A stretch of 63,743 nt of DNA from Terriglobales bacterium (GTDB lineage Bacteria > Acidobacteriota > Terriglobia > Terriglobales > SCQP01). A program made the position numbers and the translations under genes. The stretch lies in contig JANWJU010000108.1 in the NCBI GenBank assembly GCA_025451775.1, positions 1-63,743 of the forward strand, read 5' to 3'. The notes under the pieces were generated by a model. The model ran no database searches. It saw only the letters and a list, made by a program, of their open reading frames with translations, and was not told where the DNA came from. How positions within the stretch are numbered: position 1 is the stretch's first letter; every line of letters starts with the position of its first letter. Below, piece by piece: positions 1 to 63,743 of this stretch.

Positions 1-102
1 CGAAAAGCAACCCACCGCCAACTGACTGCGGCCGCTCGGTCGGCCTCATCGTCGGCGGCGCAGAAAATGGCATGATACGATCCGCTGGAAGGATTCTCCA
101 CC

Positions 103-465
103 ATGCGTCTGGCTGCGATGTTCGCCCTTTTGAGCCTGGCCCAAGCCCTGTCGATTGCGGGGACGTGGAGCGCCACCATTAACTCGCCCGGCGGATCCTT
201 CGCCCAGGTCTTCACCTTCCATGACACCGGAAAAACCCTCACCGGGACGATGGTCAACGGCCGCCAGGGAACCGTGCCGCTGAGCGATATCGTTGTCCAG
301 GGCGACCAGATTCACTTCGACTGGATCGAGAACTCCCAAGGCCAGAACTTCGACTGGAAATATGCGGGTGTCATTCACGCCAACGAGATGGATCTGACCC
401 TCACCGTACCCATGGGCGGCAAGACCATCCACATGATCGCGAAACGCGCCGCGAACGCCACTTAG
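103..465 (+). CDS. small exported protein, lipocalin-like beta fold possible
   Basis: This encodes a 120-residue protein with a short hydrophobic N-terminus (about residues 1-19, ending near ALS-IAG) that reads as a signal peptide. The rest alternates polar and hydrophobic residues with repeated Gly-Thr turns ([25 protein letters not shown]), as in small extracytoplasmic beta-barrel or sandwich proteins. The ATG is preceded by a GGAAGGA ribosome site. It is convergent with prfA and overlaps its stop by 4 bases. The function is unknown. Similar short GTW..... proteins are common in Acidobacteriota, often annotated only as hypothetical. Confidence 0.6.
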
Positions 466-1535
466 GCGGCGGTTTCTTTTTGCAGGCGCTCGGCTTGGAA
501 GTGGGCGGTGAGGGCCTCGATGAAGGGCTGCAGGCGGCCGTCCATCACGTCGCCGAGCTGGTGCAGGCTGAGGCCGGCGCGGTGGTCGGTGACGCGGTTC
601 TGGGGGAAATTGTAGGTGCGGATCTTCTCGCTGCGGTCGCCGGAGCCGACCTGCTGCTTGCGTTCGGCGGCGATGGCTTGATGCTGCTTCTCCGTCTCGA
701 TTTCCAAAAGGCGGCTGCGCAGCACGCGCTCCGCCTTGGCGCGGTTCTTGATCTGCGACTTCTCATCCTGGCAGGAGACGATCAACCCCGTGGGTAGATG
801 GGTGAGCCGCACCGCCGAGTAGGTGGTGTTTACCGACTGCCCGCCGGGACCGGAGGAGCAGAACGTATCCACGCGCACGTCCTTGGGGTCGAGGTGGATA
901 TCGACTTCCTCGGCCTCGGGCAGCACCGCCACCGTGACCGCCGAGGTGTGTACCCTTCCCTGCTGCTCGGTCGCCGGCACGCGCTGCACGCGGTGGACGC
1001 CGCTCTCGTACTTGAGCTGGCTATAGGCGCCCCGGCCCTCGATGATGGCCACCACTTCCTTGAGGCCATGCACGCCGCTCTCGCTGGACGACAGCACCTC
1101 CAGCCGCCATCGCTGCTGCTCGGCAAAGCGGCTGTACATGCGGAACATCTCGGCGACAAACAGCGTGGCTTCGTCGCCGCCGGTGCCGGCGCGGATTTCG
1201 AGCACCACGTTTTTCTCGTCGTTGGGGTCCTTGGGCAGCAGCAGTTGCCGCAGCCGCGCTTCCGTGGCGGCCAACTCGGGCTGCAGGCGGGCGAGCTCGT
1301 CGGTGGCAAACTGCCGCACGTCGGTGTCGGCGTCGTTTTGCATCTGCCGCGCCTCAGCCGCATCCTGCTCCATCTGCCGGTAGCGGCGGAACTCCTCCAC
1401 CGTTTCCGACAGCTCGGCATGGGCGCGGGCCGCCTTCTGAAAGCGGGCGTTGTCGGCGATCACCTCGGGGGACCCGAGTTGCGCGGTCAGCTCATCGTAC
1501 TGAGCTTCCATTTTCTGTAGCCTGTCTAGAATCAC
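462..1535 (-). CDS. prfA: peptide chain release factor 1 (RF1)
   Basis: RF1 recognises UAA and UAG in the ribosomal A site and triggers peptidyl-tRNA hydrolysis. The 357-residue product is the usual family length. The RF1-type codon-recognition tripeptide PAT is at residues 187-189 and the catalytic GGQ at 231-233 ([12 protein letters not shown]). I chose the GTG at 1535: it gives the expected N-terminus ([15 protein letters not shown]) and forms a GTGA overlap with the stop of the upstream DUF1385 gene, implying translational coupling. An internal ATG at 1511 would lose conserved residues. It is the last gene of the leftward aroC-def-PIG-L-DUF1385-prfA run. No prmC methyltransferase gene follows, although it often does. 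Confidence 0.97.
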
Positions 1536-2551
1536 GATATAACCAGCTCCCCGCCCTGGGTTTGCTCCAACGCCATGGCCTCGCGCAGCGAGCGGATCGA
1601 GCACTCCAGCTGCTCCGTATTCGGCTCCTGCGTGGTGATGCGCTGCAGCCACAACCCCGGGCGGGCCAGCAGCGCGAACACCGACTGGCTGTGGCGCGCG
1701 CCAAAGCGGATGACCTCGTACGACAATCCGGCGATCACCGGCAGCAGCGCGATCCGGATCACCAGCCGCATCAGGAAGGATTGCGCCGGAATCAGGATAT
1801 AGAACGCCATGGCGATCAGCATGATCACGATCATGAAGCTGGTGCCACAGCGTGGATGCAACGTGGTGAACGTGCGCGCGTGTTCCACGTCGACGGGCTT
1901 GCCCGACTCGAAGTTGAACACCACCTTGTGCTCGGCGCCATGGTACTGATACACGCGCCGGATGTCGGGCAGCAGCGCCAAGCCGCCGATGAAGAGCAGG
2001 AATAAGGCGATGCGGATCACGCCGTCCACCGTGTTGAACGCGATCTGGCCGCTCAACATCGGCACGCGGTGCGCGATTTCGGTGGCCGCCAGCAGCGGCA
2101 CCAGCTTGTAAAAGGCCACGAAGAATGCCAGCGAGATTCCGATGCTGGCGATCATGCCCCACGACGTCACCTCGCCCGCCGCGCTTGCCTCCGCCGGTTC
2201 CTTTTGCTCGCCGGGTTCGTGCAGCAGTTGGTCGCTGCTGAAGCGCAGGGCGCGGACGCCGAGCGCCATCGCCTGGCCCAGCGTGGCCAAGCCGCGCAGC
2301 AGGGGCCATCCCCAATATTTGTGGCGCTCGGCGGGCCGGGTCAGCGGCCGCGTGGTGGTGATGAGTTCGCCGTCGGGACGGCGCACGGTCACCGCGTAGG
2401 AGTGCGGGGCGCGCATCATCACCCCCTCCATCACCGCTTGGCCGCCCACCAGGATCTCGGACTCCCCACTCTCCAGCGCGATCAGCAGCTGCAGGTGCAG
2501 GAGTTGCCTGCAGAGGGCGCGGGTTCGGCGAAGCAACTGGGGCTGAGGCAT
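1532..2551 (-). CDS. DUF1385 family membrane protein (YqhQ-like)
   Basis: This is a 339-residue protein with the DUF1385 hallmark [12 protein letters not shown] near residues 37-48 and further family features ([18 protein letters not shown]) between hydrophobic segments. The family is described as predicted metal-dependent membrane enzymes; the conserved His/Glu/Cys residues fit that, but the reaction is unknown. The ATG follows an AGGGAG ribosome site. Its stop overlaps the prfA start (GTGA). Proximity to prfA is a recurrent arrangement in several phyla, often with rpmE, which is absent here. The family assignment is firm; the molecular role is not. Confidence 0.88.
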
Positions 2552-2595
2552 GCAGACTCCCTAAAGCCAACAAAAACAAGAAGATACGGTCTTCA

Positions 2596-3324
2596 TTATA
2601 GCAGATCCTGGAACAAATCCGCGGCCAGCCAGTCTTCGGCGAAGGGGCGCCCCGCCGCCAGGTGGAACAGCTCGCGTCCGCCCGCCAGACGCAAATACCC
2701 CTCCACCCGCTCGAACAGCGGCGCCTGCGTCTGATGGCAGTGGAAGGCCGCCACTTTCGTCTCCACATAGGGCGCGATGTCAACGGCCACGTCCGGGTGC
2801 GGCAGCCACACCGGCGGGAACCGCGGCGGCTGCACGGGCACGGTGGCATAAAACAACCGTTCGGCCTGAAATGGTGGATCAGGATGCTCGGGAAAGTACC
2901 GTTCGTGCGCCGCCCAGTGAAACGCCGCGGTGGCGCACAATCCCGCCATGGCGTGGTCGGGGTGGGCCGTAGCCGAACCCTCCGGCCCCAGGGTCAGCAC
3001 CAGCGCGGGGCGCAGCGCACGCACAACGGCGACGAGCCGGCCGACGATGGCATAGAACGGCGCCTGTGGCAGCCCGGCATCGGGGAGGTCCCAGATTTGC
3101 GGCGGCTGAAAGCCCAGCAGGCGGCACGAGGCTTCGAGTTCGCCGCGGCGCAGCGCCTTCAGGGAAGCATCGTCGGTGGCGGCGCCGCGGTTGCGCGCCC
3201 GCTCGCCGGCGGTCAGGCAGACCAGATGGCAAGCGACGCCGGCGGTGGCGTAGCGGGCCACGCTGCCGCCAAAGTTGGCGGCTTCATCGTCGGGGTGGGC
3301 GGTAACGCACAGCAAACGGCGCAC
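2596..3324 (-). CDS. PIG-L/LmbE family N-deacetylase
   Basis: This is a 242-residue zinc-dependent deacetylase of the PIG-L (LmbE) superfamily, which removes acetyl groups from GlcNAc-type substrates. The metal-binding AHPDDEA is at residues 9-15 and a second metal-site histidine is likely in the AHPDH segment near residue 115-120. It starts with GTG four bases after the def stop, so it belongs to the same operon. The family includes BshB (bacillithiol), MshB and many sugar deacetylases. The sequence does not single out the substrate and there are no other thiol-biosynthesis genes nearby, so I give no specific name. Confidence 0.85.
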
Positions 3325-3328
3325 GCGG

Positions 3329-3838
3329 CTACCACTCGCCGTCTTTTTGCAGCTTGCGGATCTTGCGCTTGATGAGGTCCCGCTTCAGCGTGCTGAGATG
3401 GGTGATGAATAGGACGCCGTTCAGGTGGTCGATCTCATGCTGCATGGCGCGGGCCAGCAGTTCCTCGCCCGAGGACTCGAACCAGTTCCCCTCGGCATCC
3501 TGGGCGCGGACGCTGACCCCGAGCGCGCGCGTGACGTCGGCGCGGAACCCCGGCAGGCTGAGGCAGCCCTCCTCGCCGGTCTGCTTGCCCTCGCGGCGGA
3601 TGATCTCCGGGTTGGCCAGCACCAGCTTCTGCGCCGGGTCCTCGCCGACACTGCAATCGATCACGGTGAGGCGCAGGGAACGGCCAATCTGCGGCGCGGC
3701 CAACCCCACGCCGCTGGCGGCGTACATGGACTCGAACATGTCGTCCACGAGGCGGCGCAGCTCCGGGCCAAACTCAGTGACCGCCGCGGCAGGGGTGGTG
3801 AGCACGGGATCGGGAAATTTGACAATGGGATAGATCAC
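3329..3838 (-). CDS. def: peptide deformylase
   Basis: Removes the formyl group from the initiator methionine of new proteins. The 169-residue product has all three family motifs: GVGLAAPQIG (43-52), EGCLSLP (90-96, metal ligand Cys92) and QHEIDH (133-138, ligands His134 and His138, catalytic Glu135). The GTG at 3838 gives the classic N-terminus IYPIVKFPDPVL. A longer upstream reading would run into aroC. It starts 5 bases after the aroC stop, so the two are very likely co-transcribed. No fmt gene is in the window. Confidence 0.96.
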   Translation of the reverse strand: MIYPIVKFPDPVLTTPAAAVTEFGPELRRLVDDMFESMYAASGVGLAAPQIGRSLRLTVIDCSVGEDPAQKLVLANPEIIRREGKQTGEEGCLSLPGFRADVTRALGVSVRAQDAEGNWFESSGEELLARAMQHEIDHLNGVLFITHLSTLKRDLIKRKIRKLQKDGEW

Positions 3839-3843
3839 GTTGA

Positions 3844-5016
3844 TTAGAAGTTCCGCACCTGCTCGCGGTAGGCGTTGGCGTTGCGCTGCAACTCGAGGAG
3901 CGAGTCGCCGCCAAATTTTTCCAGCGCCGCCTGGGCCAGCACCAGCGCCACCATGGCCTCGCCCACCACGCCGGCGGCGGGCACCACGCACACGTCACTG
4001 CGTTCGTAGGCGGCCTTGACCGGCTCGCGGGTCTCAAAGGCCACGCTCTCCAGCGGGCGCCGCAGGGTCGAGATGGGCTTGAGGAATCCGCGGACGATGA
4101 GCTCCTCGCCGTTGGTCATGCCGCCCTCCAGCCCGCCGGCGTGGTTGCCGGCGCGGGTGAAGCGATGCTCGCCGCGGTCGTAGCCGATGGGGTCCTGGGC
4201 CAGCGATCCGGACGTGGCGGCGGCGGCGACACCGGCGCCGATCTCGCACGCCTTCACCGCCTGGATCGAGCAGATGGCTTGCGCCAGCTTGCCGTCCAGA
4301 CGTTCATCCCAATTGGCGCAGGTGCCCAACCCCGGCGGCAGGCCCGCGGCGCGCACCTCGAAAACGCCGCCGATGGTGTCGCCGGTGCGCAGCACGCGAT
4401 CCACCTCCGCCTTCATGCGCTGCTCCGCCTCGGTATCGAGGCAATGAAGCAGGATCTCCTCCCGCGCCGCCAGTTGACGCAGCCCCTCCCAGGTCACCGG
4501 CACGGTTTCGGGCAGCACGGCCGCGCCTACCTGAATCACGTGGCTGAGCACCTCGATCCCCAACGCGCGCAACAACAACTTGGCCACCGCGCCCGCCGCC
4601 ACCCGCGCCGCCGTCTCGCGCGCGCTGGCGCGCTCCAGCACGTAGCGCGCCTCGGGGAAATTGAACTTGATGGCGCCCGCCAGATCGGCGTGGCCGGGAC
4701 GGGGACTCTTCACCGGCCGCGCCGCCTCGCCGGCGGGCGTGGCCACCGCCAGTGTCTGCTCCCAGTTCTTCCAGTCGTGGTTGGGGATAAGCACCGCGAT
4801 GGGAGCGCCAATCGTCGCTCCATTGCGCACCCCGGAGAGGAACTCCGGCGTGTCGCGCTCGATCTTCATGCGCCCCCCACGGCCGTAGCCCTGTTGCCGG
4901 CGCCATAACTCGTGGGCGACAAAAGCGGGGTCGATCGCCAGCCCAGCGGGCATGCCCGAGAGCAGCGCCAACAGGGCTTGGCCGTGGGATTCGCCGGCGG
5001 TGGAGAAACGTAGCAT
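3844..5016 (-). CDS. aroC: chorismate synthase
   Basis: Catalyses the last shikimate-pathway step, EPSP to chorismate, using reduced FMN. The 390-residue product starts MLRFSTAGESHGQAL, the family's N-terminal FMN/substrate region. It carries GRGGRMKIERD, the RASARETAAR signature (about residues 129-138) and DPIGYDRGEHRFTRAGNHAGG near the C-terminal half. The length is typical. It heads the leftward housekeeping operon; the promoter should lie in the 5017-5250 divergent region shared with the MlaE gene. No other aro genes are in the window. Confidence 0.97.
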   Translation of the reverse strand: MLRFSTAGESHGQALLALLSGMPAGLAIDPAFVAHELWRRQQGYGRGGRMKIERDTPEFLSGVRNGATIGAPIAVLIPNHDWKNWEQTLAVATPAGEAARPVKSPRPGHADLAGAIKFNFPEARYVLERASARETAARVAAGAVAKLLLRALGIEVLSHVIQVGAAVLPETVPVTWEGLRQLAAREEILLHCLDTEAEQRMKAEVDRVLRTGDTIGGVFEVRAAGLPPGLGTCANWDERLDGKLAQAICSIQAVKACEIGAGVAAAATSGSLAQDPIGYDRGEHRFTRAGNHAGGLEGGMTNGEELIVRGFLKPISTLRRPLESVAFETREPVKAAYERSDVCVVPAAGVVGEAMVALVLAQAALEKFGGDSLLELQRNANAYREQVRNF

Positions 5017-5039
5017 GATCGTACTGAACAGTTTACCAA

Positions 5040-5080
5040 GTGGCTCGCCACTTTTCGCTGGGTCGCTCCCGCTGGTCGCT
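5040..5080 (-). repeat. dispersed repeat A, copy 1 (intergenic)
   Basis: A 41-bp element in the divergent region between aroC and the MlaE gene. On the plus strand it reads GTGGCTCGCCAC, then TTTTCGCTG, then the direct-repeat core GGTCGCTCCCGCTGGTCGCT (GGTCGCT twice, 13 bp apart). It is identical to the copy at 33924-33964 and one base different from that at 23874-23914. The minus-strand reading can encode SDPAKSGEP. I assign the strand by that potential coding direction. Confidence 0.85.
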
Positions 5081-5263
5081 TTGACGGAATGGCCGTCGGC
5101 GACGCGCCCGTAGCTAACCGGGCGGCTACCGATCCGATCCGGCTACAGCCGGGGGATGGTCACGCCGCTGGCGCACGAGCGGGGCTGAGGGGACCCCGCG
5201 ACGCGCCGTCGGCTCAGCGGGCGGCGAAGCCGGGCGCCCGCGTCAAATATGCTAGATTCTGGG

Positions 5264-5281
5264 CAGGAGGAAACGGATTTG
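5264..5281 (+). promoter_or_regulatory. ribosome binding site deciding a TTG start for mlaE
   Basis: GCAGGAGGAAACGGATTTG: a strong AGGAGGA Shine-Dalgarno sits about 8 bases before TTG at 5279. The in-frame ATG at 5249 has no ribosome site and lies inside a TATGCT/TAGATT stretch that looks like a -10 region. I therefore take TTG 5279 as the likelier start. The 10 extra residues of the ATG version carry no recognisable feature. Confidence 0.5.
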
Positions 5282-6091
5282 GCCACGGCGGCGCCCCCAC
5301 GGGGCGAGGAGGAGATCCAGTGGGGGTTCATCGGCTGGCTCAAGGGCCAGCTCGAGGGCCTGCAGGCCTACTCCCTGCTCACCGGCCGCACCTTCCGCAA
5401 CGTCCTGGCGCGCCCCTTCTACGGCGGCGACACCATGCTGCAGATGGACAGCCTCGGCGTGGGCTCGCTGCCGATCGTGCTCATGACCGGCTTCTTCACC
5501 GGCGCCGTCATGGCGCTGCAGTTGTCAGCCACGCTGGCGCAGTACGGGCAGATTCAGCGCACCGGGCAGCTCGTCGCCCTCTCCATCGTGCGCGAGCTGG
5601 GACCGGTGCTGACCGGCCTCATGGTGGCGGCGCGCAATGCCGCGGGCATGGCCAGCGAGCTGGGCTCGATGGTGGTGACCGAGCAGGTGGACGCCATGCG
5701 CGCCCTGGGCACCGATCCCATCAAGAAGCTGGCCACGCCGCGGCTGCTGGCCACCATCTCCATGACCTTTTCCCTCACCATCATCGCCGATCTGTGCGGC
5801 TTGATCGGCGGCTATCTCTACGCCATCCTGGCGTTGCGGCTGGACGGCCGCCAGTACTGGTACACCGCGATGCAGGCGCTGGGCGCCACCGACATGGCTC
5901 AGGGGCTGTTGAAACCGGTGGTGTTCGGCATCATCATCGCCACCGTGGCCTGCTACTTCGGCATGTCGGCGCGGGGTGGCACGCGGGGCGTGGGGCGCGC
6001 CACCACGCAAGCGGTGGTGTCGGCCTCGGTGCTCATTATTCTCACCGACTTCCTGTTGAGCCGGGTGCTGATCGGCTTCTTCGGGGCGTAA
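5279..6091 (+). CDS. mlaE: MlaE-family ABC transporter permease
   Basis: Inner-membrane permease of the Mla/MCE phospholipid transport system, which moves lipids between inner and outer membranes. About 270 residues with several hydrophobic segments. The MlaE-specific central region reads VRELGPVLTGLMVAARNAAGMASELGSM, then EQVDAMRALGTDP, the family coupling-helix neighbourhood. The stop TAA overlaps the next ATG by one base, so permease and ATPase are coupled. No MCE-domain substrate-binding gene (mlaD) follows; it must lie elsewhere. The start is TTG by ribosome-site evidence; ATG at 5249 is the alternative. Confidence 0.9.
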   Translation: MATAAPPRGEEEIQWGFIGWLKGQLEGLQAYSLLTGRTFRNVLARPFYGGDTMLQMDSLGVGSLPIVLMTGFFTGAVMALQLSATLAQYGQIQRTGQLVALSIVRELGPVLTGLMVAARNAAGMASELGSMVVTEQVDAMRALGTDPIKKLATPRLLATISMTFSLTIIADLCGLIGGYLYAILALRLDGRQYWYTAMQALGATDMAQGLLKPVVFGIIIATVACYFGMSARGGTRGVGRATTQAVVSASVLIILTDFLLSRVLIGFFGA

Positions 6092-6888
6092 TGGCGGACG
6101 CCCCCATCGAAATAGAATTCGACAATGTGAGCATCACCCTGGGCGCCACCCCGGTGCTGCGCGGCCTGTCGCTGCGCGTCCGGCGCGGAGAAACCAAGGT
6201 GCTGCTGGGCGAATCGGGGGCGGGCAAGTCGGTGGCGCTGAAGCTGGCGATTGGGTTGCTGCGGCCCGACCAGGGCCGCGTCATCGTGCTCGGCGAGCCG
6301 GTCAGCACGATGCCGGAGGCGGCGCTCTATCGGCTGCGGCGCCGGATCGGGATCGTGTTCCAGGAGAGCGCGCTGTTTGATTCCCTCACCGTGCGCGACA
6401 ACGTGGCCTACCGGCTGGACGAGGAGCACGCCATGGACCTGGAGGCGATCGACGCCCGGGTGCGCGCCTGCCTCGCCGCGGTCGAGCTGGAAGAAGTCAT
6501 GGACAAGTTTCCCGCCGAGCTCTCCGGCGGCATGCAGCGCCGCGTGGCCATCGCCCGTGCCCTCGCCACCGAGCCCGAGATCATGCTCTTCGACTCCCCC
6601 ACGGGCGGGCTCGATCCCATCACCGCCACCAACATCATGGAGCAAATCATCCGCCTGCGGGATGTGAACCACGTCACCTCGCTCCTGGTCACGCATCGGC
6701 TGCAGGACGCGGCCATGCTCGCGGCCTACCGCTGGGATGCGGAACACAATGCGCTGCGCCCGGCCGATGGCATGAGCGCCCACACCTCCTTCCTCGTCCT
6801 GCACGACCAACATGCCGTCTTCGATGGTTCCGCCGCCGAACTGCACGCCAGCACGCAGCCCTACGTGCAGCACTTCCTGCAAATCTAG
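6091..6888 (+). CDS. mlaF: MlaF-family ABC transporter ATPase with altered Walker B
   Basis: ATPase partner of the MlaE permease, 265 residues. Walker A is GESGAGKS near residue 36, the Q-loop is in IVFQESALFDSL, and the ABC signature is LSGGMQRR. The Walker B/D-loop region reads IMLFDSPTGGLDP: the position after the Walker B aspartate, normally the catalytic glutamate, is serine (codon tcc at about 6593-6595). This either slows hydrolysis or reflects a lineage-specific form; I cannot tell which. A His switch (LLVTHRL) is intact. The stop precedes a convergent AhpD-like gene by 11 bases. Confidence 0.9.
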   Translation: MADAPIEIEFDNVSITLGATPVLRGLSLRVRRGETKVLLGESGAGKSVALKLAIGLLRPDQGRVIVLGEPVSTMPEAALYRLRRRIGIVFQESALFDSLTVRDNVAYRLDEEHAMDLEAIDARVRACLAAVELEEVMDKFPAELSGGMQRRVAIARALATEPEIMLFDSPTGGLDPITATNIMEQIIRLRDVNHVTSLLVTHRLQDAAMLAAYRWDAEHNALRPADGMSAHTSFLVLHDQHAVFDGSAAELHASTQPYVQHFLQI

Positions 6889-6899
6889 AGTGGCGGCGC

Positions 6900-7481
6900 T
6901 TAGCGGTAGCCGCGCGCGAGCAGGTATTTCGCACCCGCCTCAAAGGCCTGCGGACCAGGCACGAAAAACCCAAATGCATCCGCCAGCCGGCACATCGTAT
7001 TGAAGGCGAAGGCAACGGCGAGCGCGTCCTCGATCTGGGGCCGCGAGACGCCGGCAGCCAGCAGCGCGCGCATGTCGTCCGCATCCACGGCGTGCTCGCG
7101 CGTCAGTTTGCGCAGCATGCGGAGCGTCGCCCGCAGCGGCTCCGCCAGGGCTGCGGTGTCGAGATCACCGAGCGCCGCCGAGACCCGGACCTGATCGCGA
7201 TAGGCCGCTTGCGCCACCGCGGCGTGCGCCTGGGTGCACCACTCACAAGCATTCGCCTGGGCGACGATCGCCGCCATCAGCTCGCGATCGCCCACCGGCC
7301 AGGCCGACGGCCCGCGCATCGCCTCCTGGGTCACGCGCTGCATCGGCCTCCCATAGAAGTCGGCGCGGTACTTGACCAGCTTGACGGCATCGAGCACCGG
7401 CTGCCGCGACAGTAGGCGGATCAGCGTGAACAGGGCTTTGGTGCCGGCCGAGTGGCCGTGATCGAGAACCGCCAGACGCAT
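6900..7481 (-). CDS. AhpD-like carboxymuconolactone decarboxylase family protein
   Basis: A 193-residue all-helical protein with the AhpD-type motif CEWCTQAH (CxxC followed by His), preceded by a conserved Glu about 11-13 residues upstream (DRELMAAIVAQANACEWC). In AhpD this set forms a thiol peroxidase-like redox centre. I start at ATG 7481, one base after the stop of the upstream gene; a longer reading to 7550 would overlap that gene and adds an unconserved Arg-rich stretch. With its partner it forms a two-gene unit, possibly an alkylhydroperoxidase-like redox pair. The substrate is unknown. Confidence 0.75.
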   Translation of the reverse strand: MRLAVLDHGHSAGTKALFTLIRLLSRQPVLDAVKLVKYRADFYGRPMQRVTQEAMRGPSAWPVGDRELMAAIVAQANACEWCTQAHAAVAQAAYRDQVRVSAALGDLDTAALAEPLRATLRMLRKLTREHAVDADDMRALLAAGVSRPQIEDALAVAFAFNTMCRLADAFGFFVPGPQAFEAGAKYLLARGYR

Positions 7482-7482
7482 G

Positions 7483-7791
7483 CTACCGCTCCCCGGCCGC
7501 AGCCTCGAGGGCCGCCATCGCCGTCTCGTATTGCCGCGTGGCCTGGCCAACCGCGGCGCAGATGACCATCTCGAAAATCTGGTCCTCGCTCAGGCCCGAG
7601 GCCCTCGCCGCGGCGATGTCCCCTTCCGTGACTCTGTAAGCCTGTCTGGCGACTTTATCGATAACGGCGGCCAGCGGTTCGCTAACCCCTGCGTTATTGA
7701 ACGCCGCCCGGCGTTGTGCCGGCGGCGCCTGGCCCGCTCCCTCGACGATCCGCGCTTCCAGCACCGCGCGCGCCTGCTTAATATCCGCCAT
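7483..7791 (-). CDS. small helical protein, CMD/AhpD-fold without cysteines
   Basis: A 102-residue protein rich in Ala/Glu helices. The segment GLSEDQIFEMVICAAVGQATRQYETAMAAL resembles the helix-turn-helix core of carboxymuconolactone decarboxylase domains (family patterns of the type LSEDQIFEL...AAVGA...R...AL), but lacks the CxxC pair. It lies directly upstream of the Cys-containing AhpD-like gene with one base between them. This suggests a split or duplicated domain whose products may assemble together. Function inferred only from fold resemblance. Confidence 0.6.
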   Translation of the reverse strand: MADIKQARAVLEARIVEGAGQAPPAQRRAAFNNAGVSEPLAAVIDKVARQAYRVTEGDIAAARASGLSEDQIFEMVICAAVGQATRQYETAMAALEAAAGER

Positions 7792-7868
7792 ATTGCTTCC
7801 GGCCCAGCGACGATCCTCTCTTCGACGCCAGTGTACATCCGGCCGCCGTGCGCCGGCCGGGTTGCAAC

Positions 7869-10109
7869 CTAATATTTAAACCCGTAGCGCAACTCCACAT
7901 ACACCTCGCGGGGGGCGTTGAAGTGCGTGCCGCCGAAGGTCAGGCTATTGTCGATCAGCAGGTGGCGATTGAAAATATTGAGAGCGGTGGCGGACACGTT
8001 TACGCGGTCGGTGAGCTGCTTGCCAGCCGAGAGGCTGAATTCCGCATGCTGGGGCAGGTGGGACGGCGGAGCGGCGCCGTTGGCGAATCCGGAACCGTAG
8101 TACACGCTCAGGTCGCCGTAGACGGCGCCGGGAAAGTTCCAGTCCAGCCCGGTATTGACGGTGTTGCGCTGATCGTGATCGAGCAGGAAATACCCGTTGC
8201 CGGGCGTGAAATCGGTCAGCCCGCCGCTGACCGCCCCCTCGCCTTCGGCGATCTGGTTGGAGTAGGCGAGGTGGAACTGGCCGCGGTTCCACAGCCGCGG
8301 CGACCGCACCGTGGCCTCGAAGGCGCGGATGCGCGCGCCGGCGATGGTCAGGGGAAAGAAAATATCCGAGTTGCCCACATTATTGTGGTCGAAAAAGTTG
8401 CGGGCACGGTTGTGGAAGTAGTCCATGTCCAGCCCCCAGCTCCCACGCCCAAGCTGGAAGGGCACGGTCATGCCCACCTGCCACTCCTCGTCCCGCTCGC
8501 CGCGCAGGGGAATGAAGGCCAGGCTCTGTCCGGTGACAAATTGCAGCAGCGGCCCGGAGATCGTCTCCAGCGGCGGCGCCTGGTAGTAGCGGCCATAGTT
8601 ACCGCGCAACACCCAATGCCAGCGCGGCAGTTGCACGGCCAGCCCCACCCGCGGCGAGGTGGCGTTCTCCGGCAACTGCCCGGCAAAGTGGGATTGCCGC
8701 ACCCCGCCCATCAGCGTCAGCCACGCCCAAGGGTTGTACTTCTCCTCGGCGAACACTTCCTCGAGTTGGCCCGACAGCGCCTGCGGCTGCGACAAGTCAG
8801 GGTGTGAGGCGTCGTTGAAGCGCAGGCCAAACAGCTCGTGGTCGTGCTGCCCGAAACCATAAAAACCCACCTCCAGGTTGTTCTTCGCCGTCTGCTCGGT
8901 CAGCGTCGTCTGCAGGCCAGCATAAGTGGAGGTGCGCTGATCGGTGGTGCTGATGGGATAATCCTGCGCCCCGCCCAAGTAGTTGGCGCTGTTGTAGTGG
9001 TACAGGGGCGAAACCGTGAGCAGCGTGTCGGGACTCAAGGTGCGCACCCAACTGAAATTGACGAAGGCGTCGCTCTCCTGCTGGGCGTCGTGCTGAAAAC
9101 TGGCCGGGGCGGAGTTCTGTTCGGGGGTGTTGGGGATCTGGTAAAAATCCCGCCGCTGCGACGCCGCCAAACGCAATTGATTGTCGGCGTTAACGTTATA
9201 GATCAGCGACTCGAAACCGCCCTGCCCATTGTCGGCATCGTGCAGCGCCTGCGCCACGGGCGTTTCCAGCCCCAGGCCGGAGCGGTTGCCGCTCAAGCCG
9301 GCGAAGTAGGCGAACTTGTCGGTGTGGCTGCCGAAAGTGAGTTCGTCATGGGTCTGGTGGAAGTTGCCCAGGCTCAGTTCCAGTTCCGCCTGGTTGTTCA
9401 TCGAGAAGCCGCTGCGCGGGACGACGTTGAAGACGCCGTAGGTGCGGTCGCCATACTCGGCGTCGTAGCTGCCACGCTGCACTTCCATATAGTCCACATC
9501 GCTGGGATTGAACTGTGGCCCAACGTTGCTGGCGATGTTGGTATTGGGCACCGGCACGCCATCGACCAGCCAGCTCACTTGGTGGCCGCCGCGCACATGC
9601 AATTGATCGTGGACCATATAAGCGCCGGGGACGAAATCGGTGATCATGGCCAGGCTGTTGGGCCGGTCGGCGCCGGGGGAGCGCACCACCTGCTGCCGGC
9701 TCACCGTGGTGGTGGGCGTCGAGGATTCGACGTTCACCGCGGGCGCCACGCTGGCGCTTACGGTGGTGGTTTGCGATGCCGTGGCCAAGGGCAGCAGCAA
9801 ATGCACGATGGGCTCGGAGCCGGAGGCCACCGTCAGCGATTGCTGCGCCGCCTGCAGCCCCGGCGCGCTGGCGGTGAGGACGTAGTCGCCCAGCGGCACC
9901 CGCTGAAAATGAAACTCGCCGTTGGCGTCCGCACGCGTGCTCATGCTCCACTGCGAGTTGGCGGCGCGCAGCACCACCTGGGCGCCGGGGATGGGACGGT
10001 GCTGGGGATCGTGAACGATCCCGCGAACGCCGCCAAAAATCGTGGCAAAGGCCACCGACACGAAGCAGACACAACAAACCACCGGCAACCACACTCGACG
10101 CGTGCTCAT
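7869..10109 (-). CDS. TonB-dependent receptor with N-terminal carboxypeptidase-regulatory-like domain
   Basis: A 746-residue outer-membrane receptor. The signal peptide spans about residues 1-22. A CarboxypepD_reg-like beta-sandwich follows (GGVRGIVHDPQHRPIPGAQVVLR to about residue 100), then a plug domain (LAMITDFVPGAYMVHDQLHVRGG, near 155-180), then a long beta-barrel ending RYGFKY with a C-terminal aromatic, as needed for barrel insertion. This architecture (Oar/SusC-like) is heavily expanded in Acidobacteriota for uptake of sugars or metal complexes. A small Cys-rich exported protein is encoded 87 bases upstream on the same strand, so metal uptake is possible. The substrate cannot be read from sequence. 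Confidence 0.9.
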   Translation of the reverse strand: MSTRRVWLPVVCCVCFVSVAFATIFGGVRGIVHDPQHRPIPGAQVVLRAANSQWSMSTRADANGEFHFQRVPLGDYVLTASAPGLQAAQQSLTVASGSEPIVHLLLPLATASQTTTVSASVAPAVNVESSTPTTTVSRQQVVRSPGADRPNSLAMITDFVPGAYMVHDQLHVRGGHQVSWLVDGVPVPNTNIASNVGPQFNPSDVDYMEVQRGSYDAEYGDRTYGVFNVVPRSGFSMNNQAELELSLGNFHQTHDELTFGSHTDKFAYFAGLSGNRSGLGLETPVAQALHDADNGQGGFESLIYNVNADNQLRLAASQRRDFYQIPNTPEQNSAPASFQHDAQQESDAFVNFSWVRTLSPDTLLTVSPLYHYNSANYLGGAQDYPISTTDQRTSTYAGLQTTLTEQTAKNNLEVGFYGFGQHDHELFGLRFNDASHPDLSQPQALSGQLEEVFAEEKYNPWAWLTLMGGVRQSHFAGQLPENATSPRVGLAVQLPRWHWVLRGNYGRYYQAPPLETISGPLLQFVTGQSLAFIPLRGERDEEWQVGMTVPFQLGRGSWGLDMDYFHNRARNFFDHNNVGNSDIFFPLTIAGARIRAFEATVRSPRLWNRGQFHLAYSNQIAEGEGAVSGGLTDFTPGNGYFLLDHDQRNTVNTGLDWNFPGAVYGDLSVYYGSGFANGAAPPSHLPQHAEFSLSAGKQLTDRVNVSATALNIFNRHLLIDNSLTFGGTHFNAPREVYVELRYGFKY

Positions 10110-10196
10110 TGAATTCTCCCTAAGATCGCTCCATCCAGGAAAGCGAGCCGCGGCCGTGCGCTGCGCGCGGCCTCCGGCCCAGGGATCGAGAAGCGA

Positions 10197-10556
10197 TCAG
10201 GCGGACGGAGGACGGAACACGCGGGAGTGAACGCCGGCGGCTGGCCGCGCGCACAGGATTGGGGCGGCGCCCAAGGCCCGTACCAAGGGAGTGCACTGCG
10301 GAACCCGGGCGAGCGGCATCAAGGGCGTGGATGAGGCCGGCAAGTGCAAGGCAACGCCGCTCACCTTGGCGCAGGACGTTGCACAGTCATTATTTTTGTG
10401 GGTGCCACACATGGCCGGAACGCCGTTGCCAGCACTGGCCGCCGCCGTGCAAGAACCCTGGCCCCAGCAACTGGCCACGCCTCCATTGCTCAGCGCCCAG
10501 CTGAGCAGCGGCAGCAACAGGATCCAAACCACGAATAATTGCCGGCGGGCTCGCAT
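10197..10556 (-). CDS. small exported Cys-rich protein upstream of a TonB receptor
   Basis: A 119-residue product with an N-terminal membrane/signal segment (RRQLFVVWILLLPLLSWAL). A mature part follows with six clustered Cys and one His in the first half (CWGQGSC, CGTHKNNDCATSC), then two isolated Cys in a Pro/Ala-rich tail. It is co-directional with the receptor gene 87 bases downstream. I do not recognise the family. Small exported proteins with Cys/His next to TonB receptors are sometimes metal-related (for example the DUF2946 group beside copper receptors), and this is offered only as a hypothesis. Codon use is like that of neighbouring genes. Confidence 0.5.
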   Translation of the reverse strand: MRARRQLFVVWILLLPLLSWALSNGGVASCWGQGSCTAAASAGNGVPAMCGTHKNNDCATSCAKVSGVALHLPASSTPLMPLARVPQCTPLVRALGAAPILCARPAAGVHSRVFRPPSA

Positions 10557-10662
10557 TGATTCGACGATCCAATGAGATGTCCGAATCGATGACTCGGATT
10601 CAATTTCCAGATTAGCATCCCGTAAATTCTGCGGGCCGCCGGTGGATCACGCGATCATCCAG

Positions 10663-12090
10663 TTACCTATAAGAGCCGCCGGCCGCCGCCACGGCTGCCG
10701 GGCGCCGAGCAGAAAGGAACCAATACAGCAGCGGCCCGGTGGCCAGCAGCGCGACTGCCGTACCCGCGAACCGGGGCTGCTGCTTGATGGCCAGGGCCAA
10801 CATCGCCACCGCCAGCCCCATGGGCGCGCAGCACACCGGAAGCAGTTTCCATCCGGAGAGTGGAATGCGGAACGGCGGTGGCTCGCCATGTTGCGCCGCG
10901 GCTTTGGCGTTCGCCCCCACTGCTGCCGTCGCCGCCGCTGGCCGCCGGCGCAGAATCCACAGCGCCACGAACTCCAGCGACAATCCGGCAATGTCAAACA
11001 GCACGTCCAGCGCCAGCAGGTTGGTGAACGACACCCAAACAAAGAGGCTGTACAGCACCGTGCACACCAGCACCGCCTGCCACGCCGCCCCGTGCCGGTT
11101 CCGCCCCAGCAGCCAGCGCGGCAGGAAACCATCCTGCGCCAGGCTCATCGGCAGCGGCACCACGTAGAGCAGTTGGCCGGTGTACTGCGCCCACGCGCTC
11201 AGGATGGCGGTCAGCGTCATGGTCAGCGCCACCGCCGGCGCCAAGCGCGTTCCCAGCGCCAGCGCTCCCAGACGGACGAAGTACCCATTGCTCCAGTGCG
11301 CCGCCACTGGATCAAGATGCAACCCCGCTGCCACCGGCAGCACGTACCCCAGCGTGATCAGCACCAGCCCCCAAAACAGCGCCCGGGGGTAGGTATGATG
11401 CGGCCGATGCACGTCGGGCGCGAAGGTGGCCACGTTATCCCAGCCGGCGTAGTTCCACATCACCGTGCTCAGCGCCACCGCCCAGCCTGCCCAGCCCAGG
11501 GGTTGGCCGGACGCATGCCCTAATGCCGCCGCCGGGACAGCGTACGCCGGCGCCCGCCACCACGCCGCCAGCACCAGCGCCACGAACGGCGCCATCACCG
11601 CCACCGAACTCACCATGGCGTAGCGGGAGATGAAGCGCGCCCCGCGCAGGTTCAGGATCGCCGCCAGCCAGATGAAGCTCAGCACAAACGCCATCGTGGC
11701 CGCGTTCGAAAGGGCATGGCCGGTGAACATGGGCCACCCCTGCCGCATGATGGCGCCGCACAGCACCGGATACAGCGGCATGTCCACCCAAGTGAACAAC
11801 CATCCCCACCAGCCCTCTTGAAAGCCCCAGAAATCGCCGGCCGCGAGGCGCACCCACTGGTAGTAGCCGCCCAGCAGCGGCAACGCCGAGGCCAGCTCCG
11901 CCGCCATCAGCGCGATCGGCAACGACCACAGCACCGGCACCACGAGCAAGAGCGCCAGCGTCGCCCGTCCGCCGATCGAGGCCACCATCGGCTCCAGCCC
12001 GTAGGGCCCGCCGCTGACGGTGAGAAAGATCAGCGCCAGCAGCCCCAGGGTGCCAATCGGCGCGCGCCGCTTCGCTTTCTCCGCCTGCAT
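10663..12090 (-). CDS. APC-superfamily amino acid permease
   Basis: A 475-residue polytopic protein with about 12 hydrophobic helices. The first helix holds the APC glycine-rich unwound region (IFLTVSGGPYGLEPMV), followed by the ELASALPLLGGYYQWV segment seen in amino acid/polyamine/organocation permeases. The helix-6 area reads VMWNYAGWDNVATFAPDV, also typical. The C-terminal cytoplasmic tail is short and basic. It probably imports an amino acid or amine; the substrate is not determinable. A single gene, with no evident operon partner. Confidence 0.88.
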   Translation of the reverse strand: MQAEKAKRRAPIGTLGLLALIFLTVSGGPYGLEPMVASIGGRATLALLLVVPVLWSLPIALMAAELASALPLLGGYYQWVRLAAGDFWGFQEGWWGWLFTWVDMPLYPVLCGAIMRQGWPMFTGHALSNAATMAFVLSFIWLAAILNLRGARFISRYAMVSSVAVMAPFVALVLAAWWRAPAYAVPAAALGHASGQPLGWAGWAVALSTVMWNYAGWDNVATFAPDVHRPHHTYPRALFWGLVLITLGYVLPVAAGLHLDPVAAHWSNGYFVRLGALALGTRLAPAVALTMTLTAILSAWAQYTGQLLYVVPLPMSLAQDGFLPRWLLGRNRHGAAWQAVLVCTVLYSLFVWVSFTNLLALDVLFDIAGLSLEFVALWILRRRPAAATAAVGANAKAAAQHGEPPPFRIPLSGWKLLPVCCAPMGLAVAMLALAIKQQPRFAGTAVALLATGPLLYWFLSARRPAAVAAAGGSYR

Positions 12091-12123
12091 GAGTGCGCCA
12101 ACATAGCACGGTTTGGCGCAGGC

Positions 12124-12151
12124 AGGTGGCTCGCCACTGTTTGCCGGGCCG
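12124..12151 (-). repeat. dispersed repeat A, partial/diverged copy 2
   Basis: Between the APC permease start and the methyltransferase stop, the plus strand reads GTGGCTCGCCAC, then TGTTTGCCGGGCCGCT. The palindromic half matches copies 1, 3 and 4 exactly; the following bases are diverged and the GGTCGCT direct repeat is missing. I read it as a decayed or 5'-only copy. Confidence 0.5.
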
Positions 12152-12152
12152 C

Positions 12153-13007
12153 TTAGACGGTCACGGTGACCCGCAAAAAGGCGGCGGGAATGAACGTGCC
12201 CGCCTGGCTCTTGTTATGCGCGTTGGCCAGTTCGACCAACTGCTCGTGGAGGAGCTGCGCCTTCCCGGCTTTCTGCGCCGCTTCCACGGCCACCATGGTG
12301 GGGCCGTAGAAACGTTCGAAGAGATCGATGAAATCCGCCGGGGTCTTCTCGGGATGGGCGAAGTAGTAGGTGTCTTTCACCATCGATATGCGTTCCCGTG
12401 CGACTCCGGCCCGGCCAAAACGCTCGATGATGTGGCTCTCCACCCCCCAGGTCATGGGGCTGACGAACCCTTCCGGCGGAGGCGGGGTGAACGCCGAGCT
12501 CACTTTAAGCAACTCCGAAACAAACGTCGGATCGCCGGGGATCCAGTTGCCCATCACCACGCGGCCGCCGGGTTTGGTAACCCGCACCATCTCCCTCGCC
12601 GCATCGAAGGGCCGGGGCGCAAACATTGCCCCGAACACGGAGAGGCTCAGATCAAAGGTATTGTCCTCGACCCCGAGCAGGTCGCAGGCATCGCCCTCGC
12701 AAAATTTCAGCCGGGTGAGGCCGGCTGCGGCGGCGCGCCGGTTGCCGGCCTCGACCATGCTGGGGGTGAGATCGATGCCGGTGACGTCGGCGCCCAGGCG
12801 GGCCAGCGGCAGCGCCGTGGTGCCATCGCCGCAGCCGAGATCCATCGCCCGCAGCGGCGGCACGATGCCGAGGGATTCAACGAGCGCTTCGCCGGATTGC
12901 CTCATAAACGCGGCGATTTCGGCAAAGTCGCCTTTTTGCCATAGCGCACGGTTGAGGTTAACAGTTGCCGCCGGGCCTGCGCTGGCTGCCATTGCCTTAG
13001 GGTGCAT
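12153..13007 (-). CDS. class I SAM-dependent methyltransferase
   Basis: A 284-residue protein with methyltransferase motif I AMDLGCGDGTTALPLA (about residues 54-69), an acidic loop VTGIDLTPSMVEAGNRRA (motif II), GDACDLLGVEDNTFDLSLSVFG (motif III/IV) and GGRVVMGNW (motif V). The arrangement matches small-molecule (UbiE/Methyltransf_25-like) enzymes. It is divergent from an AraC/cupin regulator whose gene starts 98 bases away, a layout that suggests this methyltransferase is a regulated target. The substrate is unknown. Confidence 0.85.
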   Translation of the reverse strand: MHPKAMAASAGPAATVNLNRALWQKGDFAEIAAFMRQSGEALVESLGIVPPLRAMDLGCGDGTTALPLARLGADVTGIDLTPSMVEAGNRRAAAAGLTRLKFCEGDACDLLGVEDNTFDLSLSVFGAMFAPRPFDAAREMVRVTKPGGRVVMGNWIPGDPTFVSELLKVSSAFTPPPPEGFVSPMTWGVESHIIERFGRAGVARERISMVKDTYYFAHPEKTPADFIDLFERFYGPTMVAVEAAQKAGKAQLLHEQLVELANAHNKSQAGTFIPAAFLRVTVTV

Positions 13008-13105
13008 GTGGTTCTCCTTCCTCAGGACTAGAATTGTCTAATGCCGCGGCACGCGGGGCCATGCCCGCAGGTCCCGATTACTTGCTCGGACGTCCAGGAG
13101 GACGA

Positions 13106-14083
13106 ATGGACCCATTCTCCGAAATCCTGAGCGGCGTGAAGCTGACCGGAGCGGTGTTCTTCACCGCCGAGTTCTCAGCTCCCTGGGGCGTTGCCACGCC
13201 CGCCTCGCACCCTGGGCCCGGGACCGGTCCCCGAGCACCCCATCTGTTGCTCTACCACATGGTGGTTGAGGGCGAGGCCATGGTTCAAGTCGCCGGCGGA
13301 CCGGCGCTCGAGCTGAACGCCGGCGATATCGTAATCGTCCCCAACGGGCACGCCCACAATATGAGCAGCAAGGGGGCGCCTCGCCCATTCCTGAACTACG
13401 CCATCGTCGAGGCCAAGGTTCAGGCGGGCGACCTGAGTCCGTTGCGGGCCGGCGGCGGCGGCGCCACTTCACGCCTGGTGTGCGGTTACCTGGCGTGCAA
13501 CCCCGACCTCAGCCGCCCTATCCTCGACGCGCTGCCACCCGTATTCAAGGTCAATATCCGCGCGGACGCATCCGGACACTGGCTGGAGAGTTCCATTCTC
13601 CACTTGGTCGAAGTCGCCGGTTCCGGGCACGCCGGCAGCCAAGCCATGCTGGCGAAACTCTCGGAGGCCTTGGTCATCGATGCGCTGCGCCGTTACGTGG
13701 AACAACTGCCAGAACGGAGACGGGGCTGGCTCACCGGCGTTTGCGATCCGGTCGTAGGAAGAAGCTTGAGCTTGTTGCACAGCCGCGTTGCCCAGCCCTG
13801 GACGGTCGCCACACTCGCTGCCGAGGTCGGCATCTCGCGCTCGGCGCTGGTGGAGCGCTTCTCCCGCCATCTCGCCGAGCCCCCCATGACGTACCTCACG
13901 CGATGGCGGCTGCAGTTGGCGGCGCGCTCGTTAGCCGGAACTTCATGCGGCGTGGCCGAGATCGCCGCCCAGGTCGGATACGAATCCGAGGCCGCCTTCA
14001 ACCGCGCCTTCAAGCGGGAATTTGGCGAGCCTCCCGGCCGTTACCGCACCCAGCAGCGCGCTCCCCTGCCAAAATCGGTGTAG
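13106..14083 (+). CDS. AraC-family regulator with cupin sensor domain
   Basis: A 325-residue regulator. The N-terminal half is a cupin_6-type sensor (LLLYHMVVEGEAMVQVAGGPALELNAGDIVIVPNGHAH, residues about 52-90). The C-terminal about 100 residues form the AraC double helix-turn-helix (VATLAAEVGISRSALVERFSRH, then GVAEIAAQVGYESEAAFNRAFKREFG). The ATG at 13106 follows a CAGGAGGA ribosome site; an upstream TTG at 13034 is not supported by one. This class often controls its own gene and a divergent neighbour in response to a small ligand. The methyltransferase across the 98-base gap is the obvious candidate. Confidence 0.88.
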   Translation: MDPFSEILSGVKLTGAVFFTAEFSAPWGVATPASHPGPGTGPRAPHLLLYHMVVEGEAMVQVAGGPALELNAGDIVIVPNGHAHNMSSKGAPRPFLNYAIVEAKVQAGDLSPLRAGGGGATSRLVCGYLACNPDLSRPILDALPPVFKVNIRADASGHWLESSILHLVEVAGSGHAGSQAMLAKLSEALVIDALRRYVEQLPERRRGWLTGVCDPVVGRSLSLLHSRVAQPWTVATLAAEVGISRSALVERFSRHLAEPPMTYLTRWRLQLAARSLAGTSCGVAEIAAQVGYESEAAFNRAFKREFGEPPGRYRTQQRAPLPKSV

Positions 14084-14176
14084 GTGGCGCGGGGGAATCG
14101 CTTGACATTGCGCTGAATCGCGCCAGACTTGAGGCAGCGGATTTGGTCCCAGGGAATATCCATCGGGTGAGCTTTC

Positions 14177-15058
14177 GTGGCTGCGAAATGGGCAGTTGCC
14201 ATGCTGTTGCTGGCCGCCGCCGGGGGCGTGCAGAGCCAGTCCCGCGTCCGCATCGTGCGCGTCAGCTTTCTTACGCCTAACACCATCCTGAGCCCGCCCG
14301 TGCAAGCCGGCGCCCGCCGTTGGACGCAGGTCATGCTCAACGAGCCCATCGTGGCCGGAGATTGGTTGCGCACCGGGCCGGGCGGCGCCCTGGAAATTCA
14401 GCTGGACTGCGGTTCGGCGCTGCGGCTGGCGCAAAATTCCGCCATGCAGGTGCAAGTTCTGAGCTTGGGAGCGAAGGGCTTGCCCGTCACCAGGGTGGCG
14501 GTCGAGCAGGGCCGCGCATTCTTCAGCATGCGCCGCGCCGACAGCGCCGATTTCCGCATCGTTCTTCCCCGCGGCACGGTGGATGAGAGCCACGGCAACG
14601 CCCGCTTCCAGATCATCGTCGCCGCCCAGCCACCCTCCGCCACCGTGAGCGTCAGCAACGGCAGAATCGGAGTCGAAGTGAACGGCACTACCTACCCGCT
14701 GAAAAACTCCGAGCGCTTGGCCTGGAATTCTGCCGGCGCTCCGCAGCGCTCCAAAGCGGTGAAGGCCAAAGACCCCTACGCCAAATGGAGCCAGGATAGG
14801 GATAATGCGTTTGATCGTTCACTGCTACTGGATGAGGGGTCACAATTCGCCGGCGCCGAAGTGGCCGCGCCGCCGGGTTCCACCATGGCCACAACCGGCA
14901 CGCCGCAGCCGGAGTGGAATGCTCGGGGCTTTCCCCCGCCGCCGCAAGGCTATTTTGTGAATCAGGAGGGCAAATGGGCGACCATCAGCGACCTCCCCAC
15001 CTCGCCCGAAGCCGCCGGCACGGGCGGAATCGAGGTTCCGGCCTGCGCCCACAACTGA
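14177..15058 (+). CDS. exported FecR-domain protein
   Basis: A 293-residue protein with an N-terminal signal segment (AVAMLLLAAAGGVQS). A FecR-like beta domain follows: WTQVMLNEPIVAGDWLRTGPGGALEIQLDCGSALRLAQNS, a form seen in many Acidobacteriota periplasmic proteins, then VAVEQGRAFFSM and RIGVEVNGTTYPLKNSERL. The C-terminus is low-complexity and Pro/Gly-rich (GFPPPPQGYFVNQEGKW). It starts with GTG at 14177; an internal ATG at 14201 is also possible. In other phyla FecR domains transduce signals to sigma factors, but no sigma gene is adjacent here, so a structural or surface role is equally possible. Confidence 0.7.
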   Translation: MAAKWAVAMLLLAAAGGVQSQSRVRIVRVSFLTPNTILSPPVQAGARRWTQVMLNEPIVAGDWLRTGPGGALEIQLDCGSALRLAQNSAMQVQVLSLGAKGLPVTRVAVEQGRAFFSMRRADSADFRIVLPRGTVDESHGNARFQIIVAAQPPSATVSVSNGRIGVEVNGTTYPLKNSERLAWNSAGAPQRSKAVKAKDPYAKWSQDRDNAFDRSLLLDEGSQFAGAEVAAPPGSTMATTGTPQPEWNARGFPPPPQGYFVNQEGKWATISDLPTSPEAAGTGGIEVPACAHN

Positions 15059-15075
15059 GCCTCGCGGCCCCCGCT

Positions 15076-17484
15076 CTATTCATACCGGATTGCCTTCGCC
15101 GGATCGAGTGCCGCCGCACGGCGCGCCGGCAGGTAACACGCGAACAACCCAACCCCGATCAGCAGCACACTCACGGTGAGGAATAGCACCGGATCGGAGG
15201 CTGAAACGCCCAGCGGCAGCGAGGCCATGACGCGCGCGGCCGGGTACGCCGCCGCCAGCCCGATGAGGAGCCCCAAGAGCAGTTGTTTCATGCCGCGCGC
15301 CATCACCAGGCGCGCAATATGTCCGGGGCTGGCCCCCAGTGCCATGCGCACACCGATCTCCCGCGTCCGATTGACCGTGGCCTGGGCCATCACCGCGTAA
15401 ATGCCGATGGACGCGATGAAGAGCCCGGTGAGCGCGAACAGCCCAAAAAGCCCGCCGAACACCCGCAAATACCATCGGTTGTGATGGATCATCTCCGCCA
15501 GGGTATCGGTGTTGGTGACCGGCAGATCCGGATCAAGCTTCTGCACCGCGGCCCGTAAGGGCAACGCGAGCGCCGCCGCATGGCCCGAGGTGCGCGACAG
15601 AACCACCATGACGCTATCCCAACCCTCCTGCCGATAGGGAACAAAAAACAGTGGCTGCTGGGTCGCACTCTGGGGCTGCTGCACCATGTCCCCCGACACG
15701 CCAATCACCGTCAGCCAGGGGGAGTATTTATTGTCGTCATACACCCGGAAGCGTTTGCCCAGCACAGCCTGCCCAGCCCAGAAATGCGCGGCGAAGGCCC
15801 GTGTCACAATCGCCGCCTCGCGGCCCGGAGCGCCGTCGCTGGCGTTGAAGTCGCGGCCGCGCAGCAACGCCAGCCTGATCGCGTCGAAATAGCCTGGCGA
15901 TTGAGCCATCATCGCCGCCGTTGGGCCTTTTTGCGGATCGCTGACGGGCTCACCTTCGATTTCGATGGGGTCGGTGCCCACGCCGCCCAAGCCGGGCAGG
16001 CTCGACGCAATCACCGCCTGGCTGACGCCCGGAATGGCACCCAACGGCGGCAGCAGTTGATCGAAAAAGCGGACGCGCGCAGCGGCGTTCGGATAACGCT
16101 GGCTCGGCAGCGCGATGCCTCCAGTCAACAGTTGGCCACTCGGCACAAAGGGATTGACCGTCTGCGCGGCCAGAAACGCGCGCACGAATATCCCGGCGCC
16201 GGTGAGCAGCACGAGCGTGAGCGCAAACTGAAACACAATGAACAGGCCCGAGAGCCAGCCGCCGCGGCGCGTACCCGCGCCACGCGTTCCCTCCTTGAGA
16301 ATCGTGCTCAAATCCGCGCGCGAGGCGCGCAGCGCCGGCGCCAGGCCCGCCATCAACCCGGCGAGCACGCACAGCACGGCAAAGTAGCCGAACACCGTGG
16401 GGTCGATCGTGAAAATGATCCAGGTGGGTTTGCCCACGTTCTGCGTGGCCATGTCGAACCAATGCACGCCGTAGGCCGCCAAGCCCAGCCCCAGCCCACC
16501 CCCCAGCACGCTCAGCATCAAACTCTCGATCAGCACTTGCCGCATCACGCGCCAACGCGAGGCGCCCAGCGCTACCCGGATCGACAGTTCCTGCTGCCGC
16601 ATCAGGACGCGGCTGAGCATCATGTTGGCCACATTGGCGCAGACGATCAGCAGAACCAGGCCCACCGCCACCAGCATCGACAGGAACATGGTGTCGATCT
16701 GGGGGCCGTTGTAAAAGGCGTTGAACGTCATCGCCGCGGCGCTCACGCCCTTGTCCGCTTCGGGATAGGCGGCGGCGAGCCGGTGCGATATCCCCTGCAG
16801 CTCGACGTTGGCGCGTTGCATCGAGATGCCCGGCTTCAAAATGCCGAAAATATCGACCGAACGATTCGAGCGCTTTCGCAGGTCCGCGCCTGGAACCAGC
16901 GGCATCCAGACGTCCACGCCGCTGGGAAAGCTGAACCCCTCCGGCATCACTCCCACCACGGTGGCCGGAGTGCCGTTCACCCCTACCACGCGGCCCACAA
17001 TGTTGGCTGCGCCCCCGTAGCGCTGCTTCCACAGGCCATGGCTCAGCACGACCACGGGCGCCGCGCCCGTCTCGGCGTCGCTCGCCAGAAGCCCGCGCCC
17101 CAGGATCGGGTGCGCGTGAATCATGGCGAACGTTCCGCTCGAAACCTGTTCCAGGCTGTAGCGTTGCGGCGGGATATCGGGTTCGCTGATCACCGCGTTC
17201 ATTCCGCGTCCCGCTTCCAAAGCCGTAAAGAGCGTGCTCTGGCTGCGGTAATCGAGAAAATCCGGGTAGGACGCCGGCAGGCGATCCACCCGCTGGTTCC
17301 GCTCAGCCACAATGACCAGCCGCGATCCCTGTGGCACCGGCGGGGCTTTGTACATGACCGCGTACACCAGCGTGAAGATCATGGTGTTCAGGCCGATGCC
17401 CAACCCCAACGCGGCGGTGATCGCCAGCGCATGCCAGGGCTGCGAAACAATCGCGCGCAGCGCGGACCGCAGGTCGTGCCCCAT
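15076..17484 (-). CDS. ADOP-type FtsX/MacB-like permease
   Basis: An 802-residue integral membrane protein with the duplicated MacB_PCD + FtsX layout. TM1 is near residue 20 (LAITAALGLGIGLNTMIF). A periplasmic domain contains the ADOP-typical NPVVVLSHGLWKQRYGG-like segment (here APVVVLSHGLWKQRYGGA), then a first FtsX block (VRVALGASRWRVMRQVLIES). The second half repeats the plan and ends with a second FtsX block (GVRMALGASPGHIARLVMARGM). Acidobacterial duplicated orphan permeases are abundant in this phylum and usually lack a dedicated ATPase gene, as here. I start at ATG 17484 (MGHDLRSALRAI), because the longer reading adds an unconserved Arg/Pro-rich leader. The substrate is unknown. Confidence 0.9.
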   Translation of the reverse strand: MGHDLRSALRAIVSQPWHALAITAALGLGIGLNTMIFTLVYAVMYKAPPVPQGSRLVIVAERNQRVDRLPASYPDFLDYRSQSTLFTALEAGRGMNAVISEPDIPPQRYSLEQVSSGTFAMIHAHPILGRGLLASDAETGAAPVVVLSHGLWKQRYGGAANIVGRVVGVNGTPATVVGVMPEGFSFPSGVDVWMPLVPGADLRKRSNRSVDIFGILKPGISMQRANVELQGISHRLAAAYPEADKGVSAAAMTFNAFYNGPQIDTMFLSMLVAVGLVLLIVCANVANMMLSRVLMRQQELSIRVALGASRWRVMRQVLIESLMLSVLGGGLGLGLAAYGVHWFDMATQNVGKPTWIIFTIDPTVFGYFAVLCVLAGLMAGLAPALRASRADLSTILKEGTRGAGTRRGGWLSGLFIVFQFALTLVLLTGAGIFVRAFLAAQTVNPFVPSGQLLTGGIALPSQRYPNAAARVRFFDQLLPPLGAIPGVSQAVIASSLPGLGGVGTDPIEIEGEPVSDPQKGPTAAMMAQSPGYFDAIRLALLRGRDFNASDGAPGREAAIVTRAFAAHFWAGQAVLGKRFRVYDDNKYSPWLTVIGVSGDMVQQPQSATQQPLFFVPYRQEGWDSVMVVLSRTSGHAAALALPLRAAVQKLDPDLPVTNTDTLAEMIHHNRWYLRVFGGLFGLFALTGLFIASIGIYAVMAQATVNRTREIGVRMALGASPGHIARLVMARGMKQLLLGLLIGLAAAYPAARVMASLPLGVSASDPVLFLTVSVLLIGVGLFACYLPARRAAALDPAKAIRYE

Positions 17485-17638
17485 GCCTCCCCTTACGGGC
17501 GAACGTCGCCAGAAGTTCGGGACGTTTTGGCTTTTTTCGGGCGATGGGAAGACCCGCCGCCGAGAAAATATCGGGCAACGATCGACTTGAGAACTCCAGG
17601 CAAAAACGGCGAGCGGGAATGGCCAGGAAACGCCGGGA

Positions 17639-17785
17639 TTAGCGGGAAGGTTTGCGGCGCGTAGGCTTGGTGGAGGCCTTGGCCTTGGCGGGAACGCGGG
17701 GTGCGCGGAGGGCGGCGCGAACTGTGGCTTCGAAGCGCCGGCACGGCGTCTTGCCAAGCGTTTCCGGCACCGCGAACGTCTTCAT
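17639..17785 (-). CDS. possible 48-residue basic protein
   Basis: A short ORF starting ATG at 17785. The first half is mixed (TFAVPETLGKTPCRRFEATVRAAL) and the tail is Lys/Arg/Pro-rich (PAKAKASTKPTRRKPSR), resembling small nucleic-acid-binding or spurious peptides. There is no clear ribosome site. I do not recognise it; it is listed because the region is otherwise empty and the helix-like FEATVRAAL segment looks more protein-like than the other frames. Confidence 0.25.
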   Translation of the reverse strand: MKTFAVPETLGKTPCRRFEATVRAALRAPRVPAKAKASTKPTRRKPSR

Positions 17786-17813
17786 GCGAATTAAACCGCT
17801 GTAGAATGCGAAA

Positions 17814-17835
17814 GGCCACGTCTGGCAACGTGGCC
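17814..17835. other. perfect inverted repeat, 8-bp arms
   Basis: GGCCACGT-ctggca-ACGTGGCC. A stable stem with a 6-base loop and no T-run on either side, so not a standard Rho-independent terminator. Possible operator or RNA structure in an otherwise gene-poor stretch. Confidence 0.4.
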
Positions 17836-18039
17836 CGGCATTCGTGGCAACGCTGCGTGGTGTTTCATCCACAATGAGAGCGCCCCTTTGGCTCTGCCAT
17901 TCATCACCACCTTTTACTGGAACACCGCAGCAAACGGCGTTCTCTTCATGTACCGGCCACCAGTGATGGCGCATAGGCTGCCGCGCCACGCCCCAACAGA
18001 ATCAATCCCCTACCGCCAAAAGCCCTCCAAGTGTTACGC

Positions 18040-18077
18040 TTGACGTAATGCATAATGACCGCTATCATTGACAATGA
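18040..18077 (+). promoter_or_regulatory. higBA promoter and overlapping operator
   Basis: TTGACG at 18040-18045 and TATCAT at 18063-18068 are separated by 17 bases, a near-consensus sigma-70 promoter. A perfect palindrome TCATTG-A-CAATGA (18065-18077) overlaps the -10 box and the toxin ATG at 18074. A second inverted pair TTACG/CGTAA flanks the -35. This is the expected layout for autorepression by an antitoxin. Transcription would start at about 18074-18076, so the toxin mRNA would be leaderless or nearly so. Confidence 0.65.
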
Positions 18078-18358
18078 TCCTCGGCTACCGGGACAAGCGG
18101 ACCAGGGATTTCGCGACTGGACAGCGCATCAAGGCGTTTTCGGGACTTGAACGAGCTGCGCGCTTGAAGCTGGACCGGCTGGAGGCGGCTACGGGCCTGA
18201 AGGATCTTGCCGCGTTGCCCGGCAATCGTTTTGAGGCGCTGGCCGGAGATCGCAAAGGTCAATCCAGCATCCGCATCAATGATCAATGGCGAATTTGTTT
18301 TGAATGGTCGGAGCAGGCGTTCGGACCCGAAAACGTGGAGATCGTTGATTACCATTGA
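18074..18358 (+). CDS. higB: HigB-like toxin (RelE/ParE superfamily)
   Basis: A 94-residue toxin of the HigB group, ribosome-dependent mRNA interferases. The sequence follows the family: ILGYRDKRTRDFATGQ, then LERAARLKLDRLEAATGLKDLAALPGNRFEALAGDRKGQSSIRINDQWRICFEW (conserved L.aLPGn.lE.L.GdR.g..SirIN.qwRicF pattern), then VEIVDYH. I take ATG 18074; the upstream TTG (18068) lies in the -10 box. The toxin gene comes first and the antitoxin second, the order typical of higBA. Confidence 0.9.
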   Translation: MILGYRDKRTRDFATGQRIKAFSGLERAARLKLDRLEAATGLKDLAALPGNRFEALAGDRKGQSSIRINDQWRICFEWSEQAFGPENVEIVDYH

Positions 18359-18375
18359 GAGGAGGAGAACCAGAA

Positions 18376-18678
18376 ATGGCGGTGTTGCTCATACATCCAG
18401 GGGAGCACTTGGCCCAGGAACTCCAGGAACTCGGCATGAGCGCGGCAGAGCTTGCACGGAAGCTTGACGTTCCGACGAACCGCGTCACGGGCATTTTGAA
18501 TGGCCAACGGGCCATCACCGGCGATACGGCGCTGCGCCTGGCGCATTTCTTTGGCACGAGCCCGGAGTTTTGGCTCAACCTCCAGAGCCTTTATGCAATT
18601 CGGGTCGCCCAGAAAAAAGCTGGCAGATCGATCCGGGTGCTCCCGACCCTGAAGCGGCCGGAGCACGCGCACATCTAA
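18376..18678 (+). CDS. higA: HigA-like antitoxin (XRE helix-turn-helix)
   Basis: A 100-residue antitoxin that neutralises HigB and represses the operon. Typical HigA opening HPGEHLAQELQELGMSAAELARKLDVP, HTH recognition helix region TNRVTGILNGQRAITGDTALRLAHFFGTSPEFWLNLQ. It starts at ATG 18376 after an AGGAGGAG ribosome site (18360-18367) that is stronger than anything upstream of the toxin, which should favour antitoxin excess. The gene is intact, so the pair looks functional. Confidence 0.92.
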   Translation: MAVLLIHPGEHLAQELQELGMSAAELARKLDVPTNRVTGILNGQRAITGDTALRLAHFFGTSPEFWLNLQSLYAIRVAQKKAGRSIRVLPTLKRPEHAHI

Positions 18679-18732
18679 GAATCGCTCATGGGGTCCGGCC
18701 CGTCCCCCGTTGTTGGCGTAGAGCCGAAAGAG

Positions 18733-18809
18733 TGGTGCGCCCTGAGAGATTCGAACTCCCGGCCTTCTGGTTCGTAGCCAGACGCTCTATCCAGCTGAGC
18801 TAAGGGCGC
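18733..18809 (-). tRNA. tRNA-Arg (anticodon ACG)
   Basis: The minus strand reads GCGCCCTTAGCTCAGCTGGA at the 5' end and closes with matching acceptor GGGCGC-A-CCA. The anticodon stem TCTGG/CCAGA encloses loop CTACGAA, anticodon ACG (A34 would be edited to inosine). The T-arm reads GGGAGTTCGAATCTCTC with an intact TTCGAAT loop. CCA is encoded. It lies just downstream of smc in the same orientation. Confidence 0.97.
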
Positions 18810-18895
18810 GGTTGGGGAAAGGAACTGCCGGTACGCCGGCCCGCGCATCCCCTGCGGTATCGGCTAATTAAGACTACGGTCTCAGACCCAAGGTG

Positions 18896-21800
18896 TCAAC
18901 TGGCCACCGCGCGGGGTGCGGACTCGACCTGCACCGAGACCAGGCGGGAGATGCCGGCCTGCGGCATGGTGACGCCGTAGAGGGTGGGCGCGGCTTCCAT
19001 GGTGCGCTTGTTGTGGGTGATGAGGATGAACTGCGTGTGCGCGCCCATGCGCTTCACCATGTCGCTGAAGCGCGCGACGTTGGCTTCGTCCATGGGGGCG
19101 TCGACCTCATCCAGCAGGCAGAAGGGGCTGGGCTGGTAGCGGAACACGGCCAGCAGCAGCGCCATGGCGGTCATGGCCTTCTCGCCGCCCGACAGCAGCA
19201 GGGCGTTCTGCAGCTTTTTGCCCGGCGGCTGGGCGACGATATCGACACCGCTGTCGCCGCGCGCGTCGGGCTCGGCTTCGCTCATCTTCAAGAAGCCTTG
19301 GCCGCCGCCAAACAGCACCTGGAACATTTCCTGAAAGTAGATGTTGATCTGCTCGAAGGCTTCCTGGAACTTCTGGCGCGAGATGGTGTCCATCTCCTGA
19401 ATCGCCTTCTGGGTATCGGCGATGGCGTTGAGCAGGTCCTGGCGCTGGGTGTCGAGGAACTCGTGCCGCTGCCGCGCCTCCTCGTACTCCTCGAGCGCCA
19501 TCATGTTGACCGGGCCCAGGTTGTCGATGCGCTGGCGCAGCTCGCGCACCTCGGCCTCGAGGGCGGGGAGCTCGCCGGCCACCGGCGCCGGCTCGGCGCC
19601 GTCCAGTTCGGCCAACTGGGCCAGCTCGCAGCCCAGCTCCTCACGGCAGCTCTGGCGCAGGTGTTCGAGGTCGGCCTCAAGCCGGGCGAGCGCCACCTCG
19701 CACTCGTTCTGGAGCTGGCGTTTTTGGTCCCACGCCTCACGGCCGGCGGCGAGCTCGTTTTCGAGTTGCTGGACCTGGACGCGGGCGGCGGCGAGCGCGG
19801 CTTCGGCGCTCGCTTGTGCGGCGGTGGCGCGGGCCAGTTCGGCGTGCAGGCGTTCCAGGCTGGCGTGCAGGATTTGGCGCTGGGCTTCGAGTTCACGCTG
19901 GCGGGCTTGCAGGACCTGCGCCTCGGCCACCATGGCTTCGATGCGGGTGGCGATATCGCGCTGTTGGCGTTGAAGGCGTTCCCAGGCGGCGGTGGCGGCG
20001 CGGGCGCGCTCCTCGATGCGGGCGGCTTCGGTTTGGGCGGCGCTCATGGCCTGGGCCGCGGTATCGCGGGTGGCGGCGGCGGCGGCCACGGCGGCCACGC
20101 CGTCACTCTCGCGCTGCTGCAGCCGCGCCGCCTCGGCGCTGGCGGCGGCGGCCTCGTGGCGGGCGGCCTCGAGACGCTGGCTGGTTTGCTGCTGTTCGGC
20201 CTGGGCGCGTTCGCGTTCGAGCACAGCGCGCTGCAACATGGCCTCGGCGCGTTTCAACTCGCCCTCGACCTGTTGCGCCGCCTGCGTGCTGGTGAGCAGG
20301 CGCTTCTCCGCCTCGTGGCGCTGATTCCGTGTCTGCGCCAACTCCCGCTCGGCCTGGTCCCGGTCCCGTCCCAGCACGATCTGCCGCTGGTCCAGCCGGG
20401 TCAGCGCCGCTTGCTCCTCGGCTTCGCGCCGCGCCAGATCGCGCAGTTCGCGTTTCAGGCTGAGCGGTCCAGAACCGGCGCCGGCGCCGCCGCTCACGGT
20501 GAGGTTGTGATAGCACTCGCCGCCAGCGGTGAGAAAAAACGCGTGCGGGTACTGCACAGCGAGGCGGCGCGCTTGCGCCGCATCCGCGGCCAGATAGGCG
20601 TTGCGCAGCTTGGGCAGGATGTCGGCCAAGCCCCGCCGGAACCCGTTCAGCGCCTTGACCTCACCCAGCAGCGGGATCAAACCCGGCTCCGCCGCGGGCT
20701 CCGGCGCCGCGGCCGCCGCCGGCGCCGTGGTGTGGCCGTCACCGTGCACCAAAAACGTCGCGCGCCCCTGCTCCTGCGAACGCAGCATGCCCACGCCTTC
20801 GCCGGCTTGGTCCCAGCTCGGCACCACCACGAAGTTCATTTCATCGTGCAGGAACTGCTCCAGCACTTGATCGTAGGGCGCATCCACGTCCAGAAACTCC
20901 CCCAGCACGCCCAACGGCTGGAAGGAGGCGGCATCGCGGCGCCCAAACAACCCCTTGACCGCCTCGCTGCTGTAGCCGTGGTGGGCCACAATCTCCTCCA
21001 GCGAACGGCGGCGCGCGCTCAACTCCGCCAGCCGGGTGCGGCTCTGCTCCCCCTGCTTCCGTTCCTGGGCTTCGCTGGCGATCAGCTCCGCCACCCGGCG
21101 CTCCAACTCCTGGGAACGCGCCGCCAGCGCCGCGCTCGCGCTTTGCTGGTCCTGGAACTCGATATCCAACTGTCCGCGGCGGACGCCGTTGCGATCAAGC
21201 TCGCCGCGCGCGGTCGTTTCATCCTCGGCCAGGCGCTGCAGTTGCCGCTCGAAACCGGCGATCAGGGTCTCGCCCTGGCCGATTTGGTTTTCCAGCTGCG
21301 CCGCTTGGCGCAGCAGCGTGAGGCTCTGCTGCCGCGCCGCTGCCTGGCCGCGCTCGGCCTCGGCCACCTGCGCCTGCGCCGCCTGATGCTGGGCGCGGCA
21401 GGCGGCGAAACGTTCGGCGGCGCCCGCCGCGGCTTCCCCGGCAGTGTCCTGGTCCCGGCGCGCCTGTTCGAGCTCCGGCTCCAAGGCGGCTTGCTGCTGC
21501 TGCAGCCGGGTCTGCTCGGTGGCGAGATCGGCGCCGCGGCGCTCCAACTCCGCGCTCTGCTGTTCATGGAAGGTGATCTGCTGGGCGGAGCTGTCCCGCT
21601 CCCGCTGCAGGCGCCCGGATTCGCCGGTGAGGCGCCGCAGTTCCAACTCGAGTGCGGTGCACTGGGTGGCGTGTTGGGCGCGCGCGCCCTCTTGCGCGGC
21701 GATGGCGTCATGCGCCGCTTGGGCCGCCTGCGCCGCGGCGGCGTGCTGCTCGCGCAACCCGGTTTGCGCGGTTTCGATGGCTTGCGCCCGGCCGCGCGCC

Positions 21801-22681
21801 AGCCGGCGCTGGCGGCCATCGAGCTCGGTTTTGTAGCCGCGGTAGCGCTCGGCCTTGGCCGACTGCCGCTTCAGCGACGCGGTTTGCCGCGTCACCTCCT
21901 CGAAGATGTCATTCACGCGCGAGAGGTTCAGGCGCGCCGCTTCCAGGCGCGATTCCGCCGCCCGCCGCCGCACCTTGTATTTGCTGATGCCGGCCGCCTC
22001 CTCGATCACGGCGCGCCGGTCGTAGGGACGGGAGCTGAGGATTTGCCCGATGCGCCCCTGTTCGATGATGGCGTAGGACTCCGGCCCCAGCCCCGTGCCC
22101 AGGAAAATGTCCTGAATGTCCCGCAGCCGGCAGGGGCGCCCATTCAGCAGGTACTCGCTCTCCCCGCTGCGGTAGAGGCGGCGCGTCACCACGATCTCGC
22201 CCCGGCGGTTATGAGCGATAAACCGGCGGCGCTTGCGGATGCTCAGCACCACTTGGCCAGCCGCCTGTTCGGCAGCGGGCGCGGGGACCGCTTCGGCCCC
22301 ATCGCCATCTTCATCCCAGCCGGCGTCCATCCCTTCCTCCGCGGCCTCGGCCGGCGGTGCGTCATTGGAGGCATCCGGGAAAGTGCCGGGAGCGGCTTCC
22401 ACCTCGTACTGTTCGGGATCGACCAAGGTCAAGCTGACCTCGGCCATGCCCGTCGCGGGGCGGTCGCGCGTCCCGGCAAAGATCACGTCCTCCATGCGGG
22501 TGCCGCGCAGCGACTTCGCCGATTGCTCGCCCAGCACCCAGCCGATGGCGTCGGCGAGGTTGGATTTGCCGCACCCGTTGGGGCCCACGACCCCCACCAC
22601 GCCCGTGCCCGGAAACAGCAGCTCGGTGCGCTCACAGAACGATTTGAACCCTTGCAGTTGGAGCTTTTTCAGCTTGAGCAC
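18896..22681 (-). CDS. smc: chromosome segregation SMC protein
   Basis: A 1261-residue condensin core ATPase that compacts and separates sister chromosomes. Walker A GPNGCGKSN is at residues 33-41; two long coiled coils rich in Glu/Gln/Ala flank a hinge (about residues 540-680). The C-terminal head has signature LLSGGEKAM and Walker B FCLLDEVDAPMDEANV. An acidic segment of roughly 60-70 residues (about 90-160, DASNDAPPAEAAEEGMDAG and on) is inserted in the N-terminal head before VVTRRLYRSGESEYLLNG. Typical bacterial SMCs are nearly contiguous there. The partner genes scpA and scpB are not nearby. Confidence 0.97.
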   Translation of the reverse strand: MLKLKKLQLQGFKSFCERTELLFPGTGVVGVVGPNGCGKSNLADAIGWVLGEQSAKSLRGTRMEDVIFAGTRDRPATGMAEVSLTLVDPEQYEVEAAPGTFPDASNDAPPAEAAEEGMDAGWDEDGDGAEAVPAPAAEQAAGQVVLSIRKRRRFIAHNRRGEIVVTRRLYRSGESEYLLNGRPCRLRDIQDIFLGTGLGPESYAIIEQGRIGQILSSRPYDRRAVIEEAAGISKYKVRRRAAESRLEAARLNLSRVNDIFEEVTRQTASLKRQSAKAERYRGYKTELDGRQRRLARGRAQAIETAQTGLREQHAAAAQAAQAAHDAIAAQEGARAQHATQCTALELELRRLTGESGRLQRERDSSAQQITFHEQQSAELERRGADLATEQTRLQQQQAALEPELEQARRDQDTAGEAAAGAAERFAACRAQHQAAQAQVAEAERGQAAARQQSLTLLRQAAQLENQIGQGETLIAGFERQLQRLAEDETTARGELDRNGVRRGQLDIEFQDQQSASAALAARSQELERRVAELIASEAQERKQGEQSRTRLAELSARRRSLEEIVAHHGYSSEAVKGLFGRRDAASFQPLGVLGEFLDVDAPYDQVLEQFLHDEMNFVVVPSWDQAGEGVGMLRSQEQGRATFLVHGDGHTTAPAAAAAPEPAAEPGLIPLLGEVKALNGFRRGLADILPKLRNAYLAADAAQARRLAVQYPHAFFLTAGGECYHNLTVSGGAGAGSGPLSLKRELRDLARREAEEQAALTRLDQRQIVLGRDRDQAERELAQTRNQRHEAEKRLLTSTQAAQQVEGELKRAEAMLQRAVLERERAQAEQQQTSQRLEAARHEAAAASAEAARLQQRESDGVAAVAAAAATRDTAAQAMSAAQTEAARIEERARAATAAWERLQRQQRDIATRIEAMVAEAQVLQARQRELEAQRQILHASLERLHAELARATAAQASAEAALAAARVQVQQLENELAAGREAWDQKRQLQNECEVALARLEADLEHLRQSCREELGCELAQLAELDGAEPAPVAGELPALEAEVRELRQRIDNLGPVNMMALEEYEEARQRHEFLDTQRQDLLNAIADTQKAIQEMDTISRQKFQEAFEQINIYFQEMFQVLFGGGQGFLKMSEAEPDARGDSGVDIVAQPPGKKLQNALLLSGGEKAMTAMALLLAVFRYQPSPFCLLDEVDAPMDEANVARFSDMVKRMGAHTQFILITHNKRTMEAAPTLYGVTMPQAGISRLVSVQVESAPRAVAS

Positions 22682-22812
22682 GGCCCGGCTCCTTTGCCCT
22701 TAGCGTGGGCGAACACTCACCGGAAGTGTAGCCGTGATGTACCTGGGAATCAAGCCTATAAACCATATATATAGGGCTTCGATGCCAATAGCCCCCATAT
22801 ATTGGGCTGGAT
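22682..22812. other. intergenic region with AT-rich hairpins
   Basis: Between the anti-sigma stop and the smc start (both leftward). It contains AGCCC/GGGCT stems separated by AT-rich loops (around 22770-22810, CATATATTGGG and TATATATAGGG), unusually AT-rich for this genome. It could hold the terminator of the anti-sigma gene and/or the smc promoter (TATATAT boxes). No T-run follows the stems, so termination is unproven. Confidence 0.4.
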
Positions 22813-23658
22813 CTAGGGCCGTTCCAGCAGGGCGAGGATGGGGGCGGAGTTGGCCGTCTGGGTGTCTGCAGGCTGCGGCTGGTCGGTGTGGAAGTAGAAC
22901 TTGTAGGCTTGGATCCAATTGCGGGCAATGGCTTGTTGCGCGGTGGCCAGCGGCAGGTTCCCCTGGCACACCGAACGTTGCAGGTACTGCTCGAGCTGGT
23001 CCTTGACGTAGGAGTTCCAGGTCGCGTGGGCGCGGGGTTCGGGCCAGAGGTTGCGGATGTCGGCGGTCCCGCCCAGGCCGGGCGTGATCAGGTAATCGAC
23101 CTCGAAGTTGGCGGGGTCGGCATGATGGAGGCCATACTCGCGCAGGACGCGTCGTTGGAGGCTGGGGGCCACTGGACGGTTGATGGGCACATCCTCGCGG
23201 CTGCAGAGGGCGCCGAGCGCGACCGGTTGGGCCGCGCCCGGGGTCAGGTGCGGATCGGGGAGCAGGCCTCCATCAACCTGCACCAGCGTGGCGCGGTGGC
23301 GGGGCAGCCCAACGGACGCCACGAGCAGCGCCAGCGCGAACGCCGCCACCCATTGCCAGTGCCAGCGCGCGGGCGCGGGCTGGAGCGCGGCGACGGCAAG
23401 GCGGGCCTGGAGGCGGCAGCGCGCTTCGTTGTGATCCACGGGAAAATCGGCGAGGTGACCGGCCAGGCCAGGGGTGAGTGGCATCCCCTCCTGGGTTTCG
23501 ACGGCGTAGACGTTGAGTAACTCCCTGATGCGCAGCAGCTCGGCCCGGCATGAAGCGCAGCGGTCCAGATGGGCGAGCACGCGCGCCGACTGGCGCGGCG
23601 GCAGGTCGTCATCGCTCAACCGTATCAGCTGGCGCGGGGAGGGATGACCTAAACGCAT
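22813..23658 (-). CDS. zf-HC2 anti-sigma protein fused to an HNH-like exported domain
   Basis: A 281-residue protein in three parts. Residues about 1-50 are a zf-HC2 zinc-binding anti-sigma domain (HLDRCASCRAELL, the H-x3-C-x2-C motif). A membrane helix follows near 100-120 (WVAAFALALLVASVGL). The exported tail (about 135-265) holds LTPGAA, LCSRE, then EVDYLITPGLGGTADIRNLWPEP and VCQGNLPLATAQQAIARNWIQAYKFYF. That tail matches the pattern of HNH-nuclease-like domains (DHLIPLxLGG..xIxNLWPE), except that the catalytic His is Tyr. The upstream ECF sigma gene is broken, so this anti-sigma may have lost its partner. Its ATG overlaps the end of that pseudogene. Confidence 0.75.
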   Translation of the reverse strand: MRLGHPSPRQLIRLSDDDLPPRQSARVLAHLDRCASCRAELLRIRELLNVYAVETQEGMPLTPGLAGHLADFPVDHNEARCRLQARLAVAALQPAPARWHWQWVAAFALALLVASVGLPRHRATLVQVDGGLLPDPHLTPGAAQPVALGALCSREDVPINRPVAPSLQRRVLREYGLHHADPANFEVDYLITPGLGGTADIRNLWPEPRAHATWNSYVKDQLEQYLQRSVCQGNLPLATAQQAIARNWIQAYKFYFHTDQPQPADTQTANSAPILALLERP

Positions 23659-23995
23659 GACGGATATCCTCGGCTGTCAGCGGGCCGGCGCCACCGCTCG
23701 CGCGGTAGTGGAGACCCTGGGCGCGGGAAAATCCAACCCTGCAAGGTATTCCGCGGCCGCCTCAGGCGTAAATGGCGGTAAAGCTGCAGAAACACCGTTT
23801 GGGTGATCTCCTCGCCGTCCTGAATCGACAAACCCAGCGACAGAATATAGCACAGCAGCCCGCGCCGGTGTTGGTGGCTCGCCACTTTTCGCTTGGTCGC
23901 TCCCGCTGGTCGCTAACCTCACTCACAATCTCTCCGGGGGCGTGGCCGGTGACCCGTGCCGCCGTAAGGACGGCTGCTGCTTCCAAATTGCTCAT
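23649..23995 (-). pseudogene. decayed ECF sigma factor gene carrying repeat A
   Basis: A start-like reading from 23995 gives SNLEAAAVLTAARVTGHAPGEIVSEV. The repeat A copy (23874-23914) follows. The sigma region 2 then resumes in a different frame (LCYILSLGLSIQDGEEITQTVFLQLYRHL, residues typical of ECF region 2.1-2.3), then NTLQGWIF and RERWRR remnants, and a stop at 23649. Region 4 is missing. The stop overlaps the start of the anti-sigma gene (ATGCGTTTAG), which implies the original sigma/anti-sigma operon was coupled here. The decay thus combines a frame change, a large internal loss and the repeat. Confidence 0.7.
23874..23914 (-). repeat. dispersed repeat A, copy 3 (inside sigma pseudogene)
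   Basis: A 41-bp copy with one substitution (TTTTCGCTT for TTTTCGCTG) relative to copies 1 and 4. It lies exactly where the sigma-factor reading frame changes, between the N-terminal extension and region 2. One frame across it reads SDQAKSGEPP, close to the SDPAKSGEPP of the oligopeptidase copy. Confidence 0.85.
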
Positions 23996-24028
23996 TCGGC
24001 CTTAGTATATTCCCGGGGTTGCATTTCT

Positions 24029-24072
24029 GTTCAGGCTCCTCGTGGCAAAGTTCAGGCGCAAAATGCCTGAAC
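24029..24072. promoter_or_regulatory. three-site operator candidate GTTCAGGC
   Basis: GTTCAGGC occurs at 24029-24036 and again at 24050-24057, 21 bp (two helical turns) apart. Its reverse complement GCCTGAAC is at 24065-24072, forming a perfect 8-bp inverted repeat with the second site around a 7-base spacer. It lies in the 108-base divergent region between the sigma pseudogene and the TonB receptor start, the right place for a regulator of the receptor. No regulator is identified. Confidence 0.5.
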
Positions 24073-24103
24073 GTGGGCGGGGGTGGAAGAATATTTACTT
24101 GTA

Positions 24104-26443
24104 ATGACCAAGAAATCCGGTTGGCCGGCGTTAGTTCTTGTGCTCGCTTTTTTGCTCCCGCTCCCGGTCCAGCTGGCGGCGCAGGCCAATAGCGGGGATC
24201 TGCGGCTCAGGGTGACCGACCCCACCGGGCTGGCGCTGCCCGCCACGGTGGTAGTCTCCAGCCAAGCGAACCAGTACCAGAAAACCCTGACCACCACGCC
24301 AGAGGGGACGCTGGACGTTCCCGGGCTGCCCTACGGCGTGTATGCGGTCGCCATCACCCACGCTGGGTTCGCGCCGTGGGTGCAGGCGGTCGACATCCGC
24401 ACCTCGACCCCAACCCAAGTCGCCGTGCAGCTCAAGCTGGCGGATTCATCACAAGCGGTCACCGTCACCGCGCCCAAGACGTTGATCAACCCCGAGCAAG
24501 CCGGCGCCGTCGCCCGCATCGGCTCGATCACGCTCCAGAGCCGGCTGGGCGCGCTCCCCGGCCGCTCGCTGCAGGCGCTCATCAACTCCCAGCCGGGCTG
24601 GCTGTACGAGGGCAACGCCGTGCTGCATCCGCGCGGCTCCGAGTACCAGACTCAGTTCGTCATTGACGGCGTCCCCATCCAGGGCAACCGTTCGCCCAGC
24701 TTTGGCCCGGAACTGGAGGCCGCTGATGTCTCCTCGATGAGCATTTATACAGCCGGCATCCCCGCCGAATACGGCCGCAAGCTGGGCGGCGTGGTCGAGA
24801 TCAACACCATCGACGACACGCACCCTGGCTTTCACGGCAAGATGAGCCTCTCCGGCGGCAGCTTCGATACCCGGGAAGCGTTTTTTGAAGGCGAGTACAC
24901 AACCGGCAAAAACACGGTGGGCTTCAGCACCGATGGTTCCGGCACCGCGCACTACCTGAACCCAGTGGTTCCGCAAAACTACACCAACCGCGGCACCACG
25001 GGGGATTTCTCCCTCGATTTCGCCCGCCGCATCTCCCCCAACAACCGGGTGACTCTCAGCCTGCGCCACGAACTCTCGCGTTTCGATCAGCCCAACGAAC
25101 AGGTGCAGCAGGCCGCCGGCCAGCATCAGAACGCCGACAACTTCGACACCATGGGCATTGCGGCCTACGAGCATGTCTTCTCGGCCCACATGGTGGGCGC
25201 CGTGCACGCCATGTGGCGTGACGGCAGCAACGATTTCTTCTCCAATCCGCAATCGACGCCGGTCATGATCACGCAGCACAACGCCCAGCGCGAGGGCTAT
25301 GCCAACGCCTCGCTGACCTTCGATCTGGGGCGCCAGGAGTGGATGGTGGGCGGCGAGACCGACAACACGTTTCTGCATGAAAACCTCGCCTATCACATCA
25401 CCGACCCCAGCCAGTACGACCCCGGCACGCCCGTGCTCTTTGCCTTTGCCGGCCGGCACCCGGATCTGGAGCAATCCGCCTACGCGCAGGATCTGATCCA
25501 CCTGGGCAACTGGACCGTCAACACCGGCTTGCGCTGGGACCACTACAACCTTCTCGTCAACCGTCAAGCGGTGAGCCCGCGGCTCTCGATCGCGCGCTAT
25601 TTCCCCGGCGCCGATATGACGCTGCACTTCTCCTACGACCGCATTTTTCAGACGCCGTCGTCGGATAACATCCTGCTCTCCGCCTCGACCCAGGTGGAAT
25701 CGATCGCTCCCAGCGCCTTTTTCCGGCTTCCGGTCGAGCCCTCGCTGGGCAACTATTACGAAGGTGGAATGAGCAAGGGGTTGTTCGGCACGATGCGGCT
25801 CAACCTGAACTACTACCGGCGCGCCGAGAACAACTTCGCCGATGACAACCAGCTCAACAACACCTCGATCAGTTTCCCCATCGCTTTTGACCGGGCGGTG
25901 GTCTACGGCGCCGAGGCCCAACTCACCCTGCCCGCCGGCCGCCGCTGGTCCGGTGATCTGAGCTACTCGTATATGGTGGGCACGACGTGGCTGCCGGTGA
26001 CGGGCGGACTTTTTCTGGGCGCCGACGCCTCCGGCCTCAACACCGCCAGCAGCGAGTTTCCCGACACTCAGGACCAGCGCAATACCTTCCGCGGGCGGCT
26101 GCGCTATCAGTTGACGCCCCGCCTCTGGCTGGCCGGCGGAGCGGAGTACAACTCCGGCCTGCCGTTTAAATTCAATGGCGATGCCACCACGGCGCTGGCG
26201 GAGTATGGCCCGCAGGTGATCAGCCGGGTCAACTTCGACCGGGGACGCCTGCATCCCACCATGCTGGTCAACGCGTCCTTCGGCGCCCAACTCTGGTCCA
26301 ACGACCGCTACATGGTGAACCTGCAGGCCGACGGGCACAACCTCACCAACGTGCTCGACCTCATCGACTTCGGAGGCCTGTTCTCGGGCAACGCCATTGG
26401 CCCCTCGCGCAGCGTCTCCGTGCGCCTGGAAACCACTTTTTAA
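24104..26443 (+). CDS. TonB-dependent receptor with carboxypeptidase-regulatory-like domain
   Basis: A 779-residue outer-membrane receptor. Signal peptide GWPALVLVLAFLLPLPVQLAAQA, then a CarboxypepD_reg-like sandwich (LRLRVTDPTGLALPATVVVSS to about residue 100). The plug domain has LQALINSQPGWLYEGNAVLHPRG and FVIDGVPIQGNRSP, followed by a beta-barrel ending VSVRLETTF with C-terminal Phe. ATG 24104 is chosen; an in-frame GTG at 24083 would add seven residues. It stands divergent from a dead sigma/live anti-sigma locus, which may once have controlled it. It overlaps the convergent addA-like gene by 4 bases. Substrate unknown. Confidence 0.9.
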   Translation: MTKKSGWPALVLVLAFLLPLPVQLAAQANSGDLRLRVTDPTGLALPATVVVSSQANQYQKTLTTTPEGTLDVPGLPYGVYAVAITHAGFAPWVQAVDIRTSTPTQVAVQLKLADSSQAVTVTAPKTLINPEQAGAVARIGSITLQSRLGALPGRSLQALINSQPGWLYEGNAVLHPRGSEYQTQFVIDGVPIQGNRSPSFGPELEAADVSSMSIYTAGIPAEYGRKLGGVVEINTIDDTHPGFHGKMSLSGGSFDTREAFFEGEYTTGKNTVGFSTDGSGTAHYLNPVVPQNYTNRGTTGDFSLDFARRISPNNRVTLSLRHELSRFDQPNEQVQQAAGQHQNADNFDTMGIAAYEHVFSAHMVGAVHAMWRDGSNDFFSNPQSTPVMITQHNAQREGYANASLTFDLGRQEWMVGGETDNTFLHENLAYHITDPSQYDPGTPVLFAFAGRHPDLEQSAYAQDLIHLGNWTVNTGLRWDHYNLLVNRQAVSPRLSIARYFPGADMTLHFSYDRIFQTPSSDNILLSASTQVESIAPSAFFRLPVEPSLGNYYEGGMSKGLFGTMRLNLNYYRRAENNFADDNQLNNTSISFPIAFDRAVVYGAEAQLTLPAGRRWSGDLSYSYMVGTTWLPVTGGLFLGADASGLNTASSEFPDTQDQRNTFRGRLRYQLTPRLWLAGGAEYNSGLPFKFNGDATTALAEYGPQVISRVNFDRGRLHPTMLVNASFGAQLWSNDRYMVNLQADGHNLTNVLDLIDFGGLFSGNAIGPSRSVSVRLETTF

Positions 26444-29400
26444 CCGCCCCACTCCAGCCAGGCGCCGGTAAGGGGAAAGTAAAGGCCGCAGCGCCACGGG
26501 CGCGGCTCGGCATCGAGAGCGGCCACCAGCTGGGCGTAGGCGGCGAGCTGAGGTTGATAGCGCTCGCGCTCGGCCTCGAGCCAAGCGGCGGCCTGGGCGC
26601 CAGGGCCGGGTTCCGTGATTTTGTAATCGATGATCCAGTGTGTGCCGTCCGCGGCAATGAAGCTGCGGTCGATGACGCGATGCGCCGCGCCGCCGGGCGT
26701 GGCGCCGGCGATCGCCCACTCACAACGTGCCCCGGGGTGGCGGTCGAGGATCCAGCGGCCGCGGGCGTCGCCGAGGGTGTGGCGCAGCGCGCGCTCGGCG
26801 CGTTCTCGCGCCAGGGGCAGGTCGGCGGGCAGCACGCCGGCGGAGCGGAGCTGATGATCCAGTTGCGCCGCGCTCCAACTCCGAACGCCGCTCTCGGCCA
26901 GGCGCCGCAGCAGGGCGTGCACGGCGGTGCCGGTGCCCCGCTCCCAGCCCCCGGGCGCCAGGGCGCCCTGCATATTCTGGAGATTCTGGAGACCTACGGT
27001 GGCGGCCGCGGGCGCCGGCGCCACGGCTGCGGCTGGGACCACGCGCACGCGCCGCAGGAGGGGAAACCCGGCCGCCGGCGCCAGGGTGGAGCTGAGCGCC
27101 TCATGCGCGGCGAGTCCAGCCTGGCTGCGATGCTGCTGGAACTGCCGCTCGAACTCGGGTTGAAGCGTCGCCCACACGCACGCCAACGGTGAGCCCCCAT
27201 CCGGCGCCCGCAGTTGGCCGGTGCTGGGATGAAGCGGCATGGCCGCCACGAGATGCAGCCGTTGCCGCGCCCGCGTCATGCCGACGTAGAGCAAGCGCCG
27301 CTGCTCCTGCCGCTTTTTCTCCTGATCGCGTTGCTTGATCAGTCCGTAAACGGTGCGCTCCTCCGTGCCCCTGGCCGGTTGCGGCGCCATGAGCCATGCG
27401 AAATCGCCCTCCGCGGGGAACTCCGCCCAGCGCAGCAGACCATCCTTATCCGGGCGCAGTCTCCTCCCCAAGCCCGGCAGGATCACCGCGTCAAATTCCA
27501 ACCCTTTGGCTTGGTGCACGGTCATGATCTGAACCCTCCCCTGCGGCGCATGCTCATCGGGGGCAAAAAGGCCATCGAGTGCGGCCCCGAGCGCCGCCGC
27601 GTCCCACCCGGAAGCGTGATCCAAGCGTTCAAAAAATGCCGCCGCGCCGGCGGGATGGGGGGTGCAGCCGGCGCCATCCAACTCGCGCCAGCACCACTCC
27701 ACCAAGGCGCGCGGGGACCAGCGCCCGCGCTCTTGCGCCGCCGCCTCCAGCACAGTCATGGCTCGTGCCGCGCGCGCGCCGCCATCCCCGGATAGGTGGG
27801 CACGCCGCTGCCGCCACAAGTCTCTAACAGCGGTCTCCCGGTCACCGCCGCAGAGCGCGTGCAAATCGGCCAGCGTGAGGCCGCACCAGGGCGCCCGCAG
27901 CACGGCCAGCCACGCCACCCGGTCCGCCGGATCGTGGAGCGCCCGAGTGAGCGCCATCAAGTCCAGCACCACCGGGCTGTCTGCCAGCTTCATCAGCTTG
28001 CTGCCCGAGTAGGCAACCCCAGCCCGCCGGAGTGCGTGGTGGATGGGCGCCACATGCGTGCGCGAGTGCACCAGGATGGCGACTGTGCCGGCTCCGGCGG
28101 CCATCTCCTGTTGCGCCAGGCGCGCGACCTCGACCGCTTCGGCCCGTGGGTTTCGGCTGGCAATGGCGACGACGTCGGCTTCGCCACCGCTGTTGACGCC
28201 CTCACTGGCGATCTCGAAATGGCCCCCGACCCAAGCGGCCAGCGCCCGGCCGGAGCGGAAGTTCCGGCGCAGTTGCAGGCACTGCAGCGGCTGCCCGCCC
28301 AAGTGTCCGCGCACCTCGGCCTGCTCGAACAGTTCCACCTCGGCGTCGCGGAATCCAAAGATGGATTGCATCGGGTCGCCTACGAGAAACAGCGTGCGGC
28401 CGTCGCCCGCGGTCCAATCCGAAATGAGGCCGCAGATCAAGCCGTACTGGGCGCGGGAGGTGTCCTGGAATTCGTCGATGAAGATGTGCCGCAGCTGGGC
28501 ATCGAGGCCATAGGCAAGGGCGCTGGGAGCTTCGAGCGTGCCGAGCGCCGCCCGGGCGGCGAGGGTGATCTCGGTGAAATCACACTCCCCTTGTTCAGCA
28601 AACACGACGCGCAGTTCGGCCGCGGCCACCGGCAACAGGCGTACCAAGGTCGCGACGATGTTCCATTCGTACTCGGAATAGGCGGGCTCGGGCAGCGACC
28701 GCGTGCGATGCAGCGCCGCGCAGGCCGCGTCGCCGAGGCCAGGGTACGGCCCTTTTTTGCGTGCGGTCCCTTCCTTCGTGAGCAGTCGTGCGGCCACGGC
28801 TTGCCAGCCCGCGACATCCAGTCCGGCCACGGTGACCGGGACGCCTTCGGCATGGAGTTTCTGGCGCACATCGTCGAGCTGGGCTTGCAGCACTTGGCGC
28901 AAGTTGGCCTCAAACTGTTCCTGGCTGGCGCCGCTCAAGACCAGCGGCAGCCAGGCATCGCGCCGGGCGAGCAATTCGGCCAGCAGCGTCTCCGCCGCCT
29001 CCAGATCGCCGTTCAGATGGCGCAGCAGGGCGCGCGCCGCCGCGCCGCCCGGGCTGGGGTCATCGCCGGCAAGATCGATGCGGGACATGGTCGCGCGGCT
29101 GGCGGCGCGGTAGAGCCGATCGGCGTCCTCGGTGGGGCGCGGCGCCGGGCCCAGGCGGGTCAGCCACGGCATCCGTCCCGCCAGCTTCAGCGCCAGGCTG
29201 TCGAGGGTCATGATCTGCAACCGCGAGGGCGAACGCGCGAGTTGCCAGTTGTGCCGGGCGTCCTGGTCGCGTGCCCCTCTCGCCAGCTCCCACGTCAGCC
29301 GATCATGCGCGGCTGCGGGGGGCGCGCCGGCGGCGTTGGCGATCGCTTGCAGCACCCGCTGCCGCATCTCGCCGGCGGCTTTGCGCGTGAACGTCAGCGC

Positions 29401-29580
29401 CAGAATCGCTTCCGGGGCCTCGACCTCCGCCAGCAGCCGCAAGAAGCGCTGGACGAGGAGCCCGGTCTTCCCCGATCCGGCGGGCGCGCGCACCAGCACC
29501 GAACCGGCGGCATGGAGCGCGGCATGCCGCGCTTGCGCGTCATCGTCATGCCGCGCTGGGGCGGCGGCCTCAGGCGTCAT
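26440..29580 (-). CDS. AddA/RecB-like UvrD-family helicase-nuclease
   Basis: A 1046-residue double-strand-break repair protein: an SF1A helicase joined to a C-terminal RecB-type nuclease. Walker A is APAGSGKT (32-39), with motif Ia ALTFTRKAAGEMRQR, Walker B FIDEFQDTS, motif III LVGDPMQSIFGFR, motif V TVHQAKGLEFDAVI and motif VI YVGMTRARQRL. The C-terminal nuclease shows RVIDRSF and WIIDYK (PD-(D/E)XK). It pairs with the AddB-like gene upstream, whose stop lies 11 bases inside this start, so both are coupled. Together they should process broken ends for RecA loading. The AddA label is by architecture. Confidence 0.88.
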   Translation of the reverse strand: MTPEAAAPARHDDDAQARHAALHAAGSVLVRAPAGSGKTGLLVQRFLRLLAEVEAPEAILALTFTRKAAGEMRQRVLQAIANAAGAPPAAAHDRLTWELARGARDQDARHNWQLARSPSRLQIMTLDSLALKLAGRMPWLTRLGPAPRPTEDADRLYRAASRATMSRIDLAGDDPSPGGAAARALLRHLNGDLEAAETLLAELLARRDAWLPLVLSGASQEQFEANLRQVLQAQLDDVRQKLHAEGVPVTVAGLDVAGWQAVAARLLTKEGTARKKGPYPGLGDAACAALHRTRSLPEPAYSEYEWNIVATLVRLLPVAAAELRVVFAEQGECDFTEITLAARAALGTLEAPSALAYGLDAQLRHIFIDEFQDTSRAQYGLICGLISDWTAGDGRTLFLVGDPMQSIFGFRDAEVELFEQAEVRGHLGGQPLQCLQLRRNFRSGRALAAWVGGHFEIASEGVNSGGEADVVAIASRNPRAEAVEVARLAQQEMAAGAGTVAILVHSRTHVAPIHHALRRAGVAYSGSKLMKLADSPVVLDLMALTRALHDPADRVAWLAVLRAPWCGLTLADLHALCGGDRETAVRDLWRQRRAHLSGDGGARAARAMTVLEAAAQERGRWSPRALVEWCWRELDGAGCTPHPAGAAAFFERLDHASGWDAAALGAALDGLFAPDEHAPQGRVQIMTVHQAKGLEFDAVILPGLGRRLRPDKDGLLRWAEFPAEGDFAWLMAPQPARGTEERTVYGLIKQRDQEKKRQEQRRLLYVGMTRARQRLHLVAAMPLHPSTGQLRAPDGGSPLACVWATLQPEFERQFQQHRSQAGLAAHEALSSTLAPAAGFPLLRRVRVVPAAAVAPAPAAATVGLQNLQNMQGALAPGGWERGTGTAVHALLRRLAESGVRSWSAAQLDHQLRSAGVLPADLPLARERAERALRHTLGDARGRWILDRHPGARCEWAIAGATPGGAAHRVIDRSFIAADGTHWIIDYKITEPGPGAQAAAWLEAERERYQPQLAAYAQLVAALDAEPRPWRCGLYFPLTGAWLEWGG

Positions 29581-32209
29581 CGCCCACCTCCATAAACTCC
29601 GCGGGCGCGTGGTCCATCTCCCACTCGCCGATCCGGCACAACATGGGCAGGTCGCAATGTTTGCAGGTTTCGCGGCGAACCTTCGGGTCGATCTCGGCCC
29701 CACCCGCCAGATACGCCGCGGCGAGATCGAGCAACGCCTGTTCCCACGCCGGCAGCAAGCCGGGCGTGCAATCTGCCTTTTTCAACGCCACATCGCCGAA
29801 GCGGAGTTGCACGAAGGCAATCCCCCCAATGCTGTCCCGCGCGGCATCGGTGACCGCGTAGACCGGTAATTGCGGCTCCTCGGGCCGGGGCATGTCCCAC
29901 AGGCCTGGCGACACCTTGCCCGATTTGTAGTCCAGCAGCACACGGCCGCCGCCGTCGAGTTGATCAATCCGGTCAAGGCGCAGCTTGAGCTTGAGGCCGC
30001 CCCAATCGAGTTGGCGCTCATGTTCCAGAGCCTCGACGTGAAAGGCCGGACGCGTGAGTTCGACCTCCAGCCACGCCGTGACCAAATCGGTGAGCCGGTG
30101 CATTTCGGCGTCGGCCAATCCGGGGCGGGCGTGCAGCAACGGTTCCGCGCCGGTGACCGCCGCCGCGGCCTGGGCGGCGAGGCCGCGGCGTTCGTCCGCG
30201 CTCATGGCCAGGAGCCGGGCTTGGCTGCCAAGTTGCTCGAACACGCGCTGCAAGACGGCGTGCAGCAGCGTCCCGCGGGTGGTGTGGGTGAGGCCCGCAG
30301 GCGGCGCGTCCGCCGCTTCGGCGTGCAAGCGCCGATGCACGAAGGCGCGGAACGGGCAGGCCGCTTGCTCTTTAAAGATGCCGGTGCCACCCTCGGCGTC
30401 CGCGCCCGTGGCTGGGGGAGCGTGCGTGTCGTCAAGGGCGGCTATGTCAGCCGCCTGTCGCCGCGCGTCCCTATTTTCCATGGGGTGTTCCACCGGCGTC
30501 CAGGCGATCGGCTCCCAGGGCAGCAGCGGACTGGGTTGCAGCGGGCGCTCGCCATCGTTGGCGGCGTAGCTGATGGCGATGGCATCGGCGCTGCGGCGCA
30601 GCCGATCGAGCTGGCGCTGGGCAAAATCGGATGTCTGCGCGGGCGTGGCGTGGGGCAGGCCAAGCTCGGCCTGCCAGCGGCGCGGCAGAAACGGATGCGG
30701 CGCTGCCGGCGCGGGCACGGCGGTGTCGTCCAAGCCGGTGATCCAAAGATGGTCGAACTCCAGTCCGGCGGCCTCGAGCCAGCCCATAATCTGTACACCG
30801 CCTCCAGCCTGTTCGGGCTGAAACAGCCGCCCGGCGGCGACGGCGCGCAGGTTGCGGAGCGCGGCATCGGCGGTGACCGGGCCGCGGGCATTGACGGCAT
30901 CGAGGCTGGCGCAGCCGGTAAGCGCCTGCTGCCAGACCTCGCAGGCTTGATGTTCAGCGCTGGAGAGACCGCGCTCGCCCGGCCATCCCATGGCCGCGAG
31001 CGACGCCGCAAAGCGCTGGGTCCAGCTTGCCAACGGCGCTGTGCCAGGACCGCGGAGCGCGTCGCGGCCGGCTGCGAGCGCCCGCGCCAGCCCCGGGCAG
31101 AAGCGCGCGGTCTCCGCGCCGCCCAGCGCTTCAGCGGCGATCTGCGACCGTCCTTGGCGCGCCCAAGTGGGGCGCCGCCGCGCGCGGGGGCCGGCTTCCT
31201 GCTCCGCACCCGCCAGAAACGGCGAGCTGACGATGGCGGCCGCGCGCGCGGGATCGAGCCAGGCGCCGGCGGGGGTGAGCGCCCATTCGAGCAACTCCAA
31301 GGCCGCCGCCGCCACCGGCCAAGCCGTGAGCGGCCGGCCCAGCGAGAGGTGAAACGCAGGCGGCGCTGCCGCCCACGGCGCCCGCTCGGGGTGAAACTCG
31401 GCCGCGAATGCGTGGGCGGCCAGGTCGCGGATGCCGTCCAGCCCCGGCGCCACCATTGCGATGCTCTGGCTCGGATCCGCCATCCACAATTGATGCGCCC
31501 AGCGCGCCGCCGCCGCCATCTCCTGCGCCGCATCGGGGGCCTGGCAGGCCTGCATGAGGGAGCCGCGGCGCTCGGGCTGCGGCCAGCGGTTGAGGGCCAT
31601 GCCCGCCGCTGCCATCGCCTCCATCAGCTCTCGCTGCCGCGGCGGTGCGACCTCGTCGAAACCCGCCATCCAGACCGTCTTGGCTATCGACGCTTCTCCG
31701 CCTCGCAGCAGCCCGGCCACGGCTTGGGGCAATTCGGCGGCGGTGATCCAGCCACCGCGGCGGCAACGTTCGCGCACCAGTTCCACCCAGTGGTGAAACG
31801 CCGCCGTCTCCTGGTTCTGCCCCCAGGCCGCGTCGTTCCAGGGCAGCGCCCACGCGTGCGCCAGTTCCCAAGCCGCGGCCGCGGCCGCCGCCGTGGCTTC
31901 CACATCCAGCAGCGCGGTGTCCATCCTGCCCGGCCCGGCGGGGCCGGCGGGGCCGCGGACTGCCTCATCCCATAGCCACCGCTCCTGCGCTGGATTGAGC
32001 AGCACGCGGTCGCCGTGCTCGCGCCACACCTGCTCCAGCCAGGCCGAGAGCGGCACGATCACCGGCGCCTCCCAGGCGCGCCCGCCGGCCTGCTGCTGGC
32101 GCTCATCGTAGGCGCGGCGCAGCTCCCGGGCCAGCCGGGCTTGGGCGGTGAGCAGCGTGGCGCCGGCGGCGAGCGAAGCCCAGGCCGTCTCAATGCTGGT
32201 GGGGTTCAC
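29570..32209 (-). CDS. AddB-like PD-(D/E)XK nuclease with Fe-S cysteines
   Basis: An 879-residue partner of the AddA-like helicase. The N-terminal part resembles an inactive helicase scaffold (LTAQARLARELRRAYDER, no clean Walker A). The C-terminal nuclease has LLHAVLQRVFEQLG and VLLDYKSGK (motif with catalytic Asp and Lys). Four cysteines that would bind a 4Fe-4S cluster are split as in AddB: one in CPFRAFVHRRL and three in CKHCDLPMLC near the end. It starts with GTG, overlapping the oligopeptidase stop as GTGA. The operon order is oligopeptidase-addB-addA. Confidence 0.85.
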   Translation of the reverse strand: MNPTSIETAWASLAAGATLLTAQARLARELRRAYDERQQQAGGRAWEAPVIVPLSAWLEQVWREHGDRVLLNPAQERWLWDEAVRGPAGPAGPGRMDTALLDVEATAAAAAAAWELAHAWALPWNDAAWGQNQETAAFHHWVELVRERCRRGGWITAAELPQAVAGLLRGGEASIAKTVWMAGFDEVAPPRQRELMEAMAAAGMALNRWPQPERRGSLMQACQAPDAAQEMAAAARWAHQLWMADPSQSIAMVAPGLDGIRDLAAHAFAAEFHPERAPWAAAPPAFHLSLGRPLTAWPVAAAALELLEWALTPAGAWLDPARAAAIVSSPFLAGAEQEAGPRARRRPTWARQGRSQIAAEALGGAETARFCPGLARALAAGRDALRGPGTAPLASWTQRFAASLAAMGWPGERGLSSAEHQACEVWQQALTGCASLDAVNARGPVTADAALRNLRAVAAGRLFQPEQAGGGVQIMGWLEAAGLEFDHLWITGLDDTAVPAPAAPHPFLPRRWQAELGLPHATPAQTSDFAQRQLDRLRRSADAIAISYAANDGERPLQPSPLLPWEPIAWTPVEHPMENRDARRQAADIAALDDTHAPPATGADAEGGTGIFKEQAACPFRAFVHRRLHAEAADAPPAGLTHTTRGTLLHAVLQRVFEQLGSQARLLAMSADERRGLAAQAAAAVTGAEPLLHARPGLADAEMHRLTDLVTAWLEVELTRPAFHVEALEHERQLDWGGLKLKLRLDRIDQLDGGGRVLLDYKSGKVSPGLWDMPRPEEPQLPVYAVTDAARDSIGGIAFVQLRFGDVALKKADCTPGLLPAWEQALLDLAAAYLAGGAEIDPKVRRETCKHCDLPMLCRIGEWEMDHAPAEFMEVGDDA

Positions 32210-34374
32210 GCGTCGGCTCCCAAGGCATCGAGCAGCCAGGTGTACTCGAAGGCGACTTCCCGCAACCGGTCGTAGCGGCCGGAAGCGCCGCCGTGGCCGG
32301 CGGCGAGGTTGGTCTTGAGCAGGAGCGGAGTGGTGTTGGTTTTCAACTGCCGCAGACGAGCAACGTATTTGGCCGGCTCCCAGTACATGACCTGGCTGTC
32401 GTTGAGGCTGGTGGTGACCAGCATCGCCGGGTACGCCTGCGCCGTGAGGTTATCGTAGGGGCTATAGGAGCGCATGTAGGCGTACGCCGCGGCGTCATGC
32501 GGGTCGCCCCACTCCAGGTACTCGCCCACCGTGAGCGGCAGGGTCTCGTCCATCATGGTGTGGATCACATCGACGAACGGCACCGCCAGATGGGCCGCGC
32601 GGAACAGCTCCGGCCGCAGGTTCAGCACCGCGCCGATCAGCAGTCCGCCGGCGCTGCCGCCCTCGACGGCGAGTTTTTCGGGCGTGGTCCAGCCCTGGGC
32701 GACGAGGTGCTCGGCGCAGTCGATGAAATCGAAGAAGGTGTTTTTCTTGTGCAGCAGCATGCCGGCATCGTGCCAGGCTTCGCCCATCTCGTTGCCGCCG
32801 CGCACGTGGGCGACGACGTAGGTCACGCCGCGATCCAACAAACTAAGGCGGGCGCTGGAAAAACCGGCTTCAAGGCCGTAGCCGTAGCTGCCGTAGCCGT
32901 AGAGCAGCAGCGGGCCGGGGCGGGCCGCCCCCCGTTTCCATACCGCCGACAGCGGCACGCGCGTGCCATCGCGCGCCGCCGCCCACAGCCGCGCCGTCTC
33001 GTAGGCGGACGGATCGTAGCCGCCCAGCACCGGCTGCTGCTTGAGCAACTCGGTCGCCCCCGTGGCCATGTCGTATTCGAATACGCTGGCCGGCGTGACC
33101 GGGCTCTGATAGTGGTAGCGATAGCGCTGCGCGCCGGGCTCGGGGTTGGTTCCGGGCGAGGCCGCGTACACCGGCTCGGGAAAGGGGACCGTGGTCCAGG
33201 CGCCGGGGGCAAGCGCATTGGCGAAGCGGTGCACGCGCAGCCGGGTGAGTGCTGCCGCCGTCTCCTGCGCGACCGCGAAATCGTCGAATAGATCCAGGCC
33301 CTCGATCAAGACCTCGGGATCATGCGGCAGGAACTCGCGCGCGGCCTCCCAATCCGGCGCCGCCGCCGGTACGGTGAGCACGCGGAAATTCTTGGCGCCG
33401 AGGTTGGTACGGATATAAAACAGCCCGGCGCGGTGGTCGATATCGTACTTGTGGTCGCGCTGCCGCGGGTGGAATAGGCGCAGCGGCGCGGTGGGAGTAT
33501 CCGCCGCCAGGTAGCGGAACTCGGTGGAGTCGGTGGCGGCGATGCCGAGCAGGATGTAGCGCAGATCGCGGGTGCGGTCCACGCCGATGTGGTAGAGCTC
33601 GTCGGGTTCGAAGTAAACCTCATGATGATCGGCGCCCAAACGATGGCGCCAGAGGCGGTCGCTGCGCTTGGTGACCTCGTCCTCGGTGGTATAGAACAGC
33701 GTTTGGGAATCGGCAGCCCAGGCGACGGAGGTGACGCGCTCGGCGATGATGGTGACGGCCCCGGCCGCCAGCTCTTTGACGCAGAGCTGGTAGCGGCGCA
33801 TCCCGGTGTGATCCACCGTGTAGGCCAGGCGGCGGGCATCGTCGCTGATCTCGAAGGCTCCCAGGCTGCAGAAGGGGTGGCCGGCGGCGAGCTGGTTCTG
33901 GTCAAGCAGAATCTCCTCGGGCGGTGGCTCGCCACTTTTCGCTGGGTCGCTCCCGCTGGTCGCTTGAGGGCGGGCTTCGATTGGCGGCAGCGGATGCCCG
34001 CTCTGCTCGTGGCATCTCCAAGCTGCCTCCATGGGGTTGTCGCCACGGCGGCAATGGATGGGGTATTGCAGGCCTTCCTCGGTGCGCGAGTAATAGCGGA
34101 ACGCGCCGCGCCGCACCGGCACGCTCAGGTCGGTTTGCTGGATGCGTCCCAGCATCTCCCGATAGACGGCCTCGACCCGCGGCTCGTTGGCGGCGGTGGC
34201 GGCGGCGGTGTAGTCGTTTTCCGCCTCCAGGTAGGCGCGCACGGCGGGATCGTCCCGCTCGCGCAACCAGAAGTAGGGGTCGGCGAGGGTCTCTCCGTGA
34301 TAGGTGTCGGTGTGCTCGCGGCGTTCGGCCGTGGGCGGAGCGAGGGTAGGCGTGGGCGGCGGCTCGGGACGCAT
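32206..34374 (-). CDS. oligopeptidase B-like S9 peptidase with repeat-derived insert
   Basis: A 722-residue prolyl-oligopeptidase-family serine peptidase, cytoplasmic, cutting short peptides. It has the N-terminal propeller entry YHGETLADPYFWLRERDDP. The catalytic triad sits in GGSAGG (Ser), DSQVMYWEPAKYVARLR (Asp) and GHGGASGR (His). Residues about 112-151 are an extra segment not expected in relatives, lying between YPIHCRRG and PEEILLDQN, which are normally only a few residues apart. This segment is encoded by repeat B and repeat A in frame and reads ...PQATSGSDPAKSGEPP. The gene stays open throughout, so the insert is tolerated. It leads the addAB-like operon. Confidence 0.9.
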   Translation of the reverse strand: MRPEPPPTPTLAPPTAERREHTDTYHGETLADPYFWLRERDDPAVRAYLEAENDYTAAATAANEPRVEAVYREMLGRIQQTDLSVPVRRGAFRYYSRTEEGLQYPIHCRRGDNPMEAAWRCHEQSGHPLPPIEARPQATSGSDPAKSGEPPPEEILLDQNQLAAGHPFCSLGAFEISDDARRLAYTVDHTGMRRYQLCVKELAAGAVTIIAERVTSVAWAADSQTLFYTTEDEVTKRSDRLWRHRLGADHHEVYFEPDELYHIGVDRTRDLRYILLGIAATDSTEFRYLAADTPTAPLRLFHPRQRDHKYDIDHRAGLFYIRTNLGAKNFRVLTVPAAAPDWEAAREFLPHDPEVLIEGLDLFDDFAVAQETAAALTRLRVHRFANALAPGAWTTVPFPEPVYAASPGTNPEPGAQRYRYHYQSPVTPASVFEYDMATGATELLKQQPVLGGYDPSAYETARLWAAARDGTRVPLSAVWKRGAARPGPLLLYGYGSYGYGLEAGFSSARLSLLDRGVTYVVAHVRGGNEMGEAWHDAGMLLHKKNTFFDFIDCAEHLVAQGWTTPEKLAVEGGSAGGLLIGAVLNLRPELFRAAHLAVPFVDVIHTMMDETLPLTVGEYLEWGDPHDAAAYAYMRSYSPYDNLTAQAYPAMLVTTSLNDSQVMYWEPAKYVARLRQLKTNTTPLLLKTNLAAGHGGASGRYDRLREVAFEYTWLLDALGADA
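33924..33964 (-). repeat. dispersed repeat A, copy 4 (in frame inside oligopeptidase)
   Basis: Identical over 41 bp to copy 1 (5040-5080). Read on the gene's strand it encodes ATSGSDPAKSGEP in frame, at residues about 138-150 of the peptidase. The GTGGCTCGCCAC half-palindrome forms the 3' end of the inserted stretch. Confidence 0.9.
33999..34031 (-). repeat. dispersed repeat B, copy 1 (in frame inside oligopeptidase)
   Basis: A 33-bp segment, with core CTGCTCGTGGCATCTCCA, matching 49008-49040 with a single mismatch. On the gene's strand it encodes MEAAWRCHEQS within the same 40-residue insert that holds repeat A. The two are separated by 34 bases. Confidence 0.75.
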
Positions 34375-34448
34375 CGCTCCAGTCTATCGCTCCAGTCCCG
34401 CTCCAGTCCCGCCTCCCGCCGGCCCTCTGGCGGCGGGGTGCCCAGCGG

Positions 34449-35384
34449 CTAGCCGCGGCCGGGCTTGGCGGCGTCTTTGATGAGATCGGGGGGCGCGAGG
34501 GAGGGCGCGTTGCCCAGTTGCGAGGCGATGTGGGTGGCCTCCTCGACGGCGCGCGCCAGCACGGAGCGGATCTTGCCGTCTTCCAGCATGAGCAGGCCGC
34601 CGATGGTGCAGCCCGCGGGGGTGGTGACGTCGTCGCGCAGCGCCGCCGGATGGCGGCCCGTCTGCTGCACCATTTTGCCGGCGCCCACCGCCGTCTGCGC
34701 CACCAGCGTCAGCGCCAGATCACGCGGCAAGCCCACGCGCACGGCGGCGTCGGCAAACGACTCCATGATCAGGTACTGGTACGCCGGGCCGCTGCCGCTC
34801 AGCGCGGTGATGGCGTTGAAATGGTGCTCCTCGGTGGCGACGCAGCGGCCCACGGCGGTAAACACGCGCTCGGCGCGGGCGAGATGTTCGGGCATCGCCT
34901 GGCGGCCCGGGCAGATCACGGTCATGCCTTCACGCACCACGCAGGGGGTGTTGGGCATGGCGCGGACCCAGGGATTCCGGGTGCCGAGCGCTGCCTCGAG
35001 CTGCGCCGTGCTCACGCCTGCCATGATCGAGATCAGCAGTGTGTCCGGGCGCAGGCCGCCGGCGCGCAGGGCGGCAATGACCTGCGCCGCCTGCTTGGGC
35101 TTGACGCAGACTAGAATCATGCCCGTCTGCGGCAGCCGCCCGCCAAAATCCTGGACCACGGGCACGCCCAGCTCCGCCGCCGCCGCGGCGCAACTGCTTT
35201 GGGATCGGGCCGCGGCCCAGGCGTCCTCGCGCGCAATGGCGCCGCTCTCGAGCAGTCCGCGCAGCAGTGTGCGGCCCATGACGCCGGCGCCAATGACGCC
35301 CAGGGTTTCGCCCTTGGAGACGAGCGGAAGCGCGGGGGCGTGGCGTGGGTCCGGAGTCTGAGCTTTTGAATCCATTGCATCCAT
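34449..35384 (-). CDS. proC: pyrroline-5-carboxylate reductase
   Basis: Catalyses the last step of proline synthesis, P5C to proline, with NAD(P)H. The 311-residue product has an N-terminal dinucleotide-binding glycine motif (LGVIGAGVMGRTLLRGLL) and VKPKQAAQVI. The MPNTPCVVREGMT stretch and the C-terminal family signature SGSGPAYQYLIMESFADAAVRVGL are present, followed by TTPAGCTIGGL. Start at ATG 35384; ATGs at 35402 and 35375 are alternatives, and GGAGG lies 11 bases before 35384. A C-terminal extension of about 25 residues exceeds the usual length. Divergent from the cytochrome gene. Confidence 0.94.
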   Translation of the reverse strand: MDAMDSKAQTPDPRHAPALPLVSKGETLGVIGAGVMGRTLLRGLLESGAIAREDAWAAARSQSSCAAAAAELGVPVVQDFGGRLPQTGMILVCVKPKQAAQVIAALRAGGLRPDTLLISIMAGVSTAQLEAALGTRNPWVRAMPNTPCVVREGMTVICPGRQAMPEHLARAERVFTAVGRCVATEEHHFNAITALSGSGPAYQYLIMESFADAAVRVGLPRDLALTLVAQTAVGAGKMVQQTGRHPAALRDDVTTPAGCTIGGLLMLEDGKIRSVLARAVEEATHIASQLGNAPSLAPPDLIKDAAKPGRG

Positions 35385-35445
35385 GGCGAGGTTGGCCTCC
35401 ATCCTAAATGGTACAATCAGCCTGAGCATTTCAGGAGCCGTCCTT

Positions 35446-35994
35446 ATGACTTTCCGCTTCCGGCGCGTGCTCGTGATGGCCGCCGGGTTGGTTTTAGCCG
35501 CTACCTTGACCGAGGCGCAAGCCCCCGCCGCCGCCCCGGCGCCTGCTGCTTCCACCGGCGCTGCCGCCGCTCCCGCGGCCGCTTCCGCGCCCGGCTCGGA
35601 GTTCCCGGCTGGCCCCGGACGGGACACATTTATTCGCGTCTGTTCCGCCTGCCACGCCCCCGAGCAGGTCATCGGCCATGGCCAGGACGCCAGCGGCTGG
35701 GCCGATACCATCAATCAGATGATTCAAAACGGCGCTCAGGGTTCGGACCAGGATTTCGGTGACATCGTCCAGTACCTGTCCACCCACGTCGGCCCCATGC
35801 CCTCCCAGATCAATGTGAATACCGTCACCTCGCTCGATCTGCAGAACTGGCTGGGGTTCACCCCGCAGCTGGCTGATGCGGTCATCGCCTACCGCGCCGC
35901 CCATGGCAAGTTCACCTCCCTCGCCGATCTGGAAAAGGTTCCCGGCGTCGATGCCAGCGCGCTCGCCAACTTCAAAAATGCGTTGACGTTCTGA
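35446..35994 (+). CDS. exported cytochrome c fused to a ComEA-like HhH domain
   Basis: A 182-residue protein. Signal peptide (VLVMAAGLVLAATLTEAQA), an Ala/Pro linker to about residue 55, then a haem-c site CSACH (Cys66, Cys69, His70) with later Met residues (INQMIQ, GPMPSQ) as possible axial ligands. The C-terminal 60 residues form tandem helix-hairpin-helix motifs (INVNTVTSLDLQNWLGFTPQLADAVIAYR, FTSLADLEKVPGVDASALANFK), as in ComEA, which binds DNA. An ATG after AGGAG and a TACAAT -10 box at 35412-35417 are visible. A haem domain joined to HhH is odd; HhH could bind DNA or a protein partner. Confidence 0.75.
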   Translation: MTFRFRRVLVMAAGLVLAATLTEAQAPAAAPAPAASTGAAAAPAAASAPGSEFPAGPGRDTFIRVCSACHAPEQVIGHGQDASGWADTINQMIQNGAQGSDQDFGDIVQYLSTHVGPMPSQINVNTVTSLDLQNWLGFTPQLADAVIAYRAAHGKFTSLADLEKVPGVDASALANFKNALTF

Positions 35995-36053
35995 GCTGCT
36001 GGCCGCCGTATACTGAAAGGCAGCTAGTCCTTCCCCCCGACCGAGGAGGCTGT

Positions 36054-36638
36054 GTGCAACGTTTCCAATGGTTTCTCATCGCGCTCGCCGCAGTGTGTCT
36101 GGCCGGGATGCCGGTCGCCCAGGCACAATCGATTGACGCCTTTGCCGGATTGAATGCCCTCACCGCCAGTCAGGCGGTGCAGAACATTCCCCGCCTCGGT
36201 GGCGGGCTGTTCCCCAGCGCCGGCCTAAGCCTGTTTCTGGGGCCCGTCGGCATCGGCGCCGAGGCCGCTTTTCGCGCTCCGCAGAGCAACAGCCAAGCCA
36301 CCGGACTGCGCCCGGTCTACTACGACGTCAACCTCATCTTCGATCCCATCCACATCAGCCGCTCCATTGTGCCGGAACTGATGCTGGGGGTGGGCGCGGA
36401 GAGCATTAAGGCCTATTCCGGGCTGACCCAGTGCGGGTCGCTGGCCGCGTGTAATAACTACGCCAGCGCCAATCATCTGACAGGCCATGCCGGCCTGGCC
36501 GTCAAGGTCTATCTCACCGAGCATATTTTCCTCCAGCCGGAAGCCCACTTCTACTTTATTCGCCACAACACCGCGTTTCAGGCGACGAATGCTCAACGTT
36601 TCGGCATCTCGCTGGGCTATACCTTCGGGGGCAGCTAG
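36054..36638 (+). CDS. outer-membrane beta-barrel protein, paralogue 1
   Basis: A 194-residue exported protein: signal peptide (WFLIALAAVCLAGMPVAQAQ), then alternating barrel-like strands ending ISLGYTFGGS. A single disulphide-like pair sits in TQCGSLAACNNYASANHL. It starts with GTG at 36054 after GAGGAGG. The next gene is a clear paralogue with the same plan (SxDAF.G.N.L, LGGGLF, VYYDVNL versus LYYDLNL, HIFLQP versus HIFIRP). Function unknown; both probably sit in the outer membrane. Confidence 0.75.
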   Translation: MQRFQWFLIALAAVCLAGMPVAQAQSIDAFAGLNALTASQAVQNIPRLGGGLFPSAGLSLFLGPVGIGAEAAFRAPQSNSQATGLRPVYYDVNLIFDPIHISRSIVPELMLGVGAESIKAYSGLTQCGSLAACNNYASANHLTGHAGLAVKVYLTEHIFLQPEAHFYFIRHNTAFQATNAQRFGISLGYTFGGS

Positions 36639-36680
36639 CATCTAAGCAGACGGGTCCGCCATCGGCGGAGAGGAGTGACT

Positions 36681-37280
36681 GTGAAAAAAATTCGCTGGGC
36701 GGTGGCCACCGCCGTGCTCGTGCTGTTGGTTGGGTTGGCGCCGGCGCTAGCGCCGGCGCAATCGGTGGATGCTTTCCTGGGGTTCAACACCCTGGTGACC
36801 GGCACCTCCGCCAACGGCCTGCCCAAACTCGGTGGCGGCTTGTTTATGAACGCAGGCGGCGATCTCATCTTTCTGCCCCACAACCTGGGGGTCGGCATGC
36901 AGGTGGCGTGGCGCGCCAAACAGGAACTGTATGCCGGCGCAGTGGTACGGCCGCTGTACTACGACCTCAACCTGGTATGGCAGCCGGTCGCCCCCGGCTC
37001 CGCCATCCGCCCCGATTTCGCACTCGGCTTCGGGGCCCAGAGCCTGCGCTTTTACACCGGCACCTTTCAATGCTCGACGTTTGGAGGCTGTTCGAATTAC
37101 ATCAGCAGCAACCACCTCGTGCTGCACGCCGCCGTCGGGGTCAAAGTTTACATCACCCAACACATCTTTATCCGCCCGGCGCTGGACTTCTACAACATCC
37201 GGCACAACTTCGAGTACGGCGTCCCGGCTGCCTACCAGCCCGGCATCTCCATTGGCTACACGCTGGGCCCGACCTCGTAA
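36681..37280 (+). CDS. outer-membrane beta-barrel protein, paralogue 2
   Basis: A 199-residue paralogue of the preceding gene, with signal peptide ending PAQS. Conserved blocks VDAFLGFNTL, LPKLGGGLF, RPLYYDLNLVW, CSTFGGCSNYISSNHLVLHA, VKVYITQHIFIRP and ISIGYTLG are shared. I take GTG 36681, which sits about 7 bases after GAGAGGAG; GTG 36675 overlaps the ribosome site. The two lie 42 bases apart and are probably co-transcribed, a tandem duplication that has diverged substantially. Confidence 0.75.
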   Translation: MKKIRWAVATAVLVLLVGLAPALAPAQSVDAFLGFNTLVTGTSANGLPKLGGGLFMNAGGDLIFLPHNLGVGMQVAWRAKQELYAGAVVRPLYYDLNLVWQPVAPGSAIRPDFALGFGAQSLRFYTGTFQCSTFGGCSNYISSNHLVLHAAVGVKVYITQHIFIRPALDFYNIRHNFEYGVPAAYQPGISIGYTLGPTS

Positions 37281-37360
37281 CCTGTGGGGGTGGGCGTGGC
37301 TTGACACAGAGCAGGTTCAGCGCCAGCATCGAACTACAGAATTACTCTTAGGGGGCGGCC

Positions 37361-37627
37361 GTGGTCAGCAAAAAATGCGCGGGGTGCGGGCAGTACTTTT
37401 CCGGCGACTTGAACGGGGATTATCTCTGTCCCGCGTGTGCGCACCTGGAGGCGATGCCGCAGCGTCCGCTGTCCAGCCTGTCCGGCTTTGACATGGGTGA
37501 CGCTCCCCTCAACGCATCGCCGGACGTCGCGCTGGATGCATCGTTCGAGGCGGGAGCGCCGGCCGACGGCGCCCGCCGCCCCGCCGATCAGGCGCATCCG
37601 CGGAACGTCAAAGGGCAAGCCGCCTGA
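37361..37627 (+). CDS. small zinc-ribbon-like protein
   Basis: An 88-residue protein with an N-terminal CxxC-x14-CxxC pattern (KKCAGCGQYF ... YLCPACAHLE), a probable zinc ribbon. A Pro/Ala/Asp-rich tail follows with no further motif. GTG start at 37361 after AGGGGGCG. A TTGACA box at 37301-37306 lies upstream but without a convincing -10. Function unknown; small zinc ribbons often bind nucleic acid or regulate partners. Confidence 0.55.
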   Translation: MVSKKCAGCGQYFSGDLNGDYLCPACAHLEAMPQRPLSSLSGFDMGDAPLNASPDVALDASFEAGAPADGARRPADQAHPRNVKGQAA

Positions 37628-37654
37628 GCGGCCAGCGGAAGGGTTGCAGGTGGC

Positions 37655-38116
37655 GTGCCGTCGCTGATCTGTGATCTCCGGGCGGAAGCCGCGGGTCATA
37701 CCGCCGACTATCAGGCGTTGCGGGAGGCGGGTGAGCCGCTCACGCTGCTCTGGCCGGGAGTAGCGGCCAACGCAGCGCCGGCGGCGGGGTTGTGCCTGGT
37801 GGGCGATGCGGCCGCGTGGGAAGCCGCGCTGGAGGACGAAGCCATCCCCTGCATCGCCGGTTTGCCCGCGCCGCCCGCTTGGCTGCCGGTGGCTGAGATG
37901 GATCGCATCCTGCTGGTCAGCGCCGCCGGCGCCGCCTCTCGCCTCCCTCCGCTCGAGCACGCCCTCGCCAATCGCTTGTTTGCGGCCGGGGCTGAGGAGG
38001 TCGAACTGGTGCCGCCCGCCAGCCTCGCCGATTTGGGCCAAAGCTGGCACAGCGGCCGCCGGGCTGGCGCCCCGCGGCTTACGCCGGGCCAGTGGGAGCG
38101 GGCGCGCGGGATCTGA
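37655..38116 (+). CDS. hypothetical protein, 153 residues
   Basis: A GTG-initiated ORF with GC-rich third positions like its neighbours and no frameshift, so probably coding. The protein is Ala/Leu-rich with alternating helix and strand (SLICDLRAEAAGHT, EPLTLLWPGVAANAAP, DRILLVSAAGAASRLPPLEHALANRLFAAGAEEVELVPPASLADL). No motif is recognised. It overlaps the convergent membrane-protein gene by 38 bases at the 3' end. It follows the zinc-ribbon gene by 27 bases. Confidence 0.5.
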   Translation: MPSLICDLRAEAAGHTADYQALREAGEPLTLLWPGVAANAAPAAGLCLVGDAAAWEAALEDEAIPCIAGLPAPPAWLPVAEMDRILLVSAAGAASRLPPLEHALANRLFAAGAEEVELVPPASLADLGQSWHSGRRAGAPRLTPGQWERARGI

Positions 38117-38441
38117 AAAAAAGGCTCGCGTCGGCCCGGAACAGCGCATAAGCGATGAGCGCGAAGATCACCACGTGCACCGCCAACTGCGAGCGGGCGT
38201 AGAACGCCGTGCCGATCACGTGGCCGCCGATCCACGCCACCGCCGCCCAGCGCGCCCAGTTGTGGCCGAGGAAAAGGAACACGCCCAAAACGAGCGCCAG
38301 GCCATCGATGGCGAGGATCCAGCCGGCATCCGTGGGCAGGCCGCGCCCGGCGATCCATGGCCAGAGTTGATTGCCGCAGGCGGCCACGCCAACCGCGATG
38401 TAAAGGATCGAAATCCCGGCGATCGCGAGCGGTGGCTTCAT
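38079..38441 (-). CDS. four-helix small membrane protein
   Basis: A 120-residue protein with four hydrophobic segments (LAIAGISILYIAVGVAAC, GWILAIDGLALVLGVFLFLG, WAAVAWIGGHVIGTAF, AVHVVIFALIAYALF). No catalytic motif is seen. Its ATG overlaps the stop of the TPR gene (ATGA), so the two are translationally coupled. Family unknown. Confidence 0.7.
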   Translation of the reverse strand: MKPPLAIAGISILYIAVGVAACGNQLWPWIAGRGLPTDAGWILAIDGLALVLGVFLFLGHNWARWAAVAWIGGHVIGTAFYARSQLAVHVVIFALIAYALFRADASLFFRSRAPAPTGPA

Positions 38442-39235
38442 TGGGCCGTGACCGCCGGCAGCGGCGGGTTGGGTGGCAGGCCCATCAGGGCTTTGTACTC
38501 CACCCGCGCCCGCAGCGGCGCGAAGGCGGGATCGGTGAGTGAGTCCTTGAGCTTCGGATAGTGCTCGTCGTAGGCCTGCCGGAACTGGTGCACGGCGTCA
38601 TCAATCATGCCGATGCTGCAGAACAGCCGCGAGAGTTGGTAGTGGTACAGCGGCGTATCGTTCTCATTGACGTCGCGCACGACCGGGCCCGAGCCGGCTT
38701 GCGGGAACAGCGCATCAGGATCAAGGCGCAGCGCCTGGCGGTAGGCGGTCATGGCCTGGGGGACACGTTTGCGGCCGAACTCGGCGCTGCCCAGGTTGAC
38801 GTAGTAGACGGCTTGGGTGGCGTCCAGCTTGACGGCCGCGGCGAACTGCTTGGCAGCGTTCTTGTATTTGCGCTGCATGAAGTAGACGGTGCCCAGGTTG
38901 TTGACGTAGCGGGCGTTTTTCCCGGCGTACTTATGGGCATTCTTGTAGCTGCGCTCGGCCAGCTTGAGGTTGTTGAGCTGCTGGTAGGCGATGCCCAAGC
39001 CGTTGTACAAGCCCGCGCGATCGACTTTGGTTTGGGGTTGCTGGAGGGCGGCTTGCAGCGCCGTCACCGCATCGGCGTAGTCGCGCCGGGCCAGATAGAG
39101 GTTGCCCCACTCGGTGGCGCTGAGCGGGGCCGCGGCTGGAGCGGCGGCCGAAGCCGCAGAGGCATCGCTGGCCACGTTTTGCGCACCCACGGCCAGCGCG
39201 AAACAGGCCAGCAGCACCCAGACCCGGGCTGACAT
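38438..39235 (-). CDS. exported TPR-repeat protein
   Basis: A 265-residue protein with signal peptide (VWVLLACFALAVGAQ) and about four TPR units (AEWGNLYLARRDYADAVTALQAAL-like, LYNGLGIAYQQLNNLKLAERSYKNA, YVNNLGTVYFMQRKYKNAAKQFAAAV, YYVNLGSAEFGRKRVPQAMTAYRQALRLDP). It probably works as a periplasmic or outer-membrane scaffold. ATG 39235 gives the signal peptide; the reading from 39307 does not. It is followed by a coupled small membrane protein and preceded by a class A PBP gene on the same strand 90 bases upstream. Confidence 0.8.
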   Translation of the reverse strand: MSARVWVLLACFALAVGAQNVASDASAASAAAPAAAPLSATEWGNLYLARRDYADAVTALQAALQQPQTKVDRAGLYNGLGIAYQQLNNLKLAERSYKNAHKYAGKNARYVNNLGTVYFMQRKYKNAAKQFAAAVKLDATQAVYYVNLGSAEFGRKRVPQAMTAYRQALRLDPDALFPQAGSGPVVRDVNENDTPLYHYQLSRLFCSIGMIDDAVHQFRQAYDEHYPKLKDSLTDPAFAPLRARVEYKALMGLPPNPPLPAVTAQ

Positions 39236-39325
39236 GGGAAAGGCTCCTTGCGCCCAGTATCCACCCGCCGCTAACCGCATGCAAGCGGCGGTGGCGGGCA
39301 CTGGCACGGGCGTGGTTGGCTGACG

Positions 39326-41836
39326 TTAGCCGCCGCCGCCTATGGCTTGGAAGATGCGACCGAATAAGCCCCGCTTTTTAGGTTGGGGCGGCGCCGGTGC
39401 GGGCGTGGGCGTGGGCAATGTCACCGGTGCCGGGGCGAGTGCCGCGGCAGGCTGGCGCGGTGGCGGCGGCGGGGGTGGGGCCTTCGATCCTCCCAAGCCG
39501 AACAGGTTGAGGGCGCTGGCGATGACCCCATGGGGGAACAAATTGCTGGGATGGAGATGGCAGCTCTGCTTGGGCTCGGTGCCGTCAAGGTAGTAATCGG
39601 TTTCCACCTGGCTGGGCGGACACAGCGGCGTGGCCAACTGTTGGGAGACGGTGTCGATGCGCTCGGCGACCACGCCGGGCGGGGGCGCGAACGGCTGCGG
39701 GTTAGCGTAGGCGGGCAGCTGCACCGCCTCCTTCATGAATTCAGTCCAGATGGGCAGGGCGGCGTGCGCACCTTCGATGTTCAGGTTCTCGTAGTCGTCC
39801 AACCCCACCCAGACCACGCACAGGAGATTGTCGGTGTAGCCGGCGAACCAGGCGTCGTGCGAGGTGCCGGTTTTGCCGGCGGCGGGGGCGAGGAAGCCAT
39901 CGGCGCGCACCCGGACGGCGGTGCCCGAGCTCAGCACCGACTCCATCAGGTCGGTGGTAAGGAACGCGATGCGGGGATCGAGCACCGGCTTGGGCTGAAA
40001 ATTCGGGGTGAAGACGCTGGCGCCGTCGGCGTCGTCGACCGTGTCCACCAGCCGCGGTGTCAGGCGCACGCCGCCGTTGGCGAAGATGGTGTAGGCGCCG
40101 GCCATGGTCAGCGGGGTGGCGGTGTAGGTGCCGATCGCCTCCGACGGCGTGGGCTGGGCGTTGACAATGCCGGCGGCGTGCGCCAGATCGGTCACGGCCG
40201 GCAGGCCGACCTGGACCGCCAGGCTGATGGTGGCATTGTTGAGCGAGTGCTCGAGCGCGGTGCGCAGCGTGACCTCGCCGTAGAATTTGTTTTCGAAGTT
40301 CGCCGGCTGATAGCCGCCGGCGAAGGTGGTGGGCACGTCATCGACGATCGAGGTCTCGGTGAGGGGCGTGAGGTTGGACAACAGGCCCGTCTCCAACGCA
40401 GTGGCGTAGACAAAGGGCTTGAAGATGCTGCCCGTGGGCCGCTCCGCCAACACATGGTTGAGCTGGCTACGGCCGTAGTTGCGGCCCCCGACCAGCGCCA
40501 GCACCGCACCCGTGTGGGGATCGATCGCGATCAACGCGACTTGGGCGCGGGCGGCGCGGGCGCCGGTGCGCGGGACGCGCTCGTGCGCGCGCAGTGCGCC
40601 CAATTCCTTGTCCACCGCCGGCATGCTCAGCGCCACCGCGCGCGCCGCCGCCACCTGCAGATCGGGGTCGAGGGTGGTGTAGATGCGGTAGCTTTGGCCG
40701 CTCAACTCCCGCGGCGAGATATGGTCGCCGATGCGGTCGCGCACCATGTCCACGAAGTAGGGAGCGTCGCTGGCCTCGTTGTTGGCGGGCGCCAGGTGCA
40801 GCGCCGCCGTCTGCGCGCTCGCGGCCTGCGCTGGAGTGATCGAGCGGGCGCGCACCATCGCCTGCAGCACCTCGTCCCGGCGATCGATGGCGCGCTGCGG
40901 ATGGCGGTAAGGGGAATCGAGGTTGGGGCCGTGGATGATGCCGGCGAGCAAGGCGCACTGCGGCAGCGTGAGCTGGCCGATGTCCTCGCCAAAGTAGGCG
41001 TCGGCGGCCTCGCCAAAGCCGTGGATGCTGTAGCTGCCGCGCTGGCCCAAGTAGAGTTGGTTGGCGTAGAGCTCGAAGATCTGCTGCTTGGTCAGCCGCT
41101 GCACCAGCTCGGTGGCCACCAGCGTTTCTTCCAGCTTGCGCTTGATGCCGGCCCAGCCGTGGCGTTCATACCCCAATCCGAAGATGCCCCGCGCCACCTG
41201 CATGGTGATGGTGCTGGCGCCCTGCTCCCGCTGCCCGCTGCGGATGTCGCGGAACGCCGCCGTGGGCACCCGCCACCAGTTCACCGCCCCCTCGTTGAAG
41301 AAATCCCGGTCTTCGATGTCGACCACAGCGTTGATCAGCGTCGGCGGCAAATGCTGGTAGTTGACGATGCGCCGCTTGATGCGGTTGGTCTCGAACAGGG
41401 TGGTGATGACCTCGGGTTCGAGCTGGTAGCTGTTCAGGGGGCTTTGATCGGTGGCGTTATGGATGGCGGCGATCTGGCCGTTTTGAAACTGCACGTCCAC
41501 CGGCAGGGGGGAGCGATAGGCCTCGAGTCCGGGCCGGATCTCGATGGTGTCGCCGGCCAGCGTGTAGCGCCCCACCGGGGAAGGCTCGCTGGCGGCGTAG
41601 CCGGCGCGGCGCAGCCAGGTGCTGAGCAGATCCGGGGAGATGGTTTCGCCCACGGCGATGGTTTTGGGAGCGGCGAAGACCAGGCTGGTGGGACTAAAGA
41701 TGGGGGCGCTCAGGCGGAGGTCAATCACCGCCGCGTAAATGTTGTAGTAGCGAATGAGGATGATGCCGGCGGCCACAAACAGCATGAAACACAGCGTCAG
41801 CAGCGTCCGTCCCACCGGATGCGCCAGCCACCGCAC
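39326..41836 (-). CDS. class A penicillin-binding protein (PBP1-type)
   Basis: An 836-residue bifunctional peptidoglycan synthase: membrane anchor (LLTLCFMLFVAAGIILI, residues 12-28), then glycosyltransferase family 51 with catalytic Glu175 in DIEDRDFF and QGASTITMQVAR. The transpeptidase domain has Ser470 in RPTGSIFK (SxxK), an SLNNA (SxN-type) motif and KTGTSHDAWFAG (KTG). The N-terminal region between anchor and GT resembles the UB2H-like part of PBP1B. The C-terminus is Pro-rich (PPPPPPRQPAAALAPAP), a flexible tail. A single gene, divergent from the radical SAM gene. Confidence 0.93.
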   Translation of the reverse strand: MRWLAHPVGRTLLTLCFMLFVAAGIILIRYYNIYAAVIDLRLSAPIFSPTSLVFAAPKTIAVGETISPDLLSTWLRRAGYAASEPSPVGRYTLAGDTIEIRPGLEAYRSPLPVDVQFQNGQIAAIHNATDQSPLNSYQLEPEVITTLFETNRIKRRIVNYQHLPPTLINAVVDIEDRDFFNEGAVNWWRVPTAAFRDIRSGQREQGASTITMQVARGIFGLGYERHGWAGIKRKLEETLVATELVQRLTKQQIFELYANQLYLGQRGSYSIHGFGEAADAYFGEDIGQLTLPQCALLAGIIHGPNLDSPYRHPQRAIDRRDEVLQAMVRARSITPAQAASAQTAALHLAPANNEASDAPYFVDMVRDRIGDHISPRELSGQSYRIYTTLDPDLQVAAARAVALSMPAVDKELGALRAHERVPRTGARAARAQVALIAIDPHTGAVLALVGGRNYGRSQLNHVLAERPTGSIFKPFVYATALETGLLSNLTPLTETSIVDDVPTTFAGGYQPANFENKFYGEVTLRTALEHSLNNATISLAVQVGLPAVTDLAHAAGIVNAQPTPSEAIGTYTATPLTMAGAYTIFANGGVRLTPRLVDTVDDADGASVFTPNFQPKPVLDPRIAFLTTDLMESVLSSGTAVRVRADGFLAPAAGKTGTSHDAWFAGYTDNLLCVVWVGLDDYENLNIEGAHAALPIWTEFMKEAVQLPAYANPQPFAPPPGVVAERIDTVSQQLATPLCPPSQVETDYYLDGTEPKQSCHLHPSNLFPHGVIASALNLFGLGGSKAPPPPPPPRQPAAALAPAPVTLPTPTPAPAPPQPKKRGLFGRIFQAIGGGG

Positions 41837-41950
41837 CCAGGGCCGTGTTTTGATGGTAATGGTCAGTCCGCGCCCCTCTGTTTTTTCCGATCGCCGCCCG
41901 CAATATTTAAGTTCAGGATACCCCAGCCCCGCGATCTATGATTAAAGGAC

Positions 41951-42982
41951 ATGGTACCCACCCGCGATATCGTCCGCGCATGGGGGGCCCTGCTGCTGGG
42001 TCGTAAACCCGCCCTCTCGATTGAGATCACCAAGGAGTGTCCGCTGCGCTGCCCGGGCTGCTACGCCTTCTCCGAGGGGCACGTCGGCGATGGCGTCAGC
42101 CTGCGCCAACTCCATGATCTGCGCGGCGACGAGTTGATCGCTGGGGTGATGGAGTTGGTCCACCGCCTGCGCCCGTTGCACGTCTCGATCGTGGGCGGCG
42201 ATCCGCTGGTGCGTTACCGCGAGCTCGAAGCCCTGGTGCCGCAACTGCTCGCCACCGGTTTGTTTCTTCAAATTGTCACCAGCGCTTTCCGGCCGCTGCC
42301 GGCCGCCTGGATTGGGCTCGACAACTTCGAATTGGTGGTCTCCATCGACGGTCTGCAACCAGACCACGACGTGCGCCGCAGCCCGGCGACCTATGCCCGG
42401 ATCCTGAAGCACATCGAGCGCCATAGCGTAGTGGTGCACTGCACCGTCACCGCCCCGATGGTGCGCCAGCCCGGCTATCTGGAGTCGTTCATGCGGCAAT
42501 GGTCGGCGAACTCCAACGTCAAAAAGATTTGGATGAGCATCTTCACCCCCCAGCGCGGCGACGTGCTGGAGGAAATTCCTACCACCCGCGAGCGCCAACT
42601 CATCATCGCGGAGTTGTTCCGCCTGCGGCAGCTCTACCCCAAGTTGGACATGCCCCAGGGCTTGGTGGAAGCGCTGGAACATCCGCCCGCCTCGCCAGCG
42701 GAGTGCATCTTCGCGCGTGCCACCACGGTCATCTCAGCCGACTTGAAGAGTGAGATCGGCCCCTGCCAGTTCGGCGGCGATCCCGACTGCTCCCGCTGTG
42801 GCTGCATCGCCTCCATGGGGCTATCCGCCATCGGCGGCTACCGCCTGCCGGGCGGCCTCACCGCCGGCGCCATCTTCCACGCCTCCGCCAACCTGGGCGA
42901 CAAGATCGCCTCCCGCCGCGCCCGCCGGGACGCGGCCCAGGCGGCAACGCTACCGGAGATTCCCATCCGCCGGGCGTCGTAG
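41951..42982 (+). CDS. radical SAM enzyme with C-terminal Cys cluster
   Basis: A 343-residue enzyme with the 4Fe-4S radical-SAM motif CPLRCPGCY (CxxxCxxC, about residues 30-38), HVSIVGGDPLVRYRE (SAM GGDP site) and VVSIDGL. The C-terminal part has further Cys residues (AECIFARA, GPCQFGG, PDCSRCGC) that could hold an auxiliary cluster, as in SPASM or twitch domains. ATG after AAAGGA. The substrate is not evident and no small peptide precursor gene is adjacent, so a peptide-modifying role is only one option. Confidence 0.8.
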   Translation: MVPTRDIVRAWGALLLGRKPALSIEITKECPLRCPGCYAFSEGHVGDGVSLRQLHDLRGDELIAGVMELVHRLRPLHVSIVGGDPLVRYRELEALVPQLLATGLFLQIVTSAFRPLPAAWIGLDNFELVVSIDGLQPDHDVRRSPATYARILKHIERHSVVVHCTVTAPMVRQPGYLESFMRQWSANSNVKKIWMSIFTPQRGDVLEEIPTTRERQLIIAELFRLRQLYPKLDMPQGLVEALEHPPASPAECIFARATTVISADLKSEIGPCQFGGDPDCSRCGCIASMGLSAIGGYRLPGGLTAGAIFHASANLGDKIASRRARRDAAQAATLPEIPIRRAS

Positions 42983-43003
42983 GATGATTCGCGCCGCTGG
43001 GCG

Positions 43004-44701
43004 CTACCAGTCCGCGCGCTCAATCGCGGACATCTCGACCTCGCGCATCGCGCCGGTGGCACGGTCCACTACTTCCACGATGCCCTGGGCTGCCTTCTTC
43101 CCCACCGTGATCCGGCGCGGGATGCCGATCAGGTCGGCGTCCTTGAACTTCACCCCGGCGCGTTCATCGCGATCGTCGAACAGCACGTCCTCGCCTTGGG
43201 CGGTGAGCGCCGCCACCACGCGCTCGCTGGCGGCGGCGATGGCCGCGTCACCCAGGTTGGTGGGGGTCACGATCACCGAGTAGGGCGCGATGGAGCGCGG
43301 CAGCCAGAAGCCACTCTTGTCGCAGTTCTGCTCGATCGCGGCCACCAGGATGCGTTCGATGCCGATGCCGTAGGAGCCCATAATCGGCTCTGCCGCGCTG
43401 CCCGCCTCGTCCTGCACCGAGACGCCCAGCGCGTGGCTGTACTTGCGCCCCAGCTTGAAGATGTGTCCGATCTCGATGGCTTTGGAGACGGTGAGCGGCG
43501 CACCGCATTTGGTACAGGCATTGCCGCTGCGCACCTCGCGCAGGTCGGCCCATTCGGGCGTGAAGTGCTCGCCCGGCGTCACCCCGCGCAGGTGAAAGCC
43601 CTCCCGGTTGGCCCCCACGATTAAATGATGGCGGCCGCGCAAGGCGTGGTCGGCGAGGATGCGCAGCGGACGCCGCGCCTTGACCGGGCCCACCGAGCCC
43701 GGAGGCGCGCCGGTTGCGTCCACGATCTCCTCTGGCCGCGCCGGACGGAACTCCCGCCCACCGAGCGCCGTGCCCAGTTTGGCCTCGCTGGCCTCGTCAT
43801 CGCCCCGCACCACAACCAGCACGGCCTCCGGCCCGGATTCCTCCTCGACCATGTAGACCAGCGATTTAGCCAGCCGTCCGGGGGCTTCACCCGTTAGCGC
43901 GGACACCTCGGCAATGGTGCGCTGGTGGGGGGTGGCAAACTCCTCCGGAGCGCCCCCAGCCGCTTCCGGATCAGCCACCGGCGCCGGGTGCGCCTGGGCC
44001 TTTTCCAGGTTGGCGGCGTAGCCACAAGCGGCGCAGAGCGCCACCAGATCTTCGCCCGCCTCGCCCAACACCATGAACTCCTGCGATTGCGAGCCGCCCA
44101 TGGCCCCCGAGTGGGCCTCGACGGCGACGTAGCGCAGCCCGCAGGCGTCGAAGATGCGGCGGTAGACGCGGTCGTGCTTCTGGTAGCTGACGTCCAGCCC
44201 GGCCTCGTTGAGGTCGAAGCTGTAGGCGTCCTTCATGATGAACTCGCGCACCCGCAGCAGCCCCGAACGCGGCCGCGGCTCGTCGCGGAACTTGGTTTGA
44301 ATCTGGTACCAAATCTGCGGCAACTGTTTGTAGCTGCGCAACTCCTTGGCTGCCAGCGCCGCCATCGCCTCCTCGTGCGTCATGCCCAGGCAGAGGTCGC
44401 GCTGGAAGCGGTCCTTGAGCCGGAATAAATTGCCGCCCATCAACTCCCAGCGTCCACTCGCCTGCCACAACTCGGCGGGATGCAGCGCCGGCATGTGGAA
44501 CTCCTGCGCGATGGTGTCCATCTCGCGCCGCACGATGGCTTGAATCTTCAATAGCGACCGCCACGCCAGCGGCAGGTACTCGTACAAACCCGCCGCCACC
44601 TGGCGGATGTAGCCCGCCCGCAGCAGGAAGATGTGGCTCGCCACCTCGGCGTCGGCGGGTGCTTCGCGCACCGTGGGAATGAAACTCTGGCTCCAGCGCA
44701 T
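43004..44701 (-). CDS. proS: prolyl-tRNA synthetase, bacterial type
   Basis: Charges tRNA-Pro. The 565-residue product has the class II aminoacyl synthetase core ([22 protein letters not shown], motif 2 [27 protein letters not shown]). It has the bacterial-type editing insertion (INS) between motifs 2 and 3, a C-terminal motif 3 ([16 protein letters not shown]) and an anticodon domain. I start at ATG 44701 (RWSQSFIPT), which matches the family; the reading from 44719 adds an AT-rich leader. A single gene, divergent from the FG-GAP genes. Confidence 0.96.
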
Positions 44702-44820
44702 AGAGAAAAATGTTAACACCGCGGGCTGCGGAGCGCGGGCGGGGGGATTTGCAGCCCGTGTGCGTTACCGCTGGCCCTGGGCGGGAGTTTCGTGTATGGT
44801 GTGGGCGAGGTGCAACTGAC

Positions 44821-46281
44821 ATGGGTCTGACACGGCGCAATTGGTTACAAATATCGGCGGGGGTATTCGCGGCTGCGGTTCCGGCACGGTGGGCGCGGGC
44901 GGAGCGCGGCGTGGGCCAAGGCGCGCTGCCGGGCACGGCCGCGGGCGAATCATCGACGACTCTAGCCGCCGCCTATGGCCAATCGCCGTATCCCAGGTTG
45001 CCGATCACCTTTTTCGCCCACCGTCTCGGCACCGACCACTGCGAGAGCGTCTCCGTCATGGACATGAACGGGGATGGGCGGCTCGATATTTTGAGCGGCG
45101 CCTACTGGTACGAAAACCCCGGCGCGGCGGGCGGACCCTGGGCGCGGCATCAGTTCCGCGAGGTGCCGCTGACGGGCGAATTTGTGGACGACTGCGCCGA
45201 GTATCTGATCGACGTGAACAAGAACGGGCGGCTGGATCTGGTGACCTCGAGCTGGCAGCGGGATGGCATCTGGTGGTACGAGAACCCGGGCAAAGCCGAC
45301 GTCATGTGGCAGCCGCATAAGATCTGCAGTTCGATCGATACCGAAGGCATGGTGATCGGCGACCTGATGGGCACGGGCAAGAATCAGGACCTGCTCGCCT
45401 GCCATTACAACAGCAACGGCCTGATCTGGGTGAACTTCTCCGGTCCCGAGCCGGTGGCGCATCAGGTGGGCGCGCGCCTGCCGCTGCCGCCCCGGCCGGC
45501 CCCGCGCGGCGGCGCGGCCGGGCGCCGCGGCGGCCCTGGCCGCCGCGGCCCGCAGTGGCCCACCTCGCTGGGCCAGGGCGATGGCCACGGGGTCGGCATC
45601 GGCGACATCGATGGCGACGGCAAAAACGACATCCTCACCCGCCACGGCTGGTTCAAGAACATCGACGCCAGCCAGAACAAGTGGGAGTTCCGCCCGGAGT
45701 GGGAGCTGAAGGAAGAGGCCGGTTTCCCCATGATCGTCTACGATGTCGATGGCAACGGCCGGCCCGACGTCATCTACGGCAACGGCCACGGCTACGGCTT
45801 GTTCTGGCTGGAACAGCTGGGCAACGGCACCTGGCGCCAGCACCTGATCGACGATTCCGTCTCCCAGGTGCATGCCATCGCCATGGCCGATCTCGACGGC
45901 GACGGACAACTGGAGCTGATCGCCGGCAAGCGCTACCGTGCCGACCCCAACGAAGGCCAGTACGATCCGCTCGCCATCCATTACTACAAGCTCGACCGCG
46001 GCACGCAGCGCTTCACGCGTTTCCCCATCAGCTATAACGGCACCGCCGAGGTGGGCACGACCATCATCCCGGTCGATATCGATGGCGACGGCGACCTCGA
46101 CATCGTCGTGGGCGGCAAGACCGGCGTGCATTGGATCGAGAGCTACCGCATCGGCAACCCCGGTCCGCGCGATGCCGTGCGCGACAAGGAACTGCTGCTC
46201 AACTACGACTGGCCCTTCCCCGGCGAAGGCACCAGCGTCACCCAGCAGAGCGCCCCGGTCGACGACTCGACCCCGCTATAA
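44821..46281 (+). CDS. exported FG-GAP/VCBS propeller protein, copy 1
   Basis: A 486-residue protein. Twin-arginine signal (TRRNWLQISAGVFAAAVPARW). Repeated calcium-binding DxDGDGxxD modules follow: DMNGDGRLDI, DVNKNGRLDLV, DIDGDGKNDI, DVDGNGRPDV, DLDGDGQLEL, DIDGDGDLDI, each followed by an aromatic strand, consistent with a beta-propeller. An Arg/Gly/Pro-rich linker (PRGGAAGRRGGPGRRG) is unique to this copy. It is followed after two bases by a near-duplicate and then by a GH10 xylanase, suggesting a carbohydrate-related exported module. The exact role is unknown. Confidence 0.85.
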   Translation: MGLTRRNWLQISAGVFAAAVPARWARAERGVGQGALPGTAAGESSTTLAAAYGQSPYPRLPITFFAHRLGTDHCESVSVMDMNGDGRLDILSGAYWYENPGAAGGPWARHQFREVPLTGEFVDDCAEYLIDVNKNGRLDLVTSSWQRDGIWWYENPGKADVMWQPHKICSSIDTEGMVIGDLMGTGKNQDLLACHYNSNGLIWVNFSGPEPVAHQVGARLPLPPRPAPRGGAAGRRGGPGRRGPQWPTSLGQGDGHGVGIGDIDGDGKNDILTRHGWFKNIDASQNKWEFRPEWELKEEAGFPMIVYDVDGNGRPDVIYGNGHGYGLFWLEQLGNGTWRQHLIDDSVSQVHAIAMADLDGDGQLELIAGKRYRADPNEGQYDPLAIHYYKLDRGTQRFTRFPISYNGTAEVGTTIIPVDIDGDGDLDIVVGGKTGVHWIESYRIGNPGPRDAVRDKELLLNYDWPFPGEGTSVTQQSAPVDDSTPL

Positions 46282-46283
46282 CC

Positions 46284-47609
46284 ATGAGGCGAACGCGCCG
46301 AGGCTGGTGGCAAGCGTTGACGGGCCTGTTGCCCGCCTACGGCGCGTCCCCCTATCCCAAACTTCCGCTGACGTTTTTCGCCCACCGCCTCGGCACCGAC
46401 CACTGCGAAGGCGTGAGCGTGATGGACTTCAACGGCGACGGCCGGCTGGACATCATCAGCGGGGCCTACTGGTATGAAAACCCGGGGCCGGCGGGCGGGC
46501 CGTGGGTGCGGCGGCAGTTCCGCCTGGTGCCCACGCTCGATGAGCGCGTGACCGACTGCGGCGAGTTCCTGATCGACGTCAACAAGAACGGCCGCCTCGA
46601 TCTGGTCACCTCGGGCTGGCAGCGGGACGGGATGTACTGGTATGAGAACCCCGGGCGCCTGGGCCCGTTGTGGGAGTGCCATAAAATCTGCCACTCCGTC
46701 GACACCGAGGGCATGGCGATCGGGGATCTGCTGGGCACCGGCAAAAACCAGGACGTGGTCGCCTGCCATTACGACAGCAGCGGCCTGATCTGGATCAACT
46801 TCTCCGGCACCGAGCCGGTAGTGCACCAACTCGGCGCGCGCATTCCGCGGCCCGCGCCCAGAACGCCGCCGAAAAACCCGCCTTGGCCGCCGGATTTTGG
46901 CCAGGGCGACGGCCACGGCGTGGGCATCGGCGACCTCGACGGCGATGGCAAGAATGACATTCTGACCCGCCACGGCTGGTTCAAAAATATCGACGCCGCG
47001 CACGACCAGTGGGAGTGGCGTCCGGAGTGGGAGCTGAAGGAGGAGGCCGGATTCCCCATGATCGCCTATGACGTCAACGCCGACGGCGTCATGGATTTCA
47101 TCTACGGCAACGGCCACGACTACGGACTCTACTGGATGGAGCAGCTCGGCCACGGCGCCTGGCGCCAGCACCTCATCGACGACTCCGTATCCCAGGTCCA
47201 CGCCATCGCCATGGCCGACCTCGACGGTGACGGGCAGCCGGAGCTGATCGCCGGCAAACGCTACCGCGCCGATCCCAACCCCGGCCAGTACGACCCGCTC
47301 GCCTTGCACTACTACAAGATCGATCGGCGCACGCAGCGCTTCACCCGCTTTCCCATCAGCTACAACGGCACCGCCGGCGCCGGGACCACCATCATCCCGG
47401 TTGACATTGACGGCGATGGCGACGTGGACATCATCGTCGCCGGCCGTACCGGCGTGCACTGGCTGGAGAGCTACCGCATCGGCAGCCCCGGCCCTCGCGA
47501 CGCCGTGCGCGACAAGGAGCTGCTGTATAACTCCGACTGGCCCTTCGACGGCGAGGGCACCGAGGTCGGCCAGCAGAGCGCGCCCACGGACGACTCAACC
47601 CCGTTGTGA
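46284..47609 (+). CDS. FG-GAP/VCBS propeller protein, copy 2
   Basis: A 441-residue paralogue of the upstream gene with the same module order (DFNGDGRLDI, DVNKNGRLDLV, DLDGDGKNDI, DVNADGVMDF, DLDGDGQPEL, DIDGDGDVDI). The N-terminus (RRTRRGWWQALTGLLPAYGAS) is short and lacks a convincing twin-arginine or Sec signal, unlike copy 1. It may export with copy 1 or stay cytoplasmic, or have lost its leader. The proteins are collinear and closely similar along most of their length. ATG 46284 is two bases after the previous stop, so an operon is clear. Confidence 0.82.
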   Translation: MRRTRRGWWQALTGLLPAYGASPYPKLPLTFFAHRLGTDHCEGVSVMDFNGDGRLDIISGAYWYENPGPAGGPWVRRQFRLVPTLDERVTDCGEFLIDVNKNGRLDLVTSGWQRDGMYWYENPGRLGPLWECHKICHSVDTEGMAIGDLLGTGKNQDVVACHYDSSGLIWINFSGTEPVVHQLGARIPRPAPRTPPKNPPWPPDFGQGDGHGVGIGDLDGDGKNDILTRHGWFKNIDAAHDQWEWRPEWELKEEAGFPMIAYDVNADGVMDFIYGNGHDYGLYWMEQLGHGAWRQHLIDDSVSQVHAIAMADLDGDGQPELIAGKRYRADPNPGQYDPLALHYYKIDRRTQRFTRFPISYNGTAGAGTTIIPVDIDGDGDVDIIVAGRTGVHWLESYRIGSPGPRDAVRDKELLYNSDWPFDGEGTEVGQQSAPTDDSTPL

Positions 47610-47639
47610 CACTCATCAAGCGAATGGAGGAAACCGGAA

Positions 47640-48803
47640 ATGGACATTAGCGCCGAAGGCAAGATTTCAAGGCGAAGCGTACTGGCCAACGGCGCCATGA
47701 TCGCCGCGGGTTTGGCGGTGGCGCCGCTGGCGGCCCGCGCCCAGAGCAAGGCGTCACAGGCCGACACCACGCGCGCGATTACGGGGCGGGACTCGCTCAA
47801 GGCGCATGCGGCGCATCACGGCCTGCTCGCGGGAACGGCCGTCAACGCTCGCGCGCTCGCCACCCAACCCGAGTACGCCCGCGTTCTGGCCGAGCAATAC
47901 GACATCGTCGTCGCGGAAAACGCGATGAAGTGGGGTCCCCTTCGGCCGACGCCTGACACCTTTTTCTTCACCGACGCGGATGCCCTGATGGCCTTCGCCG
48001 CTGAGCACAAGATGAAGGTGCGCGGGCACAACCTCTGCTGGCACTCGCAGCTTCCCACCTGGTTCAACTCGACCGCAACCAAGGAGAATGCTCAACACCT
48101 GCTGGTGAATCACATCACCACCGTCGCCGGGCGCTACCGCGGCAAAATCGAGGCTTGGGACGTGGTCAACGAGGCGGTGCAAGTCTCCGACGGCCGCCCC
48201 GACGGGTTGCGCAATGGACCGTGGATGAAGCTGCTCGGCCCGGAGTACATTGACATCGCTTTCCGCACCGCGCGTCAGGCCGATCCTCATGCGCTGCTCA
48301 CTTACAACGACTACGGCGTGGAAAATGACAGCGACGATGCCGGGAAAAAGCGGGCGGCGGTGCTGGCGCTGATGCGTGGAATGAAGGCCCGCAAGACTCC
48401 GCTGGACGCGCTCGGCATTCAGTCCCACATTCACGCCGGCGGTTCTTTTGGCTCAGGCATTCGCGACTTCATGGCCAGCGCCCGGGACCTGGGACTGAAA
48501 ATCTTTCTGACCGAAATGGACGTCAATTCAAGCAATCTGACTGACAACGACATCGCGCACGTCGACCAAGCCGTCGCCGCGACCTACCGCGACTACCTGA
48601 CGACAACCTTGGCCGAGCCTGCCGTCGCCGCCATGCTCACCTGGGGGTTCACCGACAGGTACACCTGGCTGGGTGGCGGCCGCAGGGGGCAGCAGCCGAG
48701 CCATCCGCAGCGGCCCTTGCCCTTTGACGCCAACTACCAGCCGACGGACGCCTTCTTTGCCATCCGCGACGCCTTCGACCATCGCCAGACGCGACAGGCC
48801 TGA
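47640..48803 (+). CDS. exported GH10 endo-1,4-beta-xylanase
   Basis: A 387-residue glycoside hydrolase family 10 enzyme that cuts beta-1,4-xylan. Twin-arginine signal (ISRRSVLANGAMIAAG). GH10 landmarks: AENAMKW (92-98), GHNLCWHSQLPTWF, acid/base Glu178 in WDVVNEAV, THIHAGG-like (QSHIHAGG) and nucleophile Glu292 in LTEMDVN. The C-terminus reads LTWGFTDRYTWL as expected. It follows the second FG-GAP gene by 30 bases with an AGGAGG-like site. The three exported proteins probably form a plant-polysaccharide unit. Confidence 0.93.
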   Translation: MDISAEGKISRRSVLANGAMIAAGLAVAPLAARAQSKASQADTTRAITGRDSLKAHAAHHGLLAGTAVNARALATQPEYARVLAEQYDIVVAENAMKWGPLRPTPDTFFFTDADALMAFAAEHKMKVRGHNLCWHSQLPTWFNSTATKENAQHLLVNHITTVAGRYRGKIEAWDVVNEAVQVSDGRPDGLRNGPWMKLLGPEYIDIAFRTARQADPHALLTYNDYGVENDSDDAGKKRAAVLALMRGMKARKTPLDALGIQSHIHAGGSFGSGIRDFMASARDLGLKIFLTEMDVNSSNLTDNDIAHVDQAVAATYRDYLTTTLAEPAVAAMLTWGFTDRYTWLGGGRRGQQPSHPQRPLPFDANYQPTDAFFAIRDAFDHRQTRQA

Positions 48804-48883
48804 GAGCCCGGGCACAGTGGGCGGCGACAGGCGCCTAGCGGAGCGGGGCAAGGTCTCGTAGAATAGAGCCTGCCCTGCTTCGG

Positions 48884-48959
48884 GCCGACGTAGCTCAGTT
48901 GGTAGAGCGGCTGATTCGTAATCAGCAGGTCTCCGGTTCAAGCCCGGACGTCGGCTCCA
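48884..48959 (+). tRNA. tRNA-Thr (anticodon CGT)
   Basis: A 76-base gene starting GCCGACGTAGCTCAGTTGGT and ending CGTCGGC-T-CCA. Anticodon stem GCTGA/TCAGC encloses TTCGTAA, anticodon CGT. T-arm CCGGTTCAAGCCCGG. CCA is encoded. A TAGAAT -10 box at 48859-48864 suggests its own promoter. Confidence 0.97.
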
Positions 48960-49007
48960 GACCTCGGCACTACGCCAACCACCCGTGTCGGTGATTGTTG
49001 TCCCGGG

Positions 49008-49040
49008 CGCTCTGCTCGTGGCATCTCCATGCTGCCTCCA
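49008..49040 (-). repeat. dispersed repeat B, copy 2 (intergenic)
   Basis: Matches 33999-34031 at 32 of 33 positions. Here it stands between tRNA-Thr and osmC with no coding role, directly upstream of the osmC start region. The flanks differ from those in the oligopeptidase. Confidence 0.75.
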
Positions 49041-49066
49041 CCTGCATCCCAATCGGCGAGGCTTCT

Positions 49067-49513
49067 ATGCCAACCCGTCACGCCACCGCACAGTGGGAAG
49101 GCACCCTGGCCCAAGGCCGGGGCGCCATGGAGTTTGACGCCTACCAAGGCCAATTTTCGTTTGCTTCGCGGATGGAAAGTGGCCCCGGCACCAACCCTGA
49201 GGAGCTGCTCGGCGCCGCCCACGCCGGATGCTTTTCCATGGCGCTCGCCGCCGCGCTCCTGCAGGCCGGCCACCGTCCGGATCGCATCCGCACCACCGCC
49301 GCGGTGCACTTCGGCCCCGATGGCGGCGGGTTCCAGATCTCGCACATCGAGCTCGCCACCGAAGCCGAAATCACCGGCATTGGCGACACCGACTTTCAAG
49401 ACATCGCCGCCGACGCCAAGTCCTCCTGTCCCGTCTCCAAAGCCTTGGCCGCCACCCGCATCTCCCTCACCGCCAAGCTGCTGCCCGGCGACAGCCTGCG
49501 CCGGGCCGGCTAG
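49067..49513 (+). CDS. OsmC/Ohr-family peroxide reductase
   Basis: A 148-residue thiol-dependent peroxide reductase of the OsmC group. It has the two reactive cysteines in AHAGCFSMAL and SCPVSKAL, plus the conserved opening RHATAQWEGTLAQG and GTNPEELLGAAHA. These enzymes detoxify organic hydroperoxides at the expense of lipoyl or thiol donors. I start at ATG 49067 (PTRHATAQWEG); the longer ORF would run through repeat B. Single gene. Confidence 0.9.
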   Translation: MPTRHATAQWEGTLAQGRGAMEFDAYQGQFSFASRMESGPGTNPEELLGAAHAGCFSMALAAALLQAGHRPDRIRTTAAVHFGPDGGGFQISHIELATEAEITGIGDTDFQDIAADAKSSCPVSKALAATRISLTAKLLPGDSLRRAG

Positions 49514-49573
49514 GTAGCTCGCCCACCGGCGGCGTGTCACAATTCAACTCGGGGAAGCGTTGTTCCCAGTAGT

Positions 49574-50182
49574 ATGGGAACGCTCGACTGGATGGAGAAG
49601 CTGGGCGAATTCGAGGCGGTGGCCACCCCCGCCGGAACGGCGGCGGCTTCGGCGGCGGCTTGGCCGGAAGCGGTATTCGCTGGGCTGTTCCGGGAGCATT
49701 ATGCGCATGTGGTGGGAGTGGCGGCGCAGGTGGTGGGCGAGCGCGCGCAGGCGGAAGAGATTGCCGACGACGCCTTTTGGAAACTGTACCGCCAGCCGCA
49801 GTTGCAAGCACCCGGCAATAACGTGGCTGGCTGGCTGTACCGGACGGTGACGCGTTTGGCGTTGGACCGGCTGCGGAGCCGCAAACGCGCGGGCGCCGGA
49901 CAGCAGCGCTGGCAGAGCGAGACGATGTCCCCCCTGGCCCCTGGCGGCCGCGAGGCCTCCGGGCCCCTGCGCGAGCTGGTGCAGCGCGAGGAGGCCGATC
50001 GGGTGCGGGGCGTGTTGCGCCGCCTCAAGCCGCTGCAGGCCCAGTTGCTGCTGCTGCGCTACAGCGGCCTCTCCTATCAGGAAGTGGCGGCAGCGCTGCA
50101 GCTGAACCCGGCCTCGGTCGGCACCATGCTGGCGCGGGCGGAATCCGCGTTTGAAATCGCGTATGCCAGGAGGGCGGAATGA
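49574..50182 (+). CDS. ECF-type sigma factor
   Basis: A 202-residue sigma-70 family protein. Region 2: FAGLFREHYAHVVGVAAQVVGERAQAEEIADDAFWKLYRQP, then WLYRTVTRLALDRLRSRKR. Region 4: VLRRLKPLQAQLLLLRYSGLSYQEVAAALQLNPASVGTMLARAE, the -35 recognising helix-turn-helix. Its stop overlaps the next ATG (ATGA), so the following membrane protein is its likely regulator. ABC transporter genes follow, which may be its targets. Confidence 0.88.
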   Translation: MGTLDWMEKLGEFEAVATPAGTAAASAAAWPEAVFAGLFREHYAHVVGVAAQVVGERAQAEEIADDAFWKLYRQPQLQAPGNNVAGWLYRTVTRLALDRLRSRKRAGAGQQRWQSETMSPLAPGGREASGPLRELVQREEADRVRGVLRRLKPLQAQLLLLRYSGLSYQEVAAALQLNPASVGTMLARAESAFEIAYARRAE

Positions 50183-51267
50183 GCGAGGCAAGGAAGCAGG
50201 AACAACCGTTCACGGCCCAGGTCGCGGCCCAGGTCGCGGCGCGATTCACGGCGATCGCCCCGCCGCCGGCGATGGGGCCGGAAGCCGAGGCGGAGGCGGT
50301 CGAGCGTGCCTGGGCACGGTTGTGCGCGCGCCGGACGGCGCACGCCACGCCGCGCAGCTGGTCATTGCTGTCGCGGCCGGCGTGGCTGGGCGCCGCCGCC
50401 TGCGCGCTGTTGGTGGGGACGCTGGGGCTCAGCCCGGCGGCCCGCTCGGCGACAGCGCGGGTGTTGTCGCTGTTCCGCATCCAGCAGGTTGCGGCCCTTC
50501 CGGTGGATCTGACCAGCAACTCGCCGCTGGCCAATCGCAGCACCGCCAGCATGATCCAGCGCATGATCGCCGACGAGCTCACCATCACGCTCAACGAGAA
50601 AAACCAACTCGTTCCCAGCGGCGGCGCCGCCGCCCAGATGGCCGGTTTTAGCCTGCGCTATCCGCTGAGCCTCCCTAGCCCCCAATTCTTTGTCGAGGGC
50701 GCCAAGGACTTTACCTTGACGGTTGACCGGAACCGCGCGCAGTCGATCCTCGATGCCGCCGATGTCACCGGTGTCAATCTGCCGCAAGGCCTGGATGGCG
50801 CCACCATGTCGGTGCATATTCCCCGCGCCGTGGGTGTCCTCTACGGCGACTGCGCCCGCTGGTTGCAACGCAACGCCACCGGCTTGCCCTCGGCCCCCAC
50901 GTCCGGCGCGTGTACGGTGATCGGCGAAGGCCCCAGCCCCACCGCCAGCTTGCCGCCGGGACTGGATATGGCGACCATTGCGGCGGCGGGGCTGCAGATG
51001 ACGGGCATGAGCGCCAGCGCCGCCCAACAGTTTTGCTCGACCATCGACTGGACCTCGACCTTGGTGGTGCCGTTCCCGCGCAACGCCGCCAACTCCCGCG
51101 ATGTCGCCGTCGATGGCGCCAGCGGCATCCTGCTGACCACCTCCGCCACGGCGCGGCAACCGCAGTACGTGCTGTTGTGGACGCGCGGCGGTATGCTGTA
51201 TTCCATCGCCGGTCCGGGCGATGGCAGCCGGGGCCTGACGCTGGCCGCCGAATTGCCCCCGGCCTAA
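50179..51267 (+). CDS. putative membrane regulator of the adjacent ECF sigma factor
   Basis: A 362-residue protein with a cytoplasmic N-terminal part of about 75 residues and one transmembrane helix (AWLGAAACALLVGTLGL). A large extracytoplasmic part with two possible disulphide Cys (YGDCARWL, GACTVIG) follows. The overlap with the sigma gene (ATGA) argues for an anti-sigma role, but there is no zinc-finger anti-sigma motif. Function is inferred only from position and topology. Confidence 0.55.
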   Translation: MSEARKQEQPFTAQVAAQVAARFTAIAPPPAMGPEAEAEAVERAWARLCARRTAHATPRSWSLLSRPAWLGAAACALLVGTLGLSPAARSATARVLSLFRIQQVAALPVDLTSNSPLANRSTASMIQRMIADELTITLNEKNQLVPSGGAAAQMAGFSLRYPLSLPSPQFFVEGAKDFTLTVDRNRAQSILDAADVTGVNLPQGLDGATMSVHIPRAVGVLYGDCARWLQRNATGLPSAPTSGACTVIGEGPSPTASLPPGLDMATIAAAGLQMTGMSASAAQQFCSTIDWTSTLVVPFPRNAANSRDVAVDGASGILLTTSATARQPQYVLLWTRGGMLYSIAGPGDGSRGLTLAAELPPA

Positions 51268-51297
51268 CGTAACCCCAAGGCATCGCAAAGGCATGGA

Positions 51298-52251
51298 TTG
51301 ACCTCTGAGCTCGCGGTTGAAACCCACACGTTGCGCAAGCTCTACGGCCGCAAGCTGGCGGTGAGCGACTGTACCCTGGCGGTGCGGCGGGGCGAGGCCT
51401 TTGGTCTGCTCGGGCCCAACGGCGCCGGCAAAAGCACCTGCGTGAAGATGCTGCTGGGGCTGGTGCGCCCCACCGCGGGCACGGGCCAACTGCTGGGCGA
51501 ACCGCTGGGAGCGGTGGCCGCGCGCCGGCGCGTGGGCTTTCTCCCCGAACACTTTCACTTCCAGGATTGGCTGAGCGGCACCGAACTCCTCCACCTGCAT
51601 GGACGCTTGCTGGGCATGGAAGCTGGCCGCCTGCGCCAGCGCGTGCCGGAGCTGTTGGAACGGGTCGAGCTGGGCCGCCAGGGCCGCAAGCCCATCCGCG
51701 AGTACTCCAAGGGCATGCAGCAACGGGTTGGCCTCGCCCAAGCCCTGCTGCAGGAGCCCGACATCGTCTTTTTGGATGAGCCCACCAGCGGTCTGGATCC
51801 GCTCGGGCGCATGCTGGTGCGCGACCTCATCGCCGAGCAGCGGCAGCGGGGCGCTACCGTGTTTCTCAACTCCCATTTGTTGGGCGAGGTTGAAGTCAGC
51901 TGCGACCGGGTGGCGTTCGTCAAGGCAGGGCGCGTTTTGGAGACACGCGATCTGCGTGCCCCAGAAGCCGTGACCGTGGTGAATGTGCGGGCGCGCTCCG
52001 TGCCGCGCGATGGCTGGGGCCGGTTGGGCATCCAAGGCCGGCGTCAAGACGATGCCAGCGCAAGCGACCCCGCCAAAGGTGGCGACCCCCCCGAAGCCTG
52101 GCGCTTTGAGTTGCCACGGCCCGAGCTGCTGCCGGAGCTGCTGCGATTGCTGGTCGATGCGGGCGCCGAAGTTTTCGAATACACGCCCCGGCGGGATTCG
52201 CTCGAGGAGACGTTTTTGCGGGTGGTGGGCCATGAAGGGGATGGCCAATGA
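51298..52251 (+). CDS. ABC transporter ATPase with repeat-derived stretch
   Basis: A 317-residue ATPase of the ABC-2 export type. Walker A GPNGAGKS, Q-loop VGFLPEHFHFQDWLS, signature YSKGMQQRVGLAQALL, Walker B VFLDEPTSGLDPLG, His switch LNSHLL. It starts TTG at 51298, 30 bases after the previous gene. Residues 256-265 read SDPAKGGDPP and are encoded by a diverged repeat A copy, in a variable C-terminal region (DASASDPAKGGDPPEAW). Its stop overlaps the permease ATG. Confidence 0.88.
   Translation: MTSELAVETHTLRKLYGRKLAVSDCTLAVRRGEAFGLLGPNGAGKSTCVKMLLGLVRPTAGTGQLLGEPLGAVAARRRVGFLPEHFHFQDWLSGTELLHLHGRLLGMEAGRLRQRVPELLERVELGRQGRKPIREYSKGMQQRVGLAQALLQEPDIVFLDEPTSGLDPLGRMLVRDLIAEQRQRGATVFLNSHLLGEVEVSCDRVAFVKAGRVLETRDLRAPEAVTVVNVRARSVPRDGWGRLGIQGRRQDDASASDPAKGGDPPEAWRFELPRPELLPELLRLLVDAGAEVFEYTPRRDSLEETFLRVVGHEGDGQ
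52062..52093 (+). repeat. dispersed repeat A, diverged copy 5 (in frame in ABC ATPase)
   Basis: AAGCGACCCCGCCAAAGGTG then GCGACCCCCC on the plus strand. About 24-25 of the 29 positions aligned match the gene-strand reading of copy 4 (SDPAKSGEPP encoded there, SDPAKGGDPP here). The direct-repeat half of the element is not evident. Confidence 0.55.
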
Positions 52252-53090
52252 AATCCGCGGTCACGCTCATCGCCGCGACCACCGTGCATCAGGCGGTGCG
52301 GCGCAAGCTGGTGCTGATGGCGGCCGTGGCGTGCGGTGGATTTTTGCTGCTCTATGGGCTGGCGTTCGCGGCCGCCATGGCGAACGCCAACAACGTCATC
52401 AACGCCGCCAGCCGGCTGATCCAGCGCGAAGCGGCGAGCTCATTCATGCTGCTGGGGCTCTACGCCGCCGATCTGCTCACCGCCACCATCGCCATCCTGG
52501 CCGCCAGCGACACCATCTCCGGCGAGATCGCCAGCGGCGCCATGCAAACTCTAGCCAGCAAGCCGGTGGCGCGCTGGCAGATCTTTCTGGGCAAATGGGT
52601 GGGCTTCGTGCTATTGCTGACGGCTTTATTGGCCGTCTTGCAGGGCGGCGTGATGCTCATCGCCTGGGGCTTCACCGGCTACTCCGCCCCCAACGTCGCC
52701 TCCGGCTTGGGTTTGCTGTGGTTGGAAATGGTCGTGCTCGTGACCATCACGCTGTTGTGGGGCACGCGCTTGTCCACCCTGGCCAATGGCGTGCTTAGCC
52801 TGGGGCTATTCGGATTGGCCTTCCTGGGCGGGTGGATCGAACAACTCGGCGCCGTGACCCAGCACGTGCGCGTGGTGCAGATCGGAATTGTCGCCAGCCT
52901 GATCATGCCGAGCGAGGCGCGGTGGCGGCGCGCCGCCTTTGACATGCGCTCGCCGCTGTCGGCCGCGGTCAACTTCGGCCCCTTCACCTGGGCCTCGGTG
53001 CCCAGCGGTCTCATGGTGGTTTACGCCGCTGCTTATGCGGCCCTGGCGCTCATGCTCGGGCTGCGCAGCTTCGCCACCCGCGATTTATAG
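52248..53090 (+). CDS. ABC-2 type transporter permease
   Basis: A 280-residue integral membrane protein with six hydrophobic segments. The ABC-2 family loop ASDTISGEIASGAMQTLASKPVARWQIFLGKW is recognisable (S.EI.SG....L..P..R...LGKW). It overlaps the upstream ATPase by 4 bases (ATGA), so they form one exporter of unknown substrate. Together with the sigma factor and membrane regulator this is a four-gene unit. A convergent UbiD gene ends 14 bases after. Confidence 0.88.
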   Translation: MKSAVTLIAATTVHQAVRRKLVLMAAVACGGFLLLYGLAFAAAMANANNVINAASRLIQREAASSFMLLGLYAADLLTATIAILAASDTISGEIASGAMQTLASKPVARWQIFLGKWVGFVLLLTALLAVLQGGVMLIAWGFTGYSAPNVASGLGLLWLEMVVLVTITLLWGTRLSTLANGVLSLGLFGLAFLGGWIEQLGAVTQHVRVVQIGIVASLIMPSEARWRRAAFDMRSPLSAAVNFGPFTWASVPSGLMVVYAAAYAALALMLGLRSFATRDL

Positions 53091-53104
53091 CGGCGCTAGG
53101 TGGC

Positions 53105-54640
53105 CTAAAGCCCCAGCTTGGGCCACAGCGCGTCCACCTTGGCCTTGGTGGCCGCGTCCATCAGGATCTCGTTCGGCCAGGGGCGCTGGAAGCCTTCGCT
53201 CGGCCATTTGCGGGTGGCGTCGATGCCCATCTTCGAGCCGAAGTTGGGGAGGCGGGAGGCGTGGTCGAGCGCATCCACGGGCCCCAGCGTGAATTGAATA
53301 TCCCGCTCCGGGTCGATGTGGTTCAACACCTTGAGCACGACGTCGGCGATGTTGTGCACGTCCACGTCCTCGTCGACCACCACAATGCATTTCGTGAACA
53401 TGGCTTGCCCCAGGCCCCAGATGCCGTTCATGATCTTGCGGGCGTGGCCGGGGTAGGACTTGCGCAGCGCCACGATCATGAGGTTGTGAAAGACGCCTTC
53501 GATGGGCAGGTTTACGTCCACAATTTCGGGAAACTGCATCTGCATCAGCGGCAGGAAGATGCGGCCCACGGCTTCGCCCATCCAGCCATCCTCCATGGGC
53601 GGCTTGCCGACGATGGTGGTGGCATAGATGGGGTTGCGGCGGTGGGTGATGCAGGTGAGGTGCAAGACCGGATACTGGTCGGCGAGCGAGTAGAAACCGG
53701 TGTGATCGCCAAAGGGGCCTTCCAGGCGGCGTTCGTTGAGATCGACGTAGCCCTCGAGCACGATTTCCGCGTCGGCGGGCACTTCCAAATCAACGGTCTG
53801 GCATTTGACCAGCTCGACCGGTTTTTGCCGCAGGAACCCAGCGAGCATCATCTCGTCCAGCGCCGGCGGCGCGGGCAGAATGGCGGCGAAGGTGGTGGCG
53901 GGATCGGTGCCGATCGCCACCGCAACCTGCATGCGCTGGCCGGAGGGCTCAGCCTCGGCCAAAAGCGGCGCCTGCACCTCCGGCAGGCCATGGGCGCGGC
54001 GCGTGATCTCCGCGGCCGCGAGGGGCGCTTGAGCGCGCAAATGACCGCGCAGATGGTCGGCGCCCTCCTTGTGAATTTGCCAGTGCATGCCCAGCGTCTG
54101 GCCGTCGAAAACCTGCAGCCGGTACATGCCGGCGTTGCGGCGCCCGGTGGTGGGATGCTTGGTGAACACCAGCGGCAGCGTGATGTAGCGGCCGCCGTCC
54201 TCGGGCCAGCATTGCAGGATGGGGAAATCGAGCACCGAAAATCCCTCGCGCAGCACCACCTCCTGGCAGGCGCCGGATTTCACCGTGCGCGGAAAAAACG
54301 CCCCCACCTCGGCCAGCACGGGCAGCATTTTGAGCTTGCCCATCAACCCCTCCGGCGGCTGCATCTCCAGCAGGGCGCGGATGCGGGCGGCGACCTCGTC
54401 GGCGTGGTCCACGCCCAGCGCCATCGCCATGCGCCGCCGGGAGCCGAATTGGTTGATGAGCAGCGGCCGGCCGGCGTATCCGGCGGGGTGCTCGAACAGC
54501 AGCGCCGGTCCGCCTTGTTTGCTGACGCGATCGGTGACCTCGGCGATCTCGAGCACGGGATCGACCTCGGCGGCGATGCGCTTGAGCTCACCGGTGCGCT
54601 CAAGAGCGGCGATAAAGGCACGCAAATCGGGGAACGACAT
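53105..54640 (-). CDS. UbiD-family prenyl-FMN decarboxylase
   Basis: A 511-residue UbiD-family enzyme; these use prenylated FMN to decarboxylate aromatic or unsaturated acids. The family's opening DLRAFIAALERTGELKRI, the ISRVD/TVDLEVPADAEIVLEGYV stretch, EGPFGDHTGFYSLAD (with catalytic-centre Arg/Glu/Glu region) and KSYPGHARKIMNGIWGLGQAMFTKCIVVVDEDVDVHN are all present. It may act in quinone synthesis (UbiD or the menaquinone futalosine route). It lies 12 bases after the FAD oxidoreductase gene on the same strand, so it may instead belong to that cluster. No ubiX partner is in the window. Confidence 0.9.
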   Translation of the reverse strand: MSFPDLRAFIAALERTGELKRIAAEVDPVLEIAEVTDRVSKQGGPALLFEHPAGYAGRPLLINQFGSRRRMAMALGVDHADEVAARIRALLEMQPPEGLMGKLKMLPVLAEVGAFFPRTVKSGACQEVVLREGFSVLDFPILQCWPEDGGRYITLPLVFTKHPTTGRRNAGMYRLQVFDGQTLGMHWQIHKEGADHLRGHLRAQAPLAAAEITRRAHGLPEVQAPLLAEAEPSGQRMQVAVAIGTDPATTFAAILPAPPALDEMMLAGFLRQKPVELVKCQTVDLEVPADAEIVLEGYVDLNERRLEGPFGDHTGFYSLADQYPVLHLTCITHRRNPIYATTIVGKPPMEDGWMGEAVGRIFLPLMQMQFPEIVDVNLPIEGVFHNLMIVALRKSYPGHARKIMNGIWGLGQAMFTKCIVVVDEDVDVHNIADVVLKVLNHIDPERDIQFTLGPVDALDHASRLPNFGSKMGIDATRKWPSEGFQRPWPNEILMDAATKAKVDALWPKLGL

Positions 54641-54652
54641 ACAGGAAGCCGA

Positions 54653-55729
54653 TTATAGCGTGCGCCAGCGGGTGGCCGCGACCAGCGGCCCCGCCCAGCG
54701 CGGCCGTGCCAGTCCGCGCAGCGCCCCCTCCTGCAGCCATGGAGGCGCCTGCATCAGCCAGCGCAACGCCGCGCCCACACGGAACGATCGTCCGCCGGCG
54801 CGCCGCAGAGCGGCCGCGTAGGCTTCAGGGCGGTCGAGATGCCTCACCGCCAACTGCGCCGAAAGCAGCGCCCGCGCCAGCCCATCGCCGGTGAAGGGAT
54901 CGACGAAACCGGCGGCATCGCCTGTCAACAGCGCGCCCGCGCGCACCGCCGCGTGCGCTCCCATCATCACTGGCGCCGTGACCACGGTGGCTGTGGCCTG
55001 GCGGCCCGGGCGCAAGCGTTCGGCCAGCGCGGGGTGCGCGGCGGCGGCGGTGATCCAGGCGGAGAAATCGCCGCTATCGGAGAGCGCCCCGGCGGCCTCG
55101 CGATGAATCAGGCAGCAGGCGTTGGTCCAACCGTTTTCCACCGGCGCCAAGCCGCAGTAGCCTCCCCGGAAGACGAACATCTCGACCGCGCTGGATGGCG
55201 CCAGCCCGGCCAACCGCGCTTTCACCCCCACCCAGGCAGATGGCGCCGGCGCGGCTGCCGCCAACCCTGGCAGCCGCCACCAGCGTCCAGCCGCCAGCAC
55301 AATATGGCGTGCGTGATACGTCCCCGCGCCGGTATCAAGTTCGGCGCCGGGCGCGGCCGCCCGATAGGCGGTCACCGCGGTGCGTGAATGCAGCACTGCC
55401 CCCGCCGCCCCCGCTGCCTCCCACAGCGCGGCATCGAGCTTGAGACGGGAGATGCCGCGCGCCGGGTGGGGCAGGTGAAAGGCGGCCCGCCGGCCCCGGG
55501 CCGAAATCCAAACCGCCGAGTCAATGGCAGGAGCGGCCGCCGCCAGACCCGGCACCAAACCTTGGAGCAGCGGCAACGCCTCGGCAGAGACGTACTCGCC
55601 GCAGACCTTGTCCCGCCCAGGCGTGCCCCGCTCGAAGACGGCCACGCTGAGGCCGCGCCGCGCGGCCAGAATGGCGGCCGCCGCACCCGCCGGCCCACCC
55701 CCAATCACGGCGACATCACAGCGCTGCAT
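54653..55729 (-). CDS. FAD-dependent oxidoreductase, geranylgeranyl-reductase-like
   Basis: A 358-residue flavoprotein with an N-terminal Rossmann motif DVAVIGGGPAGAAAAILAARRGL, VFERGTPGRDKVCGEYVS (the CGE loop), and GDAAGFVDPFTGDGLARALLSA (FAD-binding GD motif). The fold matches the geranylgeranyl-reductase/PHBH superfamily, whose members reduce or hydroxylate lipid or polyketide chains. Its start overlaps the stop of the methyltransferase by 14 bases. It probably tailors a product of the upstream ketosynthase. Confidence 0.87.
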   Translation of the reverse strand: MQRCDVAVIGGGPAGAAAAILAARRGLSVAVFERGTPGRDKVCGEYVSAEALPLLQGLVPGLAAAAPAIDSAVWISARGRRAAFHLPHPARGISRLKLDAALWEAAGAAGAVLHSRTAVTAYRAAAPGAELDTGAGTYHARHIVLAAGRWWRLPGLAAAAPAPSAWVGVKARLAGLAPSSAVEMFVFRGGYCGLAPVENGWTNACCLIHREAAGALSDSGDFSAWITAAAAHPALAERLRPGRQATATVVTAPVMMGAHAAVRAGALLTGDAAGFVDPFTGDGLARALLSAQLAVRHLDRPEAYAAALRRAGGRSFRVGAALRWLMQAPPWLQEGALRGLARPRWAGPLVAATRWRTL

Positions 55730-56417
55730 GCTGTGCCTCTGGAGGCCACAAGATCAGCCCCAAGCGATACCGCGGCAACCGCAACACCTCGAACCGCGCC
55801 GCCCCGCTCCCGCCGGCCAGCACTTCCAGCTCCCGCCGCGTGTACGCCTGGGCAACGCTGCGGGGGCCGTCGTGGCGCGTGAGGCGGCTGAATCCCGGAC
55901 TCATGGCCCGGATCGCCAGATACGGCCACCAGCTCCGCTCCAGGTCATTGATGAGCACCCCACGGCGGGCCACGCGCAGCATCTCCTGCAGCAGGCGGGA
56001 GGCCACCGGCTCGCCGGGCTGGTCGTGAAAGTGGTGCAGGAATAAATTGCAGGTGACCAGGTCCAGGCTGGCGTCGGCGAAGGGCAGCCGGTTGGCGTCG
56101 GCCGCCAGCGCTGGCACATCCACGCCCAAGTGGGTCAGCCGGCGGTCGAGCGCGACGGCGGTAACGGTGAGGCCGCGATGGCGGAGCCATGCGGTATTTG
56201 CCTCCATCACCTGTCCGGTGCCGGCGCCCACGTCGAGAAGGGTCAGCGGTTCTGCTGGCAGCGGCGAGACGCCGAGAAAGCGGGTCCACAGTCGGCGCCA
56301 GGAGCTCACGCCGCCAAGATGCCGGTTGATCCACCAGAGATCGCCGAGGCCGCGCTCGATCTCGGCGGGCGTGCCCTCATCGTCGTCGAGCAGTTCGTGG
56401 GCGAGACGCAAGCGCAT
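55716..56417 (-). CDS. class I SAM-dependent methyltransferase
   Basis: A 233-residue protein. Motif I: LTLLDVGAGTGQVMEANTAWL; acidic loop VALDRRLTHLG; ADANRLPFADASLDLVTCNLFLHHFHD; RRGVLINDLERSWWPYLAI. I start at ATG 56417, 14 bases after the ketosynthase stop; the longer reading would overlap that gene in an unconserved frame. It is translationally coupled to the FAD oxidoreductase. Acts on an unknown small molecule, probably a polyketide or lipid made by the neighbour. Confidence 0.85.
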   Translation of the reverse strand: MRLRLAHELLDDDEGTPAEIERGLGDLWWINRHLGGVSSWRRLWTRFLGVSPLPAEPLTLLDVGAGTGQVMEANTAWLRHRGLTVTAVALDRRLTHLGVDVPALAADANRLPFADASLDLVTCNLFLHHFHDQPGEPVASRLLQEMLRVARRGVLINDLERSWWPYLAIRAMSPGFSRLTRHDGPRSVAQAYTRRELEVLAGGSGAARFEVLRLPRYRLGLILWPPEAQHAAL

Positions 56418-56431
56418 GTCAGGCGCCCATG

Positions 56432-57697
56432 TCAGGCAATAGCCGAGAGCACCAGGGCGGAGTTCTTCGATCCGAAGCCGATGCAGTTGCACAGGGCATG
56501 CTGTAAGGCACAGCGCCGGCCCGGCTCGGGAACGTAATCCAGGTCGCACTCCGGATCGGGCGCGTCCAAATTAGCGGTGGGCGGGAGTTGGCCATCGCGC
56601 ATGGCGAGCAGCGTGGCGGCCACGCCAGCAGCGCCGCAGGCCCCCTGCGGATGGCCAATCAGCGACTTCAGCGCCGACATGGGAATGCGGTAGGCGGCGG
56701 CGCCGAAGACCCGCTTCATGGCCCGCGTCTCGATGCGGTCATTGAGCACGGTGGCGGTGCCGTGCAGGTTGACGTAGTCGATCTGCTCCGCCTCCAGCCC
56801 GGCATTTTTCAGCGCCATTTGCATGGCGCGCGCCGGCTCCTCCGCCGACTCCTCCAGCCGGACGCGGTGAAACGCCTCGCACGTCGAGCCATAGCCGGCA
56901 ATCTCGCCGTAGATGCGGGCGCCGCGCGCGCGGGCATGGTTGAGTTCCTCGACCATGAACATCCATGACCCCTCGCCCAGCACAAACCCGTCCCGGTCGC
57001 GGGAGAACGGCCGGGAGCCGCGCTCCGGCGCCTGGTTCCAGGAAGTCGTGAGGATTTTCATCAACGTGAAGGCGCGGGTGATGAGCGGCGACAACGGCGC
57101 ATCGCCGCCGCCGCACAGCACCGCATCCGCCGTGCCGCATTGGATGTGTTGGCGGGCGTAGCCCAGCGCGTCGGTCGAGGAGGTGCAGCCGGTCGAGATC
57201 ATGTGGCTGAAGCCGCGCAGCCCGAAGCGCATCGAAACCTCGCTCGCCAACGTTCCCAGCGTGGATGAGGGGATGGTGTAGACGCTGCACTTCCGGTCGC
57301 GGCCGCTGAAGTACAGCGAGAACTGGCGCTCGACGAACTCGAGCGCGCCCCCGCCGGAGCCCACCAGCACGCTGATGCCGCGGCGCGCCTCGAGGTCCAT
57401 CGCCGCCGGGTCAAGGCCGGCATCCTGAAGCGCTTCAGCGGCGGCGGCCAGTAGCAGCGGCACCACCCGGCTGACGTGAGGCGCGTCCCGCTCTTCGAGA
57501 TGGTCCAAGGGGTTGAACTGCGCCGCTTGGCCGCCGATCTGCACGCTCAGTCCGGCTTCGACAAACGCAGAGATGCGCCGAACCCCGCTCCCGCCCGCTC
57601 GCGTCGCCCGCCAGAACGCCTCCCGGCCGACGCCGTTGGGGCTAACCGCACCGATGCCCGTGATAACCGCCCGCCGAGCTTCCTTGCCTCCAACCAT
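56432..57697 (-). CDS. beta-ketoacyl-ACP synthase (KAS I/II type)
   Basis: A 421-residue ketosynthase with all three catalytic residues: Cys171 in ISTGCTSST, His312 in HGTAT and His349 in KSLIGHPQGA. A nucleotide-free, FabF-like fold is expected; it condenses acyl and malonyl thioesters. It heads a leftward run with methyltransferase, FAD oxidoreductase and UbiD genes. No acyl carrier protein or acyltransferase gene is near, so it must use one encoded elsewhere. FabF housekeeping duty is possible, but the tailoring genes argue for a specialised role. Confidence 0.9.
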   Translation of the reverse strand: MVGGKEARRAVITGIGAVSPNGVGREAFWRATRAGGSGVRRISAFVEAGLSVQIGGQAAQFNPLDHLEERDAPHVSRVVPLLLAAAAEALQDAGLDPAAMDLEARRGISVLVGSGGGALEFVERQFSLYFSGRDRKCSVYTIPSSTLGTLASEVSMRFGLRGFSHMISTGCTSSTDALGYARQHIQCGTADAVLCGGGDAPLSPLITRAFTLMKILTTSWNQAPERGSRPFSRDRDGFVLGEGSWMFMVEELNHARARGARIYGEIAGYGSTCEAFHRVRLEESAEEPARAMQMALKNAGLEAEQIDYVNLHGTATVLNDRIETRAMKRVFGAAAYRIPMSALKSLIGHPQGACGAAGVAATLLAMRDGQLPPTANLDAPDPECDLDYVPEPGRRCALQHALCNCIGFGSKNSALVLSAIA

Positions 57698-57723
57698 GCC
57701 ACCATTAGATGCTCGGTGAGCGC

Positions 57724-57965
57724 TTAAGACACTACAAATCCGAGGGCACGGGCGTTGGCGCGTACTCGCGCATCGCGGCTCACTACCACCACCAGCGCCG
57801 GTGGTTCGCCCAAAAGTTCGACCGTCGCCAGATGAATGGCGTCAACAGTGCGGATGGGCTCAACCGGAAAAGGCCTTCCGGTTCGCGCCAATACCTCCGG
57901 AGTGATGGCAAAAATCGCGCAACGCCGCTCGAAGCGGCTCAGGTCTCGAAACGCCCGTCCCAACC
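57724..57965 (-). pseudogene. PIN-domain toxin remnant (VapC-like, N-terminus lost)
   Basis: About 80 residues of C-terminal PIN-domain sequence remain: FAITPEVLARTGRPFPVEPIRTVDAIHLATVELL, then VVVSRDARVRANARALGF. The N-terminal part that holds the first catalytic aspartate (usually YVDSSALV-like) is missing. The reading frame upstream is the antitoxin in another frame. The break lies near 57960. Without the N-terminus no active nuclease is expected. Confidence 0.65.
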
Positions 57966-58183
57966 TGCGGTGGGATCTCCCGCCTCCAGCGGGGGTCGCA
58001 CCACGCCGGCCAACACCAGCGCTCCCAGCCGGGAATGCTGCCGCGCGAGTGCCGGAGCGCGCACCGGACCCAACTCGGCGATGGCGCGCCCGTGGACGGT
58101 GACCACCACCGTTTCGCCCTTCTCCACACGACGCAGATATTCGCTCAACCGTTCCTGAGCTCGCGAACGCCCGCCTCTTGCAT
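57939..58183 (-). pseudogene. Phd/YefM-type antitoxin with a frameshift at its N-terminus
   Basis: From ATG 58183 the frame reads QEAGVRELRNG and stops at TGA 58147-58145. The next frame, opening at the overlapping TTG (58148), continues SEYLRRVEKGETVVVTVHGRAIAELGPVR, the normal Phd/YefM continuation. One base appears lost. The TTG could still initiate a 69-residue shortened antitoxin. The locus is a decayed toxin-antitoxin pair. Confidence 0.6.
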
Positions 58184-58251
58184 GGCTTCATTGTAGCGTC
58201 ATGTGGCGTCAATTTGGCTGACCACGGTACCGATCGCCTTTGCGGCGATCA

Positions 58252-58635
58252 TTAAGCGGGGCGGCGGCGGCGGATGGAGCGGAACAACCTGCGGATGAGA
58301 ACGTGCACGCCTCCGGCTAAAATGCCGATCAACGCGTACAGGAGCCCGTTCTTGCCCGCCAGCCAAAGGGCAAGGTGCGTGGCTTGGTGGCCGCTCAACC
58401 CAGGCGTGGTCATCAGCCGCAAAGATGCGGGCCAGACGCGCAGCCACAGCGATGGCTGCGGGTGCAGCGAGGTGAACAACGACGCGATCAACAGCAGCGC
58501 CACCAGCACCCCGGCCATGAACAACGCCCCCGCCCAGCGCCCCAGCGTCGTTAAATCCTCCACCCGGCGCGGTGGGAGAACGGCGGCCTCGATGGGGGTG
58601 AGCAGTTTGTAGTGGCGTCGGCGTTTGCGCGTCAT
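58252..58635 (-). CDS. two-helix small membrane protein
   Basis: A 127-residue protein with a basic N-terminus (RKRRRHYKLL), two clear hydrophobic helices (WAGALFMAGVLVALLLIASLF and NGLLYALIGILAGGVHVLI) and a basic C-terminal tail (RRLFRSIRRRRP). No known motif. A TATAAA box lies upstream of the ATG at about 58650. Function unknown. Confidence 0.55.
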   Translation of the reverse strand: MTRKRRRHYKLLTPIEAAVLPPRRVEDLTTLGRWAGALFMAGVLVALLLIASLFTSLHPQPSLWLRVWPASLRLMTTPGLSGHQATHLALWLAGKNGLLYALIGILAGGVHVLIRRLFRSIRRRRPA

Positions 58636-58671
58636 AACCTTAGCGGTGCTTTATAGTCTAGCCGTGCGGGA

Positions 58672-58720
58672 GCGCCAGCGGCGGGATTGGGCGGAAGGGC
58701 CCCGGTCCTGCCGCTGGCGC
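58672..58720. other. large inverted repeat, 11-bp perfect arms
   Basis: GCGCCAGCGGC (58672-58682) and GCCGCTGGCGC (58710-58720), a perfect inverted pair around a 27-base spacer that is itself GC-rich. It lies between the HAD gene's stop and the small membrane protein's start, both on the minus strand. It could end ligA-HAD transcription, but no T-run is seen. Confidence 0.45.
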
Positions 58721-58755
58721 CGAGCGGGCGGCGCATTCGCGCCGGGTGCCCGCGA

Positions 58756-62603
<3,848 letters not shown>

Positions 62604-62636
62604 GGCCGCGCCGCGGGTGGCTCGGCCTCGCTCCAG

Positions 62637-63743
62637 CTACTTCTTCGGCGCCTGCGGGACGACGGCTCCCATGGCCGGCGTGTAGCCCTTGACGACGCCC
62701 TTGTCCAGGGTGAGCAGAAACGGCAGGTTCGGATCCGGCGGGTTCGGCTTGTACGATTCGATGATGCCGTCAACGGTCACCTCATCGCCCACTTTGGGAC
62801 GCTTAAGCCAGTCGGCGGCAATGATCAGATGCACATCGGCGGTGGGGGTGACCGCGCCGGCTTTGGCGCCGACCGCGATATCGACGCTTTTGGCGGCAAC
62901 CTCGGTCACGACACCATCCAGCTCAACACCCGTTCCTTTCACCTTGGCCCACTCGGCGTTGGCATATTCAGCGCGCTTGAGCCGCCATTCCAGGCCAGGG
63001 AAGCTACCCTCCGGCGGCGGGGTGTTTTTCGCCGCCTCGACCGCCTTTTGGTAGGCGGCCATGTTGGTGGCGTTCTCGACGTCGACCTTGGAAAGGATTT
63101 TGAACCCTGCCGGCGGGGCATTGTTGCTGGTGGCCGTGGTGATAACGGTGTCGAGCCCATCGGTGGCGCCGTGATAGCTGGTGTAGACGGTGGTCAGGTA
63201 GCTCTTGAACGCCGCCGTCTGTGGCGCCAATACCGAAGCCTTGGCGAGATCGAAGATGCCGGCGTTGTAGTCCGGGACGGCTTGCGTGACCTCGGCGATG
63301 CCACGCCAGTAGTACGGCAGCGGGTCCTTGGGGCTCTCCTGGGTGGCTTTGCTCAGGGTGGTGATGGCGGCGGCGTACTGCTTGGAGTTGAGCTGGGCGA
63401 AGCCCAGCGCCTTGGTCAGGATCGGCCCATACTGCCCTTGCGACGTGGCTGGAGCGGAAGCGAGCAGTTGCTGGCCGCAGGTGGCGGCTTCCTCCAGCGT
63501 AGCCATTTTGGCCGCCATGTTGGGGTCGTTGGGCTGCACCAGCGTGGGATCGAGGTAGGCGATGATGGTATAGGCTGGCAGCAGTTGGCTCGCCTCGGCC
63601 GTGGGCGATTTCAGCAGTTGCTCGGCGGTTTGTACCGCCTGGGCGCGCAGCGCCGGATCGGCGGCTTGCGCGGCCATCTCCAGCTGCAGCCCGTCATCCT
63701 TATAGGCGGAATCAGGATGCTTCTGCACGAAGGCGGCGGCCAA
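62637..63743 (-). CDS. TPR-like exported protein, 5' end outside the window
   Basis: At least 368 residues; the true start lies beyond position 63743, so the N-terminus is missing and the apparent TTG start at the edge is not credible. The visible part has helical repeat-like segments (LTKALGFAQLNSKQYAAAITTLSKATQESPKDPLPYYWRGIAEV), then a beta-rich C-terminal domain (ELDGVVTEVAAKSVDIAVG, VGDEVTVDGIIESYKPNPPDP). A TPR protein with a lineage-specific C-terminus is the best reading; function unknown. Confidence 0.7.
   Translation of the reverse strand: MAAAFVQKHPDSAYKDDGLQLEMAAQAADPALRAQAVQTAEQLLKSPTAEASQLLPAYTIIAYLDPTLVQPNDPNMAAKMATLEEAATCGQQLLASAPATSQGQYGPILTKALGFAQLNSKQYAAAITTLSKATQESPKDPLPYYWRGIAEVTQAVPDYNAGIFDLAKASVLAPQTAAFKSYLTTVYTSYHGATDGLDTVITTATSNNAPPAGFKILSKVDVENATNMAAYQKAVEAAKNTPPPEGSFPGLEWRLKRAEYANAEWAKVKGTGVELDGVVTEVAAKSVDIAVGAKAGAVTPTADVHLIIAADWLKRPKVGDEVTVDGIIESYKPNPPDPNLPFLLTLDKGVVKGYTPAMGAVVPQAPKK

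Follow-up and report, generated by a model that had tools for sequence, protein, structure and literature searches.

Bacterial genomes abound in short dispersed repeats of the REP-like and RPE-like kinds, and entire classes among them have no known mobilising enzyme. REP sequences and REPINs occur in high copy number, mostly outside genes and downstream of coding regions, form hairpins and follow a single-stranded DNA logic (PMC3733652, PMC6006769). RPEs, the Rickettsia palindromic elements, are about 150 bp long, are present in many copies, some of them in frame in unrelated proteins, and form hairpins, and the CGTC class of REPs is without a known transposase (PMC10969869, PMC3733652). Here we analyzed a window of 63,743 nt, the whole stretch of contig JANWJU010000108.1 from a Terriglobales bacterium, and describe a repeat family that is close to REP and RPE in behaviour and fails their defining tags and partner enzyme. 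Like REP and REPIN sequences, the element is high-copy, mostly extragenic, hairpin-forming and found at positions downstream of genes; unlike these 20-40 bp repeats with their GTAG tag, it measures 108-114 bp, its GTGG/GCGG left end is part of a hairpin stem, the genomes with the most copies have no RAYT and no RAYT locus is flanked by element ends. Like RPEs and CGTC REPs, it forms hairpins and is present in many copies, some of them in frame inside unrelated proteins; unlike both, it begins with GYGGC, ends with TGCCKCNN and has no CGTC tag. It further differs from RPE in having two hairpins instead of one palindrome, in the share of copies lying in genes (about 13% vs nearly half), in an orientation that follows replication, in an NNNG target rule and in belonging to an unrelated phylum. 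We consider it likely that the family is a non-autonomous miniature mobile element that inserts at the replication fork via single-stranded DNA.

The window belongs to a metagenome-assembled genome of 2.86 Mb (G000; 161 contigs, 82% complete). In the window, the sequence-only reading had described a 41-bp unit made of a near-palindrome and two GGTCGCT direct repeats. Its near-identical copies are real: the 41-mers at 5040 and 33924 are the same and the one at 23874 differs by one mismatch, all on the plus strand. The unit itself was wrong, as the copy at 33924 runs on to 34031. When copies were aligned with their flanks, the left edge was sharp and most copies continued rightward, which makes the 41-mer the left end of a 108-bp element with the full-length sequence GTGGCTCGCCACTTTTCGCTGGGTCGCTCCCGCTGGTCGCTTGAGGGCGGGCTTCGATTGGCGGCAGGGGATGCCCGCTCTGCTCGTGGCATCTCCAAGCTGCCTCCA and without coding capacity of its own. 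A short form of 41/42 bp also exists; about ten G000 copies end at base 41, including those at 5040 and 23874, and it was therefore the short form that had first been described. A subtype B is present as well, and a few copies are enlarged to 125-144 bp. Other subtypes (L023, L037, L050 and L039, L041) measure 126 and 141 bp, both multiples of 3, and carry additional hairpins in their central part, which suggests modular growth of the element. The features of the window are collected in Table 1.

Table 1. Element copies, their parts and their surroundings in the window
Feature	Position	Strand	Remarks
Short form, 41 bp	5040..5080	+	exact 41-mer, unrelated sequence beyond; intergenic
Chorismate synthase gene, neighbour of 5040..5080	3844-5016	-	Pfam
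ABC transporter gene, neighbour of 5040..5080	5089-6888	+	Pfam
Possible left-end remnant, ~25 bp	12126..12150	+	first 13 bases exact; intergenic
Short form, 41 bp	23874..23914	+	1 mismatch; upstream of the zf-HC2 gene
zf-HC2 gene	22813-23658	-	
Complete long form, 108 bp, subtype A	33924..34031	+	top model match of G000, 134.8 bits; antisense and in frame in the prolyl oligopeptidase gene
Prolyl oligopeptidase gene	32206-34374	-	ORF covered by Pfam S9_N and S9
Left terminal hairpin	33924..33935	+	GTGGC-TC-GCCAC, then TTTT
Right hairpin	33983..34027	+	GGCAG...CTGCC, inner stem GATGCC/GGCATC
Right-hand target flank NNNG	34032..34035	+	here TGGG; target base conserved at +4 (G)
Right-end relic, 33 bp	49008..49040	+	97% identical; direct repeat D11; downstream of tRNA-Thr
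Doubtful, strongly diverged copy	52014..52090	-	model E = 0.0074; antisense in an ABC transporter ATPase gene

The first list of copies in the window held up in part. It lacked the right-end relic near the tRNA-Thr gene. A partial copy had been placed at 12124; roughly its first 25 bp are kept, the start being at 12126 with 15 mismatches over 41 positions, and the model search of the window gave no covariance-model match to this remnant. The diverged copy reported at 52062 occupies 52050-52090 of the minus strand with 11/41 mismatches, coincides with a weak model match and is doubtful. Two copies were said to lie in frame in intact genes: the insertion in the prolyl oligopeptidase gene, whose nearest named relatives are mostly from Acidobacteriota, is sound, and the other depends on the doubtful 52062 copy. 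As for the copy at 23874, which had been placed in a broken sigma gene, sequence similar to ECF sigma region 2, recognised by eye only, adjoins it on the minus strand, and the copy stands upstream of a gene of anti-sigma type; possibly it lies inside a decayed ECF sigma gene.

Allowing up to three mismatches on both strands, we counted 67 left ends in G000, against 0 for a reversed-sequence control, and 119 in its congener G004, a 98% complete genome. Covariance-model matches numbered at least 123 in G000, at least 143 in G004, 42 in G003, 27 in G001 and 5 each in G002 and G006. Of 200 genomes drawn from the order, 9 had matches, all from one acidobacterial family (genus g1 five, g3 three, g6 one), and none was found outside it; each of the five genomes in the genus of G000 carries the element, and genera g2, g4 and g5 are free of it. 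Sister-species versions measure 111 bp and 114 bp, with 82-84% and about 75% identity, and copies share on average 88% identity within G000 and 94% within G004. A tree of the copies, built on few columns so that many inner forks are open, placed the G004 copies in one supported clade, those of G000 and G002 in another and those of G001 and G003 in a third. The family has amplified lineage-specifically, separately in each species. The same internal hairpin extension was seen in one G000 copy (L008:253-396, minus strand) and one G002 copy (L210, G002:C56, 317-460, minus strand), and because both species carry it, the subtype probably predates their split. The initial proposal of a non-autonomous element of this lineage had been set against an outcome of fewer than about ten copies and no empty-site alleles. 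The proposal clearly withstands this check, and the high copy number (67 left ends), the empty sites described below, the species-specific amplification and the restriction to one family support it.

The structure of the element was assessed by covariation on 16 representatives from three genera. The left hairpin changes from GTGGC/GCCAC to GCGGC/GCCGC in step, with compensatory T-A to C-G replacement in 7/16 representatives and 100% of cells paired, and four pairs of the right double stem show compensatory changes across genera. Over the whole structure 91.8% of cells were paired, vs 25-56% when the partner strand was slid. Individual copies fold no better than usual when compared with shuffles, and therefore the structural evidence is covariation, not energy. 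By this comparative evidence, both terminal hairpins are maintained through compensatory changes. Rfam gave no match to the element, and neither Rfam nor ARAGORN reported a tRNA at the window copies. A tRNA-derived origin, considered for the TTCGATT resembling a T loop and for some copies ending in CCA, was dropped, as the end varies (CCA, CGA, GCGT). The reading of the left end as an intrinsic terminator was likewise set aside as weak: the stem has 5 bp followed by TTTT, and the consensus scan gave no match in the one copy scanned.

Evidence of mobility came from empty sites. The joined flanks of eleven copies were searched in relatives, and for copy L045, in a gene that we take from its motifs to be a maltokinase, matches crossed the joint uninterrupted in G002, G003, G004 and other genera. 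The G000 protein reads HLGQVLKTA-[36 aa]-DDFFIFDFEGEP, and the 36 residues are absent from those relatives. In the codon alignment the G000 gene has exactly 108 bp more, placed between KTA and DDF next to the conserved DFEGEP motif, and no stretch is duplicated. A second gene (L032) has exactly 108 bp extra vs G002 and G004. In G003 and G004 the prolyl oligopeptidase orthologues match without a break at the joint, i.e., they are element-free; for this copy, aligned against G003, and for L015 the element-free orthologues have small codon-sized indels close by. For stop-flush copies a single flank aligned in relatives. The claim that no target duplication accompanies the repeat was borne out, as 121 long copies showed no excess of matching flanks at k = 1-8. 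Insertion thus occurs as an exact block that neither duplicates nor loses target sequence, and the repeat is a mobile element, far from chance.

IS200/IS605 elements insert beside a fixed left target of 4-5 nt. Like their derivatives, the element lacks a target duplication and has subterminal hairpins and lagging-strand polarity (in G004; indirectly only in G000); unlike them, it has a weakly constrained left flank and a strict G in the right flank, at +4. This G is present in 125/138 long copies (G000 53/59, G004 72/79), vs about 36% at control positions (p = 7e-41), the preceding three bases being free, and in 17/18 copies from other species once three false matches are left out. It is a target base, because it is already there in the empty maltokinase genes; insertion takes place 3 nt to the 5' side of this G. 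The left flank seldom has a C at -1 (9/138) and prefers purines at -2 and -1, with at most 0.38 bits per position from -4 to -1.

Read on the complementary (bottom) strand, the target becomes 5'-CNNN/element (the slash marking the junction) in 91% of copies, and bacterial topoisomerase I favours a C four nt upstream of its cleavage site, at -4 (PMC7587558). The resemblance is a lead, not a demonstration. It opens a host-driven alternative, in which the element is joined at nicks made by topoisomerase I (type IA) at the fork, without a dedicated transposase of the types tested, and the absence from G004 of every transposase family tested, together with a target rule that holds in three genera, fits this idea. 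We nevertheless regard it as improbable: a one-base match at fixed spacing could come from another enzyme, copy-making and the precision of the ends are left unexplained, the C-bearing strand differs from the lagging-strand template inferred from skew, and the literature searched held no precedent.

We evaluated placement relative to genes with a custom gene finder, for which 800 kb of G004 served as training sequence. About 87% of copies lie outside genes. Those within genes are antisense in 18/19 cases (G004 9/9, G000 9/10; p = 8e-5), a set that includes two short forms and a few copies at gene ends with uncertain gene limits. All 17 long in-gene copies measure 108 or 111 bp, a multiple of 3, and leave the frame open, in-frame placement in unrelated proteins being verified for the maltokinase and the S9 peptidase. 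Between genes, the left end falls -1 to 2 nt from the stop codon of a co-oriented upstream gene in 10 copies of G004 and 12 of G000, i.e., 22 vs about 5 expected (2.6 per genome when positions within those spacers are randomised; p ≤ 2e-4), roughly four times expectation. For the right end the corresponding counts are 1 (G004) and 0 (G000), without any such excess. Examples of stop-flush left ends are L010:1501, L033:2001, L052:2001 and L190:2193. A stop-like trinucleotide as sequence target was rejected, since such trinucleotides were not clearly enriched away from real stop codons; the adjacency therefore does not reflect a simple sequence target.

The stop-flush left ends, the hairpin followed by a T run, the replichore orientation and the antisense bias in genes could all be expected of a regulatory or chromosome-organising motif (a terminator, a protein-binding site or a KOPS/Chi-like signal) kept by selection and not mobile. 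As the sole explanation this is contradicted, because empty sites exist, and with exact 108-bp inserts in conserved enzymes, species-specific amplification and absence from the other genera of the order also against it, we give it very little credence. Some copies may still have a secondary use.

Orientation was examined against GC3 skew corrected for gene strand. In G004 the top strand of the element lies on the G-rich (leading) strand in 63/76 copies (p = 5e-9), and orientation correlates with regional skew at 0.72, vs -0.22 (not significant) for gene strand. The locus-level skew test was flat in G000 (35/68), where GC skew is weak in many contigs; there, copies on the same contig agree in orientation 23:5 (p = 0.0018), and copies in larger strong-skew stretches mostly agree with the skew. 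Orientation thus follows replication in one near-complete genome, G004. Single-strand transposition on the lagging-strand template would give such polarity (PMC6006769).

Under insertion via single-stranded DNA, the reading that we favor, an enzyme supplied in trans would recognise the folded ends at the replication fork, with the GTGG...CCA strand carried by the lagging-strand template. The element would be joined to its target one strand at a time, which would leave no duplication. Selection after insertion may then remove sense copies from genes, plausibly since the left hairpin with TTTT (TTTTT in a sister species) interferes with transcription. The survivors would be antisense, frame-keeping and stop-free inserts along with intergenic copies.

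A RAYT had been suggested as the partner enzyme, and our searches did not bear this out. Y1_Tnp (PF01797; IS200/RAYT) was absent from G000, G001 and the 98% complete G004; one match each was found in G002 and G003, with further matches in other genomes of the family, and element ends did not flank the G002 and G003 loci. IS110 was absent from G001, G003 and G004, and IS91 (Y2_Tnp) and RVT_1 from all five genomes of the genus, so that none of RAYT/IS200, reverse transcriptase, IS110 and IS91 offers a candidate common to the carrier genomes. A diverged or recently lost enzyme is possible.

The most serious competitor invokes a Y1 transposase, either RAYT or TIRYT, that spread the element as a REPIN-like repeat and has been lost or sits in an unassembled part of the genomes. 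Terminal hairpins, the lack of a target duplication, lagging-strand polarity and the extragenic preference fit HUH/Y1 chemistry (PMC6006769), Acidobacteria do carry TIRYTs, which are Y1 enzymes with terminal repeats (PMC3733652), and the Y1_Tnp matches in the family point the same way. We hold this version to be doubtful, since G004 lacks Y1_Tnp despite its completeness and its highest copy number, the Y1 loci of G002 and G003 have no element ends nearby, the GTAG tag is absent, the length is several times that of a REP (108-114 bp vs 20-40 bp) and no left target tetranucleotide is conserved.

Two further classes were compared with the element. Like MITEs of DDE transposases, it is small, non-coding and high-copy, with empty sites in relatives; unlike them, it has neither a target duplication nor long terminal inverted repeats, its ends sharing only the 5-bp GYGGC/GCCGC. 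A derivative of a group II intron or retroelement would require a reverse transcriptase in trans, which is missing (RVT_1 in 0/5 genus genomes). For the study of such repeats, the family offers hundreds of sharp-ended copies, empty sites, a one-base target rule, an orientation along replication and a near-complete genome that lacks the usual enzymes, so that candidate enzymes are directly testable. It also amounts to a natural collection of 36-37-residue peptide insertions in protein genes, nearly always antisense.

Two other features of the window and its genome were observed. A second repeat family, with the core GCGGGCGGCGAAGCCGGGCGCCCGCG that often follows a stretch GCGACGCGCC...GGC(C/G)AA, lies at window positions 5180-5242 and also in L002, L030, L217, L218, L227 and L235; it has 13 copies in the G000 stretches fetched and 1 in 800 kb of G004, with 0 for the reversed control. 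At window positions 44969-47176, two neighbouring genes (44821-46281 and 46317-47609) are about 80% identical over long stretches, with repeated motifs of the D-x-D-G-D-G type, and are likely a tandem gene duplication.
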